From: Chitinophagaceae bacterium LGM1
GTDB taxonomy: Bacteria > Bacteroidota > Bacteroidia > Chitinophagales > Chitinophagaceae
NCBI GenBank assembly: GCA_018604165.1
Contig: CP075895.1
Coordinates: 2,661,001 to 2,725,000 of the forward strand
DNA length: 64,000 nt
Direction: 5' to 3'
Part shown: positions 1 to 64,000 of the stretch, one piece after another
How the letters are laid out: the number at the start of each line of letters is the position of its first letter
Numbering within the stretch: the first letter of the stretch is position 1
Made by a program: the position numbers and the translations under genes
Notes under the pieces: model-generated
What the model saw: the letters and a program-made list of their open reading frames with translations, nothing else
The model's database searches: none
Told to the model about the DNA's origin: nothing

Positions 1-1
1 A

Positions 2-337
2 ATATTAGGCAAACCCAAAGATGAAGCAGATGCCATCAGCATACTCACCAAGCTTTCGGGACGGAAACATGAAGTGATAACAGGTGTATGTATGCAACGT
101 GGTGATAAACAGATTTGCTTTTCAACTACTACAGAGGTGTATTTCAGAAGTCTCACAACAGAACAAATAAAGCACTATGTAGTAAACTACCAACCCTACG
201 ACAAAGCAGGAGCCTACGCTATACAGGAATGGATTGGCATGATAGGCATTGAAAAAATAGACGGTGATTATTATAATGTTATGGGGTTGCCAATAGGAGA
301 AATCATCCCCCTGTTGATGGAAGAGTTTACATATTAA
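2..337 (+). CDS. maf: Maf-family nucleotide pyrophosphatase, C-terminal part
   Basis: The open frame runs in from before the window, so the N-terminus is missing. What remains is about 111 residues. It begins ILGKPKDEADA and continues with LSGRKHEVITGV, the central Maf signature, and ends with a YNVMGLPIGEI segment that matches the C-terminal GLP motif of the family. Maf proteins hydrolyse dTTP, UTP or modified nucleoside triphosphates to monophosphate and pyrophosphate in the cytoplasm, and some are linked to septum formation. The exact nucleotide preference cannot be read from this fragment. The end overlaps the convergent oxidoreductase gene by 11 bases, so no terminator separates the two. 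Confidence 0.9.
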   Translation: MLGKPKDEADAISILTKLSGRKHEVITGVCMQRGDKQICFSTTTEVYFRSLTTEQIKHYVVNYQPYDKAGAYAIQEWIGMIGIEKIDGDYYNVMGLPIGEIIPLLMEEFTY

Positions 338-1466
338 TTAACCCAACGAGGGAACGCCCCACATCACTACCCAACGCAACCCCCATACCACCCATACGGA
401 AAGCACCGTACACCCTTTTTGAAAATGCTTTTACTATCGGTTGTTTAGTTTCGCCAAAAGCCATGATGCCAGCCCAGCGTTGTGCTATGGTAAAATCTGT
501 ATCAGGCAGTATGATGCTTCTTAGCTTGGCTTCAAGGTCTTGTTGTATCAAATCCGTCAATGCAAAAGTCGTTGTAGCCTCGCCCTCAAAGTCAAGGTTT
601 CTGCCACCACCCAGCAATACACGCCCATCTATCTCACGGAAATAATAATAGCCCTTATCAAAATGATACACTCCTTTAAATTTCAAACCCGCTATGGGCT
701 CTGTTATCAGTACCTGTCCACGCCCGGGCACTACATCTACATCGGGTAGCAACTGTTTTGTAAACGCATTGGTACAGATGGACAATGTATCGCAATACAG
801 CAACAACATTTCGTCCCTTACCGGGTCGGCAATATGCACCACTACCTTTTTTTCTTCTTCATCAAACCTACACACTTCAGCACCTGTCTTTATTTCCACA
901 CCTTTCATCAGCGCATAGTCTGTCAAAGCACGTAGCATCTTACCAGTATGCAGTTCTCCCTCACAAGTATTTTCTATCAGCGCCTTTACTGCATCTTTCG
1001 CAAACCCAAATGCTGCAATCTTCTCATTCACCAACCTGAAAGCTGGTTGTTTTGTAACAGGCAATAATAGATTATTTACATAATCCAACTTATCCAGTGT
1101 TGGCAATTCATTATCACCAATCAGTTCATAGCTACCGTTGTTTTTATAACCAATAGCTGCATCGCCCAGCCTGCTGCGCATCAACTCTAATCCACGCTTA
1201 CGCCACTCATACAGTTTTACTATCTCGTCTTCATTAGTGTATTGGCTGTCGTCCAGTATTTCCGTCAGGCTGCCCATACAGGCAAAACCAGCATTGCGGC
1301 TGCTGGCACCCGTAGGCAGCAAACCACGCTCCAGCACCAATACAGATTGTGCAGGGTATTTTTCTTTCAACTCTATCGCTGTGCTCAACCCAACAATACC
1401 TGCACCAACCACGATATGGTTGTACCTTACGAAACTTTGCCGCTCCCAATAACTTAGCATAATCAC
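327..1466 (-). CDS. FAD-dependent oxidoreductase, DadA/DAO-like
   Basis: A 379-residue protein of the glycine/D-amino-acid oxidase (DAO) fold. The dinucleotide-binding motif GAGIVG is at about residues 20-25, followed by LERGLLPTGASSRNAG, the usual glutamate and flavin-contacting loop of the family. The C-terminal GGMGVALGSDVGR segment resembles the second FAD-contact region. Enzymes of this group oxidise amino acids, sarcosine or similar amines with FAD. The substrate cannot be deduced here. No signal peptide is visible, so it is probably cytoplasmic or membrane-peripheral. It runs divergently from the small secreted protein gene at 1506, with only 39 bases between the starts, and converges with maf. 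Confidence 0.82.
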   Translation of the reverse strand: MIMLSYWERQSFVRYNHIVVGAGIVGLSTAIELKEKYPAQSVLVLERGLLPTGASSRNAGFACMGSLTEILDDSQYTNEDEIVKLYEWRKRGLELMRSRLGDAAIGYKNNGSYELIGDNELPTLDKLDYVNNLLLPVTKQPAFRLVNEKIAAFGFAKDAVKALIENTCEGELHTGKMLRALTDYALMKGVEIKTGAEVCRFDEEEKKVVVHIADPVRDEMLLLYCDTLSICTNAFTKQLLPDVDVVPGRGQVLITEPIAGLKFKGVYHFDKGYYYFREIDGRVLLGGGRNLDFEGEATTTFALTDLIQQDLEAKLRSIILPDTDFTIAQRWAGIMAFGETKQPIVKAFSKRVYGAFRMGGMGVALGSDVGRSLVGLINM

Positions 1467-1505
1467 AAATGTGCAAATTATTCGCTAATCATGTAAATTG
1501 CCGTT

Positions 1506-2012
1506 ATGAAAAGGTTACTGACTCTGATAGGACTTTTACCATTCACAGCATTTGCCCAAAAAGACACCGCCGATTGCAAAATGGACATCTACGGCTGTTA
1601 TGTATATGCACTCAACGCGTTTGCAAAGGGCAGCGACGGGCTGGCACCACTTAAAAAACAGGTAACAGGCAAAGCCAAAGAGGTATATGTTGCTAAACAA
1701 TATTTCACCGTCAACCTACCTAAAAAAGCGGATAAGCTAACTTATCAGTACGAAGACATTAATGACAATGTACAAGACATCTATACAAAACAAGAAGCTG
1801 GTAGTGCTGGCATCATGTACATGACCGAACTGAGTGTAAATGCAGACACCTGCCATTTGTGGATGATGCCGATAGTATTGAAGAAAGAGGGTGCTGATAT
1901 AGAAATGGATTATCCGTCTAAAGGTTGTAAGTTGAACTTCATTGTAAATAAAAACTCCGGCAAACTGTGTTTTGCAAATGTGCATTGTCCACCTGCCGAT
2001 AAACAAGATTAA
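1506..2012 (+). CDS. Small secreted protein of unknown function (paralogue 1)
   Basis: 168 residues. The start MKRLLTLIGLLPFTAFAQ is a clean signal peptide with a probable cut after FAQ. The mature part has six cysteines, including NVHC near the end, and no domain I recognise. It is a tandem paralogue of the next gene. Both share a signal peptide, a YVxAL segment near residue 30, a tyrosine-rich middle, an LWMMPIVLKK/FWLMPVQMKK block and a cysteine close to the C-terminus. A weak Bacteroidota -7-like element (TAAATTG, 1494-1500) lies just before the start. It is probably periplasmic or extracellular. Function unknown. Confidence 0.7.
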   Translation: MKRLLTLIGLLPFTAFAQKDTADCKMDIYGCYVYALNAFAKGSDGLAPLKKQVTGKAKEVYVAKQYFTVNLPKKADKLTYQYEDINDNVQDIYTKQEAGSAGIMYMTELSVNADTCHLWMMPIVLKKEGADIEMDYPSKGCKLNFIVNKNSGKLCFANVHCPPADKQD

Positions 2013-2498
2013 TTGATACGCATACTGTTTATATTCTTATTGTTGCCTGCATTTGCATGGGCACAACCCGCTAAAGACTACGAAATGTGGCGGGAAAAAG
2101 ACCTGTATGTTCATGCCCTGAAACTGATTACCGAAAACAAAGGCAAAGTAAATGACACTTGCAAAAACCTGCTACCCGTTGGCACAAGTGATATATACAT
2201 CTTGAAAACAGACTACATACCATCGCTACCCGATACGCTAAATTGCTACCGTATCCATTACATACACGCAGATAGCAACATCAAACTACTCTACACATTG
2301 CAAAAAGAAAAAGGCGTACCCATCTTCTACCTCGGCAAATGGCATAATTTTACTGAACTATACCAGTTTTGGCTGATGCCTGTGCAGATGAAGAAAAAGA
2401 AAGTATGGTATCTGCCCGAAGCATTCAAATTTCACTACTATTTCCGGCACGATTTATCCCGCTTTGAGTTTACCCGCAGCGAATGTGTAAGCTGGTAG
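2013..2498 (+). CDS. Small secreted protein of unknown function (paralogue 2, TTG start)
   Basis: 161 residues with the signal peptide MIRILFIFLLLPAFAWAQ. The start is a TTG placed directly after the TAA stop of the previous gene and in the same frame. No ATG lies nearby, and the signal peptide begins right at the TTG, which supports this start. The mature part aligns by eye with its upstream neighbour (LYVHAL, FWLMPVQMKK, a cysteine at the end) but has lost several cysteines. The pair is surely one transcript. No function is recognisable. A read-through product joining the two would place a signal peptide in mid-protein, so two separate proteins is the better reading. Confidence 0.65.
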   Translation: MIRILFIFLLLPAFAWAQPAKDYEMWREKDLYVHALKLITENKGKVNDTCKNLLPVGTSDIYILKTDYIPSLPDTLNCYRIHYIHADSNIKLLYTLQKEKGVPIFYLGKWHNFTELYQFWLMPVQMKKKKVWYLPEAFKFHYYFRHDLSRFEFTRSECVSW

Positions 2499-2537
2499 CC
2501 GCTTGCAGCCTTATTTCCCTATCAGGGGTGGTTTTTG

Positions 2538-2545
2538 TACTTTTG
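2538..2545 (+). promoter_or_regulatory. Bacteroidota -7 element before leuS
   Basis: TACTTTTG fits TAnnTTTG exactly and lies 23 bases before the leuS ATG. No TTG occurs at the usual -33 distance, so only the -7 half is supported. Confidence 0.5.
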
Positions 2546-2568
2546 GCATCCCATTTATAAAGCATAGC

Positions 2569-5349
2569 ATGGAATACGCGTTCAATACCATTGAAAAGAA
2601 GTGGAAGCAATACTGGAAAGACAAGCATGTGTATCGTGTTAGCAACGATAGCACAAAACCCAAATACTACATACTCGATATGTTTCCCTACCCCAGTGGT
2701 GCGGGGTTGCATGTGGGGCATCCGTTAGGTTATATAGCATCAGATATATACGCGCGCTACAAACGTATGAAGGGCTTTAATGTATTGCACCCCATGGGGT
2801 TCGATGCATTCGGCTTGCCTGCTGAGCAGTATGCGTTGGAAACAGGACAACACCCAGCAGTTACTACCGAAAAGAATATAGCACGCTATAAAGAGCAGTT
2901 AGACAATATTGGTTTCTGTTACGATTGGGAACGTGAGGTACGCACCTGCGATGCGGGTTATTATAAATGGACACAGTGGATTTTCCTGCAACTCTTCCAT
3001 AGCTGGTACGACCGCAAGCAACAAAAAGCACGTACCATTAAAGAGCTGATTGCCATTTTTGAAAAAGAGGGTAATGCTTATAACTCATGCCCCGATGATG
3101 AGAAGTTGAGTTTTGACGCGAAGGCATGGGCTGCCATGAGCGAGAAAGACAAGCGTGATACGTTGATGAAGTACCGCCTTGCTTTTCAGGGATATGCAGA
3201 AGTATGGTGGTGCGAGGCGCTGGGTACAGTATTGGCAAATGACGAGGTGGTGAATGGCGTATCGGAGCGTGGTGGACATCCCGTTATCCGTAAGCAGATG
3301 CGCCAATGGTTTTTGCGCATTACAGAATATGCAGACCGCTTACTGAGCAGCCTTGACACCCTTGAATGGAGCGATGCCATGAAAGAAATGCAACGCAACT
3401 GGATAGGCAAGAGCAATGGTGCGGAAGTACGGTTTGACATAGAGGGCTTTGCAGATAAACACATCACGGTTTTCACAACACGCCCCGATACTATCTTCGG
3501 TGTTGACTTTATGGTACTGGCACCAGAGCACGATTTGGTAGATGTAATAACTACCGAAGCACAATGCGAAGCTGTTGCCGAATACAAAAAATATGTACAA
3601 AGCCGTAGCGAACGCGAGCGTATGGCAGAGGTAAAACAAGTTACGGGCTGCTTTACGGGTGCGTATGTTACACACCCCTTTACACGCAAGCAAGTACCGA
3701 TATGGATTTCGGAGTATGTACTGGCAGGCTATGGTACAGGCGCTATTATGGCTGTGCCAAGTGGCGATGAGCGCGACCATGCTTTTGCCAAACACTTCAA
3801 CATACCCATCACTAATATTTTCGGCAGCAACTATCATGGCGATTTTGCTTATACCGAAAAAACAGGCACGTTGGAAAACAGCGGTTTCCTGAGTGGTATA
3901 GATGTATCGAAAGCTGTGGATGTAGCCATACGTGCTATTGCAGATGCAGGCATTGGCAAGGCTAAAGTGAATTATAAAATGCGCGATGCAGGCTTTAGCC
4001 GCCAACGTTATTGGGGTGAGCCTTTCCCTGTAGTGTATGTAAATGGCATACCGTATGCAACGGACGAGATAGATGGTGGCGATGCACTACCCGTAGCCCT
4101 ACCAATGGTAGAAAACTATAAGCCCGGTCCTGAAGGTGAAGGTCCTTTAGCTAATGTAACGGAATGGGTAAACACACCAGCAGGCACACGCGAAACCAAT
4201 ACTATGCCTGGCTATGCGGGTAGTAGCTGGTACTTTCTCCGCTATATGGACCCGACCAACGATGCGGAATTTGCGAGCAAACGAGCTACCGACTACTGGC
4301 GCGAAGTTGACCTATACATAGGTGGTACGGAACACGCTGTAGGGCATTTGCTATACAGCCGTTTGTGGACGAAAGTATTACACGACTTAGGTCACATCAG
4401 CTTTGAAGAACCTTTTAAGAAACTGGTAAATCAGGGTATGATACAGGGAAGTTCAAGGTTTGTGTATCGTGTACATGCAACAAAACAATTTGTATCAGCA
4501 GGCATTAAAGCAGAATACCACACAAATCCCATTAACGTTGATGTAAATATCGTTAATGGATTTGAGCTAGATATTGAGGCATTTAAAAAATGGAGACCTG
4601 AATATGCAGATGCAGAATTCATACTTGAAGATGGTAAATACATCTGTGGTGCAGAAGTAGAAAAAATGTCCAAATCAAAATACAATGTTGTGAACCCCGA
4701 TGATATTGTAGAAGATTTTGGTGCAGATACTTTCCGTATGTACGAGATGTTCCTGGGGCCTATAGATGTTAGCAAACCCTGGGAACAGAAAGGTATTGAG
4801 GGTGTTCACCGCTTCATCAAAAAAATGTGGCGTTTGTATGCAGATGAACAAACAGACTGGATTGTTACTGACGAAGCAACTACAGATGCAGAACTGAAAA
4901 CCCTGCACAAGACCATCAAAAAAATAGGCGAAGACATAGAGCGTTTTTCTTTCAATACAGCCGTTAGCCAATTTATGATTTGTGTAAACGAGCTAACATC
5001 GCTCAACTGCCATAAGCGCGCAGTATTACAACCTTTAGCAGTGCTCATCACACCATTTGCACCACACCTTGCAGAAGAATTATGGCAACACTGCCTCGGC
5101 AATACCACAACAGTACTCGATGCACCATTCCCCGTGTACGATGAAAAATACACGGTGGATAACAGCAAGATGTACCCCGTAGCAGTTAATGGTAAAACAC
5201 GGGCAGAAATGGAATTTGCATTAGATGCCCCGCAAGCAGATATAGAAGCTACCGTATTGGCAGATACTACCATACAAAAATGGATGGAAGGCAAGCCGGT
5301 AAAGAAGTTTATATATGTAAAGGGTAAGATGATAAATGTTGTGGTGTAG
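2569..5349 (+). CDS. leuS: Leucyl-tRNA synthetase
   Basis: Class I aminoacyl-tRNA synthetase charging tRNA-Leu with leucine in the cytoplasm. The chosen ATG gives 926 residues beginning MEYAFNTIEKKWKQYW, the usual LeuRS N-terminus; the open frame extends 22 codons further upstream but that part looks non-coding and contains the promoter. HVGHPLGY (HIGH motif) is near residue 50, the editing domain carries FTTRPDTIFGVD, and KMSKSKYNVV (KMSKS loop) is in the last third. An insertion after FLQLFHSWYD is typical of Bacteroidota LeuRS. The C-terminus ends with a short anticodon-side domain. It seems monocistronic, with a promoter at 2538 and an AT-rich inverted repeat just after the stop. Confidence 0.97.
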   Translation: MEYAFNTIEKKWKQYWKDKHVYRVSNDSTKPKYYILDMFPYPSGAGLHVGHPLGYIASDIYARYKRMKGFNVLHPMGFDAFGLPAEQYALETGQHPAVTTEKNIARYKEQLDNIGFCYDWEREVRTCDAGYYKWTQWIFLQLFHSWYDRKQQKARTIKELIAIFEKEGNAYNSCPDDEKLSFDAKAWAAMSEKDKRDTLMKYRLAFQGYAEVWWCEALGTVLANDEVVNGVSERGGHPVIRKQMRQWFLRITEYADRLLSSLDTLEWSDAMKEMQRNWIGKSNGAEVRFDIEGFADKHITVFTTRPDTIFGVDFMVLAPEHDLVDVITTEAQCEAVAEYKKYVQSRSERERMAEVKQVTGCFTGAYVTHPFTRKQVPIWISEYVLAGYGTGAIMAVPSGDERDHAFAKHFNIPITNIFGSNYHGDFAYTEKTGTLENSGFLSGIDVSKAVDVAIRAIADAGIGKAKVNYKMRDAGFSRQRYWGEPFPVVYVNGIPYATDEIDGGDALPVALPMVENYKPGPEGEGPLANVTEWVNTPAGTRETNTMPGYAGSSWYFLRYMDPTNDAEFASKRATDYWREVDLYIGGTEHAVGHLLYSRLWTKVLHDLGHISFEEPFKKLVNQGMIQGSSRFVYRVHATKQFVSAGIKAEYHTNPINVDVNIVNGFELDIEAFKKWRPEYADAEFILEDGKYICGAEVEKMSKSKYNVVNPDDIVEDFGADTFRMYEMFLGPIDVSKPWEQKGIEGVHRFIKKMWRLYADEQTDWIVTDEATTDAELKTLHKTIKKIGEDIERFSFNTAVSQFMICVNELTSLNCHKRAVLQPLAVLITPFAPHLAEELWQHCLGNTTTVLDAPFPVYDEKYTVDNSKMYPVAVNGKTRAEMEFALDAPQADIEATVLADTTIQKWMEGKPVKKFIYVKGKMINVVV

Positions 5350-5420
5350 TTTATTGGTTGGTTGGTTTTATATGAGGGTTCCTAATAAACTATCAATCAG
5401 CTAATCAACCAATCAACAAA
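5347..5420. repeat. Imperfect inverted repeat after leuS
   Basis: TAGTTTATT (5347-5355) and AATAAACTA (5384-5392) are perfect complements. They are followed by GGTTGGTTGG on one side and CAACCAATCAAC on the other, a looser continuation. It overlaps the leuS stop and has no clear U-tract, so it is a weak terminator candidate. Its ATCAACC/ATTGGTT words resemble those in the spacer at 62.4 kb. Confidence 0.4.
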
Positions 5421-5425
5421 CCCCC

Positions 5426-5433
5426 TACCTTTG
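5426..5433 (+). promoter_or_regulatory. -7 element before the SCO gene, near-leaderless
   Basis: TACCTTTG is a perfect TAnnTTTG. Only seven bases separate it from the ATG at 5441, so transcription would begin at or next to the start codon. No -33 TTG is visible. Confidence 0.55.
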
Positions 5434-5440
5434 CACCGCT

Positions 5441-6070
5441 ATGAGTAAAAGGACTACTACAATCATCCTCGTTTCGTTTTTCATTGTCTTTTCGGCGGTG
5501 TTTATGACGTATTTCTACCGTGTAACACGAGAAGCACCTAAGAAGCTTAATATACTGGGTAATCCGGGTCATAAGGTAGGCGATTTTTCATTTATCAATC
5601 AGGAAGGGCAAACCGTTACACTAGCCAATGTAGATGGCAAAATACGTGTAGTCAATTATTTCTTCACTACTTGCAAAGGCATCTGCCCGCGTATGAACGA
5701 GAACATGACTAAAGTATATCAGGCATATCGCGGCAATAACGATGTACTTATCATGTCGCACACTGTTGACCCGAAGAAAGATACTGTTGGTGCCATCAAA
5801 GCATACAGTTTACGTTTCGATGCAGACCCCAAACAATGGCTCTTCCTGACGGGTGATAAAAAAGCCCTGTACCAGATGGCGCGCGAAGAATATCTCGTTA
5901 CGGCTGTTGACGATACTGCTACCGTAAATATTGAAGCAGACTTTATACACTCCGAACGCTTTATACTGGTTGACAAGGGCGGGCGCATACGTGGCCAATA
6001 CGACGGGTTGAACAAAGGTGAAGTGAGCCAGTTGATTGGTGACATCAAAGAATTACTGAAAGAGAAATAG
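5441..6070 (+). CDS. SCO1/SenC-family copper/thiol protein
   Basis: 209 residues. One N-terminal membrane segment (about residues 7-26) anchors a thioredoxin-like domain facing the periplasm. The copper-binding CxxxC appears as CKGIC at about residues 80-84, and the third ligand histidine is in FIHSERF near residue 170. SCO proteins deliver copper to, or reduce thiols of, the CuA site of cytochrome oxidase; no oxidase genes are in view. It starts seven bases after a -7 element. The next gene converges on it with a two-base gap. Confidence 0.9.
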   Translation: MSKRTTTIILVSFFIVFSAVFMTYFYRVTREAPKKLNILGNPGHKVGDFSFINQEGQTVTLANVDGKIRVVNYFFTTCKGICPRMNENMTKVYQAYRGNNDVLIMSHTVDPKKDTVGAIKAYSLRFDADPKQWLFLTGDKKALYQMAREEYLVTAVDDTATVNIEADFIHSERFILVDKGGRIRGQYDGLNKGEVSQLIGDIKELLKEK

Positions 6071-6072
6071 GC

Positions 6073-7323
6073 TTACACATTCATGGCAAGCCCTAGCAGC
6101 AGCCAGCCCACCACCACGTAGGGCGATGGTATCTTAGTGAAGTTGAGTATGGAAAAAGTTATTACTGCTACTACGACATTCGTCCATTCAAACGTCATGG
6201 TTTGAAACAATACAATACCCGATGCCCATATGATGCCTACTATAGCTGCATTGATACCCTCTAACGCTCGGAAGATGATTACATGCTGTTTCAGGTGTTG
6301 ATAAACGGGATATAGAAATAGCAACAATAATGTACTTGGCAGAAAAACTGCCACCGTAGCCACCAAGCTACCCGTCAGTTGCCACATGGGACCGTACCCA
6401 CTCATTACCATACCACCTGTAAAAGCACATATAGAAAACACAGGCCCCGGTACAGCCTGTACCAATCCATACCCCGTCAGCAGGTTTTCGCCCGATATGA
6501 GCGGTGCTTCACCAATAGCAACGGGGCGGTTTACAAACTGGTACAGCATCATAGGCAACAAAGCCTGCCCGCCACCAAACACAAAAGAACCGAAACGATA
6601 AAAGTTTTCAAACAGGTTGAAGAATCTGCCATACTCCCAGTTGCCAATGCGCGATAACTCACTCAATATACCCGCTACGATGAAGATGACAAAGAATATC
6701 CATAGGCTCATCCACTTGATGGGCTTTGGCTTTTCATATTTTAAAGGAATACGTTTATTACTGAAATTACTGATAGTACCCGACACTAATAACAAGGCTG
6801 GGAATACCCACGGCGTTTGGATGTACATGGTAACAATCATACACCCCGTCATAATAGCCCATGTTGCTACGTGCCGCACACTGGTTTTCATCATCCGCAC
6901 GGCTGCAAAAGCTATGAACCCTACAGACATGGGCTGCACGTACTTAAACAGGTTGGTCTGCACGTCTTTTACATCAAAATAGTACACCAAAAAAGAGAAT
7001 GCAGCCATAATAACCGTAGCAGGAAATATCCATAGCAGCAATGTAACGATAGCCAATGGTACACCCCCACGTTTGTAGCCTATCAACATCACCGTTTGTG
7101 TAGACGATGGGCCGGGTAGCATCTGGCAAAATGAGTTGTATTCGGCTATTTCTTCCTCGGTTACATCGTGCCGTTTATTGGCAAAGGTTTTCACCATCAT
7201 ACCCAAATGCCCCAGCGGCCCGCCGAAAGCTGTGAACGCGTACAACAGTACGGTCTTTAAAAACGGTATGTGGCGCAAAAACATATACCCGAATTGAGGT
7301 AAATGAATGCGAAAAATACTCAC
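6073..7323 (-). CDS. chrA: Chromate-type (CHR family) ion transporter
   Basis: 416 residues, about ten to twelve hydrophobic segments, with two homologous halves as in long-chain CHR transporters. The first half carries AFGGPLGHLGMM and MLPGPSSTQTVMLIGY; the second carries FVFGGGQALLPM and AVPGPVFSICAF, the paired GG and PGP motifs of the family. ChrA proteins export chromate in some bacteria, but many homologues have untested substrates. The longest frame begins at a GTG (7323); an ATG 13 codons in (7284) is a fair alternative and would still leave the whole first membrane segment. Confidence 0.85.
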   Translation of the reverse strand: MSIFRIHLPQFGYMFLRHIPFLKTVLLYAFTAFGGPLGHLGMMVKTFANKRHDVTEEEIAEYNSFCQMLPGPSSTQTVMLIGYKRGGVPLAIVTLLLWIFPATVIMAAFSFLVYYFDVKDVQTNLFKYVQPMSVGFIAFAAVRMMKTSVRHVATWAIMTGCMIVTMYIQTPWVFPALLLVSGTISNFSNKRIPLKYEKPKPIKWMSLWIFFVIFIVAGILSELSRIGNWEYGRFFNLFENFYRFGSFVFGGGQALLPMMLYQFVNRPVAIGEAPLISGENLLTGYGLVQAVPGPVFSICAFTGGMVMSGYGPMWQLTGSLVATVAVFLPSTLLLLFLYPVYQHLKQHVIIFRALEGINAAIVGIIWASGIVLFQTMTFEWTNVVVAVITFSILNFTKIPSPYVVVGWLLLGLAMNV

Positions 7324-7400
7324 AAAAACGGGAATTGCATACTGTAGTATTTCCCATCAGGATTTTGTATCTTGCAGCCCTAATCACATTTTTTCAGGAT

Positions 7401-7547
7401 ATGAAATCTTTACTATTAGGCGCTTTCTACGATGCTGTACAGTATAACATCGGTGATATTTTGGTTTATACCTTCATCATTCTGATGACGGTTGAACTGA
7501 TATATGTGATGGCGAAATATTTGGGCGGAGAGAAAAAGAGCAAATAA
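7401..7547 (+). CDS. Tiny single-span membrane protein
   Basis: 48 residues starting at an ATG preceded by CAGGAT. One hydrophobic stretch (IGDILVYTFIILMTVELIYV) spans about residues 18-37, followed by a lysine-rich tail (GGEKKSK), so the tail is predicted to face the cytoplasm. pdxH begins two bases after the stop, so the two are co-transcribed. No family recognised. The pairing with pdxH may be translational rather than functional. Confidence 0.6.
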   Translation: MKSLLLGAFYDAVQYNIGDILVYTFIILMTVELIYVMAKYLGGEKKSK

Positions 7548-7549
7548 CA

Positions 7550-8200
7550 TTGTCCCTTTCGGGTAAACATATTGCAGATATTAGAAAGGATTATCAGCTT
7601 GCAGTGCTTGACGAACAAGTAGCAGGCGATAATCCTTTCGCTTTTTTCCACAAATGGTTTGAGGATGCGCGTAATGCCGATGCTGAAGAGGTAAATGCTA
7701 TGACACTGGCTACTGCTAACGCGGCAGGTAAGCCTCACGCACGGATTGTATTACTGAAAGGATTGGACGATAAGGGCTTTGTATTCTTCACCAATTACAA
7801 TAGCGAAAAAGGCAAAGACATAACAGAAAACCCCTATGTATCTCTCGTTTTCTTTTGGAAAGAACTGGAAAGACAGGTATGCATAGAGGGCACTGCCGAA
7901 AAAATAAGCGAAGCTGAAAGCGACGAGTATTTCCTGTCTCGCCCTGCTGGTAGCCGTATTGGGGCATGGTCTTCGCCACAAAGTACTGTTATTGACAGCA
8001 GAGATATATTAGAAGAAAACTACAACAAATACACGGCTCAGTTTGGCGACAACATACCTCGCCCTACGCATTGGGGTGGTTATCGCATAATACCAACATC
8101 TATTGAGTTTTGGCAAGGTCGTAGCAGCCGTATGCACGACCGCATCATCTTCACCCAAAATGCAGACGGGGCTTGGCAGAAAAGCCGATTGGCACCATAA
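7550..8200 (+). CDS. pdxH: Pyridoxamine 5'-phosphate oxidase
   Basis: 216 residues, the usual length. It oxidises pyridoxine or pyridoxamine 5'-phosphate to pyridoxal 5'-phosphate using FMN, the last step of vitamin B6 activation. Motifs in order: IADIRKDY near the start, ARIVLLKG and FFTNYNSEKGKD (FMN contacts), SRIGAWSSPQS, and the C-terminal PRPTHWGGYR and WQGRSSRMHDR (substrate binding). The start is a TTG two bases after the stop of the small membrane protein gene; the N-terminus it gives fits the family, and no nearby ATG does. Confidence 0.96.
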   Translation: MSLSGKHIADIRKDYQLAVLDEQVAGDNPFAFFHKWFEDARNADAEEVNAMTLATANAAGKPHARIVLLKGLDDKGFVFFTNYNSEKGKDITENPYVSLVFFWKELERQVCIEGTAEKISEAESDEYFLSRPAGSRIGAWSSPQSTVIDSRDILEENYNKYTAQFGDNIPRPTHWGGYRIIPTSIEFWQGRSSRMHDRIIFTQNADGAWQKSRLAP

Positions 8201-8318
8201 CCCTTTATCCTTAACAGTGCAATAACGCCACTGTATTTTCCCTTGTTTTAATTTTGTTTTAGTTGCAGGAAAACGCCTGTGGACAAACTGTTAATAACCT
8301 GTTGATAAGTTATCCACA

Positions 8319-8352
8319 TTTGTTTATAATGCGCTAATAACAAAGTATTTTG
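8319..8352 (+). promoter_or_regulatory. Probable promoter of the polysaccharide operon
   Basis: TTTG (8319-8322), a 23-base spacer, then TATTTTG (8346-8352), a TAnnTTG variant of the Bacteroidota -7. The -33 part touches the perfect DnaA box. A start near 8359 would give an untranslated leader of about 185 bases before the Wza gene, unusually long for this genome. Confidence 0.4.
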
Positions 8353-8379
8353 CACTATTATATAATATAATAAAATGCG

Positions 8380-8419
8380 GTAAAACTGTGCTGAAACACG
8401 CATCAAACAACAGTTTTAC
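8380..8419 (+). repeat. Perfect inverted repeat in the polysaccharide-operon leader
   Basis: GTAAAACTGT (8380-8389) and ACAGTTTTAC (8410-8419) are exact complements, ten bases each with a 20-base loop. There is no following U-tract, so it is not an ordinary terminator. It could be an RNA hairpin in the leader or a binding site for a dimeric protein. Confidence 0.5.
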
Positions 8420-8542
8420 GATATTAGTGCCTTATACACAATTTACATATACCGTGTGGAGAGAGCAATCAACAGATTGTTTTGTAAAATCATCGGCAAT
8501 AGCACAAACTGCAACACAACACCCATTTAAATTCATACACTT

Positions 8543-9379
8543 ATGCGTAGGCTTACACATACACTCGCCATAGCTAGCCTGTTATTGATTGTAGCTTGTA
8601 CCGCTCCGCAAAAAACAATCTATTTTTCGGAGAATGGTTTACAAAATGCATCTGTACAGGTGGATAATATTGACAGGCGTAAGGAAGTAACCATACTGCC
8701 AGAGGATATTATTGCCATCAAAGTATCTACCATCAGCAGCATTATTGAAAAAGGTGGTGTTAACCCTGTAGCTATCTTCAATGAGGGTGGTACTGCCTAC
8801 AGCATCACTACAGGTGGGGGTGCTGGCGGTGGGGGTGGCGCAGGTAACTCTGCTCAAAACCTAGGCTACTTAGTGGATGTTAATGGGCTGATAGACTACC
8901 CCGTGATAGGGAAGTTGAAAGTATCAGGGCTTACATTGAGGCAAATAAAAGACTTGCTGGCAGATAAACTGAAAGCATATGTAAAAGACCCTGTTGTAGA
9001 AGCCAATATCATCAATTTCCGTGTTACAATATTCGGTGAGGTAGGTAGACCAGGACAGATTGTTGCAGCCAACCAAAAGATAAGCATTTTGGATGCCATA
9101 GCCGCATCTGGCGATATACCTATAACCGGGCGCAAAGACAATGTGCTGATAATACGCGAAACAGAGGGTAAACGAGAGTATGCTCGCCTGAACCTGAACA
9201 GCAAAACGGTATTCAGTAGTCCGTACTACTATCTGAAGCAAAACGACATCATCTACGTAGAGCCAGCAAGAATACGCCGTCAGGAAAGCAACGACTTCCT
9301 GCGGTTTTACTTGCCTACTATCATGACGGTGATAACCTCTGCAGTAACAATTTATGGTATAACACAAATAGCAAAATAA
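8543..9379 (+). CDS. wza: Wza-like polysaccharide export lipoprotein
   Basis: 278 residues. The signal peptide ends in a lipobox (LIVAC, cysteine 19), so it is a lipoprotein of the outer membrane. After a glycine-rich loop (about residues 90-105) come a Poly_export domain (about 110-160, LGYLVDVNGLIDYPVIGKL) and an SLBB-type domain (VTIFGEVGRPGQI, about 165-240). A hydrophobic stretch near the C-terminus (FYLPTIMTVITSAVTIYGI) is seen in Bacteroidota homologues. It forms the export channel for capsular or extracellular polysaccharide together with the tyrosine kinase encoded next. First gene of the cluster, with a long leader upstream. Confidence 0.9.
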   Translation: MRRLTHTLAIASLLLIVACTAPQKTIYFSENGLQNASVQVDNIDRRKEVTILPEDIIAIKVSTISSIIEKGGVNPVAIFNEGGTAYSITTGGGAGGGGGAGNSAQNLGYLVDVNGLIDYPVIGKLKVSGLTLRQIKDLLADKLKAYVKDPVVEANIINFRVTIFGEVGRPGQIVAANQKISILDAIAASGDIPITGRKDNVLIIRETEGKREYARLNLNSKTVFSSPYYYLKQNDIIYVEPARIRRQESNDFLRFYLPTIMTVITSAVTIYGITQIAK

Positions 9380-9402
9380 AAGGAGTGACACAGACAGGAT
9401 AA

Positions 9403-11829
9403 ATGGAGCAACCTAACCAACAGCAGTTTTCTGAAAAGATACTGAAACAGTTTAACTCGTCGTTCGACTTTAAACGCTTGCTGGGCACATTAGTCAGCAA
9501 CTGGTATTGGTTTGTCTTGTCTGTATCTATCACTGTTACTGCCGGTTTCCTTTACTTGCGCTATACTACGCCCATCTACGAGATAGGCAGTTCTGTACTA
9601 ATAGACGAATCGCAAGACAACAACGTTGCGCAAAACGTCCTCAGTAAACTCGACCCTCAAAACGACAAATCGAAAGTCAACCTTTTTAACGAACAGGTAA
9701 TACTGCAATCGCAAGACATGCTGGCGAAAGTAGTTGACTCTCTTGCGCTGAATGTGCGCTATTGGGCATTAGGGCGTGTAAAGGAAACAGAAATATACAA
9801 GGAATGTCCAATAAGAGTAATCTTTGATACAACGGGCCTCACGGGCGGTACTGTAGAACTGACTGTGAAACAATCTATGGAAGGTCAGTTTGAAGTAACC
9901 AATGCAGGCAATACCGACAAAGTATTGTACGATACATGGGTTACCAAACCATACGGACGCTTCAAAATACAATATGCAGAAGGGCTTGGTGTAAACAAAG
10001 GCTATCTGAAAACAGCCGAATTTATTGTAAAAGTAGAACCACGCGCAGCTGCACTGGGTCGTATTTCCGGCTTATTTTCCGTGTCGCTTAATGACGGGCG
10101 TACCAGCTTGCTGGGGCTTACTTATACCGACAATATTCCGCAACGAGGTGTTGACTTTCTGAACTCACTAATACACTTCTACCAGAAAAACGAACTGGAA
10201 AACATCAACAAAAAAGCAGAGAAAACACGCGATTTTCTAAAAGCTAAGAAAGCAACCATCAAAGACGAGTTGAAGTTTATTGACTCGATGCAAGTGGACA
10301 TCAAACTGAATAACGATATAGTTGACCCAGCCGCACAAACAGAGCAGTTTATGGGACAAAAGACGGAAGCTGAGGCAGAGGTAAATAAAAGGCTTTTGCA
10401 GAAACAAGGCATTGTAAGCCTGAAAAATACCGTGATGACACTTCCACCAAACAGATACTCTATCCTTAGCATAAGTTCTGATGACCCGACATTAGGAGGC
10501 TTAATAACTCAATATAACACAGAAGTAAAACAAAGGGATGCTATTGCACGCAATGTAGGCCCTGAACATCCCTCGTTAAAAGAGGCCGAATACGAGATAA
10601 AAGAACAACGCAGGCGCATCATCGTAGCATGCGATGCAGTGTTAGATAAAATAAATCTGGAAATACAGAACGCTGCTAAAAACGCTGCTGAATATACCAG
10701 CAAAATACGCAATACACCCAATGTAGAGCGCAATATAAAAGACGTAAGCCGTGGTTACGATGTATTACAGCAAACGTATTTATTACTGTATCAGAAAGAT
10801 GTAGAGAACGAAATTTCGGTATATGCGGCTACCAACAAATCGAAAGTAATTGTTGTACCGTTTGCATCCGCAACACCCATCAAGCCAGTACCTAAAACCA
10901 TTTATGCCATAGTCTTTCTGCTGGGCATACTGATACCAGGCGGCTATCTTGTGGCAAGGGAAATGCTGAACAACAAAGTGATTAACGACCATGATATTGA
11001 GTCACTTACCAATATACCCATTGTGGGCAGTATCAGCCGTGTAGAAGCTGCCACAAGTCGAGAAAGTACTATCGTAGTAGGCCCACACATCCGCACTGGT
11101 GTTGCAGAGCAATTCCGCCTGATACGTGCTAACCTCGAGTTTATGGCGGCAGCACAAAACAACCGCGTGTTCATGATAACATCGAGCAGTAGCGGCGAGG
11201 GTAAATCGTTTATATCTATCAACCTAGGTATCACCATGACACTTGCCAAAAAGCGTGTCATCATTATGGAGTTCGACTTACGGAAACCTAAAATTTCACA
11301 ATACCTCGGTCTGCCCAATCATGGTGGTATTAGTAGTTATTTGGCAGGCATGGGCGATTTAGATATAGCCATCAAAGCATCTGGCATACACGAAAATCTG
11401 TACATAGCCAATTGCGGCCCTATACCACCCAACCCAGGCGAATTGCTTGTGCTGCCTAAAACGGCACAGATGATTGAAGAACTGAAAGAAATGTTTGATG
11501 TCATCATCATAGATACTGCTCCTATAGGGCTGGTATCAGATGCATTGGTACTATCACAATATGCAGGTATCAATTTGTTTGTTATACGCCAGTCGTACAC
11601 CATCAAAGACCAGGTGCGGATGTTTGATGTGTTGCATAAAGACGGCAAAGTGCAAAACCCCGCCATCATTTTCAATGGTGTTGAATTTTTGAAGAAATAC
11701 GGATATGGATACGGTGGTAGTGGCTACGGATATTCTTATGGTTACGGATATGGATACGGCTACTACGAAGAAACAAACCCTAAGAAGAAACAAGGTGGTG
11801 GCGGATTGAAAGGATTTTTTACGAAATAA
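9403..11829 (+). CDS. wzc: Wzc-like chain-length regulator and tyrosine autokinase
   Basis: 808 residues, the full fused form. A Wzz domain begins near residue 25 with a membrane segment (WYWFVLSVSITVTAGFLYL), followed by a large periplasmic coiled-coil region and a second membrane segment near residue 500. The cytoplasmic kinase has Walker A SSSGEGKS, Walker A' IIMEFDLRKP and Walker B FDVIIIDTAP. The A' motif has Glu where the family usually has Asp. The C-terminus is a tyrosine-glycine run (about residues 766-786), the autophosphorylation cluster. It controls polymer length and export through the Wza channel by cycles of phosphorylation. No separate phosphatase gene is in the cluster. Confidence 0.93.
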   Translation: MEQPNQQQFSEKILKQFNSSFDFKRLLGTLVSNWYWFVLSVSITVTAGFLYLRYTTPIYEIGSSVLIDESQDNNVAQNVLSKLDPQNDKSKVNLFNEQVILQSQDMLAKVVDSLALNVRYWALGRVKETEIYKECPIRVIFDTTGLTGGTVELTVKQSMEGQFEVTNAGNTDKVLYDTWVTKPYGRFKIQYAEGLGVNKGYLKTAEFIVKVEPRAAALGRISGLFSVSLNDGRTSLLGLTYTDNIPQRGVDFLNSLIHFYQKNELENINKKAEKTRDFLKAKKATIKDELKFIDSMQVDIKLNNDIVDPAAQTEQFMGQKTEAEAEVNKRLLQKQGIVSLKNTVMTLPPNRYSILSISSDDPTLGGLITQYNTEVKQRDAIARNVGPEHPSLKEAEYEIKEQRRRIIVACDAVLDKINLEIQNAAKNAAEYTSKIRNTPNVERNIKDVSRGYDVLQQTYLLLYQKDVENEISVYAATNKSKVIVVPFASATPIKPVPKTIYAIVFLLGILIPGGYLVAREMLNNKVINDHDIESLTNIPIVGSISRVEAATSRESTIVVGPHIRTGVAEQFRLIRANLEFMAAAQNNRVFMITSSSSGEGKSFISINLGITMTLAKKRVIIMEFDLRKPKISQYLGLPNHGGISSYLAGMGDLDIAIKASGIHENLYIANCGPIPPNPGELLVLPKTAQMIEELKEMFDVIIIDTAPIGLVSDALVLSQYAGINLFVIRQSYTIKDQVRMFDVLHKDGKVQNPAIIFNGVEFLKKYGYGYGGSGYGYSYGYGYGYGYYEETNPKKKQGGGGLKGFFTK

Positions 11830-11899
11830 GAGAGGACAGCAAAAATGCTGTTCACATATCAATAACATGGCACAACTACCATCTGCAACGGTTGATGGG

Positions 11900-11907
11900 T
11901 AGTTTTG
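11900..11907 (+). promoter_or_regulatory. -7 element before the ABC exporter
   Basis: TAGTTTTG fits TAnnTTTG and lies 28 bases before the ABC exporter start, in the only sizeable gap (about 105 bases) in the first part of the cluster. No clear -33 TTG, so a secondary internal promoter is possible but unproven. Confidence 0.4.
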
Positions 11908-11935
11908 CAAAGTAAAAATACAGAGAGGACGCGTA

Positions 11936-13705
11936 ATGAATTTAAAACAGGTTGGTGCTGTAGCAAGCTCGGCTAAACTATACAAGCTATTTACACCCGC
12001 GCAAAAGAAACATTTCTTTTGGTTGGTAGTATTTACTTTCATCAGTTCGCTTACAGACCTGATAGGCTTAGGCTTTGTAATACCCGTTGTTGGCTTAGTG
12101 CTTTCCGAAGATTTTCACAAAACGATGGGCGAGGCTGTGCCTGCTTTATCTTCCCTTAGCAAGAACCAGTTACTACTCTATACGGTATCTATCTTTTTCC
12201 TGATTATCATTCTCAAAAACGCATTCGGTTTATACATAAACAAGTTGCAGGTAAATTTTGTACGTAACCTGTACGTTACTTCATCAATGAATGTGTTGGA
12301 TAAAATCTATGACCGTCCACTGCTTGACATACAGAAAGACACATCGAACGAACTGGTAACAAAACTCACTTTTTACCAAGCTGCATTATGTAGCAACGCT
12401 GCTATATCTACCATCATCCTCATCAACGAGGCTATGATATTCGGCCTAACAGCCATCAGCACCTGCATGTGGGACTGGAAGCTGTTTCTGCTATTGATAG
12501 CCGTTATGGGACCTAGTATGGGTTTGTTTTACAACCGTGTGAAGGACATGATAAAACAGGCAGGAGTTGAAAAAACAGAAAACGCGACAAGACTATACGC
12601 AAGCGCACAGGAAATGATATTCGGCTATACTGACATCAAAATAGCAGGCACGGAAAAAAACTTTAAAGAACGTTTCAAAGGATTTGCAAAAAACTACAGT
12701 GTATATCAGGGCAGACTCGACTTTATGATGTTTATACCCACGCGCATTATAGAGATTACCATCTTCTTCTGTATAATACTGATACTGTTATACGGTGTAT
12801 TCGTTTTGAAAGACAGTCAGAAAATCATTACAACTATCACTTTCTTTTCTGTTATCGCTTACAGAAGCATACCGTCTATCAACAGGTTTGTTATAGCGAT
12901 GAACAACCTCAACTCTACCGAGTTTGTATTCAACGACCCGGACTTTATACCCAAAGAAGAAAACATCGTTGCAGAAACACCTGAAAGTATCAACTATCAA
13001 AACAATATTACGTTCGACCATGTTTCTTACCAATACCCGGGCGATATTAAAGAAGTGATAAAAGACTGCAACCTCACCATCACCAAAGGACAGAAAATAG
13101 GTTTTATTGGTAAGTCAGGAGCTGGCAAATCTACACTGATAGGCAACATACTTGGCTTCCTCTACCCAACCCAAGGTAGAATATTGATAGACGGTACAGA
13201 ACTGCAAAAAAACAACACCGCACAGTGGTGGAAGATATTGGGCTATGTAAGGCAGGAAGTGTTTATCATGAACAAAACATTTGCCGAAAACATAGCCATA
13301 GGCGAGGATAAAGAAAACATAGACCCCGTGCGTATGGAAAGGGCAATAAAGCTATCCAGCCTGTCAGACCTTGTGGCTGGCTGGGAAGAGGGGATGCACA
13401 CCATGTTGAATGAACGCGGCAATAATCTATCTGGCGGACAGAAACAACGCATTGCCATAGCCCGAGCTATATACAAGGGTGCGCAAGTTTTGATATTTGA
13501 CGAGGCTACATCTGCACTCGACTCGAAAACAGAAGAAGAAATCACTAACTCCATCAGGCAACTGGGACAGGAAGATCTTACCATCATCATCATAGCACAC
13601 AGATACACATCGCTAAAGTATTGCGATAAGATATACGAACTGAATAAAGGCACCATTGCTGCCAGCTATACTTACGACGAACTGCTAAAACACAATACAC
13701 ATTAG
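11936..13705 (+). CDS. ABC exporter, lipid-linked glycan flippase type
   Basis: 589 residues: a six-span membrane domain (about 1-330) fused to a nucleotide-binding domain. Walker A is GKSGAGKST, the signature is NLSGGQKQR, Walker B is VLIFDEATS and the switch is IIAHR. The fusion and length match MsbA/PglK-type half transporters that flip lipid-linked oligosaccharides or lipids across the inner membrane. No Wzx-type flippase is found in the cluster, so this protein is the likeliest translocase for the repeat unit; that role is inferred from position. Confidence 0.88.
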   Translation: MNLKQVGAVASSAKLYKLFTPAQKKHFFWLVVFTFISSLTDLIGLGFVIPVVGLVLSEDFHKTMGEAVPALSSLSKNQLLLYTVSIFFLIIILKNAFGLYINKLQVNFVRNLYVTSSMNVLDKIYDRPLLDIQKDTSNELVTKLTFYQAALCSNAAISTIILINEAMIFGLTAISTCMWDWKLFLLLIAVMGPSMGLFYNRVKDMIKQAGVEKTENATRLYASAQEMIFGYTDIKIAGTEKNFKERFKGFAKNYSVYQGRLDFMMFIPTRIIEITIFFCIILILLYGVFVLKDSQKIITTITFFSVIAYRSIPSINRFVIAMNNLNSTEFVFNDPDFIPKEENIVAETPESINYQNNITFDHVSYQYPGDIKEVIKDCNLTITKGQKIGFIGKSGAGKSTLIGNILGFLYPTQGRILIDGTELQKNNTAQWWKILGYVRQEVFIMNKTFAENIAIGEDKENIDPVRMERAIKLSSLSDLVAGWEEGMHTMLNERGNNLSGGQKQRIAIARAIYKGAQVLIFDEATSALDSKTEEEITNSIRQLGQEDLTIIIIAHRYTSLKYCDKIYELNKGTIAASYTYDELLKHNTH

Positions 13706-13710
13706 TACAG

Positions 13711-14649
13711 ATGAAGGTTAGCGTCATAATGTGCTCATACAATACCGAAGCCTTTATACAAAAGGCTATTGAATGCATTGTGCAACAGACCTATACAGAT
13801 TGGGAACTGATTATCAGCGATGATAAATCTACTGATAACACCATCAATATCATCAAGTCGTTCAAAGACCAGCGCATCAGGCTGTATGAGCATACCGAAA
13901 ACAAAGGATATGTTGCTAATAAAAACAGGGCATTCACTTATGCTACTGGCGACTTACTCACACAATTAGATGCTGACGATACCTGCCCGACAAACAGATT
14001 GGAAAAACAAGTTGCTGTATTTACCAACAGCCCCGATGTGAAAATCTGTGGCAGCAACTACACCATTATAGATACCACTGGCAATCTGCTGCAAACATGG
14101 CAATACGATAGCGATAGCCTGATAACAGAACTGCAACTCAATTATCCGTTTTGGTTTCCCGGCCTGATGTTCAGAAAAGAATTGAAAACGGAGTTTGGCT
14201 TGTTTGCAGAATACTTTAACGGCATCTATGGCGACGACCATTACTGGACAATGCGTGTAAACAAAAAATACCCTGTTTATTTTATTAAAGATGCGCTTTA
14301 TGGTTATCGCATCAACCCCAACTCGCTCACCAATGTATTTGACAAACCAAGAAAACTGATAGCGCAGGATATAATAGCAGAACTATACAGACAGTTGACA
14401 GAAACCAATAGCGACTATCTTTCGACAGGCAACGAGAAAAAAATGCTAGCTTTTGAAGATGGATTGTATAACAATAAAAAACTGATGGCAGAACGCTACC
14501 GTATGTGGGCAGCCAAAGCCATTGATAAGAGGCACTGGCAACAAGCAATAGGTTTATTGAAAAAGTGTTGGGGAACAGGCAGAGCAGATAGTGCAGCCTA
14601 CCGCACTTTGTTATATTATTTTAAGAAACGTTATTTAGGCATAAACTAA
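13711..14649 (+). CDS. Family 2 glycosyltransferase
   Basis: 312 residues. N-terminal GT-A fold: VSVIMCSYNTEAFIQKAIEC, then WELIISDDKSTDNT, and the DxD-like LTQLDADDT near residue 90 that binds the metal and nucleotide sugar. The middle carries GDDHYWTMRV, a probable acceptor or catalytic acid region. It would add a sugar to the growing repeat unit at the cytoplasmic membrane face; the sugar is unknown. It starts five bases after the ABC exporter stop, so the two are coupled. Confidence 0.88.
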   Translation: MKVSVIMCSYNTEAFIQKAIECIVQQTYTDWELIISDDKSTDNTINIIKSFKDQRIRLYEHTENKGYVANKNRAFTYATGDLLTQLDADDTCPTNRLEKQVAVFTNSPDVKICGSNYTIIDTTGNLLQTWQYDSDSLITELQLNYPFWFPGLMFRKELKTEFGLFAEYFNGIYGDDHYWTMRVNKKYPVYFIKDALYGYRINPNSLTNVFDKPRKLIAQDIIAELYRQLTETNSDYLSTGNEKKMLAFEDGLYNNKKLMAERYRMWAAKAIDKRHWQQAIGLLKKCWGTGRADSAAYRTLLYYFKKRYLGIN

Positions 14650-14656
14650 GAACAGG

Positions 14657-15886
14657 TTGAAAAGGCTAAACATCTTATTGGCAACAGAAGTGATACACCC
14701 GGGCGGTGCAGAAACCTTTGTGCTTCGTCTGTCGAATGCATTGATGCAAAAAGGCCATAAGGTGCATATCTTCATTTTTTATGAAGAGAAGTTTAACGAG
14801 AGTCTGTATAAATTGTTTGCCCCAGACGTACCACTTACTATAGCCTCTATTCCCTTTTCATGGTTGTTGAGCAAAATAGATGCCGCATTATTCCGTATGA
14901 ATATAGATATAAGCCTCAGAAACTACTTCATTAAGCGTTCACTTACTCATACCATCCGAAAAGAAAAAATAAAAGTAATACACAGCAACCTATTGAAGTC
15001 TGATAAGTTATGTCTTGAAGTTGCAAGTGGTTTTGCAAAGCCTGTTATAACAACCGTCCATGGCGACTACTTACAGTTTTACAACAAAACCGAAAGCAAC
15101 ATCCCCATACCCTTGTTGCATTACAAAAACAAGGCTCTCAAAAACATAAAGCAGCTTGATGAAATTGTATGCATATCTGACAAACAACTCGCTTTCTTTC
15201 ACGATAAGTTTGAACAGATTACCAAGCACAAACTGTCTAAAATATATAATGGGTACGATGGTACAGCGTCTGCTGATGCAGGCTCGTTGAAGAAACTGTT
15301 AAACATACCTGCTGGTGATTTCATATTCGGTATGGTATCGCGCGGCATTGCCGAAAAGGGATGGGAAACAGCTATACAGGCTTTTTTAAAATTGAATAAA
15401 CCCTACACACATCTGGTATTGGTTGGTGAGAGTGAACACATCCGCGCCCTCAGCAATACTTACTCAGCACATAACAATATTCATTTTACCGGGCACTCTG
15501 ATAAACCACTTGACTGGATACAAATAATGGATGTGGGCTTACTGCCTACCACTTACCCATCCGAGAGCTTGCCTACTGTAATAATAGAATACCTATGTTG
15601 TGGCATACCGTGCATAGCATCTGATGCGGGCGAGATAGTGAATATGATACAGAAAGACGGACGGGTAGCGGGGCTGATAGTACCCATAGTAAATGGTAGT
15701 GTAAGTGTTGATGGTGTAAAGGATGCAATGGAAAAATATCATGGTGATAAAACATTGTATCAGGAACATAAAGATAATGCGGGTGAATGTTACGAGCAGT
15801 TTGACATGGATAAGTGCGTAAAGTCTTACTACGATGTGTACTATGATGTAATACTGGATAAAATAGAAAATCTATCAACCAACTGA
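14657..15886 (+). CDS. Family 4 glycosyltransferase
   Basis: 409 residues of the GT-B fold. The N-terminal donor-independent domain starts with LLATEVIHPGGAETFVLRL (glycine loop), and the C-terminal half has FGMVSRGIAEKGWETAI and the EX7E-type ESLPTVIIE with CCGIPCIASDAGE. The start is a TTG seven bases after the previous stop; the glycine loop position fits it well. Retaining GT4 enzymes use nucleotide sugars such as UDP-GlcNAc or GDP-mannose; which one is used here is unknown. Confidence 0.87.
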   Translation: MKRLNILLATEVIHPGGAETFVLRLSNALMQKGHKVHIFIFYEEKFNESLYKLFAPDVPLTIASIPFSWLLSKIDAALFRMNIDISLRNYFIKRSLTHTIRKEKIKVIHSNLLKSDKLCLEVASGFAKPVITTVHGDYLQFYNKTESNIPIPLLHYKNKALKNIKQLDEIVCISDKQLAFFHDKFEQITKHKLSKIYNGYDGTASADAGSLKKLLNIPAGDFIFGMVSRGIAEKGWETAIQAFLKLNKPYTHLVLVGESEHIRALSNTYSAHNNIHFTGHSDKPLDWIQIMDVGLLPTTYPSESLPTVIIEYLCCGIPCIASDAGEIVNMIQKDGRVAGLIVPIVNGSVSVDGVKDAMEKYHGDKTLYQEHKDNAGECYEQFDMDKCVKSYYDVYYDVILDKIENLSTN

Positions 15887-15896
15887 TACCCACTAT

Positions 15897-16787
15897 ATGA
15901 GATTTGCTATTAGAGATGATGATACCAACTTCTTCACAACTCCTGCCGAGTTGGAAAACTGCTATGCAGATATATGGGGTGAGTTTCCGCCTACACTTTG
16001 CCTAATATCCAAAGTAAAAGGCGATTGGGCAAAATGGGTGCATCAGATATACAAAGACAAACAAGATACAGATTGGCAAGCATGGACTGATGATAATACT
16101 GCACACCCAATTGAGGATAATGCGGAATTGATTGGTTTTTTGCGAGCTAAAATAGCAGCCAACAAACTAGACGTTGGCTACCATGCCAAATACCACCGAA
16201 ATGAAGATAGTAAATTACCTGCTGCCATGACGAACAACTATGTGCGCGGGGCAGAATATTTTACAACACGAGATGTAACCGAAGAAATAAAAACAGAAGT
16301 GTCTCATCTGAACAAGCTACTAAATTGCAATATCAGCGTATTTACACCACCACAAAACCTGTTATCGCTCAACGGATATAACTGTGTATTGAAAGCAGGC
16401 TTGAATATATGCGGCGGTGGCATTTCTTTTTACAAAAAAGAAAAAAATCTGCAAGGGTTGGTTAATATAGCCAAGCAATTGGCATTCAAAACCATCAACA
16501 AGCAATCAGATTATCCCAAAGTATTGAAATTTGCTAACCATACTGAAATTGCCTACCACTACCCGCTGCAACCAAGCACAAGGCTCAACACATTGATTGA
16601 TGATTTTGAAATGGTACGCAAATATGATGGCGATTTTGTACTATCAACACACTATGTAGAATTTGGCTACCCGATGGTGTATGACGAGAAAATAACGATG
16701 AAAGAAGTGCTGATGCAGTTTCTTGACTATATTTCAAAATACAGCAATGTGCAGAAGATGTCGCTTTCACAAATGCTTAAACCGTAG
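15897..16787 (+). CDS. Polysaccharide-deacetylase-like protein
   Basis: 296 residues. The start MRFAIRDDDTNFFT carries the Asp cluster typical of NodB-like/DUF2334 proteins, followed by a histidine pair in VGYHAKYHRN and by FTPPQN, comparable to the substrate-loop FxPPxN of the group. There is no signal peptide, so if it acts on glycan it does so in the cytoplasm, perhaps on a lipid-linked intermediate. It lies ten bases after one glycosyltransferase and three before another. The assignment rests on motifs only; a catalytic role is likely but the bond cleaved is unknown. Confidence 0.62.
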   Translation: MRFAIRDDDTNFFTTPAELENCYADIWGEFPPTLCLISKVKGDWAKWVHQIYKDKQDTDWQAWTDDNTAHPIEDNAELIGFLRAKIAANKLDVGYHAKYHRNEDSKLPAAMTNNYVRGAEYFTTRDVTEEIKTEVSHLNKLLNCNISVFTPPQNLLSLNGYNCVLKAGLNICGGGISFYKKEKNLQGLVNIAKQLAFKTINKQSDYPKVLKFANHTEIAYHYPLQPSTRLNTLIDDFEMVRKYDGDFVLSTHYVEFGYPMVYDEKITMKEVLMQFLDYISKYSNVQKMSLSQMLKP

Positions 16788-16790
16788 CTA

Positions 16791-18014
16791 TTGAATAAGA
16801 ACAAAAAAATATTAGTAGCATCTTTTCAATCGCTGACCGCCAATAGCGGTGCAGGTATGGCTCGCTTGGGCTATTACCTGTCTGAAGTGCTTGATAAAAA
16901 AGGCATCTTACAGGATTTTATTGTTTACTCAAAAGGCAAGTTCACTACCCCGTTCAAATCCTCACCAGTATCGTCACTATCAAGGTACATACTCTTTGTC
17001 CTCAACAAGCTAAATAGCTACCTGCATTTTGCGCCGCACAAATTCAGGTATTGGCAAGAGCATATATACGATATACTTTGCGTATCGAAAATAACGGCAG
17101 ACACAGGCATACTATTTGTAACACAACCCTACTTGCCCCGCACATTCAAAAAAGCAAAACGACTCAACATACCTATACTGTTTATTCCTGCAAACCCCGA
17201 AGAAAACTTCATAAGGAATATCATCATTGAAGAACAGGCAAAACTGGGCTTTGTGGCAGAAGATGCTTACACATACCCTAAGCGCATTGCCTTATTCAAT
17301 CAATCTATCAATTACGTAGATAAAATAATCGGTTCCTACCCTACTGTTTACGATACTTATAGCCGTTCAGCATACAAAGGTGAGGTGGTGAAGATGATAG
17401 GCCATATCAAACCAGACTTCAAGCCTGTAAGCATAACAGAAAAAACAGCTTCTACAGGAACATTCAAAATCGGTTATCTCGCACATACAGTAGCATTAAA
17501 AGGATTGCATTATCTATTGGATGCATGGAAGCTATTGAAAAAAGAATATTCTGAATACGACCTGCAACTATACGTTGGTGGAAAAATTGATACCACTATT
17601 GAAAATTACATCAAAGCAAACTACAAAGATTTATCAGATGTACATTATCTCGGACGCATACCTGATGTACCGGAATACCTGAAAACATTAGACCTATTTG
17701 TAGTCCCCAGTCTGATTGACGGTGGTCCTTATACAGCACTCGAAGCTGCTCATTATGCTATACCAGTATTGATAACGGAGAATTGCGGCTCTGCAGAATT
17801 GCTATCAAGAAATGAAACAGGCTGCATGATTGTTCCTATAAGGGATGCGGAAGCAATGAAAGAAAAAATGGCATGGGCGTATAACAACAGAAACGCAGTA
17901 GCAAAGATGGGTATGAATGCAAAGCGCAACCTCGACACATACCGAATGGATGAGTTAATAACGGACATTGCAAATTATCTTGAACAAGAACTAATAGCGA
18001 TAAATAACAGATAG
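16791..18014 (+). CDS. Glycosyltransferase, GT4-like (paralogue A)
   Basis: 407 residues. It begins at a TTG three bases after the previous stop. The N-terminus has VASFQSLTANSGAGMARLGY, the glycine loop of GT4 enzymes in an unusual wording, and the C-terminal half has IGYLAHTVALKGLHYLLDAW and PSLIDGGPYTALEAAH. The usual first Glu of the EX7E motif is replaced by Asp. It is strikingly like the gene at 19900 over its full length, and the two flank the first asparagine synthase gene, so a duplication is evident. asnB follows with one base between. Confidence 0.83.
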   Translation: MNKNKKILVASFQSLTANSGAGMARLGYYLSEVLDKKGILQDFIVYSKGKFTTPFKSSPVSSLSRYILFVLNKLNSYLHFAPHKFRYWQEHIYDILCVSKITADTGILFVTQPYLPRTFKKAKRLNIPILFIPANPEENFIRNIIIEEQAKLGFVAEDAYTYPKRIALFNQSINYVDKIIGSYPTVYDTYSRSAYKGEVVKMIGHIKPDFKPVSITEKTASTGTFKIGYLAHTVALKGLHYLLDAWKLLKKEYSEYDLQLYVGGKIDTTIENYIKANYKDLSDVHYLGRIPDVPEYLKTLDLFVVPSLIDGGPYTALEAAHYAIPVLITENCGSAELLSRNETGCMIVPIRDAEAMKEKMAWAYNNRNAVAKMGMNAKRNLDTYRMDELITDIANYLEQELIAINNR

Positions 18015-18015
18015 T

Positions 18016-19884
18016 ATGTGTGGCATAGCAGGATGTTGGGGGAAATATGACGAACACCAGATACAGGCTTCTTTTGAAAGCATCAGGCATCGTGGACCCG
18101 ATGCAAATGGCATTTTCAAACACGAAGACCTGACACTGATGCACCACCGGCTGTCTATTATAGACCTTACTGAACTGGGTGCACAACCTTACCATTACGA
18201 ACACCTGAGCATGGTGTATAACGGAGAGGTTTACAATTTTGAATATGTAAAAAAAGAACTGATTACAGAGGGTTACAGCTTCATCTCTCGTTGCGATACA
18301 GAAGTTATTATCAAAGCATTTCACAGGTGGGGGGTAGAGGCGGTACATCATTTTATTGGCATGTTTGCTATAGCCTTATACAACAAGCAAGAAAACACCA
18401 TGTACCTGTTTCGCGATAGGTTTGGGGTAAAGCCTGTTTATTACACGACACAAGGCGGCTTTGCATTCGGCAGTGAATTGCGTAGCGTTTTACCTTTCTT
18501 ACAAAACAAGACACTTAATAACAATTCCGTCTATGAATACTTCAGGTTTGGTTACATCTCTGAAGAAAAAACCATTTTCAATGAAGTAAAAAAACTGATG
18601 CCGGGCTACTACCTCAAATACAAAGATGGTAAAGCCCGTGCTTATTGCTATTGGGATGCAAAACTATTAGCAGCACAGCCAACACCCGCATTGACAGACG
18701 ATGAATGGCAGGAATTGCTGCACAAAGAATTGATTGAAGCTTTCAGCCTTCGTATGGTATCAGACGTGCCGGTAGGTATTTTTTTAAGCGGTGGTATTGA
18801 CAGCTCATTAGTATCAGCCATCCTGCAAAAACACTATGGCAATATCAATACATTTACCATTGGCTTCGACCATGAACGATATAACGAAGCTCCTTATGCA
18901 AAAAAAGTAGCCAACTATCTGGGTACAAAACATACTGAGTTTACACTCGATACAAAAGAAGCATATACCGTACTCGAAAAGTTTTACGATATATATGATG
19001 AGCCCTATGCCGACTCATCAGGCATACCAAGTACCATTGTATCGAAACTGGCGGCAGAGCAAGGCGTAAAAGTGGTACTATCTGCCAATGGTGGCGATGA
19101 GTTATTTGCAGGATACAGGCACTATCACACTACGCTCAATTATTACGAGCGTTTTGCCTCCATACCCTTTGGCTTACGTAAGATGATGCACTGGGGAACA
19201 TCTGCACTATACGACACCGGCATACTGAAAAAGATATATAACAAGAATACAGAACATAGACTGGCAGTATTGAATGAACTGTTGAACGTAAATGAACTCG
19301 GCAATTTCTACAATTCGTTCTTAGCCAATCAAGGCGATTTGGAAATGAAATCGTTATTGAAGAAAAATGGCAAGGACACACAAGACACTGAATTAGTAAG
19401 GGACGATTTGACGGGATTGATGCTCTATGACATTGGCCACTACCTGCCAGACGACTTGCTAGTAAAAATGGATAGGGCTACCATGTATAACAGCATAGAG
19501 GGGCGCGAACCGTTTTTAGACCACAGGCTTGTAAAGATTGCCTGCCAGATGCCTGTTCAGCTAAAATGGAGAGATAATGAAAGTAAATGGATTCTGAAAC
19601 GCATACTTTCCGAATACATACCCCGCGAAATGTTTGTACGCCCCAAGATGGGTTTTTCAATACCTATTTTCAGTTGGTTCAGCCAGCATATGGATGTTTT
19701 GTTTGAATACTACTTTGCCAAACACCGCATTGAAAAAACAGGCGTGTTTAATGCAGATGCCGTATTGGCGGAATACAAAAAATACAAGTGGAATAAACAA
19801 AACAACAAAGAATACAACATTGAAAAAATGTGGCGTATGCTTAGTTTCATGATGTGGTGGGACAGGTGGTGCGAAAAATTATAA
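18016..19884 (+). CDS. asnB: Asparagine-synthase-type amidotransferase (copy 1)
   Basis: 622 residues, full length. The N-terminal glutaminase begins MCGIAGCWG, with Cys as the nucleophile after Met removal, then RHRGPDANG and NGEVYNFEYV. The synthetase half has the ATP pyrophosphatase loop FLSGGIDSS and YDEPYADSSGIPS. In polysaccharide clusters such proteins often transfer ammonia to sugar carboxylates (for example uronic acids) rather than making asparagine. Which one applies here cannot be told from sequence. Its place between two paralogous glycosyltransferases favours a glycan role. Confidence 0.88.
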   Translation: MCGIAGCWGKYDEHQIQASFESIRHRGPDANGIFKHEDLTLMHHRLSIIDLTELGAQPYHYEHLSMVYNGEVYNFEYVKKELITEGYSFISRCDTEVIIKAFHRWGVEAVHHFIGMFAIALYNKQENTMYLFRDRFGVKPVYYTTQGGFAFGSELRSVLPFLQNKTLNNNSVYEYFRFGYISEEKTIFNEVKKLMPGYYLKYKDGKARAYCYWDAKLLAAQPTPALTDDEWQELLHKELIEAFSLRMVSDVPVGIFLSGGIDSSLVSAILQKHYGNINTFTIGFDHERYNEAPYAKKVANYLGTKHTEFTLDTKEAYTVLEKFYDIYDEPYADSSGIPSTIVSKLAAEQGVKVVLSANGGDELFAGYRHYHTTLNYYERFASIPFGLRKMMHWGTSALYDTGILKKIYNKNTEHRLAVLNELLNVNELGNFYNSFLANQGDLEMKSLLKKNGKDTQDTELVRDDLTGLMLYDIGHYLPDDLLVKMDRATMYNSIEGREPFLDHRLVKIACQMPVQLKWRDNESKWILKRILSEYIPREMFVRPKMGFSIPIFSWFSQHMDVLFEYYFAKHRIEKTGVFNADAVLAEYKKYKWNKQNNKEYNIEKMWRMLSFMMWWDRWCEKL

Positions 19885-19899
19885 CAAAACGAACAAGTG

Positions 19900-21096
19900 A
19901 TGGGTAAGAAAATACAAGTCGTTTCTTTTCAGTCATTATCTGCTACAAGCGGTGCTGGTATGGCACGTCTTGGGTATATGCTGTCTGATACATTAGACAA
20001 AAGAAAACTACTGGTAAATTTCATCGTACATTCTAAGGGTAAATTTGATACCCCTTTCGCATCTTTGCCTGTCAGTTTTCTGTCAAGATTTTACTTGTGG
20101 GCATTAAACAAATTTGTCAACTTCTTCAATATACCCTCTTACAAATTCAGGCTGTGGCAAGAGATGTTGTTTGATTGGTTTTGTCAGTGGCGTTTACAAA
20201 AAGAAACAGGGATACTCTTTACCACCAACGCATTTATGCATCGCACATTCAAGCGGGCAAAGAAATTGGGCATAGTAATAGTACTGCTTCCAGGCACACC
20301 GGAAGAGAACTATATATATGAATTGGTAGCTGAAGAAAACAGGCGTATGGGCATCAAAACCACCGATGCATATACGTATAAAAAAAGGCTTAACTACTTC
20401 AATAAAAGTATAGGCTATGTAGATGCGGTGATAGGTGCGTTACCAACTGTTTATACATCATACAGCAATACAGAACATAAAGCAAAGGTTGTGCAGCTGC
20501 TCGGGCACATGACACCAGACTTCAAGCCTGTAACTATAAATAAAACACACAACAAGGATGAATTTCATGTAGGCTATATCGCACATACTGTTATCCTCAA
20601 AGGCCTGCATTACTTGCTGGATGCGTGGAAAGAGATTAATCAAGAACCGGCATATACAAACATAACACTACACATAGGTGGCGGCATGGATGGCGCAATG
20701 CAACAGTATGTAGCCACACACTACGCGAACCTGAAGAATGTAGTATGGGAAGGGCATGTTGCAGATAGCAGTGCATTTATGCAAAGCATAGATGTATTGG
20801 CTGTACCCAGCCTCATAGATGGCGCGCCTATGACTGCATTAGAAGCTGCACATAATGCGGTACCATCCATAATTACAGACCATTGTGGTGCTACAGAATT
20901 ACTAAGCAGGAACAACGCTGGTTGTTGGGTCATACCCATAAGAGATAAAGACGCAATTAAAGAACACATACTGTATGCATTTAATAATCGCGAAACGACC
21001 AGAACAATGGGAATGAATGCGAAATACAATATGGATAGCTACAGTATGCAAGACTTCATAACACAAGTAGCAGATTACCTTGAACAAAAAGCATAA
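19900..21096 (+). CDS. Glycosyltransferase, GT4-like (paralogue B)
   Basis: 398 residues from the ATG; a GTG one codon upstream is possible. It matches the gene at 16791 throughout: VVSFQSLSATSGAGMARLGY, HSKGKFDTPF, HMTPDFKPV, VGYIAHTVILKGLHYLLDAW and PSLIDGAPMTALEAAH. As in its partner, Asp replaces the first Glu of the usual motif. The two probably add related sugars or act at successive steps. It is 15 bases after asnB and three before the next glycosyltransferase. Confidence 0.83.
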   Translation: MGKKIQVVSFQSLSATSGAGMARLGYMLSDTLDKRKLLVNFIVHSKGKFDTPFASLPVSFLSRFYLWALNKFVNFFNIPSYKFRLWQEMLFDWFCQWRLQKETGILFTTNAFMHRTFKRAKKLGIVIVLLPGTPEENYIYELVAEENRRMGIKTTDAYTYKKRLNYFNKSIGYVDAVIGALPTVYTSYSNTEHKAKVVQLLGHMTPDFKPVTINKTHNKDEFHVGYIAHTVILKGLHYLLDAWKEINQEPAYTNITLHIGGGMDGAMQQYVATHYANLKNVVWEGHVADSSAFMQSIDVLAVPSLIDGAPMTALEAAHNAVPSIITDHCGATELLSRNNAGCWVIPIRDKDAIKEHILYAFNNRETTRTMGMNAKYNMDSYSMQDFITQVADYLEQKA

Positions 21097-21099
21097 GAA

Positions 21100-22302
21100 A
21101 TGAAAAACGTATTGTTAATAGGTTCAGAATTAGGTAAAGGTGGGGCAGAACGCTCTATCTCTTTGCTTAGTTATTACCTTGAGCAATACGGTTATAATGT
21201 TACGCTTTGCATACTGTCAGGTACTGACAGAGAAAAGTTTTATAAAACCTGCAAAAATGTAGTGTTCATAGACCCGCCTGAGTACAGTGGCGTGGTTGGC
21301 AAGATAAAAGCTTGGCGTTATCGAATAAAGCGATTAAAACAACTAAAAAAAGAAAACAAGATAGACATTTCTATAAGTTTCCTTGAAGGTCCAGACTATG
21401 TGAATGTACTAACCAAAGGAAAAGAAAAAGTAGTACTGAGTATTCGCGGCTCGAAAATGCACGACAAGGTGATAAGCGGAGCAATGGGTACTATCAGAAA
21501 AAAAATACTCATTCCACGTTTATACGGCAGAGCTGACGAAATAGTATGTGTAACCAATGCATTGGCAGACGAACTACATCAGCATTTTGGCATAATTAGA
21601 GAGCGGCTTACAACTATTTATAATTTTTACGAAACACAAGACATCATCAATAAAAGCAATGAACTGCTTACAGATGATGAGCAAAAAATATTTACAAAAC
21701 CCGTCATCATAACTTCGGGCAGATTGCATGTAGCTAAAGAGCAGGATAAACTCATCAGTATATTACAAAAAGTAAAAAGCAATATTGATGCACGTGTAGT
21801 AATACTGGGCGATGGCGAATTGAAACAGCCTTTTATTGACCTTTGCCATCAATTAGGGCTAAAAGCTTGCGATTGGCAATCGGGCGACAGAAACGATGCG
21901 GATGTGTACCTGATGGGCTTTCAGCACAACGCTTTTAAGTTTTACAACCATAGCAAGCTGTTTGCGCTAACATCTTCGTGGGAAGGTTTTCCGAATGTAT
22001 TGGCAGAAGCGTTGATATGTGGTATACCAGTGGTATCGACAGACTGCCCTACTGGCCCAAGGGAAATACTCAATATCCCCAATCTGCCTGCTGAACCCAT
22101 AAACTACCATATCAATACACCTGTCGGCACATTATTACCTATGGTAAATGTACTGACAGAAGAAACCCAAAAATTGTGGGTAGATTCCATTACAGGTTGG
22201 TTACAAAAACCTACACCAGACAACAGCGAATTTCAAAAACTAATACAACGCTTCACCCTGGATGCCATGCTGCAACAATGGGTAAAAGTAATAGAAGAAT
22301 AG
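21100..22302 (+). CDS. Family 4 glycosyltransferase
   Basis: 400 residues, GT-B fold. Glycine loop IGSELGKGGAERSISLLSYY at the start, IITSGRLHVAKEQDKLI at the domain junction, and SSWEGFPNVLAEALICGIP with DCPTGPREIL in the donor site; the EGFPNVLAE and GPxEIL words are common in GalNAc/GlcNAc-type transferases, which is only a hint. It ends exactly where the next gene begins, with no bases between, so translation is surely coupled. Confidence 0.87.
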   Translation: MKNVLLIGSELGKGGAERSISLLSYYLEQYGYNVTLCILSGTDREKFYKTCKNVVFIDPPEYSGVVGKIKAWRYRIKRLKQLKKENKIDISISFLEGPDYVNVLTKGKEKVVLSIRGSKMHDKVISGAMGTIRKKILIPRLYGRADEIVCVTNALADELHQHFGIIRERLTTIYNFYETQDIINKSNELLTDDEQKIFTKPVIITSGRLHVAKEQDKLISILQKVKSNIDARVVILGDGELKQPFIDLCHQLGLKACDWQSGDRNDADVYLMGFQHNAFKFYNHSKLFALTSSWEGFPNVLAEALICGIPVVSTDCPTGPREILNIPNLPAEPINYHINTPVGTLLPMVNVLTEETQKLWVDSITGWLQKPTPDNSEFQKLIQRFTLDAMLQQWVKVIEE

Positions 22303-23400
22303 ATGAACATACTGATAATAGATAACTCTATGGCTTTTACAGGTGCATTCAAATGCGCATTGAGCGAAGCATTGTTATTATCAAACAAGCACAAGTTTAC
22401 ATTCATCATTCACCCCAATAGTAAAGTAAAAACCATTTTAGAAGAAAAAGCTATAGCATACCATACACTGGAAATGATGGAAATACGAAAATCACCATCC
22501 TTGCTATTATATCCATTCATTCTACTTATTAATACCTACAAACTAAGCCGCATTGTAAAACATGAGCAAATAGATGTAGTGCAGATGAATGATTTTTACA
22601 ATCTCTTGGGTGCAATGCTGAAATGCTTCGGATACAAAGGCAAACTAATCACGTATGTACGTTTTGTACCATCAGCCATACCCGCTCCTTTTCGCAAATT
22701 ATGGACTTTTTTTGCGCAACGGTTTTCAGACAAAGTAATCGCAGTGTCTGACACAGTATTATATCAGTTACCACAAAAAGAGAATACCATTCGTATATAC
22801 GACCCTGTTAACTTAACAGAGAATATTACATCTAGCAAAACGAGTACAGATACAATACAACTGTTGTATCTCGCTAACTATATACACGGCAAAGGACAGG
22901 ATTACGCATTGCAAGCATTTATCAAAGCACATCAAACAAATAAGCAACTACGCCTGAAATTTGTTGGCGGCGATATGGGCTTAGATAAAAACAGACAATT
23001 CAAACAAAGCCTGATACAAGAAGTTAACAAATTACAGTTGAACGACGTTGTAATGTTCGCCGATTTCAGCAGCCATATTGAAGCTGAAATAAAAGCCGCC
23101 GACATATTACTTAATTTCTCCGATTCTGAATCATTATCCATGACTTGTTTGGAAGCCGCATATTATGGCACGGCTGTAATTGCCGCTAAATGCGGTGGAC
23201 CAGAAGAAGTGATTGAAGAAAACAAAACAGGGTTGCTTGTGCTTGTAGCTGATGTACCAGCAATGGCCAATGCCATACTTACATTAGCTGGCAATAGCAG
23301 TTTGCGAGAGCAATACGCACAAGCAGGCAAAATATACGTAAGCAATAAATTCAGTAAAGAGCAGTTTATACAACAATTTGAAGCTATACTTGTAGCATAA
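22303..23400 (+). CDS. Family 4 glycosyltransferase
   Basis: 365 residues. It starts with LIIDNSMAFTGAFKCALSEA, a GT4-type N-terminal loop, and has YIHGKGQDYALQAF, FSDSESLSMTCLEAAYYG and AAKCGGPEEVIEENKTG for nucleotide-sugar binding. The sugar is unknown. It abuts the previous gene and overlaps the next by one base (TAATG). Confidence 0.85.
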   Translation: MNILIIDNSMAFTGAFKCALSEALLLSNKHKFTFIIHPNSKVKTILEEKAIAYHTLEMMEIRKSPSLLLYPFILLINTYKLSRIVKHEQIDVVQMNDFYNLLGAMLKCFGYKGKLITYVRFVPSAIPAPFRKLWTFFAQRFSDKVIAVSDTVLYQLPQKENTIRIYDPVNLTENITSSKTSTDTIQLLYLANYIHGKGQDYALQAFIKAHQTNKQLRLKFVGGDMGLDKNRQFKQSLIQEVNKLQLNDVVMFADFSSHIEAEIKAADILLNFSDSESLSMTCLEAAYYGTAVIAAKCGGPEEVIEENKTGLLVLVADVPAMANAILTLAGNSSLREQYAQAGKIYVSNKFSKEQFIQQFEAILVA

Positions 23401-24476
23401 TGAAGACAACGAAAGTTTTATTTATGGTTCCGTATCCCCTCGGCAAAGCGCCCTCTCAACGCTTTCGTGTCGAGCTGTTTGAGCCATATATGAAACAAGT
23501 GGGTATTCATTATCGCATTGCCCCTTTTATGGATGATACTACATGGCAACATTTATACAAGCATGGTTCTGTTTTACAAAAGGCATGGGGCATTGTAAAA
23601 GGCTACTTGTCGCGTATAAAAACAGTGTTCATTGATGTACACAGTTACGACTACGTATTTGTGCATAGAGAAGCTGCGCCATTAGGACCGCCTGTATTTG
23701 AGTGGATAGTATCTAAGCTATGGCGCAAAAAAATGATATTCGATTTTGATGATGCGATATGGATACCAAATACTAGTAGTCAAAACAGTATAGCAGCCAA
23801 TCTCAAATGCTTTTGGAAGACGAAGTACATCGTTAAATGGTCTTACAAAGTAGCAGCAGGCAACGACTACTTGCGTACCTATGCTTTGCAATACAACAGC
23901 AACGTAGTACTAATGCCTACTTGTGTTGACATGGAGCGGATGCACAACAGCACTAAAGCACATAGCAACCACAAACCAGTGGTAGGATGGACTGGCAGCC
24001 ACTCTACCCTGCCATATCTCAACAACATCATTGATATTATTAGCCAGTTGCAACAAAAACATGATTTCACTTTTATAGTGATTGCCGATAAAAACCCCGA
24101 ACTACCATTAAAGGATTTTCAGTTTATACCGTGGAGCGCATCTATCGAAATAAGCGATTTACTTAAAATGGACATCGGCATCATGCCCCTGTTGGCAGAT
24201 GCATGGAGTGAGGGCAAATGCGGTTTCAAACTCATACAATATCTTTCCTTGGCTATTCCTGCTATTGCGAGCCCTGTAGGCGTTAATAATGTCATCATAC
24301 AAAATGGCGTAAACGGATATGTGTGCCATAGCGATGAAGAATGGGCAAACTACCTGGAAGTATTGATTACAGATGCCGGCAAAAGAAAACAGATGGGATT
24401 GGTAGGGCAAGCATATATGCTGCAATCATACAGTACCCAATCGCAACACACCACTTTCTTGCAATTGTTCAGTTAA
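23400..24476 (+). CDS. Glycosyltransferase, GT4-like
   Basis: 358 residues. The first half has MVPYPLGKAPSQRFRVELF and KKMIFDFDDAIW; the second has VGWTGSHSTLPYL and a divergent donor loop DAWSEGKCGFKLIQYLSLAIP followed by ASPVGVN. The FDFDDAIW and CGFKLxQY wording recurs in a distinct subgroup of GT4-like enzymes in polysaccharide clusters. Its start overlaps the previous stop by one base. It is the last plus-strand gene before the opposing membrane protein. Confidence 0.8.
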   Translation: MKTTKVLFMVPYPLGKAPSQRFRVELFEPYMKQVGIHYRIAPFMDDTTWQHLYKHGSVLQKAWGIVKGYLSRIKTVFIDVHSYDYVFVHREAAPLGPPVFEWIVSKLWRKKMIFDFDDAIWIPNTSSQNSIAANLKCFWKTKYIVKWSYKVAAGNDYLRTYALQYNSNVVLMPTCVDMERMHNSTKAHSNHKPVVGWTGSHSTLPYLNNIIDIISQLQQKHDFTFIVIADKNPELPLKDFQFIPWSASIEISDLLKMDIGIMPLLADAWSEGKCGFKLIQYLSLAIPAIASPVGVNNVIIQNGVNGYVCHSDEEWANYLEVLITDAGKRKQMGLVGQAYMLQSYSTQSQHTTFLQLFS

Positions 24477-24478
24477 TG

Positions 24479-25846
24479 CTACTCCAACCTGAAAGAAAAA
24501 ATATTCTTGTCTAAAGAATTATTCTTGTAGTATATCAACATCATTGCTATGCCATAAAAAGGCAGTGCAGGTATGCGATAGCGAGATAAAGCACCGAAGT
24601 TGCCCGATGATATACCCACCGCAAAAGCGAAGATAATAGCGAATATCAGGCAAAACTGTATGGTTGGGTCTGCCGATATGGTAGCCCACGCTCTACGCGG
24701 CCCTATTGTTATCAGCACTTTGATGGTTACCCATAAAAACATAGCGGCTTCAAGCGCGTTCAGCATCTGCATTATTTTTCTTGTTTCCCATATATACGGG
24801 CGAAACAATGAAACCACCACGGCCTGCGGAAACTTCTTCAACATACCTGCGAATGATGGATCCATCGTACCCAAATCATAAGCTGAACCTTCGTCTGATA
24901 CGGATGCGATATAAGTACTGGTGATGTAAGATGTTTGCGCTACGTTTTCCAACGAATATTTACCAAGCGTACTGGCAAATTGCGACGTGATAGCCATAAA
25001 ACCACCAGCCGCACCACCTATCACCAATATCTTTACCAAAAACCTGCCAAACGAACTTCTTATTTTATGCGAGTATGAAAACAAAACCCACAACATCAAT
25101 GCCGGTAGAAAGGCCATGATGATATACACTTTGATGGATACTATCAGAAAAAAACTCATTACTGTAAAGGCTATGACACTAAAGCTGAAATCTCTGTTTA
25201 TCAGCAACCTGAACACACCATAGGTGAGCCAACCCAAACCAAACATACACACCGTATCTTTAAATATACCTGAACCCCACATTACAGTACTAGGGATGTA
25301 CAGTACGCAAATGGCTATTTGCTTTGTGTACATCGGGTACTTGGTAGCAAACGTACGAAACAATGCCCATAACCCTGTAAAAGCAAGCGTACCAAGCAAC
25401 ACGGCTGTAGGCAGGTAAGTAGTAAAAGTAAATATGCCTAAAAAGGCGATGATAGCACAAACCACATATTCTGTTGAACCCTCTATATACCATGTCATTT
25501 GCGATACATACTTGCCGTAGTAAGACGGGTCGTACCAATCTGGTATGTGAAACAGCAAGTTGAACCACTTATTAGCAGATTCGCTGAATGACCAGTTGAT
25601 TACCTCAGCGTGTCTGAAATAATTGACCGTATCGCCACCACCACCATAATAATATTGATAAATAAGCCCTATAAATATGGCGCCGCCTATTTTTACTGTA
25701 AGCCCCGAAAGAAAATAAGGTCGCCATTTATGACCTGGCGGGTATCTGACATCGCGTATTTTTATAGCAATCAGGTAAATGATACCTAAATAGAAAGGAA
25801 GCAGCAAATAGTCGAGCAACGTAATAAATTGATTGCTATCTTGCAT
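24479..25846 (-). CDS. Polytopic membrane protein, candidate Wzy-type polymerase
   Basis: 455 residues with about ten to eleven hydrophobic spans and a long loop near residues 290-340. A YYGGGGDTVNYF segment lies after the second span and a charged SRYRIPALPFY near the end. No motif proves function. The size, topology, and location inside a cluster otherwise lacking a polymerase suggest an O-antigen/EPS polymerase joining repeat units at the periplasmic face. It is the only gene in the 8.5-29 kb run on the minus strand and so must have its own promoter, sharing a 55-base divergent gap with the second asnB; I see no clear promoter there. Confidence 0.6.
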   Translation of the reverse strand: MQDSNQFITLLDYLLLPFYLGIIYLIAIKIRDVRYPPGHKWRPYFLSGLTVKIGGAIFIGLIYQYYYGGGGDTVNYFRHAEVINWSFSESANKWFNLLFHIPDWYDPSYYGKYVSQMTWYIEGSTEYVVCAIIAFLGIFTFTTYLPTAVLLGTLAFTGLWALFRTFATKYPMYTKQIAICVLYIPSTVMWGSGIFKDTVCMFGLGWLTYGVFRLLINRDFSFSVIAFTVMSFFLIVSIKVYIIMAFLPALMLWVLFSYSHKIRSSFGRFLVKILVIGGAAGGFMAITSQFASTLGKYSLENVAQTSYITSTYIASVSDEGSAYDLGTMDPSFAGMLKKFPQAVVVSLFRPYIWETRKIMQMLNALEAAMFLWVTIKVLITIGPRRAWATISADPTIQFCLIFAIIFAFAVGISSGNFGALSRYRIPALPFYGIAMMLIYYKNNSLDKNIFSFRLE

Positions 25847-25901
25847 CAGGTTTTTAAAATTTCATAATTACTAACGTTCTCACTGCTATTTTTTCTGTCT
25901 C

Positions 25902-27812
25902 ATGTGTGGCATTACAGGTTATTACGCTTTCAGGGCAAACGCTGCAACCAACCTTACAAAAATAACACAATCGACAGACAAATTATTCCTTCGCGGTCCC
26001 GATACCGGTAATGTTTATACACATAATAATGTGGCTTTAGGGCATCGCCGCTTGTCTATTATTGATACTTCCACAGGCGCATCACAACCCATGACGGATG
26101 TATCCGGCAGGTACACCATTGTTTTTAATGGCGAGATATTCAATTATCAGTCCTTATCAGACAAATACCTGCAAGAAATATGGCAGCGCATTGGCGGAGC
26201 AAAAACTACTTCGGACACTGAGGTACTGCTCTATTTATTGATAAAATACGGTGAGGCTTGTATTGAATGGCTGGCAGGCTTTTTTGCTTTCAGCTTTTAC
26301 GATGCCGAAAACGGAAGGATGATACTTGCACGCGACAGGTTTGGCAAAAAGCCACTTGTATATCATGCTACCGAAGAACATCTGGCTTTCGCATCAGAAA
26401 TGAAAGCATTGCTGGAGTGGAACATACCGAAAGCTATCAACTATACTGCCCTGCACCAATACCTGCAACTGAACTATATACCCCAACCACACAGCATACT
26501 GCAAGGTGTGGCAAAGCTGCCACAGGGGCATTATATGATTTGCGATGGCACAGGCATACAAGCAATCAAACCATACTATCAGATAGACATAAAAAAAGAC
26601 GAGTACAACCAATACGATTACGATACTGCACAGCAAGAGCTAATAAAACACATGGATGCATCGGTACAAGAACGTATGATAGCGGATGTACCACTCGGTG
26701 CTTTTCTTAGCGGTGGCATTGATTCATCTGTTATTGTGGCATTAGCAAGCAGGCACACCAATAAACTCAATACATTTTCCATCGGCTACAAAGACAATCC
26801 CTTTTTCGACGAAACTAAATACGCAAAACTAGTTGCTGATAAGTATCAAACAAACCATACTGTATTCTCCCTCACTACTGATAATTTTCTGGAACACTTG
26901 TATAGTGTTTTAGATTATTTAGATGAGCCTTTTGCAGATTCATCTGCTATACCCGAATACATACTTTGCTACCATACACGCAAGCACGTAACCGTTGCCC
27001 TTAGCGGCGATGGAGGCGACGAAGTATTTGCCGGATATAACAAACACGCTGCTGAGTGGAAGATAAGACAACAGTCCGTACTGAACACGCTGGTGAAAAC
27101 AGGCGCGCCAATATGGAAGTTGTTACCCCGTAGCCGCAACAATAAAATAACCAACCTGTTCCGCCAATTGCATCGCTTTGCAGAGGGCGCAAACCTCTCA
27201 GAAAAAGACCGTTACTGGCGTTGGGCATCTTTCAACACCCCACAACAAGCATATGCATTGCTTACAGATGCTGCACGTGCACAAGTGAACGAAACACTAT
27301 CTGCCAAACATAGAGAAGACATCTTACAACACTTCAAAACAGGTGACTATAACGAAGTATTGCTGACAGATATGAACCTCGTGCTGTTGAGCGATATGCT
27401 TGTAAAGGTGGACATGATGAGCATGGCTAATAGCCTGGAAGTACGTAGCCCATTCCTTGACTACAAGGTAGTTAATTTTGCATTTTCGCTACCTGTTGAA
27501 TACAAAGTTGACGGCAGCATGAAGAAAAAAATCGTACAGGACGCTTTCCGCACTATGCTGCCTGCAGAAATATACAACCGTCCCAAACATGGCTTTGAAA
27601 TACCATTACTCGATTGGTTTCGCAAAGAATTATGGGGATTGATTAATGACGATTTGCTCAATCAACGCTTCGTGGAAGAACAAGGCATATTCAATCCACA
27701 GGCGGTAGAACGACTAAAGAAGAAACTACATAGCAACAACCCTGAAGACAGCCATGCTACTATTTGGGCATTGATTGTATTCCAATACTGGTGGAAAAAG
27801 TACTTCAACTAG
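25902..27812 (+). CDS. asnB: Asparagine-synthase-type amidotransferase (copy 2)
   Basis: 636 residues. Begins MCGITGYYAF with the nucleophilic Cys, then FLRGPDTGN and FNGEIFNYQSL; the synthetase half has FLSGGIDSSVI and YLDEPFADSSAIPEY, and near the end RPKHGFEIPL. It is complete but only distantly like the copy at 18016, so it is not a recent duplicate. Two such proteins in one cluster suggest two amidation steps or two substrates; true asparagine synthesis by one of them cannot be excluded. Confidence 0.87.
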   Translation: MCGITGYYAFRANAATNLTKITQSTDKLFLRGPDTGNVYTHNNVALGHRRLSIIDTSTGASQPMTDVSGRYTIVFNGEIFNYQSLSDKYLQEIWQRIGGAKTTSDTEVLLYLLIKYGEACIEWLAGFFAFSFYDAENGRMILARDRFGKKPLVYHATEEHLAFASEMKALLEWNIPKAINYTALHQYLQLNYIPQPHSILQGVAKLPQGHYMICDGTGIQAIKPYYQIDIKKDEYNQYDYDTAQQELIKHMDASVQERMIADVPLGAFLSGGIDSSVIVALASRHTNKLNTFSIGYKDNPFFDETKYAKLVADKYQTNHTVFSLTTDNFLEHLYSVLDYLDEPFADSSAIPEYILCYHTRKHVTVALSGDGGDEVFAGYNKHAAEWKIRQQSVLNTLVKTGAPIWKLLPRSRNNKITNLFRQLHRFAEGANLSEKDRYWRWASFNTPQQAYALLTDAARAQVNETLSAKHREDILQHFKTGDYNEVLLTDMNLVLLSDMLVKVDMMSMANSLEVRSPFLDYKVVNFAFSLPVEYKVDGSMKKKIVQDAFRTMLPAEIYNRPKHGFEIPLLDWFRKELWGLINDDLLNQRFVEEQGIFNPQAVERLKKKLHSNNPEDSHATIWALIVFQYWWKKYFN

Positions 27813-27871
27813 TACAAAGACTTTTAATACCAACCTATTTGTTGTAATTTTAACGCTGTTACTAGTTACAG

Positions 27872-29116
27872 ATGCCACGGGTTTTAAGGATTCTCAACAG
27901 GTTGATAATAGGTGGCCCTGCCATCAATGCCACATATCTTACCAAGTATATGGCACCTGAGTTTGAGACCATGCTGGTGATTGGTGGCAAAGACGACCAT
28001 GAGCAAGATGCAGACCATTTGAGCATGGATTTAGGCATTACCCCGATAGAAGTTCCTGAAATGAAGCGTAATATCCATCCTGTTGATGATGGTATTGCTT
28101 ATAAGAAAATCAAAAGGCTCATAGAAAAGTTTCGTCCGGATATAGTGCATACTCATGCGGCTAAATCGGGGGTAATAGGCCGCTTAGCTGCCGATGCTTG
28201 CAAAGTACCCGTCATTGTACATACTTTTCACGGGCATGTATTTCACAGTTATTTTAACAAGTGGAAGACTAATACCTTCATACAGATAGAACGCTACCTT
28301 GCCAAACGCTCTACAGGCATAATAGCCATCAGTGAGCTACAAAAGCAAGAGTTGACTGACATTTACAAAATATGTCCAGCTGAAAAAATGAAAATCATTC
28401 AGCTTGGTTTAGATTTAGATAAGTTTCAACAACATCAGGATATAAAGCGGGTAGAGTTTCGGCAGAAATATCATCTGTTCGAAGGAGATATAGCCATTGG
28501 TATCATTGGGCGGGTAGTACCTGTAAAAAACCACAGCCTGTTTGTAGCAGCTGCAAAAAAGGTATTAGCACAAACAACAGCAAGAGTAAAATTTGTTGTC
28601 ATTGGCGATGGAGATATGCGCCAACAAATGGAAGCTGAATTTAAGGACGCAGGAATTGACTATGCATACTACCCCGAAAACCCACGAGAGGCTATAGCTA
28701 TTTGCACTTCATGGCAAACGGATATGGATGTAGTATTGGCAGGGCTTGACATAGTAGCCCTTACCTCTCACAACGAGGGTACGCCTGTATCGCTGATAGA
28801 AGCACAAGCAGCATCGCGCCCTGTAGTATCTACCAATGTAGGTGGTGTGGCAGATGTAGTAACCGACAACCTGTGCGGCTTTATTACCGAACCCAATCAG
28901 GCAGATATATTTGCGGAAGCATTACTACAACTCATCAACAAACCCGAAATGCGCAGCTATTTTGGCGCACAGGGGCGTAATTTTGTACAAAGCAAATTCT
29001 CTTACCAACGTTTAGTAGGCGATATGAGTGAATACTATTATTCTCTACTTGACAAAAAAGGAGTTAATTATCGCGAGCGTTTAGGTCGCCCTGTCCCTTC
29101 TTTTCTTGAGGAATAA
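27872..29116 (+). CDS. Family 4 glycosyltransferase
   Basis: 414 residues. Start VLRILNRLIIGGPAINATYL (glycine loop), then HTHAAKSGVIGRLAA and HTFHGHVFHSYF, typical of transferases acting early on lipid-linked glycans. The donor half has IGRVVPVKNHSLFV, SHNEGTPVSLIEAQ and STNVGGVADVV. The HTHxxKxGxxGRxAA pattern is common in enzymes adding the first or second sugar to undecaprenyl-linked acceptors, an inference only. It converges on wbpP with a three-base gap. Confidence 0.86.
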   Translation: MPRVLRILNRLIIGGPAINATYLTKYMAPEFETMLVIGGKDDHEQDADHLSMDLGITPIEVPEMKRNIHPVDDGIAYKKIKRLIEKFRPDIVHTHAAKSGVIGRLAADACKVPVIVHTFHGHVFHSYFNKWKTNTFIQIERYLAKRSTGIIAISELQKQELTDIYKICPAEKMKIIQLGLDLDKFQQHQDIKRVEFRQKYHLFEGDIAIGIIGRVVPVKNHSLFVAAAKKVLAQTTARVKFVVIGDGDMRQQMEAEFKDAGIDYAYYPENPREAIAICTSWQTDMDVVLAGLDIVALTSHNEGTPVSLIEAQAASRPVVSTNVGGVADVVTDNLCGFITEPNQADIFAEALLQLINKPEMRSYFGAQGRNFVQSKFSYQRLVGDMSEYYYSLLDKKGVNYRERLGRPVPSFLEE

Positions 29117-29119
29117 ACT

Positions 29120-30103
29120 TTAGCTATACACTTCTTTAAAGAAAGCCACAGTTTGCTTCAGTCCATCCATAAAGCGTTGGGTGGGTTCATAACCCAGCAG
29201 TGTTCTTGCCTGTGTAATGTCTGCCAACGAATTGCGGATGTCGCCTGCACGCTCTTCTCTATAGGTAGCTTCGTGTGCTATACCCAGCATATCGCGGATG
29301 GAACTGTATAATAGATTAACAGAAAAGTTTTCGCCAACGGCTACGTTGTATGCTTTACCAAATGCTTCCGGATTATCTGTTAGCATACCACGTATATTGG
29401 CTTGCACAGCATTGTCCACAAACGTAAAGTCGCGGGTTTGCTCACCATCACCATTAATATACACTGGTGTTTGGTTGATGATACCGCTTACAAACAAGGG
29501 TATAACAGCCGCATACGGCCCATCGGGGTCTTGGCGCGGTCCGAATACATTGAAGTAGCGTAGTCCGACAATTTTCATGCCATATAACTTGGCAAACACG
29601 TCTGCATATAACTCGTTTGTCTTTTTTGTAACTGCATATGGAGATAATGGATTACCAACCCTCTCTTCTACTTTCGGCAAGTTGGGTTCATCACCATATA
29701 CTGATGAAGAAGACGCATATACAAAAGACTTTACGCCAGCATCTTTAGCAGCCGTTATCATATTCACAAAGCCATTTACATTCACTTCGTTGCTTGTTAT
29801 GGGGTCTTTTACAGAACGTGGCACAGAGCCAAGCGCTGCCTGATGCGTTACATAGTCTATACCCTCACATGCTTTGCGGCAAGTTGCAGCATCACATATA
29901 TCTCCTTGCAGAAATTCAAAATTTGGATAGCCTGCAAACAAGTCAATATTTTTCTGAAAGCCCGTTGCTAGGTTATCCAGCACACGCACTTTACCTGCAC
30001 CATTTTTGAGCAGGTATTCTGTAATGTGCGAACCAATAAAACCAGCACCGCCTGTTACCAAAAAACTACTACCCGATATATCTTTTGTATGAAATGCTGC
30101 CAT
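29120..30103 (-). CDS. wbpP: UDP-N-acetylglucosamine 4-epimerase, WbpP-like
   Basis: 327 residues of the extended SDR family. The NAD loop GGAGFIGSHI is at residues 18-27, and the catalytic YxxxK is in PYAVTKKTNE with the preceding SSSVYGD. The wording GSVPRSVKDPITSN and RYFNVFGPRQDPDGPYAAVIP matches WbpP/TviC-type enzymes that interconvert UDP-GlcNAc and UDP-GalNAc (or the corresponding uronates). It supplies a sugar for the adjacent polysaccharide cluster. It has its own promoter at 30132-30161, so it is expressed independently of the plus-strand operon. Confidence 0.87.
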   Translation of the reverse strand: MAAFHTKDISGSSFLVTGGAGFIGSHITEYLLKNGAGKVRVLDNLATGFQKNIDLFAGYPNFEFLQGDICDAATCRKACEGIDYVTHQAALGSVPRSVKDPITSNEVNVNGFVNMITAAKDAGVKSFVYASSSSVYGDEPNLPKVEERVGNPLSPYAVTKKTNELYADVFAKLYGMKIVGLRYFNVFGPRQDPDGPYAAVIPLFVSGIINQTPVYINGDGEQTRDFTFVDNAVQANIRGMLTDNPEAFGKAYNVAVGENFSVNLLYSSIRDMLGIAHEATYREERAGDIRNSLADITQARTLLGYEPTQRFMDGLKQTVAFFKEVYS

Positions 30104-30131
30104 ATTATAATATTACCCTTTGCAGGCAGCG

Positions 30132-30161
30132 CAAACTTATAGTAAATAACAGACATCCAAA
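30132..30161 (-). promoter_or_regulatory. Promoter of wbpP
   Basis: Read on the minus strand: TTTG (30161-30158), an 18-base spacer, TAAGTTTG (30139-30132). This fits the Bacteroidota consensus closely and gives a leader of about 20 bases. Confidence 0.65.
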
Positions 30162-30210
30162 AGGGCTTTGAGCGTAGATAACAGTTCATTTACAAACTAT
30201 TACGCACAAG

Positions 30211-30232
30211 AAAGCCCCTTTACGGGGGCTTT
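30211..30232 (-). terminator. Intrinsic terminator after THX
   Basis: AAAGCCCC (30211-30218) pairs with GGGGCTTT (30225-30232) around a six-base loop, 20 bases past the THX stop. On the minus strand the stem runs into a T-rich TTTCTTGT. Confidence 0.8.
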
Positions 30233-30252
30233 AAAATAATGTAACGTATCTA

Positions 30253-30369
30253 TTACGCTTTCTTGTCAGCTTTTGCTGTTGCCTTCTTCGCGATTTTGGC
30301 AGGACGGTGTTTACCGAAACTACCCATTGAAATTTTACCGCGTTTAGTGCGCTTGTCGCCTCTACCCAT
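30253..30369 (-). CDS. 30S ribosomal protein THX
   Basis: A 38-residue, strongly basic peptide starting MGRGDKRTKRGKISMGSFGK and ending in a lysine/alanine-rich tail. It matches the small ribosomal protein THX (bacterial S31e-like), which sits in the head of the 30S subunit; Bacteroidota versions carry such tails. It is too short for usual gene calling. It has its own -7 element at 30389 and terminators on both sides, so it is probably monocistronic. Confidence 0.92.
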   Translation of the reverse strand: MGRGDKRTKRGKISMGSFGKHRPAKIAKKATAKADKKA

Positions 30370-30388
30370 GATTAAAAATTTTAGACTG

Positions 30389-30396
30389 CAAATATA
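30389..30396 (-). promoter_or_regulatory. -7 element before THX
   Basis: On the minus strand TATATTTG, a perfect TAnnTTTG, 19 bases before the THX start. It lies directly beside the terminator of the HU gene. Confidence 0.5.
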
Positions 30397-30399
30397 AAA

Positions 30400-30430
30400 A
30401 AAAGCAGGAAACGATGCGCTTCCTGCTTTT
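30400..30430 (-). terminator. Intrinsic terminator after the HU gene
   Basis: AAAAGCAGGAA (30400-30410) and TTCCTGCTTTT (30420-30430) pair perfectly around a nine-base loop, and the minus-strand reading continues into further T residues. It lies 25 bases past the HU stop. Confidence 0.85.
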
Positions 30431-30455
30431 TATTCTCTTTTGTCAACAAGACTGA

Positions 30456-30740
30456 TTACTTCTTGCCGCTTGCAATTTTAGTAGAGAATTCTTTACCAGC
30501 TTTGAACTTTGGCACTTTGCGTGCTTTGATTTTGATTACTTCTCCAGTTTGAGGGTTGCGGCCATTACGTGCAGAACGCTCAGAAACTGAGAAAGTACCA
30601 AAACCAACCAAAGTAACGCGGTCGCCTTTTTTCAGGGCAGCTACTACAGCGTTTGTGAAAGAATCCAATGCTTCGTTAGCTTGTGTTTTAGTAACGTCTG
30701 CATCTTTGGCAATTTTGTCAATCAATTCAGCTTTGTTCAT
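30456..30740 (-). CDS. hup: HU-family DNA-binding protein
   Basis: 94 residues starting [18 protein letters not shown]. The family signature [18 protein letters not shown] (about residues 46-63) forms the DNA-clasping arm, and the C-terminal half has [20 protein letters not shown] dimers bend and compact DNA. The open frame continues 85 codons upstream, but that part crosses the promoter and is not coding. It has a strong promoter at 30787-30817 and its own terminator. Confidence 0.95.
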
Positions 30741-30786
30741 TTGTTGTGTGTTTAGTCGTGAAAAATTAATTTTTTTGAGGATAGGG

Positions 30787-30817
30787 CAAATATACAGACG
30801 TTTGGTACACTTCCAAA
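30787..30817 (-). promoter_or_regulatory. Promoter of the HU gene
   Basis: On the minus strand TTTG (30817-30814), 19 bases, TATATTTG (30794-30787): a near-ideal Bacteroidota promoter with a leader of about 40 bases. Confidence 0.75.
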
Positions 30818-31008
30818 TATTCGACAAAAAAAATTTGGATGCTAAACCCTTGCCTGTAGCAGGTTTCCACAGCTTATACACATTTTCGTACAATAACGAA
30901 AAAATTAATATTGCTGAAACACTTGCCTGTATTGCATTTCCGCATATTGGCAAGGAATTTGCTTTATCAAAAGCCTTGTTAACAAAGGGTTTCAAGCCAT
31001 AGCAAAAA

Positions 31009-31314
31009 TCAACTTACAACTTCCATTACCGTCCTGAAAGCAATAAATTTATCGCCGAATTTTTGCAATCCTTTTTCTCTTAATGCAGGCGCGTGTTTTG
31101 AAATATATTCGTTATATTCCTCTAAAGAGTGGCAAAAGTACTGTGCTGCATACGTTGGGCCTTCGCTATCATCCTGCTCTAGCAGCCTGCAAAGTTTGTA
31201 AGCAGTAAAGAATCCTGTTTGCATGAGTTCGGGCATGTGTTCATCTTTCATCCACGCTACCCAAGCATCGTGTATACTGTTATCTATTTTGATTGTTACG
31301 TTGTAAATTATCAT
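31009..31314 (-). CDS. DUF4286-family protein
   Basis: 101 residues starting [20 protein letters not shown], with [16 protein letters not shown] and ending RTVMEVV, the pattern of DUF4286, a small ferredoxin-like fold protein common in Bacteroidota. No catalytic residues are known. It lies 18 bases after rsgA, probably as the third gene of the permease-rsgA operon. Confidence 0.8.
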
Positions 31315-31332
31315 GCAGTTACTCTTTTTTGA

Positions 31333-32268
31333 TTACCACTTTTTTTCAATGGTGTCAAGTATGGTCATATAACTGGCATACCTGTCTATACTGATTGTTT
31401 CATTGTTCACAGCTTCTTTCACGGCACAGCCAGGCTCGTTAATATGCAGGCAGTTGTTGAATCTGCAATGTTGCATCTCTCGTCGCATTTCCGGAAAGTA
31501 TTGCGCAAGTTCTTCTTTTTCAAAATCAATCAACCCGAACTCTTTTACACCCGGCGTGTCAATGATTTTACCACCCTCAGGCATATCAAACATCTCGGCA
31601 AACGTAGTGGTGTGTTGACCCTTACCACTCCATCCTGATACTTCCTGTGTACGTAAGGACATGCCCGGTATCAGTTGATTGATGAGTGTACTTTTACCTA
31701 CACCCGAATGCCCGCTGAATAATGTTGTAATACCTTTAAGCCTTTGCACTAACGGTGTTATCGTTTCGGGTTGTAATGCTACAATAGGATACACTTCATA
31801 CCCTGCATCTGTGTATATTTTTTGCCAGTATGCAAGTTGCTCCTGATGCTTGGCTTTCAGCAAGTCTATTTTATTGATGACGATGATGGCAGGTATATGA
31901 TAAGCCTCTGCTGTTATCAAAAATCTGTCAATAAAGCCAGATGATGTTCTGGGCTCTGCAATGGTAGCAACTACTAATGCAGCATTAAGGTTGGCAGCAA
32001 CTATATGTTTCTGATTTCTGTTGTGTGGAGATACACGGACTATATAATTATTGCGCGCCGCAATGGTTTTAATGGTGGCTATATTCTCTTCCTTTTCTTC
32101 TATGTCAAATATCACCGTATCACCTACAGCTATGGGGTTGGTAGATGATATATCCTCATCAATTTTCAGCTTACCTTTTATGCGCGCATTCCATAGCTTA
32201 CCTGCATCATCGCGTACTATGTACCAACTGCCTGTAGATTTATATACCAATCCTTTCAGTTCACTCAT
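31333..32268 (-). CDS. rsgA: Ribosome small-subunit GTPase RsgA
   Basis: 311 residues: an N-terminal OB fold (1-75), a circularly permuted GTPase with INKIDLL (G4) before GHSGVGKST (G1) and DTPGVKEFG (G3), and a C-terminal zinc segment CRFNNCLHINEPGC. RsgA checks late maturation of the 30S subunit. It lies between the ABC permease gene (20 bases upstream) and DUF4286. Confidence 0.95.
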   Translation of the reverse strand: MSELKGLVYKSTGSWYIVRDDAGKLWNARIKGKLKIDEDISSTNPIAVGDTVIFDIEEKEENIATIKTIAARNNYIVRVSPHNRNQKHIVAANLNAALVVATIAEPRTSSGFIDRFLITAEAYHIPAIIVINKIDLLKAKHQEQLAYWQKIYTDAGYEVYPIVALQPETITPLVQRLKGITTLFSGHSGVGKSTLINQLIPGMSLRTQEVSGWSGKGQHTTTFAEMFDMPEGGKIIDTPGVKEFGLIDFEKEELAQYFPEMRREMQHCRFNNCLHINEPGCAVKEAVNNETISIDRYASYMTILDTIEKKW

Positions 32269-32288
32269 ACTATCTGTTGCAGTTATTA

Positions 32289-33539
32289 TTACTCATGCCT
32301 TAATGCTTCTATAGGGTCGAGTTTGGCAGCTTTGATGGCAGGGTATATTCCTGATATGATGCCTACTAATGCGCATAGGCTTACGCCAACACCTATCCAT
32401 AGCCAAGGTACAATAAAGCCAGTATTAAATATCAGCCCGAAGAGGTTGCCTACCAACATACCAAGTATCACACCTGCTACACCACCTGCAACGCTTATCA
32501 TAATAGACTCTGTAAGGAATTGTTGTTTAATAGTAGAGGCTTTCGCACCCAATGCTTTGCTCACACCAATCTCACGTGTGCGTTCTGCTACCGACACCAG
32601 CATAATATTCATCAACCCTACAACAGAACCCAATAGCGTAACAATACCAATTACTAATGCAGCCCAACTAATATATTTGATACTATCCAACACCATCTCT
32701 GCCAGGTTATCATTTTGCTCTATGGTAAAATCGTTTTCTACACCAATCGGTACTTTCCTTATTACTCTGAACAAACCTTCAGCTTCTTCCGCCGCAATAC
32801 TTTTCTTATTTATATCGGGCACTTTCACATTTATCACATAGCGTTCGTTATTGCCATAGGTCATTCTGCCATTGGATAATGGTATCAGCACCAGATTATC
32901 ACTGTTCATAATCATGCTGCTGCCTTTTGATGCTGCAATGCCTGCTACTTTATACTTCACATCGCCCAGCGAAATCGTTTTGCCTACACCAGAAAGATAG
33001 TTTCTGCCAAACAATTTCTTAGCCATGCCGTTACCTAATATGCAAACATAAACACCAAACTCCTGCTCGTAGGCAGAGAAATTTCTGCCAGCATCCAGTT
33101 TTGTATCAGATATTTCAAGATAGTTTTCATCCACACCCATTACAGAAATATTGGGGTTGGTCTTTACAGAGCCATACCTGACGGTTGCTATACTGCTACC
33201 CGACATAGATATGCCTATTGTGGCTGGAAAACGAAAACGCTTTTTGAACGCAATGGCTTCTTCGTAACGGATATTCCTGCCTTCGTTGATGTTGATACTG
33301 ATGCCACCACGCCTGCCGCGTTTCTTTTTCTTTACTACATCGCTGGTTATCTGGAAGCTGTTAGCACCCATACTGCTGAAGTTGGAATACACACTGGCTT
33401 TCATCACTTCAATAGCTGTAAGTATGCCAACTAATGCCATGATACCTAAGCCGATGATAGCAATAGTAAGCGCAGTACGCAAGCGATTGGTGCGTATGGC
33501 TCTGAATGCCAGCGACAGATTGAATAATAATTGCATCAT
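32289..33539 (-). CDS. ABC transporter permease, MacB/FtsX type
   Basis: 416 residues. An N-terminal span ([17 protein letters not shown]) is followed by a large periplasmic domain (about 50-270) and three spans in an FtsX domain with [16 protein letters not shown], the coupling loop to the ATPase. It ends PIEALRHE, a usual ending of the family. The ATPase partner is not adjacent. MacB-type permeases drive export or lipoprotein release; the substrate is unknown. A -7 element lies eight bases before the start. First gene of an operon with rsgA and DUF4286. Confidence 0.88.
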
Positions 33540-33547
33540 GGCGAAGG

Positions 33548-33555
33548 CAAAATTA
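33548..33555 (-). promoter_or_regulatory. -7 element before the ABC permease, near-leaderless
   Basis: On the minus strand TAATTTTG, eight bases before the start codon. A transcript from it would begin at or within a base or two of the ATG. Confidence 0.5.
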
Positions 33556-33576
33556 GCTTGGATTGGCCTACTAACA

Positions 33577-35427
33577 TCATTGTTTTACAAACTTGTGTAA
33601 AACAACATCTGCTCCATTCGCATCCACACCCTTTAGCATGTAGCTACCAGTAGGCAATGTGGTAATGTCAAAGCGTATCATATTAGCACCTTGTTTGCAA
33701 TAATGGTCTGTCAGTTTATCTACCATTTTACCCTGCATATCATATATGTAAAAGCTGAGGGCTGATGATTGCGGAATCTCAAACTTTATGCTGGTATATA
33801 TAGAAGCGGGGTTGGGGTACAATACAGATGACTGTATGTTTTGATTTTTTTCTTTTACTGATAAAAGTGGCGAGTTTAGTTGTGCTATCCAGTTACCGTA
33901 TTGGCTATTAGCACGTCCGTAAATACCTTCAATCCATACCGTGCCTGTATTGTTCCAGTCAACCTGAGCACCCATATAGTCGCCCCAACGTTGCTGTTTA
34001 CCACCCATCACTTTGATGCTTCCTTCTCCTGTTTTTACCAATGCAATTGGAGAATACCCTACTCCATCAAATAACAATGCACCAACCCCAGGATGTATGT
34101 TAGGCCCTGTATAGTTAAACGAAATGAGCGACTGCCTTAAACCCCAAGGGTTGCCAGCAAACGTTACATTGGGGTAGCCAAAATCCATCGTATCTACCGA
34201 TATAATTTGTGTTTTTGAAAAATAAGGAGCGCCTGCAAAGTTTTTAACTACTCCGTGAAAAATACCCGATGCTCCGCTTACAGGCGCAACAGTTGTACTA
34301 ACAAACTGTATTTCATCACCATCAATATATGCACCCAAAAACCTTCCATCATTTGTAGCAAGTGTTACAGAGGTATCAGGCTGTCTGCCTTCTGGTGGCA
34401 CACCATATTTTGTGGGCGATATCAGCACTTTAATATCAAGGTTGGTGTTTCCGCTACCTATAACATCGGGTACTTTTGCTAAGAAAACCGTATCGTTTTG
34501 TACGTCAAAGTTCCTGTTTGACAGGAAATATTGGGCTGGCCCCATAATACCGCTACCACCTTTTGCAGGGTATAGGTTTCGTATCTGTATGCCGTTGTAG
34601 CTGATACTGTCCCAAAGTTGGTACGTTAAGGTTGCAGCACTGTCGTAACCGCTTTTTTTGTTTACCTGATAGATAACTGTTTCTCTAAAACCTGCTTGCC
34701 AGCTGGTATTGAATTTTATTTTATTACCCGTCAAAAAGAACTCGTCTTTTGTGATAGCTATACATGGGTAATCAAACCATGATGTATCATTTTTATCATT
34801 ACCGTATATCTTATAAAAATTCCATTGTCCAGCTGGGTCGTTGGTTTTTGAAAAACCTAACAGGATATAATTGTACTCATTAATACCGTTTAGAATAACA
34901 CAAATAAACTTATCAGCACCAGGATCATAGATTACTTTGGGGTCGTATCTGTTATTGTTTATACCAGGCAATCCCACAGATGCTGTAAATAGCCCTAATA
35001 CTTTTCTATTGATTATTTTCTGTGTTGACGGATCAGATACAGCTATACTGCTATTAATAACAGATACAGCTTTATTGCCTTTAGATATTGCCATATCATT
35101 ATCAGGCGGAATACCTGAAAGTGAATCTGCCACATAACCCTTAACAACTATTGGTGCAGGTGTTGCAGTTGTTTTATAATGTGCATTTGATCGTTTGTAG
35201 GGAAACATCTTGGCTGATTCCTGTTTAGCATCATACAGTCGTTTTCTGTCTGCATTCGCATCTGGTGCAGGAGATTCTAAATTATATACCTCGACATGGT
35301 ACTTATCTTCCACATCGCGTAGCACCACGGTACCTGCTAATGGTGCAGTATATTGCCTCACACGAGCGTTTTGCGCTGTGGCTATATAGTTGCCAATCAA
35401 TAATGTTATTAAAAGCAGTTTTCGCAT
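33577..35427 (-). CDS. T9SS cargo protein with C-terminal sorting domain
   Basis: 616 residues from the ATG beginning [19 protein letters not shown], a clear signal peptide; a second ATG lies three codons upstream, and the longer open frame runs through the atpG terminator so is rejected. The middle has no catalytic motif I recognise; it contains repeated YNGIQI/PGINNN-like loops suggesting a beta-propeller. The C-terminus (about 535-616) has [27 protein letters not shown] and [10 protein letters not shown], a type A sorting domain recognised by T9SS for export to the cell surface. It follows atpG on the same strand, past its terminator. Function unknown. Confidence 0.82.
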
Positions 35428-35464
35428 ATCAGCCATTATTTGTATCTCTAAAAATACGAAAAAA

Positions 35465-35491
35465 AACCGCCGCATCTGGTATGCGGCGGTT
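35465..35491 (-). terminator. Strong intrinsic terminator after atpG
   Basis: AACCGCCGCAT (35465-35475) and ATGCGGCGGTT (35481-35491) pair perfectly around a five-base loop, followed on the minus strand by seven T residues. It lies 28 bases past the atpG stop. Confidence 0.92.
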
Positions 35492-35518
35492 CTTATTACA
35501 TAGTATTGAAAATTCAGA

Positions 35519-36397
35519 TTATCCCTGTAAGGCGGCTGCACCACTTACTATCTCTGTCAGCTCTGTAGTAATAGCAGCCTGACGGGCACGGTTGTAGCTT
35601 ATTTTCAGGTTCTTCAACAGTTCGTTGGCATTTTCGCTGGCCTTGTCCATCGCCGTCATACGTGCGCCATGTTCAGATGCATTGGCATCCAGTACGGCTT
35701 TGTACACTTGTGTGTTCAGTATTTTAGGCATCAGTTCCTGCACCAGTATTTCTTTTGATGGCTCGTAGATGAAATCACTGTTTTTGTTGCCACCTTCGTT
35801 TTCTACTTTGGGTATGGGCAGGTAGGCTTCGGTAACAAATTTTTGTGTAGCGGCGTTTTTAAACTGGCTGTACACCAATTCTACCCTATCATATTCTTTG
35901 TTCAGGAAGGCTTTTTGTGCATACACTGCCGCGTTGCGTACATTATCAAAACTCAAGTCGGCAAATATGGTCCAGAAATCGGCTACTACTTGATAGTTGT
36001 TCTTGGTAAAATATTCAAAACCTTTTTTACCAATAGGCAGTATAGTAACATTGCCAGCCGCGTGTTGTGCAGCATATTTATCGGCAATCAACTGGCGGGT
36101 AGCTTTTATGACGTTTGAATTGTATGCACCGCACAATCCACGGTCGCTGGTAACGGGTATCAGCAACACACGCTCAACAGCGCGCTCCTCTGCCAATGGC
36201 AATGCCATATCAGAAGATGAACTGGCTATATTGCTCAGCATTTCCTGCAATTTTTGTGCATACGGGCGCATTTGGATAATGGCATCCTGTGCGCGGCGCA
36301 GCTTGGCAGCACTCACCATTTTCATGGCTTTTGTTATCTGCTGGGTAGATGTTACTGACTTAATACGGTTGCGAACTTCTTTAAGCTGTCCCGACAT
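35519..36397 (-). CDS. atpG: ATP synthase F1 gamma subunit
   Basis: 292 residues. The N-terminus has LKEVRNRIKSVTSTQQITKAMKMVSAAKLRRAQ and the C-terminus AMDKASENANELLKNL and ARQAAITTELTEIVSGAAAL, the two helices that form the rotating coiled coil inside the alpha-beta hexamer. The middle carries PVTSDRGLCGAYNSN. It is complete. No other ATP synthase gene is in the window: its own promoter element (36436) and terminator (35465) make it a stand-alone unit, which is unusual because atpG usually follows atpA. Confidence 0.96.
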   Translation of the reverse strand: MSGQLKEVRNRIKSVTSTQQITKAMKMVSAAKLRRAQDAIIQMRPYAQKLQEMLSNIASSSSDMALPLAEERAVERVLLIPVTSDRGLCGAYNSNVIKATRQLIADKYAAQHAAGNVTILPIGKKGFEYFTKNNYQVVADFWTIFADLSFDNVRNAAVYAQKAFLNKEYDRVELVYSQFKNAATQKFVTEAYLPIPKVENEGGNKNSDFIYEPSKEILVQELMPKILNTQVYKAVLDANASEHGARMTAMDKASENANELLKNLKISYNRARQAAITTELTEIVSGAAALQG

Positions 36398-36435
36398 ATT
36401 ATAATATATAGAAAATCAAATGATGAAACTGGGCG

Positions 36436-36443
36436 CAAAAGTA
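36436..36443 (-). promoter_or_regulatory. -7 element before atpG
   Basis: On the minus strand TACTTTTG, 38 bases before the atpG start. No -33 element is clear. Confidence 0.5.
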
Positions 36444-36539
36444 CGATATCTGGGCTAAAATCTGAAAAATAAGCCCATTTTTTACCCCCAATCATTTACA
36501 ATACAATAATTCTACATTCGTTATGGGTCTTAAAACAGC

Positions 36540-36564
36540 AAAGCCTGCAAAATATGCAGGCTTT
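36540..36564 (-). terminator. Intrinsic terminator after the metalloprotease
   Basis: AAAGCCTGCA (36540-36549) and TGCAGGCTTT (36555-36564) pair around a five-base loop, 23 bases past the metalloprotease stop. It separates that gene from atpG. Confidence 0.8.
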
Positions 36565-36586
36565 GATAATATTGTAATAAGTATAA

Positions 36587-39271
36587 TTATTCTACCACCA
36601 ACCTTACGTTACTATATCCTTTTTCTGCTTTCAGTGCTATAAAATAAACACCCTTAGCCCATGTACCTGTATTGATGGGCAGGTAATTATCTCCGTTGTA
36701 ATAATCCATCGGGAAAGACTGTACCAAGCGCCCTGTTACGTCTGTTATTTTCAATTCGCCTTTACCATTCGCCCCGGCAGTAAACTTGATAGTTGCTGAT
36801 TGAGAGGCTGGATTGGGGAATACAGTGATATTAGCAGGATTACCTGCGTTGATTTCAAATATAGACTGAGGCACCTGACAACTATCGGGACGGAAGCCCA
36901 ACTGCGTTGATGTACCACTTTGGCAGACAGCCTCGAAGCGCGGCGCGGTAATGGCGGGATAAGTAACAGTACGCGTAGCACTGATGTTTAAAGATGAACT
37001 GACGCAAGTAGAAGAATTTGAGCAATTAAAATCGAATGCTTTGACTAGTGTACTCGCTAAAAGATTCGGTACACCTGTAAGCGGGATGCTGTATGTGCCA
37101 TTACCCGCCAGCCCATTTACCCTGTACCATACTGTATTAGTACTTGCATCCTGTACCAATATTGTCAGGTTATTACTACGTCCTGTATAGCCGGAAATAG
37201 TAACTGATAAGGTTTTAACTGTTGGCGTATCTAATAAGTCGCAAGATGTTGCAACAGTTGATTGATTGGGTAATGTTGCGTATGCACCTATCACCGTCAA
37301 ATCCTGATCTACCGTACCAGTATTGGATACAGTAGAGGTAATATTATTCAGAGCCTTAGGTTTACGTGTTACAAACGGTGTGTAATAGTACGATTGATTT
37401 GAGCAAGGATTAGGTGAGTTTACAGATAATGTAGCTGCCGTGCTATTGGTAACGGCTGCACTGTTGGTGCTATATAAAATATCTGTTGCTGAAGCAGCAT
37501 TAAACGCCGTTTGTGCTGCAGAAAAACTTGCAATAGGCGAAGTAGTACGCAACCACGCAACCGTTTGGCAGCTTTTTAAATCTGCTGGCACATCGGCAGA
37601 CAGTGTTATAGTTACAGGGCCTTTATCGCAACAAACAGGCAGGTTATAACCTGTTGGTTTGCCATTACCCGGGCGGGCGAGTTTAGCAACATCTGCATTG
37701 AAGGTATTTGTACAATTATTAGCATCTGTAACGGTAACAGTATAGTTGCCTGCCGTACTTAATGAGCCGATGCTTTGCGTATTACCACCATTAGACCAAG
37801 CATAGGTATAGGGTGCTACACCAAAATTATCGCTATTGTAGGTAAGCGTTACAGCACCATTGGTTATGCAAATATCAGTAGGTGTTAGCTTAGCGCTGAT
37901 TACGGACTTAAGATTGGTTGTGTTAGTAACATTGTCTCTAAGCAGATTGCCTGGTAAAGGACCGAACCCATTTGCAAAGCCAATGCCGCGAGCTACTTGG
38001 TGACAATAGCTCATAATAGTTCCTGACCATGCACTTACAGGAGCTGCATTACTAAATGTAAAGGGGCAGCTATTACTGCAACTGCTGCTGCTTTCCTGCG
38101 GTATATTGCAATTATCAACAGAACCACAAGAGCCGCCAACACCAGTATTCCATCCGCACCAGTGTGTATGCATCGAACCGAAATTATGGCCTGTTTCGTG
38201 CGATATTACCATAACGCTCCACGAATAGGTTGGCACTGTGCTGTAACTGGCATGGATTTCACTATAAGCATACGCAATAGAACGGTTGGATGTCGGAAGC
38301 ACATCAAGATAGGCTAGCCCACCGTTAGAGCTGGCATCCATTGTAATAAAGTGTGCTATATCCCCATCAAAGCCATCGTTATGCCCGTTCCAATAGCCCA
38401 TAAAAATATCTAACCCATCGCTTGATGTACCGGAAGGATAGCCGTCATTTACCGTCCATATATACAATGATTTCAACTCTATAGAAATATTCTCATTTCT
38501 ATACATAGTCTGCACTTCGTTAAACAACCCCGTCATATGGTTTTGCGCAGCTATCAGTGTTACTTTGTTTTGAAAATACTGATAGTCGCACTCCCAATAC
38601 AGTTGCACTTTACGGCACATATTGGCGGCGGTGGTTTTGCCTTGCGCGCCAACATTTACAGGCTGCGCCCTTTCCTCGCCCCTCACGGTACAAGGCATGG
38701 CGGGTTTTACAAGCATATCTTTATCATTATACAATATATAGTTGCCCGATTTGTCTTCCAATTCGCCTACCACATAGTTACCATTATCGTCTGCAAACAA
38801 TGCCATGATGCTGCCATCGGCAAATATGCTCATGGATGCCAATGATTTTTCTGTTCCAGCCAATGCGCCTTGATAATGCAAGCCATTATCTACTCGCTGC
38901 TGATACCTGCCTTGATGGGTGATGTAGCCGAAGTTGGCATTGTCAGCCATTGGTTTCGATTGTATCATTTCCAGTACAAATACTTTGCCTTTACTATCTG
39001 TAAATTTTACAGCTATAGCCTGTGGCTTGCTTTCATATACCGCACCTATTATAGCTTTATTTGGCTGCAACAATGTTTCGTCGCTCAACACATTGGTGTG
39101 TTTGGCACCCTGTATTACGGTAAACAAGTTGGCATCCTGAAATACAGTACCCGATTGATGGGCTTTTGCTATGGCTGCAGATAGTGCATTAACACCTTGT
39201 GCGTTGGTTGACAGGCCACACAGCAAGCAAATAAATAGTAATAAATAGTTTTTGTAAATTTTTGATTGCAT
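36587..39271 (-). CDS. Secreted T9SS zinc metalloprotease, reprolysin-like
   Basis: 894 residues. Signal peptide (LLLFICLLCGLSTNAQ), a propeptide-like region (about 25-215), then a metzincin domain with HETGHNFGSMH near residues 358-368 (zinc histidines and glutamate) and the Met-turn IMSYC near 420. A SprB/PKD-like repeat follows (YTYAWSNGGNTQSIGSL, about 470-525), then a cysteine-bearing beta-rich part. The C-terminal sorting domain (about 815-894) has VFPNPASQSATIKF and ITDVTGRLV. The protein is probably exported by T9SS and matured at the cell surface. The substrate is unknown. Confidence 0.9.
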   Translation of the reverse strand: MQSKIYKNYLLLFICLLCGLSTNAQGVNALSAAIAKAHQSGTVFQDANLFTVIQGAKHTNVLSDETLLQPNKAIIGAVYESKPQAIAVKFTDSKGKVFVLEMIQSKPMADNANFGYITHQGRYQQRVDNGLHYQGALAGTEKSLASMSIFADGSIMALFADDNGNYVVGELEDKSGNYILYNDKDMLVKPAMPCTVRGEERAQPVNVGAQGKTTAANMCRKVQLYWECDYQYFQNKVTLIAAQNHMTGLFNEVQTMYRNENISIELKSLYIWTVNDGYPSGTSSDGLDIFMGYWNGHNDGFDGDIAHFITMDASSNGGLAYLDVLPTSNRSIAYAYSEIHASYSTVPTYSWSVMVISHETGHNFGSMHTHWCGWNTGVGGSCGSVDNCNIPQESSSSCSNSCPFTFSNAAPVSAWSGTIMSYCHQVARGIGFANGFGPLPGNLLRDNVTNTTNLKSVISAKLTPTDICITNGAVTLTYNSDNFGVAPYTYAWSNGGNTQSIGSLSTAGNYTVTVTDANNCTNTFNADVAKLARPGNGKPTGYNLPVCCDKGPVTITLSADVPADLKSCQTVAWLRTTSPIASFSAAQTAFNAASATDILYSTNSAAVTNSTAATLSVNSPNPCSNQSYYYTPFVTRKPKALNNITSTVSNTGTVDQDLTVIGAYATLPNQSTVATSCDLLDTPTVKTLSVTISGYTGRSNNLTILVQDASTNTVWYRVNGLAGNGTYSIPLTGVPNLLASTLVKAFDFNCSNSSTCVSSSLNISATRTVTYPAITAPRFEAVCQSGTSTQLGFRPDSCQVPQSIFEINAGNPANITVFPNPASQSATIKFTAGANGKGELKITDVTGRLVQSFPMDYYNGDNYLPINTGTWAKGVYFIALKAEKGYSNVRLVVE

Positions 39272-39381
39272 ACAGCTACAGTTTATATAAGAATGGCATT
39301 ATTTACAATAAGCAATATACCATATATCTGCCATAATTTAAGCCTTTTTACTATCTTAGTTGCCAACCTTAGTATAACCGT

Positions 39382-39822
39382 ATGATGCGTACTGTTCTCT
39401 TACTGATACTTACACTCTCGCTGGCAGCATCTTGCCGTAGCGGTAAAAAGAAACCCAGTGTACCTAAAGGCGAAGCCGAACTGACCAATACCTACTGGCG
39501 GTTGGCAGAGATGAATGGCAAAGTAGTAGAAACACCTGCTGACGCACGCGATGTATTTATCAGGCTGAATACAAGACGTGGAAAGTTGGAAGGCTTTGCA
39601 GGATGCAATACCATAGAAGGCACACATAGCGAGGGTAGAAAGGGTGCTATACAATTTGACGCACTTACAACACTGATGGCTTGCCAGGAAAGAATGGACG
39701 TGGAGCAATACGTACTGAAAGCATTATCAAAAGCAAACAGATACCTGATAAACGATAAACACTTGCTGCTGTATAACGACAACTACCTGCTGGCTGTTTT
39801 TGAAGCACGATATTATAAATAA
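39382..39822 (+). CDS. META-domain lipoprotein (HslJ-like)
   Basis: 146 residues. Lipoprotein signal with LAASC near residue 18. The rest is a META domain: TYWRLAEMNGK, LEGFAGCNTIEG (GxxGCNxxxG signature), IQFDALTTLMACQE and ending LLLYNDNYLLAVFE. Related HslJ proteins are stress-linked outer-membrane proteins. It is followed by a strong terminator shared with the converging dehydrogenase gene. Confidence 0.88.
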   Translation: MMRTVLLLILTLSLAASCRSGKKKPSVPKGEAELTNTYWRLAEMNGKVVETPADARDVFIRLNTRRGKLEGFAGCNTIEGTHSEGRKGAIQFDALTTLMACQERMDVEQYVLKALSKANRYLINDKHLLLYNDNYLLAVFEARYYK

Positions 39823-39842
39823 CTACAACACTACTACATAAT

Positions 39843-39870
39843 ATAAAGCGGGGCTGTAGCCCCGCTTTAT
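39843..39870. terminator. Bidirectional terminator between META gene and dehydrogenase
   Basis: ATAAAGCGGGGCT (39843-39855) and AGCCCCGCTTTAT (39858-39870) are perfect complements of 13 bases with almost no loop. Both readings end in an A/T-rich tract, so it can serve both converging genes. Confidence 0.9.
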
Positions 39871-39889
39871 ATTTACAGCCAGTTAGTTA

Positions 39890-41422
39890 TCAGATATTGA
39901 ACTTAATGCCCTGTGCAAGCGGCAGATTCTCGCTCCAGTTGATGGTATTGGTTTGACGGCGCATATAGGCTTTCCAGCTATCAGAACCACTTTCGCGACC
40001 ACCGCCTGTTTCTTTTTCACCACCGAAAGCACCACCTATCTCTGCACCGCTAGTACCTATGTTTACATTAGCAATACCGCAATCACTGCCTTTATGAGAA
40101 AGGAATGTTTCCGCCTCGCGCATATTCAGCGTCATAATAGAAGACGACAAACCTTGCGGAACACTGTTTTGTAGCGCAATGGCTTCTTCCAGTGTCTTAT
40201 ACTTCATAATATACAATAGTGGCGCAAACGTTTCGTGCTGCACTATCTGCATATCATTTTTCACTTCGTAGATGCAGGGCTTTACGTAGCACCCACTTTC
40301 ATAACCTTTGCCGCTCAACACGCCACCTGCAACAACAACTTTAGCACCTTCTTTTTTCAATGCATTAATAGCGTGCAGGTAATTTTGTACCGCATCCGTA
40401 TCTATTAATGGACCTACATGATTTTTCTCGTTCAGCGGGTCGCCGATATTTAGTTGTTTGTATGCAGCTACTAATTTTTTCTTAAATGCCTCGTACACGC
40501 TTTCGTGTATAATAACACGGCGTGTAGTAGTACAACGCTGTCCTGCTGTACCTACCGCGCCAAATACTACTGCACGCATGGCTATGTTCATATCAGCATG
40601 CTCGCTTACAATGATGGCGTTGTTGCCACCCAACTCCAGCAACGCGCGCCCAAGCCTTGAACCAACAGCCGCACCTACTGCCTTGCCCATACGTGTGCTG
40701 CCTGTTGCAGACACTAATGGAATACGCGCGTCATTGCTCATCCATTCACCTGTTTCGCGGCCACCAACTACTAAACCACAAACGCCCTCAGGTACTTTAT
40801 TGGCTTTGAAAACATCCGCTATAATATTCTGACAAGCGATGGCTGTCAACGGTGTTTTTTCAGATGGCTTCCATACACAAGTGTTACCGCATACCCATGC
40901 CAGAAAACTATTCCAACTCCAAACCGCAACGGGGAAATTGAATGCACTGATAATACCCACCACACCCAACGGGTGCCACTGCTCGTACATACGGTGCATG
41001 GGGCGCTCGCTATGCATGGTAAGCCCATACAACTGGCGAGATAAGCCAACTGCAAAGTCGGCAATATCTATCATCTCTTGCACTTCACCCAAACCCTCTT
41101 GCAGGCTCTTACCCATCTCGTACGACACCAACCTGCCCAATGGTTCTTTATGCTTGCGCAATGCTTCACCAACCTGCCTTACCACCTCGCCACGCTTAGG
41201 TGCAGGCCACATTCGCCATTCTTCAAAGGCGGCTTCTGCCTGTTGTACAACTGCATCGTAGGTTTTGCGGGTAACGCCGTTTACTGTACCTATCTCTTTA
41301 CCATCAACAGGACTCCACGACATAATCTTTTCACCACCTGCCTTAATCCATTTTGTACCTGTACCAGCACCTTCATTATTTTTTTTGATACCGAGCGTAT
41401 CTAATACTTTATTCAGTTTCAT
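39890..41422 (-). CDS. amaB: ALDH7-type aldehyde dehydrogenase
   Basis: 510 residues. Catalytic Glu is in LELGGNNAIIV (about residue 270) and catalytic Cys in GTAGQRCTTTRR; SAFNFPVAVW and KPSEKTPLTA bind the cofactor. The C-terminal IGTSGAEIGGAFGGEKETGG and GSDSWKAYMRR are the mark of the ALDH7 group, alpha-aminoadipic semialdehyde/L-piperidine-6-carboxylate dehydrogenase, which oxidises the semialdehyde of lysine breakdown with NAD+. The neighbours show no other lysine catabolic gene. It has a -7 element at 41443. Confidence 0.88.
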   Translation of the reverse strand: MKLNKVLDTLGIKKNNEGAGTGTKWIKAGGEKIMSWSPVDGKEIGTVNGVTRKTYDAVVQQAEAAFEEWRMWPAPKRGEVVRQVGEALRKHKEPLGRLVSYEMGKSLQEGLGEVQEMIDIADFAVGLSRQLYGLTMHSERPMHRMYEQWHPLGVVGIISAFNFPVAVWSWNSFLAWVCGNTCVWKPSEKTPLTAIACQNIIADVFKANKVPEGVCGLVVGGRETGEWMSNDARIPLVSATGSTRMGKAVGAAVGSRLGRALLELGGNNAIIVSEHADMNIAMRAVVFGAVGTAGQRCTTTRRVIIHESVYEAFKKKLVAAYKQLNIGDPLNEKNHVGPLIDTDAVQNYLHAINALKKEGAKVVVAGGVLSGKGYESGCYVKPCIYEVKNDMQIVQHETFAPLLYIMKYKTLEEAIALQNSVPQGLSSSIMTLNMREAETFLSHKGSDCGIANVNIGTSGAEIGGAFGGEKETGGGRESGSDSWKAYMRRQTNTINWSENLPLAQGIKFNI

Positions 41423-41442
41423 ATTGTTAATTCAAAGAGACG

Positions 41443-41450
41443 CAAAGGTA
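41443..41450 (-). promoter_or_regulatory. -7 element before the ALDH gene
   Basis: On the minus strand TACCTTTG, 20 bases before the start. No -33 TTG is clear. Confidence 0.5.
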
Positions 41451-41500
41451 AGGTTTGCATTTTGATAAACCTGCTACCTTGCTCTTATCCAACCACATAA

Positions 41501-41615
41501 CCCCATGCCTTCAGACTGGGGATATAAACCATAACCGCAGAGGCTTTAGCCATGACTGTATTTATCATGGCTAAAGCCTGTATCAATATACCTGCTGCCG
41601 CACACTTCAGTGCGG
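41501..41615. repeat. Composite palindromic element (three hairpins)
   Basis: Three inverted repeats in 115 bases between the ALDH and MNIO genes. The first is CCCCA/TGGGG (41501-41505/41517-41521) with CTTCAG in the loop. The second is AGGCTTTAGCCATGA/TCATGGCTAAAGCCT (41541-41555/41565-41579), 15 perfect base pairs. The third is CCGCAC/GTGCGG (41598-41603/41610-41615) with ACTTCA in the loop. The first and third share CTTCAG-type centres and a following GGGG. The layout resembles dispersed REP-type elements of Bacteroidota; it may also end MNIO transcription. Confidence 0.65.
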
Positions 41616-41634
41616 GGTTAATTTACTTTATGTA

Positions 41635-42759
41635 TTAATCCCCCTTCTTCCACTTCTGTGCTATGCTGATGGCGGTTTCCAGCATATAGGGTGCCCAGTT
41701 TTCTATCTGCCATTCGCTATTGGCAAGCGATGAGTTTTGAAGCCTCTGCAAAGCATCGCTATAGCTTGCCGCTGTCTCTAAAATTTCAGAGAGTGTTGTT
41801 TGCTGCCTGTACAGTTCTTCATCTTCTGCCACGGTTGCTGGCAGCATCAGTGATGCGGGAATAAAATCATTAGTGAGTGGTGGTATATCAGTTGCAGCTT
41901 TCACTATTTTATGCATCTTCAGGTAGTCTGTAGCAAAAGCTTCTCTGCTCTCTTGCGTATGTAGTGCAGTACCCAATTGCTCGAGTATTACAAATTGCAG
42001 GTTGGGACATTTTGGAATAATGTACTCAAGCATAATAAACACCTCGTAAGGCACTGTACCATCATGCGTATCACGCCTTACTTTTCTGCCATTTTCTATT
42101 GCCGATTGTTCCCAACTACCGCCAGATATGTGTACTTCCCTCACTTTATGTAAGGGGTACAACTTAATAATCTCATCTATACTAACAGAAAAATTCTGCA
42201 AATGGCAATACAGGTTATGCAGGTCGAGAATAATGAACCCATTGACAGGTGTTATCAGCTTCTCTAAAAATTCGCCATGTCGTTTTACCTCATCCAGACT
42301 GTACGAAAAAGCAAGGTTTTCCAAACCTACGGGCTTGCCACAACCATCATAGATTCTTGCCAATCTATCTTGGCCTATTGCCAGTGTCGTGTTTGTATAG
42401 GGTATGCTCAAAGGTGCGCCACTATGAAAGTCGGCACCAGTCATAAACCCAAAATGTTCTGTAATATGATTGAAGTTGAAAGCGGCAGCTACTTTGCTGA
42501 GGTGTTTAAGCCACGCCTGTTGTTCAGCCGTCCACCTACCCGAAAACAACGAGAAGTAAACACCATGTCCTACCAGCCTGTCCGCATCTGCAAATGTTTG
42601 CAGTAATTGCAAAAACCAATCAGGAATATTTTTTCGGTTGTATAATGCATCAAAAGACCATTCAATGGCTTCTACTTTCGATGCTTCGAATAACGGATAG
42701 CACGCCTGCAATATATCTGCATCAAGGTTGCAAGCCACCCCTGTATGTATGGTACGCAC
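41635..42759 (-). CDS. DUF692/MNIO iron-dependent peptide-modifying oxidase
   Basis: 374 residues from a GTG. A TIM-barrel DUF692 (multinuclear non-haem iron oxidase) domain fills about 1-285. Probable iron ligands, by comparison with MbnB/TglH-type enzymes: H65 (GHGVYFS), E101 (TEHFGF), E147 and N148 (GLEN), D179 (ILDLHN), H210 (VHISGGS), D230 and H232 (RRDTHD), E260 (VILEQLG). The usual HLAGH-like motif is replaced by HISGG. Residues 290-374 form an extra helical tail with no family I recognise. Known members rework cysteine or Asx residues of ribosomal peptides, using O2. It lies 22 bases after the small peptide gene below, which is the likely substrate. No DUF2063 partner is adjacent. Confidence 0.86.
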   Translation of the reverse strand: MRTIHTGVACNLDADILQACYPLFEASKVEAIEWSFDALYNRKNIPDWFLQLLQTFADADRLVGHGVYFSLFSGRWTAEQQAWLKHLSKVAAAFNFNHITEHFGFMTGADFHSGAPLSIPYTNTTLAIGQDRLARIYDGCGKPVGLENLAFSYSLDEVKRHGEFLEKLITPVNGFIILDLHNLYCHLQNFSVSIDEIIKLYPLHKVREVHISGGSWEQSAIENGRKVRRDTHDGTVPYEVFIMLEYIIPKCPNLQFVILEQLGTALHTQESREAFATDYLKMHKIVKAATDIPPLTNDFIPASLMLPATVAEDEELYRQQTTLSEILETAASYSDALQRLQNSSLANSEWQIENWAPYMLETAISIAQKWKKGD

Positions 42760-42781
42760 GCGTTATAGCAGGCTTAGTATT

Positions 42782-42958
42782 TTAACCCATGCCACAAGCG
42801 GGGCAGTTATCAGGATGCTCGGGCGATACAGACGGGTTTTGTGTTTGTTCTGTATTATTTGCAGGTGCAACATTTTTCGCATCGTCTTTTGTACAAGATG
42901 ATGTTTCTACAGCTATACCCAGCAATAATGCGCCTAACAATACTTTTGAGAGTTCCAT
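42782..42958 (-). CDS. Small lipoprotein-like peptide ending CPACGMG, probable MNIO substrate
   Basis: 58 residues, below usual calling length. The N-terminus MELSKVLLGALLLGIAVE is a hydrophobic signal followed by TSSC (Cys22), a plausible though weak Bacteroidota lipobox. A polar linker rich in N, Q, T, P follows (residues 23-48). The C-terminus is DNCPACGMG with cysteines 52 and 55. The start is an ATG and the stop is 22 bases before the oxidase GTG, on the same strand. I infer that the C-terminal cysteines are the modification site and that the product is carried on a membrane-anchored or secreted peptide. The reading frame shows no frameshift. Without the neighbour it would be an anonymous small ORF. 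Confidence 0.78.
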   Translation of the reverse strand: MELSKVLLGALLLGIAVETSSCTKDDAKNVAPANNTEQTQNPSVSPEHPDNCPACGMG

Positions 42959-43070
42959 CTTTCGATAATATTTATACTAAAGCTACCGCTTATTATAGTA
43001 GTACGATAAAATAAAATGTCATTTTTTTGTTACAGTCCTGAAAATCCCCCTCTTTGAGCTAACCCTATTG

Positions 43071-43616
43071 TTATATTATGAACGGTGAGTTAAAAGCATC
43101 CAGTTTCCCGAACGACAAATCCCTTTCTGAAATAATGGGATTATCTACCCCCCAATCAAAACCAAAGCTATTGTACAATATACCCGTATCGCTTTCTTTA
43201 TTGTAGCCCGATGATACCAAATAGTACGTCATCGCATCATCCGTCAGTGCCTTGAAACCATGTGCAAAACCCTCAGGAATGAAATAGGCTTTATGATTGT
43301 CAGCAGAAAGCTCGTGTGCATAGTATTGTCCGTATGTGGTAGATTCTTTGCGCAAATCAACAATAACATCCAGTATCGCCCCTTGCGGGCAAAATACCAC
43401 TTTGCTATGCTGGTGAGGGGGCAACTGAAAGTGCATACCACGTATCACATCTTTGGCAGATGTGGAATAATAGCTTTCACGCAAGGTAAATTCAATACCT
43501 GCCTGCCCGAACGTAGCCTCGTTGAAAGGTTTAACAAATACGCCCCTGTCGTCTGCAAAACGGGGCATGGTTATGAGAAAAGCCCCCACCAATGGCAATG
43601 CTTCAAAATGATACAT
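43071..43616 (-). CDS. rfbC: RmlC-like sugar 3,5-epimerase
   Basis: 181 residues of the cupin-type RmlC family. Catalytic His is in VIRGMHFQLPPHQHSKVVF, which also carries the substrate-binding Lys; FADDRGVFVKPF and YFIPEGFAHGF are further family signatures, and the end holds NPIISERDLSF. The classic substrate is dTDP-4-dehydro-6-deoxyglucose; because rfbF and rfbG (CDP-glucose) are the near neighbours, a CDP-linked keto sugar is an alternative. No rmlA, rmlB or rmlD is in view. Confidence 0.87.
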   Translation of the reverse strand: MYHFEALPLVGAFLITMPRFADDRGVFVKPFNEATFGQAGIEFTLRESYYSTSAKDVIRGMHFQLPPHQHSKVVFCPQGAILDVIVDLRKESTTYGQYYAHELSADNHKAYFIPEGFAHGFKALTDDAMTYYLVSSGYNKESDTGILYNSFGFDWGVDNPIISERDLSFGKLDAFNSPFII

Positions 43617-43664
43617 ACTATGCCAAATTACAGCGTTTAGCGATAAAAAACTTAAAGAAAAAGG

Positions 43665-43672
43665 TAATTTTG
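43665..43672 (+). promoter_or_regulatory. -7 element before the aminotransferase
   Basis: TAATTTTG fits TAnnTTTG, 24 bases before the ATG at 43697. It supports the internal start rather than the longer frame, since a transcript from here would not contain the upstream codons. Confidence 0.5.
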
Positions 43673-43696
43673 CGGTTGGCTTTAAGTAAAGTGCAT

Positions 43697-45172
43697 ATGC
43701 AGCAACATTTTCAGGATATACGCAACAATATTATCGGCATCAACCACAGTTTTGTTTCGCCATTTGGCAAAAAGAAAATACTGTATGCCGACTGGACTGC
43801 CAGTGGGCGTATGTACAAGCCTATTGAAGATTTTATGATGGATGAGGTGTACCCGTATGTTGCCAATACACATACACGCACCACTTTCACAGGCTCTCAC
43901 ATGACGGAGTTGTATCAGCAAAGCCTGCAAAAAATAAAAGCACATGTTGGGGCGGGCGCAAATGAAGTCATTATATCGAGCAATGCGGGTATGACGGGTG
44001 TCATCAATAAATTTCAGCGTATGCTTGGCCTGCGCCTGCACGAAAATTTTGAAGATAAAATAACCATACCTGACAATGAACGCCCTGTTGTGTTCATCAC
44101 CCACATGGAGCACCACAGCAACCATACCACATGGTTGGAAACAATTTGCGAGGTAGTAGTGATTCCCCCCAACGAACAAAACGAAGTTGACTTAGCCGCT
44201 TTTGAAAAACAGCTTGCTGCTTACGCGCAACACAAATTGAAAATAGCTTCTGTTACAGCCTGCTCAAATGTTACGGGCGTATACATACCTCATCATAAAA
44301 TAGCCGCTATTATCCATCAACACGGCGGGCTTTGTTTTGTGGATTTTGCTTGCAATGCGCCCTATGTTGACATCAACATGAACCCAGCCATACCCAATGA
44401 ATACCTTGATGCTGTTTTCTTTTCACCACACAAATTTCTTGGCGGGCCGGGTAGTAGCGGCATATTGGTTTTCAAAAAAGAGTTGTATCAAAACGTAACA
44501 CCCGACCACCCAGGCGGCGGCACAGTAGTATGGACAAGCCCATACGAAAAACACGTTTACAAAACAGATATTGAAAGCCGCGAAGATGGTGGTACACCTG
44601 GCTTTATACAAACCATCCGCGTAGCAAAAGCTATAGAACTGAAAGAAGCGATGGGTACTGCCAATATTCAACAGCGCGAAGAAGAATTGCTGGAACGCCT
44701 TTGGCAACGTGTAGAGAAGATGGATGGTGTAAAAATACTGGAACCCGGCATACGACACAGACAAGCCATATTATCGCTGGTGTTTGATGATATGCACTAC
44801 CACATGGTGGTAAAAGCACTGAACGATATGTTTGGCATACAGGCACGCGGGGGCTGCTCTTGTGCAGGCACATACGGGCATCACCTTTATGGGCTCGACC
44901 ATGATGCATCGCTGCATATAAAAGACGAAATAGTAAGCGGCAATCCGTTGGTACGGATAGGTTGGGTGCGCATATCGCTGCACCCTACTATGCTGGAAAG
45001 CGAAATTGATTTTATTGCAGATGCCATGCAGTTTGTCATCAACCAAAAAGAAACCATAAAAAAACTGTATCAGTACGATACAGCTAAAAAAGAGTTTTAT
45101 TTAGACCAAGAGGCTTTGCAAACAGAACAGTTGCCCGAAGAAATATTTACGGGTAGTGTTGTTACTGTTTAA
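43697..45172 (+). CDS. Class V PLP-dependent aminotransferase / cysteine desulfurase-like
   Basis: 491 residues from the ATG; a GTG two codons upstream is an alternative. The open frame continues upstream across the divergent rfbC start and the promoter. YADWTASGRMY at the N-terminus, THMEHHSNHTTW (substrate/PLP ring), VDFACNAPYVD (PLP nitrogen Asp) and FFSPHKFLGGPGSSGIL (Schiff-base Lys) are class V motifs. The C-terminal RGGCSCAGTYGHHLY places a cysteine where cysteine desulfurases have the active Cys, but the surroundings differ. Sulfur transfer or amino-group chemistry is possible. It converges with rfbG and overlaps it by four bases. Confidence 0.8.
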   Translation: MQQHFQDIRNNIIGINHSFVSPFGKKKILYADWTASGRMYKPIEDFMMDEVYPYVANTHTRTTFTGSHMTELYQQSLQKIKAHVGAGANEVIISSNAGMTGVINKFQRMLGLRLHENFEDKITIPDNERPVVFITHMEHHSNHTTWLETICEVVVIPPNEQNEVDLAAFEKQLAAYAQHKLKIASVTACSNVTGVYIPHHKIAAIIHQHGGLCFVDFACNAPYVDINMNPAIPNEYLDAVFFSPHKFLGGPGSSGILVFKKELYQNVTPDHPGGGTVVWTSPYEKHVYKTDIESREDGGTPGFIQTIRVAKAIELKEAMGTANIQQREEELLERLWQRVEKMDGVKILEPGIRHRQAILSLVFDDMHYHMVVKALNDMFGIQARGGCSCAGTYGHHLYGLDHDASLHIKDEIVSGNPLVRIGWVRISLHPTMLESEIDFIADAMQFVINQKETIKKLYQYDTAKKEFYLDQEALQTEQLPEEIFTGSVVTV

Positions 45173-46260
45173 AAATTACCAAAATAATCTGCAATTTGCC
45201 GCATACATTTTTCGTGTGCGGCATTTTCTTTGTCTGCGTACCAGTCGGCAGTCATTTCTATAGCTTGTGTAGCATTCAGTTGTGGTTGCCAGCCTATAAG
45301 GTTCTGTGCTTTGCTGCTATCAAGCAACAACAACTTTGCTTCGTGTAGTGGCTTATCGGGTGTAACGGTTGTATATCCACCCGTACCATAACGTGCTACA
45401 AATATTTTAGTCAGGTCTTCTACCGTCAGGGTATCATTTACATCAGGACCAAAGTTGAATGCAGTACTGTATCGTACAGGGTCTTCCGTCATCTTAGCAG
45501 CCAGTAACAGGTATGCACCAAGCGGTTCTAATACATGCTGCCAAGGGCGTACGGATTGAGGGTTGCGCAAGCCAACCGTTTCACCAAATTCCAGCGCGCG
45601 TACTATATCGGGTATTATTCTATCATCTGAAAAATCGCCACCACCTATTACATTGCCTGCCCGTACAGACGCTACTGCTTTTTGATGCTTGCTATATGCC
45701 TCGGGGCTGAAGAAAGAACGGGTGTAAGACTCAACTATTATCTCTGCCGCTGCTTTGCTGGCAGAGTATGGGTCGTACCCACCAAGTTTATCATCTTCTT
45801 TAAAGGGTGTACCACGCTCAGGGTTTTCATATACTTTGTCGGTAGTAATCATCAATGCCACACAAGGGTGTTGCATACTACGCACTGCTTCCAACACATG
45901 ACAAGTGCCTTGCGCATTTACCATAAACGTATCAACAGGCATATCGTAACTACGGCGTACCAGCGACTGTGCTGCCAGATGAAAGACAAAATGCGGCTCG
46001 AAGCGTACTATTTCACCTTGCAGCTTTTGCATATCTCGCAAGTCGCCTATTACAGAGCTATAGCAAATTTTATCACCATCAATCAGATTATATAAATCGT
46101 TCGATTTTTCAGGAGCTAATGCATAGCCTTTCACATCTGCACCCAACCATTGCAATATCTGTATAAGCCATGCGCCTTTAAAGCCTGTATGCCCTGTTAC
46201 AAACACACGCTTGTCTTTAAACACCGAACGCAGATAAGCTGCTTTTACCACTTTTTCCAT
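45169..46260 (-). CDS. rfbG: CDP-glucose 4,6-dehydratase
   Basis: 363 residues from the ATG that begins MEKVVKAAYLRSVFKDKRVF; the longer frame to 46278 lies inside rfbF and is less likely. SDR fold with VTGHTGFKGAWL (NAD loop), TTDKVYEN and YDPYSASKAAAE (catalytic YxxxK), and RAGNVIGGGDFSDDRIIPD, a signature of this enzyme. It converts CDP-glucose to CDP-4-dehydro-6-deoxyglucose, start of the CDP-dideoxysugar routes. It overlaps rfbF by 16 bases, so the two are coupled. Confidence 0.93.
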   Translation of the reverse strand: MEKVVKAAYLRSVFKDKRVFVTGHTGFKGAWLIQILQWLGADVKGYALAPEKSNDLYNLIDGDKICYSSVIGDLRDMQKLQGEIVRFEPHFVFHLAAQSLVRRSYDMPVDTFMVNAQGTCHVLEAVRSMQHPCVALMITTDKVYENPERGTPFKEDDKLGGYDPYSASKAAAEIIVESYTRSFFSPEAYSKHQKAVASVRAGNVIGGGDFSDDRIIPDIVRALEFGETVGLRNPQSVRPWQHVLEPLGAYLLLAAKMTEDPVRYSTAFNFGPDVNDTLTVEDLTKIFVARYGTGGYTTVTPDKPLHEAKLLLLDSSKAQNLIGWQPQLNATQAIEMTADWYADKENAAHEKCMRQIADYFGNF

Positions 46261-47018
46261 AGGGGTTCTGTTTGCCAAAGATGTTCCAGTTCTTCTTTAT
46301 CGCGTAGCGTATCCATACACTTCCAGAAAGCGTGGTGCTTGTAGGCTGTTATCTGTTTATCTGCTGCCAGTTTATCCATCGGGTATCGTTCCCACATGAT
46401 GTCGTCCGCATCATCGGGCAAATACTTTGCAATAGATGGCTCTATAACAAAGAAGCCCCCATTTATCCATGTACCACTATCTTCCGGCTTTTCTTCAAAG
46501 CTATCTATCACACCATTGTCTTCCATTTTGATGACACCAAAGCGGCTGGTAGCCTGTATAGCCGTCATAGTACAAACCCTGCCACTATCTTTATGAAACT
46601 GCACCAGCTCATTAATATTCACGTCACTCACACCATCGCCATAGGTAAGCATAAAAGTTTCGTTACCTACATAGGGCAATATGCGTTTCAGCCTGCCTGC
46701 CGTCATGGTATCTACGCCCGTATCAATCAATGTTATTTTAAACGGTTCTGCATTGTTATTGTGTACTTCCAATGAGTTTTTAGAAAGGTCAACAGTAATG
46801 TCTGCATTATGCAAAAAGTAGTTGGCAAAATATTCTTTTATCATCCAGCCTTTGTAGCCGAGGCAGATGATAAACTCCGTATGCCCGTAAGCAGCATATA
46901 TCTTCATGATATGCCAGAGGATGGGCTTACCACCTATTTCTATCATAGGCTTCGGTCTCAGCGACGACTCCTCAGATATTCGCGTACCCCTGCCACCTGC
47001 AAATATTACAACCTTCAT
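46245..47018 (-). CDS. rfbF: Glucose-1-phosphate cytidylyltransferase
   Basis: 257 residues. FAGGRGTRISEESSLRPKPM is the nucleotide-binding start, then LTYGDGVSDVNI (metal site), EEKPEDSGTWINGGFFV, and WERYPMDKLAADKQ at the sugar-binding end, all usual in RfbF. It makes CDP-glucose from CTP and glucose-1-phosphate. With rfbG it forms a two-gene unit for CDP-4-dehydro-6-deoxyglucose. No rfbH or reductase gene is in view, so the final sugar is unknown. Confidence 0.95.
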   Translation of the reverse strand: MKVVIFAGGRGTRISEESSLRPKPMIEIGGKPILWHIMKIYAAYGHTEFIICLGYKGWMIKEYFANYFLHNADITVDLSKNSLEVHNNNAEPFKITLIDTGVDTMTAGRLKRILPYVGNETFMLTYGDGVSDVNINELVQFHKDSGRVCTMTAIQATSRFGVIKMEDNGVIDSFEEKPEDSGTWINGGFFVIEPSIAKYLPDDADDIMWERYPMDKLAADKQITAYKHHAFWKCMDTLRDKEELEHLWQTEPLWKKW

Positions 47019-47076
47019 CAGGAATATGATTTGTTTTTATACAGCTTCGAAAATAATAGTAAAGAAACTAAAAAAA

Positions 47077-47097
47077 GCCCTGCCATTGAAGCAGGGC
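47077..47097 (-). terminator. Intrinsic terminator after the DUF4292 gene
   Basis: GCCCTGC (47077-47083) and GCAGGGC (47091-47097) pair around seven bases; on the minus strand the stem is followed by seven T residues. It lies 22 bases past the DUF4292 stop and isolates that operon from rfbFG. Confidence 0.85.
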
Positions 47098-47118
47098 GGG
47101 CAATTTTAACGCAATTAT

Positions 47119-47994
47119 TTATTTTAACTTATAGTTTTTAGGAATGTTGAACGGCATATCCAATGGCTGGTCAAATTCAGCCTTATTGAAGTTCATATCA
47201 AGGTAGTGCGGCTCGCCTTTGTTACTGATTGATATGACTCTTTCCGTGGCAAATTTTCTGCCATCTGTATTTTCGTACACACCATATTGCATCATGGCTT
47301 GTACACTATCATCCTTTGTACGCATTTGCATACTACGAATGGTACTATCTGCTTTGTTAAACCCTATCTGCTGATACATATCCGTGTCTTCCATACTCAG
47401 CGTCCATGTGCCGCCAAAGTCGGTTGCGTTTTGTGGTGTGCCGCCTTTTTTCAGCAAGTTGCCAATCAGCAGGTTTTGCATTAGCGAAAAGTTAACCGGA
47501 AAGGGCAGCAATTTATTGGCATCAGCTATTGCCAGTTTATGCACTTCTTTTTGCAGGTAGTTCAGCAGCAGCAAGCTATCGGGGGTAATGAATATACGTG
47601 CCACACTCACCATACCGGCAGCTGCGGTTACATTTACCCATATTGCACTGTCTTTGCTGATGCGTATGTGTGCTACCAAATCATTTTTTTGCTCGTTGGA
47701 TGCGTAGTGCATTTTCGCCTTGCCGCTGAATGTCTTGTAATCAATCTCATTTTGCAGTAGTGGTGCAAGGTTAGCAATCAGCAGCACTTTATCATTGTTG
47801 GGTTCTTTAGCTACCACATCTGTTTTAGTAGCTCCGGGTGTATCTACCGTATTTGCACCAAAGCGTTCTTTGATGGCATACTTCTTCTCGAACCAGACAT
47901 TTCTGCTGACCGGTTTCTTATTTGTTTGGCAAGATGTAAAAACGGATGTAATGGCAATCAACACTACCGATACCCACGCTATATTAAATTTCAT
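47119..47994 (-). CDS. DUF4292 lipoprotein
   Basis: 291 residues from the ATG starting MKFNIAWVSVVLIAITSVF, with a lipobox at VFTSC; the longer frame overlaps the TPR gene more deeply. The mature part has a KTFSGKAKMHY start, VWVNVTAAAGMVSVARIFITP-like strands and ends FNIPKNYKL, the layout of DUF4292, a LolB-like beta fold common in Bacteroidota. Probably an outer-membrane lipoprotein carrying lipids or lipoproteins; that role is an inference. It overlaps the TPR gene by 11 bases. Confidence 0.83.
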   Translation of the reverse strand: MKFNIAWVSVVLIAITSVFTSCQTNKKPVSRNVWFEKKYAIKERFGANTVDTPGATKTDVVAKEPNNDKVLLIANLAPLLQNEIDYKTFSGKAKMHYASNEQKNDLVAHIRISKDSAIWVNVTAAAGMVSVARIFITPDSLLLLNYLQKEVHKLAIADANKLLPFPVNFSLMQNLLIGNLLKKGGTPQNATDFGGTWTLSMEDTDMYQQIGFNKADSTIRSMQMRTKDDSVQAMMQYGVYENTDGRKFATERVISISNKGEPHYLDMNFNKAEFDQPLDMPFNIPKNYKLK

Positions 47995-49732
47995 ACAGCT
48001 TTCTGTCCTTGATTTTTTTATCAATATCTGTATTCTCTGTTCCTTTCTCTTTGGCTTTTGTCCAGCACTCTACGGCTTTATCTATGTTCCCAAGTTTGTA
48101 ATACACATCGCCCATATGCTCCCATAGCGTACCATCGGCGGCATCGCCATTTATATCTATGGCTTTCTGTATGTATGTACGTGCATCATCATATTTTCCC
48201 TGCTTGTACAATATCCAACCATAGGTATCTAAAAAGCTGGGCTCGTCTTTGCGCAAGTCAAGCGATTTCTTAGACATCTTCGCTGCGTCTTCCAGCCTCG
48301 CACCACGTACACTCAGGTAATAAGCGTAATTATTCAGCACAGTTGCATTCATCGGGTCAACCCGCAATGCCTGTTCATAGCTACTGTCCGACTCTGTATA
48401 TTTTTTCATGTAGTTGTACACATCGCCCAACGTAGTGTACATCTGTGCCAGTTGCGCTTTGTTATCTTCAGGCTGCATATCTATACCCCTGTTGATGGAC
48501 TTGGCGGCCTTGGCATAATCTTTTTTATTCATCTGCCCCACCCCGTTCAGGTAATGAAACATTGCCTGATTAGGAAACAGGCGCAATGCTTTTTCGCTGT
48601 ATCGTATCAGCGAGTCGGCATTTTCTCTATCTGTATATGCCAACAGCAGGCTTTCCCATATTTTGTAGGATGAGGGGTCTATCTGTACCGATTTTTTGTA
48701 TTGTTCTGTTGCCTCGTTCAGTTTGTTATTAAAAGCCAATACATCGCCGTAAAAAGCTGCCACACGCGGATTTTCGGGGTGTTGTTGTGCAAGCAGGGCT
48801 ATCAAATCCAAGCCCTGTTTACGCTTTGCCGTATCGTTGCCAGCTTCCACAATAATAGGGCCAAGCAAACTAAGCTGCACATCTGCATCAAGGGTTTTAT
48901 TGGTTATCAGCTTCTTCATGTATTCATCATACTTCTGCTGATTATTGTTTTTTTGATAATGCTCTGCCAGCGATAATTGCACACTCGGGTCGTCTGCAAA
49001 CTGGGTTTCCATTTTCTTGTAAATCTCTGCCGCTTTGCCTGTCAGTTTGTTGTTATCATACACCTCTGCCAGCTCTGCATAATACTTACCATCCGTCGGG
49101 TTGGCTGCTATCTGCTGTTCTATTACTTTCACCACACCATCTACATCGTTACGTTTCAGCAATAGTTTTTTCTTCAGGTCTAATGCTTCTTCGTTATCTG
49201 GTTCTTTTACCAAATAACTATTAATAATCGTCAATGCCTCATCGTACTTGCCTATATGCTGATACAGGTTGAATGCTTTCAGCAAATACTCATCATTATA
49301 CTTTTCTTTTTTAGCAATGTCTGTAAACAGCTTGGCAGCTTCTTCATATTGCTTGCCTTGTACCAACACTTCTGCATACTGTGTTTTGTACCAAACATTA
49401 TCACCATCCAGCGCAATGGCTTTTTTAATGTACTCGCTTGCTTTGTCGCTACGGTTGGCTTTAAAGTACAGGCGCGCAAGGTCGTAATAAGCGCCCGATG
49501 CTTCGGGCTTCATGCCAATCACCTGCAGCAATAGTTTTTCTTCTTCCTTATCATCACCTTTCACACGGGCACGCAATGCATCATAATACAAGGCATCTGC
49601 TTCCAATCCTTTTATATTGGGCGACGATGGTGGTGGCGTAGCTGGCCTTGCACTTTCCTGTGCATACAACAAGGCATTGGCAGTCAATACCACCAATGCC
49701 GTTAATAATATATTCGCGGGTTTCAGCTTCAT
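47984..49732 (-). CDS. Tetratricopeptide-repeat protein
   Basis: 582 residues with a signal peptide (ILLTALVVLTANALLYAQ) and about twelve TPR motifs from residue 55 onward, for example ALYYDALRARVKGD, AYYDLARLYFKAN and LWEHMGDVYYKLGN. TPR arrays bind partner proteins; here probably in the periplasm. It overlaps the nucleotidyltransferase gene by four bases (ATGA) and DUF4292 by 11, so the operon is tightly coupled. The partners may act together in the cell envelope. Confidence 0.87.
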   Translation of the reverse strand: MKLKPANILLTALVVLTANALLYAQESARPATPPPSSPNIKGLEADALYYDALRARVKGDDKEEEKLLLQVIGMKPEASGAYYDLARLYFKANRSDKASEYIKKAIALDGDNVWYKTQYAEVLVQGKQYEEAAKLFTDIAKKEKYNDEYLLKAFNLYQHIGKYDEALTIINSYLVKEPDNEEALDLKKKLLLKRNDVDGVVKVIEQQIAANPTDGKYYAELAEVYDNNKLTGKAAEIYKKMETQFADDPSVQLSLAEHYQKNNNQQKYDEYMKKLITNKTLDADVQLSLLGPIIVEAGNDTAKRKQGLDLIALLAQQHPENPRVAAFYGDVLAFNNKLNEATEQYKKSVQIDPSSYKIWESLLLAYTDRENADSLIRYSEKALRLFPNQAMFHYLNGVGQMNKKDYAKAAKSINRGIDMQPEDNKAQLAQMYTTLGDVYNYMKKYTESDSSYEQALRVDPMNATVLNNYAYYLSVRGARLEDAAKMSKKSLDLRKDEPSFLDTYGWILYKQGKYDDARTYIQKAIDINGDAADGTLWEHMGDVYYKLGNIDKAVECWTKAKEKGTENTDIDKKIKDRKLYEI

Positions 49733-50736
49733 ATTTGTGTAGAAAAATCCCCTATGCTCAAATCGCGGGGCTTCTCATTGTAATTTACGCTTTTCCCTAT
49801 TAATGAGTTTTCGATACGGGCATTTTTAACAATGCTGTGAGATTGCACTATTGTATTATTGATACGGCTGTCTTTTATCTGTACCCCTTCTTCCAGCGAT
49901 ACAAATGGCCCGATAACCGAATTCCTGATTACTACATTCTCACCAATAAAACATGGCGGTATTACTACCGAGTTTTCAATGATGGCTGTCTCAGCTACCA
50001 ATTGCTCTTTATCTGCTTTGATAGACAGTATGCGCTGATTGGTATAAACAGTAGCATCTTTATTACCGCAATCCAGCCACTCAGCTACTTGGTCTGTGTA
50101 AAATTTCACACCCTTATTCAGCATGTGGTCCATCGCGTCTGTTATCTGGTATTCACCTTTCAGTTTGATGTCTTCATCTATCAGGCGTTGCAGTTCTTTG
50201 CGCAGGTTTTCACCATCTTTAAAATAATAAACACCAATAATGGCAAGGTCTGACACAAATTCTTTGGGCTTCTCAACAAAGGCTTCTATTTCGCCTTTAT
50301 CGTTCAGCTTTACCACACCAAACGCGCTAGGGTCTTCTACTTTCTGTGTCCATACTATCGCGTCTTTGTCTTTGTCTATGCTGAATGTGGCTTTGAACAA
50401 TGTATCTGCAAATGCTATGAACACATTGCCTTTAAGGCTTTCTTTAGCGCACAATATGGCATGTGCCGTACCGAATGCCTGCTCCTGATAACATATTTTG
50501 CCTTTTGCGCCGAGGCTCTCCGCTACTTTGCACAGGTGGTCTTCCACATCTTTACCAAAAGAGGGACCTATGATGAATGCTATTTCTTCTACTTTCTCGT
50601 TGCTGGTGGCAATGATGTCTTCCACAAGGCGTTGTACGATGGGCTTACCTGCTATGGGTATCAATGGTTTTGCAGTAGTAAGTGTATGCGGGCGCATCCT
50701 TTTGCCCATTCCTGCCATCGGGATAATGATATTCAT
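49729..50736 (-). CDS. Sugar-1-phosphate nucleotidyltransferase with C-terminal acyl-hexapeptide repeats
   Basis: 335 residues. IPMAGMGKRMRPHTLTTAKPL binds the nucleotide, followed by FADTLFKA and GEYQITDAMDHM. The C-terminal part (about 245-320) is a left-handed beta-helix with IGENVVIRNSVIGPFVSL. The layout is like glucose-1-phosphate thymidylyltransferase or UDP-sugar pyrophosphorylases; the exact sugar and nucleotide are unknown. It is downstream of dut and overlaps the TPR gene. Confidence 0.83.
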   Translation of the reverse strand: MNIIIPMAGMGKRMRPHTLTTAKPLIPIAGKPIVQRLVEDIIATSNEKVEEIAFIIGPSFGKDVEDHLCKVAESLGAKGKICYQEQAFGTAHAILCAKESLKGNVFIAFADTLFKATFSIDKDKDAIVWTQKVEDPSAFGVVKLNDKGEIEAFVEKPKEFVSDLAIIGVYYFKDGENLRKELQRLIDEDIKLKGEYQITDAMDHMLNKGVKFYTDQVAEWLDCGNKDATVYTNQRILSIKADKEQLVAETAIIENSVVIPPCFIGENVVIRNSVIGPFVSLEEGVQIKDSRINNTIVQSHSIVKNARIENSLIGKSVNYNEKPRDLSIGDFSTQI

Positions 50737-50768
50737 ATACTATTGTATTGAGTCTTTTATTAATAATG

Positions 50769-51203
50769 TTATTTGATGCCTGAATGCCCGAAGCCACCTG
50801 CACCACGTTCTGTTTCGTTCAAGGTTTCGGTTACTGACCAATTTATTTGTTCGTATCGGGCTATTACCATTTGTGCTATTCGTTCGCCGTCTTCTATCGT
50901 TTGTGGTTCTGTACTCAGGTTGATGACTGGCACCATTATCTCTCCTCTGTAATCGCTATCAATTGTGCCCGGGGTATTGACTAAAGACAGCCCTCTTTTG
51001 ATAGCTAAACCGCTACGCGGGCGTACCTGCGCTTCGTAGCCTATGGGCAATGCCATAAACAGCCCCGTGGGTATCAGCCTGCGCTCCATAGGTTGCAGGG
51101 TAACAGCCTGTGGTAACCAAGCACGTAAGTCCATACCAGCCGAGCCGACCGTTTGGTATTGCGGTAGTTCGTGCGGCGACTTATTAACTATCTGTACATC
51201 CAT
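50769..51203 (-). CDS. dut: dUTP diphosphatase
   Basis: 144 residues from the ATG that begins [16 protein letters not shown]; the longer frame runs through the promoter. The five trimeric dUTPase motifs appear: [40 protein letters not shown] and [10 protein letters not shown]. It hydrolyses dUTP to dUMP and pyrophosphate, keeping uracil out of DNA. A -7 element lies ten bases before the start. First gene of the operon running to DUF4292. Confidence 0.96.
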
Positions 51204-51213
51204 TCTGTGGGCG

Positions 51214-51221
51214 CAAAGGTA
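51214..51221 (-). promoter_or_regulatory. -7 element before dut, near-leaderless
   Basis: On the minus strand TACCTTTG, ten bases before the dut start, so the transcript would carry almost no leader. No -33 TTG is visible. Confidence 0.55.
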
Positions 51222-51344
51222 ATGCCTAATAGGTAGATAGTGTATAGAAATCGTAACGCATTTGTTAAGTCTGTGAAATGTTAAATTCGTCTTCACACAT
51301 TAAAAACCAGCCATATATAATCGTAAAAAACTGAAACTAATGGT

Positions 51345-51352
51345 TACTTTTG
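51345..51352 (+). promoter_or_regulatory. -7 element before the GH3-like gene
   Basis: TACTTTTG, 48 bases before the ATG. A -33 TTG is not clear. It stands back to back with the dut promoter in a 197-base gap. Confidence 0.5.
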
Positions 51353-51400
51353 TATCCCTTTACTTGCAACAGAGAAAAATTTAATAAGTAGGGTTCAGAA

Positions 51401-52948
51401 ATGGCATTGTTGGGAAATCTTATTGCTAGGTCGTTAGAGGTTCGGAAAAAGTTCAAACTCCCGGTTGCTTCACCATATTCATACCAAAGGCACACGCTAA
51501 GGCAACTGCTTGAAAGGGGACAATACACATCATTTGGCAAACATTACGGTTTTGGCGATATACTGAGTAAAGAGGTAGATTTTGTAAAAGCCTTCAAAAG
51601 CCGCGTACCCGTACATACCTATAATGAAATGCATGAACGCTGGTGGCATCGTTGCCAGCTTGGCGAGGAAAATGTAACATGGCCGGGCAAGGTAAAATAC
51701 TTTGCCTTGAGTTCCGGTACATCAGAATCGGCAAGTAAGCACATACCTGTTACCAACGATATGCTGAAATCTACCAAAAAAGTAGGCTTCAAGCAGCTAT
51801 ACAGCATGACGGATTTCAATATTCCGCCTGTTGCTTTTCAGAAAGGGATATTAATGCTAGGGGGGACAACCTCTCTGTTTGAAAAAGGTGATTATTACGA
51901 GGGCGATATGAGTGGCATCAGTGCCAAAAATATGCCTCGCTGGATGTCGAACTTTTTTTACAAACCGGGGCAAAAAATATCTAAACGTACCAAGTGGGAA
52001 GACCGCATCAAACTCATCATCCGCAAAGCACCGCAATGGGATGTTGGGACAGTATGTGGCGTACCTGCATGGGTGCAAATAGTGCTGGAAGAAGTTATAA
52101 AATATCATAAGGTAAAAAACATACACGAGATATGGCCCAACCTGAGTATCTATATACACGGCGGCGTATCTTTTGAGCCATACAAAGAGAGCTTTAAAAA
52201 ACTATTGGGCCGCCCTGTAGAGTTTATAGAAACCTATATGGCATCTGAGGGTTCTTTTGGCTTTAAAGCACGCCCGGGCGAGCATGGTATAAAACTGGTG
52301 CTGAACGCGGGTATATTTTACGAGTTTGTGCCGTTTACAGCCGACAACTTTGACGAAGATGGCAACCCGAAACAAAACCCAACATCATACCTGATACATG
52401 AGGTGGACGAACAAACGGAATATGCCGTGATGCTGAGTACCTGCTCGGGTGCATGGCGTTATTATATTGGCGATGTGGTTCGCTTTACCGATGCCAAAGA
52501 GGGCGAGATAGCCATTGTAGGGCGTACCAAACAATTCCTGAGTTTGTGTGGTGAGCACATGTCTGTTGACAATATGAACAAAGCCATTGATACCGTATCG
52601 CGTAAAATGGGCATTACCATACGCGAGTTTGCAGTAGCTGGTTTTAAATACGAAAACCTGTTTGCGCACCGTTGGTACATTGGTTGTGATGACCCGAACA
52701 TTGATGCTGCACAAGTACGAGCCATCATAGATGAAACCCTTTGTGAGATAAATGACGACTATGCTGTAGAGCGTACATCGGCACTGAAAGAAGTATTTGT
52801 AGAGCTATTGCCCAACGATACTTTTTACGACTATATGAAGTCTATAGGCAAAGATGGTGCGATGAATAAATTCCCCCGCGTATTGAAAAATGGCAAGTTG
52901 AAAGAATGGGAAGATTTTTTGGAGAAGCAGAAAGTTACTAACGGGTAA
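51401..52948 (+). CDS. GH3-like acyl-adenylating enzyme
   Basis: 515 residues. YFALSSGTSESASKHIPVT is the ATP-binding P-loop-like motif of the GH3 superfamily, ETYMASEGSFGF and YYIGDVVRF are the second and third ATP/AMP contacts, and LSLCGEHMSV leads to the hinge. In plants GH3 enzymes join amino acids to auxin or jasmonate. Bacterial relatives are common in Bacteroidota and their substrates are unknown. It converges with recQ with a three-base gap. Confidence 0.88.
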   Translation: MALLGNLIARSLEVRKKFKLPVASPYSYQRHTLRQLLERGQYTSFGKHYGFGDILSKEVDFVKAFKSRVPVHTYNEMHERWWHRCQLGEENVTWPGKVKYFALSSGTSESASKHIPVTNDMLKSTKKVGFKQLYSMTDFNIPPVAFQKGILMLGGTTSLFEKGDYYEGDMSGISAKNMPRWMSNFFYKPGQKISKRTKWEDRIKLIIRKAPQWDVGTVCGVPAWVQIVLEEVIKYHKVKNIHEIWPNLSIYIHGGVSFEPYKESFKKLLGRPVEFIETYMASEGSFGFKARPGEHGIKLVLNAGIFYEFVPFTADNFDEDGNPKQNPTSYLIHEVDEQTEYAVMLSTCSGAWRYYIGDVVRFTDAKEGEIAIVGRTKQFLSLCGEHMSVDNMNKAIDTVSRKMGITIREFAVAGFKYENLFAHRWYIGCDDPNIDAAQVRAIIDETLCEINDDYAVERTSALKEVFVELLPNDTFYDYMKSIGKDGAMNKFPRVLKNGKLKEWEDFLEKQKVTNG

Positions 52949-52951
52949 CCG

Positions 52952-55117
52952 CTACGCATCTTTCATCCACTGATAATGCGCTTGCGCTATCCTAATATCG
53001 CCATAAGAATATTCTTCGGGCAGTAAATCTTTTATCGGTTTAGATGCAATGGTTTGCCCTGTTTGCTTTATCAAAGCTACAATAGTATCGAGCTTCTCTT
53101 TACCAATCAACTTAACAGCGCTTAATTCACCACTTGTTATGAAAGGCATCAGGTGGTTTTCTATTGTACTGACAGCCATACCACGCTTGGCAGCAATGTC
53201 TGCAATGTCATAACCCTCTTTAAACAAATCGAAACTGGCACGTTGTGTACTGTTTACAGTTGGCTTGTTGGGTTTTGCAGCACGTTCTCGCTTGGGTACT
53301 TTTAGCTGTATTTTGGTTTCCAGATTATTGGTAGCTGCATATTGCTGTAGCACCTTCATAAATGCTGGACCATATTTGCCTACTTTATAATCGCCAAAGC
53401 CAGATATACGGCGCAGGCCATCAAAACTCAACGGCAAGTATGTTGCCATATCCAGCAAAGTATTATCGCCCACTATAATGTAGGCTGGCACATTTTCCTG
53501 CTCGGCTATTTCACGTCGCACTTCTTTCAGCTCCTGTAGCAAATCAGCATGGTGTTGCGGTGCTGTACTGATGCTTGCTGTTTCTTCTTTCGGCTTCTTC
53601 ATCACCAGCGTCACTTCCAACTCGCCACGCAATATGCGGCGGCTGGTTTCATTCAGTTTCAACGCAGGAAATGCTGCATCCTCAACATCCACCAATCGCT
53701 GTTGCAGCATCTGCTTCACTATCACTTGCCATTCATCTTTCTTCAAGTCCTTACCTATGCCGTAGGTCTTTATCTCTTTATGTTCGGGTATTATCTTCGC
53801 GCTGTTTGAGCCTCGCAAAAAATCTATCAGGTAATCGGCACCGTATCGCTCTCCTGTTCTTGTTACTGCCGATAGTAGTTTTTGTGCTTCTACAGTAGCA
53901 GTACGATGTTCAAGATTGCTCAAGCAATAATCGCAACTGCCACAATACGCTGGTGCACGCTCGCCAAAGTATTCCAGCATATACTGTCTTCGGCACCCAT
54001 CATGCTCTGCAAATTCTTTCATTTGCAGCAGCTTTTTCTTCATCACATTGGTTTGCTCTGCATTGCCCTCTACCGCTATAAAACGCATCAACTTACCAAT
54101 ATCGCCCGATGAGTAATAGAGTATCGCATCGCTCTTCAAGCCGTCCCTACCAGCACGTCCAGTTTCCTGATAATAACTTTCCATGTTTTTAGGCACATCA
54201 TGGTGCAAAACAAAACGCACATTGGGCTTGTCTATACCCATGCCAAAAGCTATGGTAGCTACAATGATTTTGATATTGTCTTTCTGAAATGCTTCCTGCA
54301 CTTTGGCACGCTCATCGCTGCCCATACCCGCATGATAGTATGCTGCTTCATAGCCCACTTCTTTCAGTTTAGCTGCAATACTCTCCGTACTTGCTCTCGA
54401 TAGCGTATAAATAATACCGCTATCGTTTCGGTGTTTATCTAAGTAGTGTATTATCTGCTCAAACGCTTTTCGTTTAGGCTGTATATAGTAGCTGATATTA
54501 GCACGATTGAAAGACGAGATAAATACCTGTGGCTGTTGCAACGCCAGCTTATCTACTATATCTTTTTGGGTAATGTTATCTGCACTGGCCGTTAAGGCTA
54601 TAACAGGCACGGTTGGAAAATGTTGCTTCAATGCCGCAAGCCCCAGATACTCTGGCCTGAAATCATGCCCCCATTGCGATATACAATGTGCCTCGTCTAT
54701 CGCAAACAGATTACAAGGCAATGTGCTGAGGAAATTCACAAACTGCATACCGCTGGCAAATAGACGTTCAGGAGCAAGATATAAGAGTTTTATTTCGCCG
54801 TTTCGTACGGCAGTGATAATGTGGTTTTGCTCAGTATTACTGAGTGTTGAGTTGAGAAAAGCAGCACGAATACCATTTGCCTGCAATGCATCTACTTGGT
54901 CTTTCATCAACGCTATCAGTGGAGATATGACTATTGTTAGCCCATCGAGCAACACAGCAGGCAATTGATAGCAAATAGACTTACCACCACCTGTTGGCAT
55001 AATAGCCATCACATCTTTTCCTTGCAACACAGCTTCAATAATGGGTTGCTGGTTGAGTCGAAAATTATCGTAGCCAAAAAAATGTTTTAACGCGCGGTGA
55101 ATGGGATATTGCTTCAT
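52952..55117 (-). CDS. recQ: ATP-dependent DNA helicase RecQ
   Basis: 721 residues. Helicase motifs in order: FRLNQQPII (motif 0), MPTGGGKS (I), SPLIALMKDQ, DEAHCISQWGHDFRPEY (II), LTASA (III), GMGIDKPNVRFVLHHD and QETGRAGRDG (VI). A zinc site follows (CRRQYMLEYFG, CGSCDYC), then the winged helix and an HRDC domain (LLDMATYLPLS). The C-terminal extension carries FDLFKEGYDIADIAAKRGM, a helix-turn-helix common in Bacteroidota RecQ. It unwinds DNA in repair and fork restart. The start overlaps the hldE stop by one base. Confidence 0.95.
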   Translation of the reverse strand: MKQYPIHRALKHFFGYDNFRLNQQPIIEAVLQGKDVMAIMPTGGGKSICYQLPAVLLDGLTIVISPLIALMKDQVDALQANGIRAAFLNSTLSNTEQNHIITAVRNGEIKLLYLAPERLFASGMQFVNFLSTLPCNLFAIDEAHCISQWGHDFRPEYLGLAALKQHFPTVPVIALTASADNITQKDIVDKLALQQPQVFISSFNRANISYYIQPKRKAFEQIIHYLDKHRNDSGIIYTLSRASTESIAAKLKEVGYEAAYYHAGMGSDERAKVQEAFQKDNIKIIVATIAFGMGIDKPNVRFVLHHDVPKNMESYYQETGRAGRDGLKSDAILYYSSGDIGKLMRFIAVEGNAEQTNVMKKKLLQMKEFAEHDGCRRQYMLEYFGERAPAYCGSCDYCLSNLEHRTATVEAQKLLSAVTRTGERYGADYLIDFLRGSNSAKIIPEHKEIKTYGIGKDLKKDEWQVIVKQMLQQRLVDVEDAAFPALKLNETSRRILRGELEVTLVMKKPKEETASISTAPQHHADLLQELKEVRREIAEQENVPAYIIVGDNTLLDMATYLPLSFDGLRRISGFGDYKVGKYGPAFMKVLQQYAATNNLETKIQLKVPKRERAAKPNKPTVNSTQRASFDLFKEGYDIADIAAKRGMAVSTIENHLMPFITSGELSAVKLIGKEKLDTIVALIKQTGQTIASKPIKDLLPEEYSYGDIRIAQAHYQWMKDA

Positions 55118-56115
55118 CAGGCAGTCGTTAATACACGTTCACACTCTTGCAGCAATGCTGCTTTATCTATCGGCACTACACCTACATGCTCGCAAACCAA
55201 GCCACCTGCTATGTTCGATGCCTCTGCCATCAGGTGGGCATCTTTTGTAAGTGCATACATAACAGATGCAGTAGCTATCACCGTATCACCTGCACCGCTT
55301 ACGTCTTTTATATCGCGCTTGTGTGTGGGTATCAATGCAGATGTACCATCGTTATAATAAACTCCTTTTTCGGATAAAGTGATGAACGTTACACTATGTT
55401 GCAGTGCCTTGTGCAGTGCCGTATGTGCAGCATCCAGTTCAGTCTTATCAACGCTTACTACATCCATATCCAATCCCTCTCTTACTTCTTTCAAGTTGGG
55501 CTTGAAGATGGTTACATTCTTATATGCAAGAAAGTTTTTCTTCTTAGGGTCAACAGTTGTGATGATACCTAAATGATTACAATGTTGTACTATTTTATGT
55601 ATCACGTTTTCTTTCAGCACACCTTTGTTGTAGTCTTCAAATATCACTACCTGTGGCTTTTCTATTTGCAGGTAGCGCATCACCATATCTATAAAGGGGT
55701 GTTCTTCTTCCGTTGTCAAATCATCGCACACTTCTTCGTCCAGCCGCATCATGTGTTTATCATCTACTATTATGCGTGTCTTAGTAGTTGTAGGGCGATG
55801 ATGACTTTTTACTAGCAACGTAGTATTAATCCCTGCATTATTTGCTAATTGCTCTAATATACTTCCATCATTATCATCACCTACAATGCTGGCAAGGGTA
55901 ACTTTTGTACCTAACGCTATACAGTTGAGTGCTACGTTAGCTGCACCACCTAATCGGTTATCTCTTTTCTTTACCGTAACTATCGGCACAGGTGCTTCGG
56001 GCGACATACGCTCTATCACACCCCATCTGTAGTTATCGAGCATTACATCGCCTATCACCACAACATGCAGTTGTTGCATATCATCAAACAACTTATGCAA
56101 TGCTTGCTTATCCAT
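55117..56115 (-). CDS. hldE: Heptose-7-phosphate kinase (RfaE1/HldE N-domain)
   Basis: 332 residues, kinase domain only, as in two-gene systems; the cytidylyl-type domain fused in E. coli HldE is absent. PfkB-type signatures: VIGDVMLDNYRWGVIERMSP, LGGAANVALN, and DVSGAGDTVIA with the catalytic Asp. It phosphorylates D-glycero-beta-D-manno-heptose 7-phosphate at C1 for ADP-heptose, used in LPS core. It overlaps the permease gene by eight bases. Confidence 0.9.
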   Translation of the reverse strand: MDKQALHKLFDDMQQLHVVVIGDVMLDNYRWGVIERMSPEAPVPIVTVKKRDNRLGGAANVALNCIALGTKVTLASIVGDDNDGSILEQLANNAGINTTLLVKSHHRPTTTKTRIIVDDKHMMRLDEEVCDDLTTEEEHPFIDMVMRYLQIEKPQVVIFEDYNKGVLKENVIHKIVQHCNHLGIITTVDPKKKNFLAYKNVTIFKPNLKEVREGLDMDVVSVDKTELDAAHTALHKALQHSVTFITLSEKGVYYNDGTSALIPTHKRDIKDVSGAGDTVIATASVMYALTKDAHLMAEASNIAGGLVCEHVGVVPIDKAALLQECERVLTTA

Positions 56116-57550
56116 TCGCCTTTTTACCTTTCTTATCCAGATATAAATATATCGGTATGCCTATCAATACAATTATCAACCCGGGCCATGTATATTCCGG
56201 CTTATATTTCAGTAGCACTACACAAATAAATGATGCAAGGAAAATATAAATCAACGGTATTACTGGGTAGCCAAATGCTTTGTACGGTCTTGGCATATCA
56301 GGTTGTGTTTTGCGCAATTTGAAAATACCCGCTATGGTTAGTGCATAAAATAACAGCACTGTGAAAATGATGAAGTCTAGCAGATTACCATATTGCCCGC
56401 TAAGGCAAAGAACACAAGCCCAAATACACTGCATCCACAATGCTTTGGCGGGTACGCCTTTATCATTTAGCTTACCCGCAGCGGGCAGAAACAAACCGTC
56501 TTTTGCCATGGTATAATATACACGCGCGCCGGATAATATCAAGCCATTATTGCACCCGAATGTAGATACCATTATCAGTAGTGCTATAATAACCGTGCCT
56601 GCACCACCAAATATTTTGAGTGCTGCTGCCAGTGCTACCCTGTCAGACGGGGCATTGGCTATCTCACTAATGCTCATTACGTTCAGGTACATAAAGTTCA
56701 TAGACACATACAGCAGCGTTACCACTACCGTACCTATAAACAAACTCAAGCCTATATTACGTTCAGGCTTTTTTATTTCGCCAGCTATAAATGTTACGTT
56801 ATTCCATGCATCGCTCGAAAACAGTGCGCCCACCATCGCAACACATAGCGCAGCAACAAGCCCCATACCCGAAAGGCTTTCGTGGCTGATGACATCTGCA
56901 CCCGTAGTTATCTTCTTTGCATACCATGCATCTGTCCAGTTTGCAGTCCATATACTACCATCATTAACCAACGCAAACCCAAAGACCACCAATGCCGCCA
57001 TAGCCAGTATTTTGGCACTGGTAAAGATGAACTGTATCCACTTGGCATTTTTCACACCACGTGTGTTGATGTAGGTAAGCAATATGATGGTAGCTAAACC
57101 CGTAAGCTGGGCAGCTGTTATTTTAAAATCGGTGATGGGTCCCAGTTTCATAGGGCCTGCTAATATATTTTCCTCACCAAGGCTTGGTATCAGATAGCCG
57201 GTAAACTTACCAAAGCCTACACCTACCGCTGCTATCGTACCTGTTTGTATCACGGCAAAGAAAGCCCAGCCGTACAAGAAGCCATACATTTTGCCGAAGG
57301 CTTCTCGCAGATATACATACTGCCCCCCTGCTTGCGGGTACATACCACTTAGTTCGCCATAGCTTAATGCGGCAGAAAGGGTGATGAAGCCTGATACCAA
57401 CCAAACCACCACCAGCCATCCAGCACTACCTACATTGCGGGCTATGTCTGCACTTACAATAAATATGCCTGAGCCTATCATGGAGCCTATTACCAATAGT
57501 GCCCCATCCGTTAGTGTCAGCGAACGTTGAAAAGAAGACTTGTTTTCCAA
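56108..57550 (-). CDS. APC-family amino acid permease
   Basis: 480 residues with about twelve spans. IGSMIGSGIFIVSADIA near the start is the substrate-binding unwound helix of the APC family, and LSGMYPQAGGQYVYLREAFG is the second helix motif. It imports or exchanges amino acids; the specific one is unknown. It lies 24 bases after ompH and overlaps hldE, within the ompH-recQ operon. Confidence 0.88.
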   Translation of the reverse strand: MENKSSFQRSLTLTDGALLVIGSMIGSGIFIVSADIARNVGSAGWLVVVWLVSGFITLSAALSYGELSGMYPQAGGQYVYLREAFGKMYGFLYGWAFFAVIQTGTIAAVGVGFGKFTGYLIPSLGEENILAGPMKLGPITDFKITAAQLTGLATIILLTYINTRGVKNAKWIQFIFTSAKILAMAALVVFGFALVNDGSIWTANWTDAWYAKKITTGADVISHESLSGMGLVAALCVAMVGALFSSDAWNNVTFIAGEIKKPERNIGLSLFIGTVVVTLLYVSMNFMYLNVMSISEIANAPSDRVALAAALKIFGGAGTVIIALLIMVSTFGCNNGLILSGARVYYTMAKDGLFLPAAGKLNDKGVPAKALWMQCIWACVLCLSGQYGNLLDFIIFTVLLFYALTIAGIFKLRKTQPDMPRPYKAFGYPVIPLIYIFLASFICVVLLKYKPEYTWPGLIIVLIGIPIYLYLDKKGKKANG

Positions 57551-57574
57551 GCAGCAGTTATTTTCAGAAAAATA

Positions 57575-58183
57575 CTATTTTTTCTTCTCTGCAGGCTGCG
57601 GAATATTTTTAGATGCTTCATTCATGGCTTTTATTACATCTTCTGTAATATCCAAAGCCTTGTCAGCATACATAATAGTACCATTTTTGGTATAAGAGAG
57701 TATGTAGTCGTAACGCTTGTCTTTATTGTATTCTGCCAATACTTTATCTAATTGCTCCTGTAGCGTTTTATTAAACTCTTCCTGCTCTTTCATCAACTGT
57801 ACTGTCAGCGCTTCTTCTCTTGTTTTCAGGCTTTGTTCCATCTGCATCAGGCGTTTGCCTATGCTTTGTTGCTCGGCTTCCGTCATGGTACCCGCCTGTG
57901 CTTTACGCTGTGCGGCAGCATAATCATTTTGTAATTGTTGAGCGCTACGTTCCAATTCGCCTTTCATAGCGTCTTGCCTTGCTTCAAATTTTTTGCGTTG
58001 GTCTTTCAGGTATTCGTACTTCGACTCTAAAGTATCTATGTTTACGTATGCTATTCTGGTTGTAGTAGCAGTAGTAGCTGTCGTGTTGCCTTGTGCAGGC
58101 TTATTGCTGCCTTGTTTCATAAAAAACAATGTAGCAACACCTGCCAATGCCAGTATGCTGAGTATTGTAGAAAGATTTTTCAT
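57575..58183 (-). CDS. OmpH/Skp-family periplasmic chaperone
   Basis: 202 residues. The N-terminal segment LSILALAGVATLFFM is a signal or anchor; a TQ-rich linker precedes IAYVNIDTLESKYEYLKD, the OmpH start, and a long coiled coil (about 60-170) with many E, K and Q. Skp-like proteins hold unfolded outer-membrane proteins during transit. First gene of the operon with the permease, hldE and recQ. Its promoter element is at 58209. Confidence 0.85.
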   Translation of the reverse strand: MKNLSTILSILALAGVATLFFMKQGSNKPAQGNTTATTATTTRIAYVNIDTLESKYEYLKDQRKKFEARQDAMKGELERSAQQLQNDYAAAQRKAQAGTMTEAEQQSIGKRLMQMEQSLKTREEALTVQLMKEQEEFNKTLQEQLDKVLAEYNKDKRYDYILSYTKNGTIMYADKALDITEDVIKAMNEASKNIPQPAEKKK

Positions 58184-58208
58184 TTCTTTTAGGTTGATTA
58201 TTGTGCAG

Positions 58209-58216
58209 CAAAAGTA
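58209..58216 (-). promoter_or_regulatory. -7 element before ompH
   Basis: On the minus strand TACTTTTG, 25 bases before the ompH start. No -33 TTG is clear. It lies beyond the tonB terminator, so ompH is probably independent of tonB. Confidence 0.45.
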
Positions 58217-58280
58217 ATATCAATTGCGGCAGTTTCCACCATCGTTCTTTCTTAAATCTTTGGTAATATCCTGAAAACGA

Positions 58281-58310
58281 AAAGGCTATTTCATTGCTGA
58301 AATAGCCTTT
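58281..58310 (-). terminator. Intrinsic terminator after tonB
   Basis: AAAGGCTATTTCA (58281-58293) and TGAAATAGCCTTT (58298-58310) pair perfectly over 13 bases with a four-base loop, 21 bases after the tonB stop. Confidence 0.9.
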
Positions 58311-58331
58311 AATTGCTAAATTATCTTCCTG

Positions 58332-59123
58332 TTACTCGAGCCTGAACGTTATAGGCTGCGTATAGTATACTTTTACAGGGCGGCCATTTTGCTTGCCGGG
58401 TTTCCATTTCGGCATATTTGACACTACGCGGATGGCTTCTTCTTCCAGTCCTGCACCCAATTTTTTACCTACAACTCTGGCATCAGAAATGCTCCCATCT
58501 TCGCTTACTACAAACTGCACTGCAAGGCGACCTTCTATGTTATTCTCTTTAGCTGCATCCGGATACCTAAGATTCTTACTCAGGTATTCATTCACGTTAT
58601 AAGGTGGTTCAGGCATCTGCTCCACATACTTAAAGATTTCCTGAGCAGGTGCTTCTACCACACCTGTACCAGGGTTCTCAACTATTGGTGCATCTATTGC
58701 ATTCGGGTCACCTTCCTGCGTTTTGATACCCACATTGGTTATTTCCTGTTGTTCAGGTGGTTTTTCATCTTCTTTCACCTCTTCATCCTTCTTAATAACC
58801 GGTGGTGTAAATTTTACCGTTGGCTTTACCGGTGGTGGCGGTGGTGGTGGTGGCGGTGGTGGTGGTTTTTTCGGATCAATTGGTGGTGGCTCTGCCAGTT
58901 GCACTTCTTTCATCATGGCAACTTCTTTCTTTGCATTATTTTTCAATGCACTCGCCACCAACGAACCGGATACAATCAACCCTACCACACCAATAACGAT
59001 GATACCCGCATTGCGCATACGTGTTGGGTATTTCTTGCGCAACTCGTAGCCACCGTATGCTTTGTTACGTCCCTCGAATAATATATCGAGGTAGTCGCTG
59101 TTGAGTATTTTATTAATATCCAT
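58332..59123 (-). CDS. tonB: Energy transducer TonB
   Basis: 263 residues. A cytoplasmic N-terminus with RNKAYGGYELRKKYPTRM, a membrane span (GIIVIGVVGLIVSGSLV, about 39-55), a proline-rich stretch with twelve prolines in a row (about residues 87-98), a Glu/Lys region, and the C-terminal TonB domain with LRYPDAAKENNIEGRLAVQF and PITFRLE at the very end. It couples the inner-membrane proton gradient to outer-membrane receptors. Last gene of the exbB-exbD-exbD-tonB operon. Confidence 0.94.
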   Translation of the reverse strand: MDINKILNSDYLDILFEGRNKAYGGYELRKKYPTRMRNAGIIVIGVVGLIVSGSLVASALKNNAKKEVAMMKEVQLAEPPPIDPKKPPPPPPPPPPPPVKPTVKFTPPVIKKDEEVKEDEKPPEQQEITNVGIKTQEGDPNAIDAPIVENPGTGVVEAPAQEIFKYVEQMPEPPYNVNEYLSKNLRYPDAAKENNIEGRLAVQFVVSEDGSISDARVVGKKLGAGLEEEAIRVVSNMPKWKPGKQNGRPVKVYYTQPITFRLE

Positions 59124-59181
59124 TTTAATAGTTCTTTTTTAATTAGATGTACAATTGCTCATTTTCCATAAAACAGGTTCA

Positions 59182-59772
59182 TTATAAACCATTAGCCTGT
59201 TCTGTAGCTGTTATGAATTCTTTATCTACATCTGTAATATCAACTATTGCATACACCCTCACATCGTTAATACTCATTTCATCGAGTATGTTCACAAGGT
59301 CTTCGTACGTGCTTGTAACATCGGGCTTGATGATGATGGTAGCTTGATCTTTAGCACCTAAAGCACCGCTACGTTTCATGTCTTCAACCATCTTCTTCTT
59401 GTTGATGAGCACATCACGTATACCATCCTTAGGTCTGAAGTAGGTTACTTTTACCTCTGGTGGCTTTGTTGCATCATCGCCTATACCTTCGTAGTAATAA
59501 ATACGATGGTTTTTACTCAACAATACAGATACCACAGTACTGGCCTTTATTTTAGTCTGTTCTTCTTCTTTTATCTGCTCGTCCTTATAAGGCATGTTTA
59601 TCTGCATGGTCTTTGGCTTCGACAAGGTTGTTGTAAACATGAAGAATGTTATCAACAAAAAGCCTAAGTCCACCATTGGCGTGAGGTCAACACGCGTAGA
59701 AAGTTTCTTGCCTTTCTTGACCCCCGGGCCTTTCTTATGCCCCCCCTTGGAGGAGGTATCCATTTCAGCCAT
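59182..59772 (-). CDS. exbD: ExbD-like biopolymer transport protein (second copy)
   Basis: 196 residues. A lysine-rich N-terminus with TRVDLTPMVDLGFLLITFFMF, where the Asp in the membrane span carries protons, followed by a periplasmic domain with ATIIIKPDVTSTYEDLVNIL. It forms the proton-driven stator with ExbB. Its length and C-terminal part differ from the copy upstream. 69 bases separate the two exbD genes. Confidence 0.9.
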   Translation of the reverse strand: MAEMDTSSKGGHKKGPGVKKGKKLSTRVDLTPMVDLGFLLITFFMFTTTLSKPKTMQINMPYKDEQIKEEEQTKIKASTVVSVLLSKNHRIYYYEGIGDDATKPPEVKVTYFRPKDGIRDVLINKKKMVEDMKRSGALGAKDQATIIIKPDVTSTYEDLVNILDEMSINDVRVYAIVDITDVDKEFITATEQANGL

Positions 59773-59840
59773 GGAATATCTTTTATTTAGTTAAATAATA
59801 TTTTTTGTCGGTTATTGCCAAAGCAATAACATATCAATCA

Positions 59841-60500
59841 TTAATTCGTTCCACCACCATTCTTTATGTCAAATGCGGCAGTACCCGGAGGTACAGCTTT
59901 AAGTCCGGTAATCAGGTTGAACTTAAAAATCTTCCAACCTTCCAGCGTTTTGATTACTTTCTTTATTTCAGGATAAGCAGCTTTACCGTCTGCTTTGATG
60001 GTAATACGCAATTGAGGGTTTGTATTCCTTGCAAGACGTATCCACGCACCCAGTTCATTCTTGTCAGACGATACAGTTGTATCCGTTGGGATGCCCGTAG
60101 TCGTCTTATCGAATGTTTTTTGTTGTTCCGGGTCTGCAGCTAAGTATGATTTTAACTGATTGAATGGTGCGCCAACAGATGCACCTAATGCAAATGCATT
60201 GATTTCCTGTGGCGATAACCCAAGTTTCTTCTCATCGTTCAAAGCTGTAATAAGGTCTTTACGTACAATTTGGTTATCGATAGAGAAAAACAACCTACCT
60301 GCCGGGTCAATCGTTATCATCATGATGTCCTTGTCTGGCAAGGGTATCTCCGATATTGAATTAGGCGTGGTAACCATTACTGGCTCCTCGGGCTTGAATT
60401 TTGTTGCCAACATAAAGAAGGTAAGCAGCAGGAACGCCACATCACACATCGCAGTCATATCTACGCTGGTACCCTTCCTTGGCATTTTTACTTTTGGCAT
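59841..60500 (-). CDS. exbD: ExbD-like biopolymer transport protein (first copy)
   Basis: 219 residues. SVDMTAMCDVAFLLLTFFML holds the membrane span with the conserved Asp; the periplasmic domain is large, with an insert (GASVGAPFNQLKSYLAADPE) before LRITIKADGKAAYPEIKKVI. The double exbD arrangement is common in Bacteroidota; the two subunits may form a mixed dimer in one ExbB ring. It follows exbB by 78 bases. Confidence 0.9.
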   Translation of the reverse strand: MPKVKMPRKGTSVDMTAMCDVAFLLLTFFMLATKFKPEEPVMVTTPNSISEIPLPDKDIMMITIDPAGRLFFSIDNQIVRKDLITALNDEKKLGLSPQEINAFALGASVGAPFNQLKSYLAADPEQQKTFDKTTTGIPTDTTVSSDKNELGAWIRLARNTNPQLRITIKADGKAAYPEIKKVIKTLEGWKIFKFNLITGLKAVPPGTAAFDIKNGGGTN

Positions 60501-60578
60501 CTCTTAATATTTTTCTTCAACTGTTAGTAATTAAGACTCTCGATGGCGGTTTTTCCATAAAACCACTTAGAAATACGA

Positions 60579-61409
60579 TTACTTGTAGTTAGAAGCGAAG
60601 CTCTGTGTCAGTGTGAAACCGCTTTCGTCAATACCGAATGTGATACCGTCTATCATAGTAGTAAAGAAGTTGTACGCTACAATAGCTAAGAATGATGTAC
60701 CGATACCGATAGCCGTGTTAATCAGGGCTTCAGAGATACCAGATGCCAGTGCTGCAGCATCAGGCGCACCCGCCGTTGCCATGGCAGCAAATGAACGTAT
60801 CATACCTAATACCGTACCGAACAGACCCAAAAGCGTAGCTACTGATGCGATAGTAGACAAGAATACGAGGTTCTTTTCCAGCATTGGCAGTTCCAACGCA
60901 GTGGCTTCTTCTACTTCTTTCTGTATGCTCAATACCTTTTGGTCAGTAGCCAATTCGTGGTTATTAGTCATTTCACGGTATTTCAACAAACCGGCACGCA
61001 TTACGTTACCCACGCTACCTGCTTGCTTGTCGCACTCAGACAGTGCAGCATCTATATTTTTGTTAGCCAAATGATATTGCACTTTACGTACAAATTCAGC
61101 AGGGCTTATTTTACCTTTAGCCTTAACGATAGTCAATGCGCGCTCTACGCAAAACGCTATCAAAATCAGTGCAGATGACATAAGGATAGGTACAACCCAA
61201 CCACCAGAGTACACTGTACCCAAGCCGTTTGCAGGCACGTGTTTTTCCGCATCTTTAAAATTACTTGCTTGCCCGAATACAAGGTGGAACACAAGTTCTG
61301 CTACTGCAATACAAGCTACAACCACCAAAAGGTTTGTCATGAAGTTGCTTGAATTCTTTGGTTTGCCCGCTTGAGATGACGGTTTTGCGGCTGCTTTTAC
61401 TTCTGCCAT
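60579..61409 (-). CDS. exbB: ExbB/TolQ-family proton channel
   Basis: 276 residues. A N-terminal span (LLVVVACIAVAELVFHLVFG), a second near residue 80 (WVVPILMSSALILIAFCVE), and the paired C-terminal spans with LVFLSTIASVATLLGLFGTVLGMIRSF and ALINTAIGIGTSFLAIVAYNFF, the channel-forming helices of the family. It forms the ring around the ExbD dimer that powers TonB. First gene of the operon, with a promoter at 61476-61505. Confidence 0.92.
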   Translation of the reverse strand: MAEVKAAAKPSSQAGKPKNSSNFMTNLLVVVACIAVAELVFHLVFGQASNFKDAEKHVPANGLGTVYSGGWVVPILMSSALILIAFCVERALTIVKAKGKISPAEFVRKVQYHLANKNIDAALSECDKQAGSVGNVMRAGLLKYREMTNNHELATDQKVLSIQKEVEEATALELPMLEKNLVFLSTIASVATLLGLFGTVLGMIRSFAAMATAGAPDAAALASGISEALINTAIGIGTSFLAIVAYNFFTTMIDGITFGIDESGFTLTQSFASNYK

Positions 61410-61475
61410 AATGCTGATTTTTATTAGTTTTTACTTTGGTTGATTAATTATTTTAATACATCCTTTGTGTGCCTG

Positions 61476-61505
61476 CAAAGATATAGGTACACTTCAAAAA
61501 AACAA
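61476..61505 (-). promoter_or_regulatory. Promoter of the exbB-tonB operon
   Basis: On the minus strand TTG (61505-61503), 19 bases, TATCTTTG (61483-61476). The leader is about 60 bases. It lies in the 369-base divergent gap (61410-61778) between exbB and ppa, which otherwise holds only the ppa promoter at 61642 and one weak 70-codon frame with no support. Confidence 0.6.
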
Positions 61506-61641
61506 CTTGGGGGTTCATTTTTTCTCACAAACTTAATACTCCTTACAAACCCGTGACAAGCAATGCTTTCAGAAGATTCCGCACCCGCATTTAACGAAAG
61601 GGAGAGGCAAGATATTGCTTTTTTCAGGCAATCGCCAATAG

Positions 61642-61669
61642 TTGATGATGATTTTAACATTTACCTTTG
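61642..61669 (+). promoter_or_regulatory. Promoter of ppa
   Basis: TTG (61642-61644), 17 bases, TACCTTTG (61662-61669). It matches the Bacteroidota consensus and predicts a start near 61676, leaving about 100 bases of leader before the chosen ppa ATG. Confidence 0.6.
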
Positions 61670-61778
61670 TGACGTTTAATAAAACGGCTTACATGTAGCG
61701 TTTTCGGGCATATTATAGGCTGTATTGCTTACTCTAATGCAGAAAACTAAAGTTTACAAACTAAAAAATGACAATCAG

Positions 61779-62321
61779 ATGAATTTCAACCCCTGGCACT
61801 CGGTTAGCTACGGCGAAAATGTACCTGAAAAAGTAAACGCGATTATAGAAATCCCAAAAAACTCGAGGGCGAAGTACGAGCTTGATAAAGAAACCGGCTT
61901 GCTGAAGCTGGACCGCGTTCTTTACTCCTCTGTGTACTACCCTGCCAACTATGGTTTTATACCCCGCACCTATTGCGATGATAAAGACCCGCTGGATATC
62001 CTGGTACTATCGCAAATAGAAATGCAGCCGCTATGCCTTGTAGAAGCCAAAATAATAGGTGTAATGCGGATGCTTGACCAGGGCGAGGCTGATGATAAAC
62101 TGATAGCCGTTTGTGCCAATGATATGAGCGTAGCCCACATGAACGACATCAGCGAACTACCCAGTTACTTTATAGAAGAACTACGCCATTTTTTTGAAGA
62201 GTACAAAAAGCTGGAAAACAAGGTTGTGAAGATAGAAGAGTTTCAAGGTGCGCGCCTTGCCAAAAAAATATTACAACACAGCATTAACGACTACGACGCT
62301 AAATTTGGGCAGATAGGTTAA
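61779..62321 (+). CDS. ppa: Inorganic pyrophosphatase
   Basis: 180 residues of the soluble family I enzyme, which splits pyrophosphate to drive biosynthesis. Starts [16 protein letters not shown]; upstream in-frame ATG (61737) and TTG (61725) would add unrelated residues. [20 protein letters not shown] and [20 protein letters not shown] hold the metal-binding acids, with DPLDILVLS carrying the signature Asp residues. Divergent from exbB; the start lies after an unusually long leader. Confidence 0.94.
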
Positions 62322-62322
62322 A

Positions 62323-62402
62323 ACGGAAATATGGCGATAAGTCAATAAGGTAATGGGGTAATACGGAAATATGGCAATAAGTCAATAAGGTAATAGGTTA
62401 AT
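62323..62402 (+). repeat. Two-copy 40-base tandem repeat after ppa
   Basis: Units 62323-62362 and 62363-62402 match at 37 of 40 positions. Each begins ACGGAAATATGGC and continues with AATAAGGTAAT. They begin right after the ppa stop. Confidence 0.85.
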
Positions 62403-62550
62403 ACTATCTTGTCATTTTATAACAATATAGTGCTGCTCATCCTATTACCTTATTAACCTATTAACTTGTCAACCAGTTACCTTATCAACCTATTAACTTA
62501 TTCGCCAATCAACCTCTTATCTTATTAACCAATTAACTTATTCACTATCT
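62384..62550. repeat. Inverted repeat and degenerate ATTAACCTATT tract
   Basis: AATAAGGTAATAGG (62384-62397) and CCTATTACCTTATT (62441-62454) are perfect complements with a 43-base loop. From there to 62550 the sequence repeats degenerate words such as AACCTATTAACTTATT. No reading frame is supported. It could be a mutated tandem array or a terminator-like region for ppa. Confidence 0.6.
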
Positions 62551-62557
62551 TAACGGC

Positions 62558-63859
62558 ATGGAGCAAAACAAGAAACGCGTACACCGTGCATGGGCCATGT
62601 ACGATTGGTCAAATAGTGTTTATAACCTTGTTATAACAACTACTTTCTTTCCTGTTTATTACAACGCGGTCAGCGGTGTTAAAAATTATCCTGATGGTGT
62701 TGAACTGTTTGGCTACAAGTTTGTCAACACAGCTTTAAAAGATTATGTATTAGGTTTTGCATTTTTAATCATTGCATTTATTTCTCCTATCCTATCATCT
62801 ATTGCCGACTACAGGGGGAATAAAAAGAAGTTCATGCAGTTCTTCTGCACATTAGGCAGCATTGCTTGCTGTGGCATGTTTTTTTTCAATAAAGACAATA
62901 TTGGCTACGGACTGCTATGCTTCATGTTAGCGGCTATTGGATTTTGGTCTAGCCTTGTTTTTTATAACTCATACTTACCCGAAATAGCTACCGAAGAAGA
63001 AAGGGATAAACTTAGTGCCAAAGGTTTTTCTTATGGTTATGTTGGCAGTGTACTTATGCAGTTAGTTGGCTTTGCATTAGTAACCTTCTGGCCAGACAAA
63101 GACAGCGCAACACCTGTATTGATTACATTTTTATTAGTGGGCTTATGGTGGATAGGGTTTGCGCAAATATCATTCAAAGGTTTGCCAAAAGGCAAAGCAA
63201 TGGAACAACACCCTGAATACAATATTTTTCTTAACGGATTTCAGGAGTTAAAAAAAGTATGGCTACAGGTAAAAAAACTGAAAGTACTACGCAATTATCT
63301 TGGTGCTTTTTTCCTGTATAGTGTAGGTGTACAAACAATCATGATAGTTGCAGTAGATTTTGGTGACAAAGTATTGCAATTACCGGCTGTTAAGCTCATC
63401 GTTACAGTTGTTATCATTCAGTTAGTAGCCATCTTGGGGGCATGGATTATTTCAAGGCTCTCAGGCATATTCGGCAACATTAAAGTGTTGATAGGCGTAG
63501 TTTGTATATGGATTGGTGTCTGCATTTTTGGCTACTATATGCAAACAGAAATGCACTTTTATGGCATAGCGGTTGTCGTTGGCATGGTAATGGGTGGCAT
63601 TCAATCGCTCAGCCGCTCTACCTACAGCAAACTGATGCCCGAAACAAAAGATACAGCATCATTCTTTAGCTTTTATGATGTTACAGAAAAGCTGGCTATC
63701 GTCATAGGCATGTTCTCTTTCGGCTTTATAGAAGAACTGACAGGTAGTATGCGCAACTCTGTATTGGCGGTGCTTACATTTTTTGTACTTGGCGGTATTA
63801 TGCTGGCGGTAACACTTTATCGTGCTAAAAAAGAACAATTACAATCAACCGTTATTTAA
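62558..63859 (+). CDS. UMF1-family MFS transporter
   Basis: 433 residues with about twelve spans. The N-terminus KRVHRAWAMYDWSNSVYNLVITTTFFPVYYN is the mark of the UMF1 (Atg22-like) family, and the first loop has SPILSSIADYRGNKKKFM, the MFS loop motif. Related fungal proteins release amino acids from vacuoles; bacterial ones have unknown substrates. It overlaps the next gene by one base (TAATG). Confidence 0.88.
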   Translation: MEQNKKRVHRAWAMYDWSNSVYNLVITTTFFPVYYNAVSGVKNYPDGVELFGYKFVNTALKDYVLGFAFLIIAFISPILSSIADYRGNKKKFMQFFCTLGSIACCGMFFFNKDNIGYGLLCFMLAAIGFWSSLVFYNSYLPEIATEEERDKLSAKGFSYGYVGSVLMQLVGFALVTFWPDKDSATPVLITFLLVGLWWIGFAQISFKGLPKGKAMEQHPEYNIFLNGFQELKKVWLQVKKLKVLRNYLGAFFLYSVGVQTIMIVAVDFGDKVLQLPAVKLIVTVVIIQLVAILGAWIISRLSGIFGNIKVLIGVVCIWIGVCIFGYYMQTEMHFYGIAVVVGMVMGGIQSLSRSTYSKLMPETKDTASFFSFYDVTEKLAIVIGMFSFGFIEELTGSMRNSVLAVLTFFVLGGIMLAVTLYRAKKEQLQSTVI

Positions 63860-64000
63860 TGAAACTATACACAATCATAGCAGGTTATTTCAAGTTGGAC
63901 GGTGGTGCTATGCACGGCGTTGTACCTAAGAGTATGTGGCAGAAAGTAAATCCTGCCGATGACAACAACATGTGCAGCTGGGCTATGCGCTGTCTGCTGA
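63859..64000 (+). CDS. Metallo-beta-lactamase-fold hydrolase, N-terminal part
   Basis: 47 codons to the window edge, starting with the ATG of a TAATG overlap. The start MKLYTIIAGYFKLDGGAMHG and then VVPKSMWQKVNPADDNNMC match the N-terminus of Bacteroidota MBL-fold hydrolases, which bind zinc through a HxHxDH motif that would lie beyond the window. The substrate is unknown. Confidence 0.65.
   Translation, partial: MKLYTIIAGYFKLDGGAMHGVVPKSMWQKVNPADDNNMCSWAMRCLL

Follow-up and report, generated by a model that had tools for sequence, protein, structure and literature searches.

A predicted DybA/DybH-type lipopeptide and MNIO pair in Chitinophagaceae bacterium LGM1, with a conserved signal-peptide register in its relatives

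Is the 58-codon open reading frame (ORF) that precedes a DUF692 oxidase gene in Chitinophagaceae bacterium LGM1 a gene at all, and what would the two make together? The pair was analysed in a window of 64,000 nucleotides (contig CP075895.1 of assembly GCA_018604165.1, positions 2,661,001 to 2,725,000), to which all LGM1 coordinates below refer. The ORF, with an ATG start and the translation MELSKVLLGALLLGIAVETSSCTKDDAKNVAPANNTEQTQNPSVSPEHPDNCPACGMG, was found at 42782-42958 on the minus strand, and the DUF692 gene at 41635-42759 on the same strand, 22 bases downstream, as a preliminary description of this DNA had placed them. The layout which that description gave for the peptide was also confirmed: a hydrophobic N-terminus runs to TSSC (Cys22), a polar linker follows, and the peptide ends in DNCPACGMG with Cys52 and Cys55. 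From the sequence and from conservation in the family, residues 1-22 are a predicted lipoprotein signal peptide with the lipobox-like TSSC at its end (42893-42958, minus strand). TKDD stands right behind the lipid Cys (42881-42892, minus strand) and fits the C-X-K-(D/E)2 export signal (PMC5080379). The C-terminal CPACGMG (42785-42805, minus strand) is the core and, from the chemistry of homologues (PMC12636315), the expected MNIO target.

The precursor matched the NCBIfam model NF050125, "chryseobasin-related MNIO class RiPP peptide", with 68.4 bits against a cut-off of 40, over positions 1-56 of 56. The ChrA model NF050124 gave 15.9 bits, under its cut-off of 50. Judged by eye, the sequence belongs to the DybA group, with a lipobox Cys behind a hydrophobic stretch and a C-terminal CPxCGxG; the lipobox Cys was missing from both ChrA-type peptides examined. 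Relatives were collected in a named-genome set, the best 80 of 216 and close kin by choice, in which the nearest was the Flavipsychrobacter MAG L094 (enzyme 80% identical). Codon changes between LGM1 and L094, a check named in the preliminary description, showed amino-acid constraint on the ORF (NG86 dN 0.108, with dS saturated at 3.75). Of these 80 loci, 79 had a precursor relative on the upstream side of the enzyme gene, and 78 had there an ORF ending in C-x-x-C-G-x-G on the same strand, at no more than 217 bases from the enzyme match in 77 of the 78 and at 627 bases in one; locus L149 has the variant core CPACSMG. The NF050125 score, the upstream relatives and the low dN indicate that the 58-codon ORF is a real gene, encoding a ChrA-related, DybA-type precursor lipopeptide.

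The DUF692 gene (374 aa, GTG start) is assigned to a ChrH/DybH-type MNIO from profile matches, an AlphaFold2 model and its PDB matches. The enzyme scored 95.3 bits against Pfam PF05114 (MbnB_TglH_ChrH, cut-off 25), and its best NCBIfam model was NF050165 (MNIO_ChrH), at 390.5 bits against an equivalog cut-off of 600. That cut-off was reached in none of 195 genomes of the bacterial family, and all 12 long homologues fell below it, so the score cannot tell whether the enzyme methylates. Scores for other equivalogs lay far under their cut-offs (BufB 79 against 310, HvfB family 60.2 against 360, MbnB 17.7 against 325). The AlphaFold2 model, built with 61 sequences, was of high confidence (pLDDT 93, pTM 0.92) and consists of a barrel of strands alternating with helices, then helices at 314-329, 333-341 and 357-371. 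Its top PDB matches were TglH (8hci, 8hi7) and MbnB (7tcw, 7tcr, 7fc0, 7dz9), whose TM-scores, normalised to target length, lay at 0.70-0.80, and a family-profile sequence search of structures returned TglH and 3bww. The DUF692 assignment made earlier is upheld by the PF05114 score and this fold, and the helical tail noted then is visible in the model as a C-terminal helical domain, residues about 314-371 (41647-41820, minus strand), which corresponds to the subfamily domain of PMC12636315.

Across the alignment of 61 enzymes, 84 of 374 positions were invariant, among them H65, E101, H102, E147, N148, D179, H181, H210, D230, H232 and E260. These His, Glu, Asp and Asn residues are of the sort expected to hold iron and are putative ligands. 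Compared with L094 over the first 370 codons, the enzyme gave an NG86 dN of 0.14 and a dS of 1.75. A PF05114 search of the LGM1 genome found a single MNIO, and a search for DUF2063 (PF09836) found no match genome-wide, in agreement with the missing partner of the preliminary description. ChrI (DUF1772) had no match among the nine window proteins scanned.

How the pair is distributed was assessed in the same 195 family genomes. NF050125 scored above its cut-off in 12, and a ChrH-type enzyme scored above 300 bits in 12; these were the same 12 genomes, LGM1 included, and the two genes were adjacent by coordinates. The search for the short ORF beside DUF692 genes in Chitinophagaceae, which the preliminary description had proposed, returned it in every genome with a ChrH-type enzyme above 300 bits (12 of 12). 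Eleven further family genomes had weaker enzyme-model matches, 103 bits at most and mostly to other MNIO kinds; the strongest is a decayed ChrH-like fragment with stops and frame breaks (L089, genome G162, about 9612-9881). A second decayed copy, in which only the C-terminal end matches, was seen at about 4077-4184 of L183 (G554). The two other genomes of LGM1's own genus had no match to the precursor or enzyme model. Phylum-wide, the enzyme exceeded 300 bits in 6 of 395 genomes (profile A1); in one of these six, G236, it consists of the core part only.

A plasmid of Hymenobacter volaticus carries an enzyme 59.7% identical to that of LGM1, and just upstream of it lies a CPACGMG lipopeptide (L246; NZ_CP095062.1, 269985-270185) which is unlisted in the PLSDB gene table, a table incomplete by design. 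The plasmid search with the peptide as query gave no match, a miss of sensitivity, since the enzyme query found the Hymenobacter copy. The earlier expectation that such an ORF escapes gene finders is partly dated now that an NCBI family model exists, though the unlisted plasmid peptide would fit it. Patchy presence, the plasmid copy and the two decayed remnants suggest gain and loss of the pair.

The cores of 87 precursors, drawn from 78 loci of which nine hold two precursors, were CPACGMG (59), CPGCGMG (11), CPACGLG (6), CPGCGLG (3) and CPVCGMG (2), with six others once each. Second, upstream precursors ending in CITCGRG, CPPCGRG and CIACGRG were seen at L083 (G125, 10200-11500), L087 (G101, 9485-9712) and L144, respectively; with Arg in place of Met, these cores may possibly give another natural product variant. 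At locus L140 the ChrH-type enzyme is full-length, yet 8,055 bases around it contain no CPxCGxG peptide, and the substrate of this enzyme may lie elsewhere. In L182 (G236, contig 41, 1-2400), a ChrH-type core is followed by a small open frame in another frame that resembles the C-terminal domain, similar to the split enzyme form reported from Cyanobacteria in PMC12636315. No CPxCGxG peptide was found in 6 kb of L182, the frame just upstream ending in TGACGMG with a single Cys, and the contig may be foreign to its genome.

Because the core motif by itself was reported sufficient for DybH (PMC12636315), orphan substrates were also sought. The degenerate pattern TGY-CCN-NNN-TGY-GGN-NNN-GGN-TRR matched only the LGM1 precursor in its own genome. 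At the nucleotide level, the CPxCGxG-stop pattern was matched in 34 of 195 family genomes, 11 of them with a ChrH-type enzyme. The match rate in genomes without such an enzyme (23 of 183) was near that of a reversed control pattern (21 of 195), and 13 of 44 matches close with TGG, not a stop codon; these matches gave no sign of orphan substrates.

What the pair would make can be predicted from its closest published counterparts. The founding system is ChrA/ChrH (PMC10214503), which PMC12452194 places among the MNIO families. A 2025 preprint (PMC12636315) characterised the present architecture in other Bacteroidota, with a C-terminal CPACGMG, a lipobox Cys and a helical tail. It reports that Bacteroidota precursors outside Chryseobacterium carry one extra conserved Cys, which is the lipobox Cys, together with a CPxCGxG end that is mostly CPACGMG; that the minimal unit is a precursor and an MNIO without an obvious partner protein; and that a C-terminal helical bundle occurs in the whole enzyme subfamily. 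We conclude from sequence comparison that the LGM1 pair is an uncharacterised member of this ChrH/DybH subfamily, of DybA type. The published homologues support the earlier reading of the pair as a minimal RiPP system whose product is anchored in the membrane. Four features were called unusual in that reading, namely the lipoprotein leader, the CPxCGMG core, the lack of a DUF2063 partner and the helical end of the enzyme; all of them are standard in the subfamily.

In the same preprint, a loss of 4 Da resulted from DybH of Dyadobacter and from its Chitinophaga sancti and Hymenobacter homologues. For DybA, NMR assigned the product as a macrocycle plus hydantoin in which a single thiol stays free; it had no UV-visible chromophore, and DybA was isolated as a triacylated lipoprotein. 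By analogy, the chemistry of the LGM1 pair is likely to be of this kind, a Cys-Cys macrocycle and a hydantoin with one thiol left free. We consider it very probable that the pair acts as a DybA/DybH-type RiPP-lipoprotein ("DAG-RiPP") unit, in which modification of the core by the MNIO precedes export and lipidation. The cytoplasmic MNIO would bind the precursor at its C-terminal CPACGMG and, using iron and O2, remove four hydrogens, joining the Cys52 sulfur to the former Cys55 in a macrocycle and forming the hydantoin. The precursor would then be exported, Lgt would place diacylglycerol on Cys22, and LspA would cleave the signal peptide; the LGM1 genome has one match to each of Lgt and LspA. 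Both of these steps are taken from homologues in which others demonstrated them. A further step is our own proposal: the lipopeptide would reach the outer membrane, where its C-T-K-D-D makes flipping to the surface probable, with the polar linker holding the modified tail outward. As to role, our guess is that a surface-held thiol or macrocycle binds a metal or a small ligand.

Other outcomes were weighed against this unit. The core CPACGMG is identical to that of chryseobasin, so that an S-methylated product (+10 Da), as made by Chryseobacterium ChrH, might be envisaged, and co-expression of ArlA and ArlH from Archangium yielded both this product and the -4 Da one (PMC12636315). The LGM1 precursor, however, falls well short of the ChrA cut-off (15.9 bits against 50) and shares its lipobox Cys with the DybA group, whose members DybA, ChsA and HymA gave -4 Da with their own enzymes (PMC12636315); a chryseobasin-like product is accordingly rated improbable. 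A copper-binding peptide of the bufferin/oxazolin or methanobactin kind, with thiooxazole or oxazolone-thioamide groups, would draw on the same enzyme superfamily, and some bufferins and oxazolins are lipidated, as predicted or shown (PMC12636315). Against it, the BufB, HvfB-family and MbnB scores lie far under their cut-offs, the genome has no DUF2063 partner, and the core is unlike EGKCG. From these comparisons, oxazolone or thiooxazole chemistry is not the likely kind for the LGM1 pair, and we give such a peptide only a very slight chance.

The proposed chemistry could also serve a different end, if the modified tail bound a lipid-II-like pyrophosphate and acted as an antimicrobial or envelope factor. 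The authors of PMC12636315 note that the ring resembles the B ring of nisin, which is the attraction of this reading; the absence of any gene widely common to the loci means that none suggests itself for immunity or export, and a membrane anchor would limit the reach of the peptide, leaving it unlikely, though the least so of these alternatives. That the short ORF is spurious, a chance frame over an untranslated motif, is suggested by nothing more than its shortness; the curated family match above cut-off, the relatives in 79 of 80 loci and the amino-acid constraint are strongly contrary, and we regard this as next to impossible. The DybA/DybH-type unit remains the preferred reading.

The recognition of precursors by their C-terminus likely relaxes selection on the N-terminus, according to PMC12636315. 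In the lipopeptide group, the linker fits this view and the signal peptide runs against it. Signal peptides, taken to the lipid Cys, had a mean pairwise identity of 0.565 over 600 sampled pairs of the named set and of 0.549 over the 55 pairs from 11 family sequences, two sets that overlap (L121 = G001, L130 = G174, L116 = G149); the linkers gave 0.28 and 0.27, respectively. Two lipoproteins of the same bacterial family served as controls, namely GldD, with 0.335 for the signal and 0.558 for the mature part (210 pairs), and GldH, with 0.339 and 0.448 (231 pairs). The controls represent 21 of 30 GldD and 22 of 30 GldH loci, the rest being dropped where the script found no lipobox; some have questionable starts, and filtering by length (to 16 and 19) did not alter the result. 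The enzymes of the 11-sequence set were 0.60 identical, so that the signal peptide is kept at nearly the enzyme's level. When pairs were binned by partner-protein identity, signal identity in the 0.60-0.65 bin was 0.572 (350 RiPP pairs) against 0.334 (54 GldD pairs). Among the controls, GldH in the 0.65-0.75 bin came closest to the RiPPs, with 0.452 (8 pairs) against 0.696 (80 RiPP pairs).

Over 18 ungapped residues from the first Met, identities were 0.554 and 0.539 for the RiPP sets and 0.154 and 0.164 for the controls, a comparison that favours the RiPPs because control signal lengths vary, the gapped one being fairer. The pattern that picked the starts of named precursors required [LIVM]-[SPTN]-x-x-[LIV]-[LIV] behind the Met and so inflates positions 3-8. 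No such pattern was applied to the 11 family sequences, which came from the ORF list with three starts set by eye; they led to the same answer, as did positions 9-18 only (RiPP 0.428 and 0.442, controls 0.103 and 0.124). With one sequence per genus label (33), these positions gave 0.39 against 0.127 when shuffled. The register is set from the N-terminus, C-anchored identity being only 0.25-0.27. Strong positions were K2, S/P4, K5, L7, L8, A10 and G14, with the consensus M-K-L-[SP]-K-x-L-L-x-A-I-x-x-G; residue 2 is E in the LGM1 precursor and K in 72 of 78 relatives. A fold of the precursor joined to the enzyme, with the stop read as Q and the natural spacer kept (15 loci in frame), had a signal helix at residues 5-24, with pLDDT of 70-76 over residues 1-20 and below 50 over residues 23-82, the linker and core, and gave no indication of docking.

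The conserved register is the one observation here that a specialist might find surprising. It could mean that the signal peptide is more than an export tag, either a hidden leader that times modification ahead of export or a released helix with a role at the membrane, and that the tail is shown at the surface; we hold this tentatively, at somewhat less than an even chance. If true, such a role would amend the published view of relaxed N-terminal selection. The logo in Fig. 1c of PMC12636315 may display the same signal conservation.

Surface display can be considered from the residues behind the lipid Cys. The optimal lipoprotein export signal of Capnocytophaga canimorsus is C-X-K-(D/E)2-X (PMC5080379), and the LGM1 precursor, with C-T-K-D-D-A, meets C-X-K-(D/E)2, a motif defined in Capnocytophaga that may not hold in Chitinophagaceae. 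K/Q-(D/E)2 within six residues after the Cys was present in 19 of 78 relatives, one precursor being taken from each, as compared with a mean of 2.95 (sd 1.71, maximum 8) in 500 linker shuffles and with none of 21 GldD and none of 22 GldH controls; the relatives are related sequences, and their counts are not independent. The exact C-X-K-(D/E)2 occurred in 14 of 78 relatives (9 of them Chitinophaga), 64 being without it, and in 1 of 69 lipoprotein-like flank proteins, a background picked by a rough pattern. Against these 69, K/R at +3 was found in 54% vs 22%, and D/E at +5 in 56% vs 16%. In the 11-sequence family set, the exact form occurred in the LGM1 precursor only. Surface display of the LGM1 peptide is a fair inference from these patterns.

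In the parts of PMC12636315 available to us, neither signal-register conservation nor a C-T-K-D-D export signal was found, and the words "surface" and "export signal" are absent from its main text. Among titles and abstract openings of the literature, mostly open papers, none was recognised that deals with conservation of the signal peptide in this family or with a signal for its export to the surface. Signal-register conservation and export-motif enrichment are both computational observations.

The neighbourhood gave little to add. The pair occupies the same position in LGM1 as in two Flavipsychrobacter MAGs (L094 and L095), with an rfbC-like gene from a group of nucleotide-sugar genes on one side and an aldehyde dehydrogenase gene on the other; the latter is 95% identical between the window and L094, so that LGM1 probably belongs to Flavipsychrobacter or close by. 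The nucleotide-sugar genes beside the pair span 43071-47018 of the window (rfbC-, CDP-glucose dehydratase- and nucleotidyltransferase-like), a placement kept in the two MAGs. Of the gene families at the 12 family loci, only the MNIO occurred in more than three. PMC12636315 notes SusCD genes as frequent near loci of the subfamily. Across our 80 named loci, with each neighbour group named from a reading of one member, the next most widespread groups were TonB/SusC-like (12 loci, 6 genus labels), ECF-sigma-like (11), SDR-like (8) and SusD-like (8). Proteins of all four kinds are common in the phylum. No functional clue was taken from neighbours, the most widespread group being present in 12 of 80 loci and common phylum-wide.

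Rfam models at gathering scores had no match in 41400-43700, and promoter-like sites were near chance (9 found, 6.2 expected). An inverted repeat with perfectly matching 15-bp arms around a 9-base loop was seen at 41541-41579, between the MNIO and aldehyde dehydrogenase genes; as RNA it folds with -27.5 kcal/mol (z -6.4), and by eye no T run follows the stem. The 10-mer GGCTTTAGCC has three sites in the window against 0.16 expected, two of them the repeat arms and the third at 3991.

Set beside known systems, the LGM1 unit is a compact example of a recently described class. It most resembles DybA/DybH of Dyadobacter crusticola, ChsA/ChsH of Chitinophaga sancti and HymA/HymH of Hymenobacter gelipurpurascens, as reported in PMC12636315, in its two genes, lipobox Cys and CPxCGxG end, and in being partner-free with a C-terminal helical domain in the enzyme. 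It differs from them in coming from another genus, in being known from sequence alone and in having E at residue 2. ChrA/ChrH of Chryseobacterium shares the CPACGMG core, the enzyme subfamily and the helical tail, but belongs to a larger cluster (chrI, chrE, chrP) with an S-methylated product, chryseobasin (PMC10214503), whereas that of LGM1 is a two-gene unit. TglH, MbnB, BufB and HvfB are related through the MNIO superfamily, and the fold is common to TglH and MbnB. These four differ in having partner proteins, other motifs and other products (PMC12636315, PMC12452194), and the C-terminal helical domain of the LGM1 enzyme sets it apart from MbnB and TglH, which are without it.
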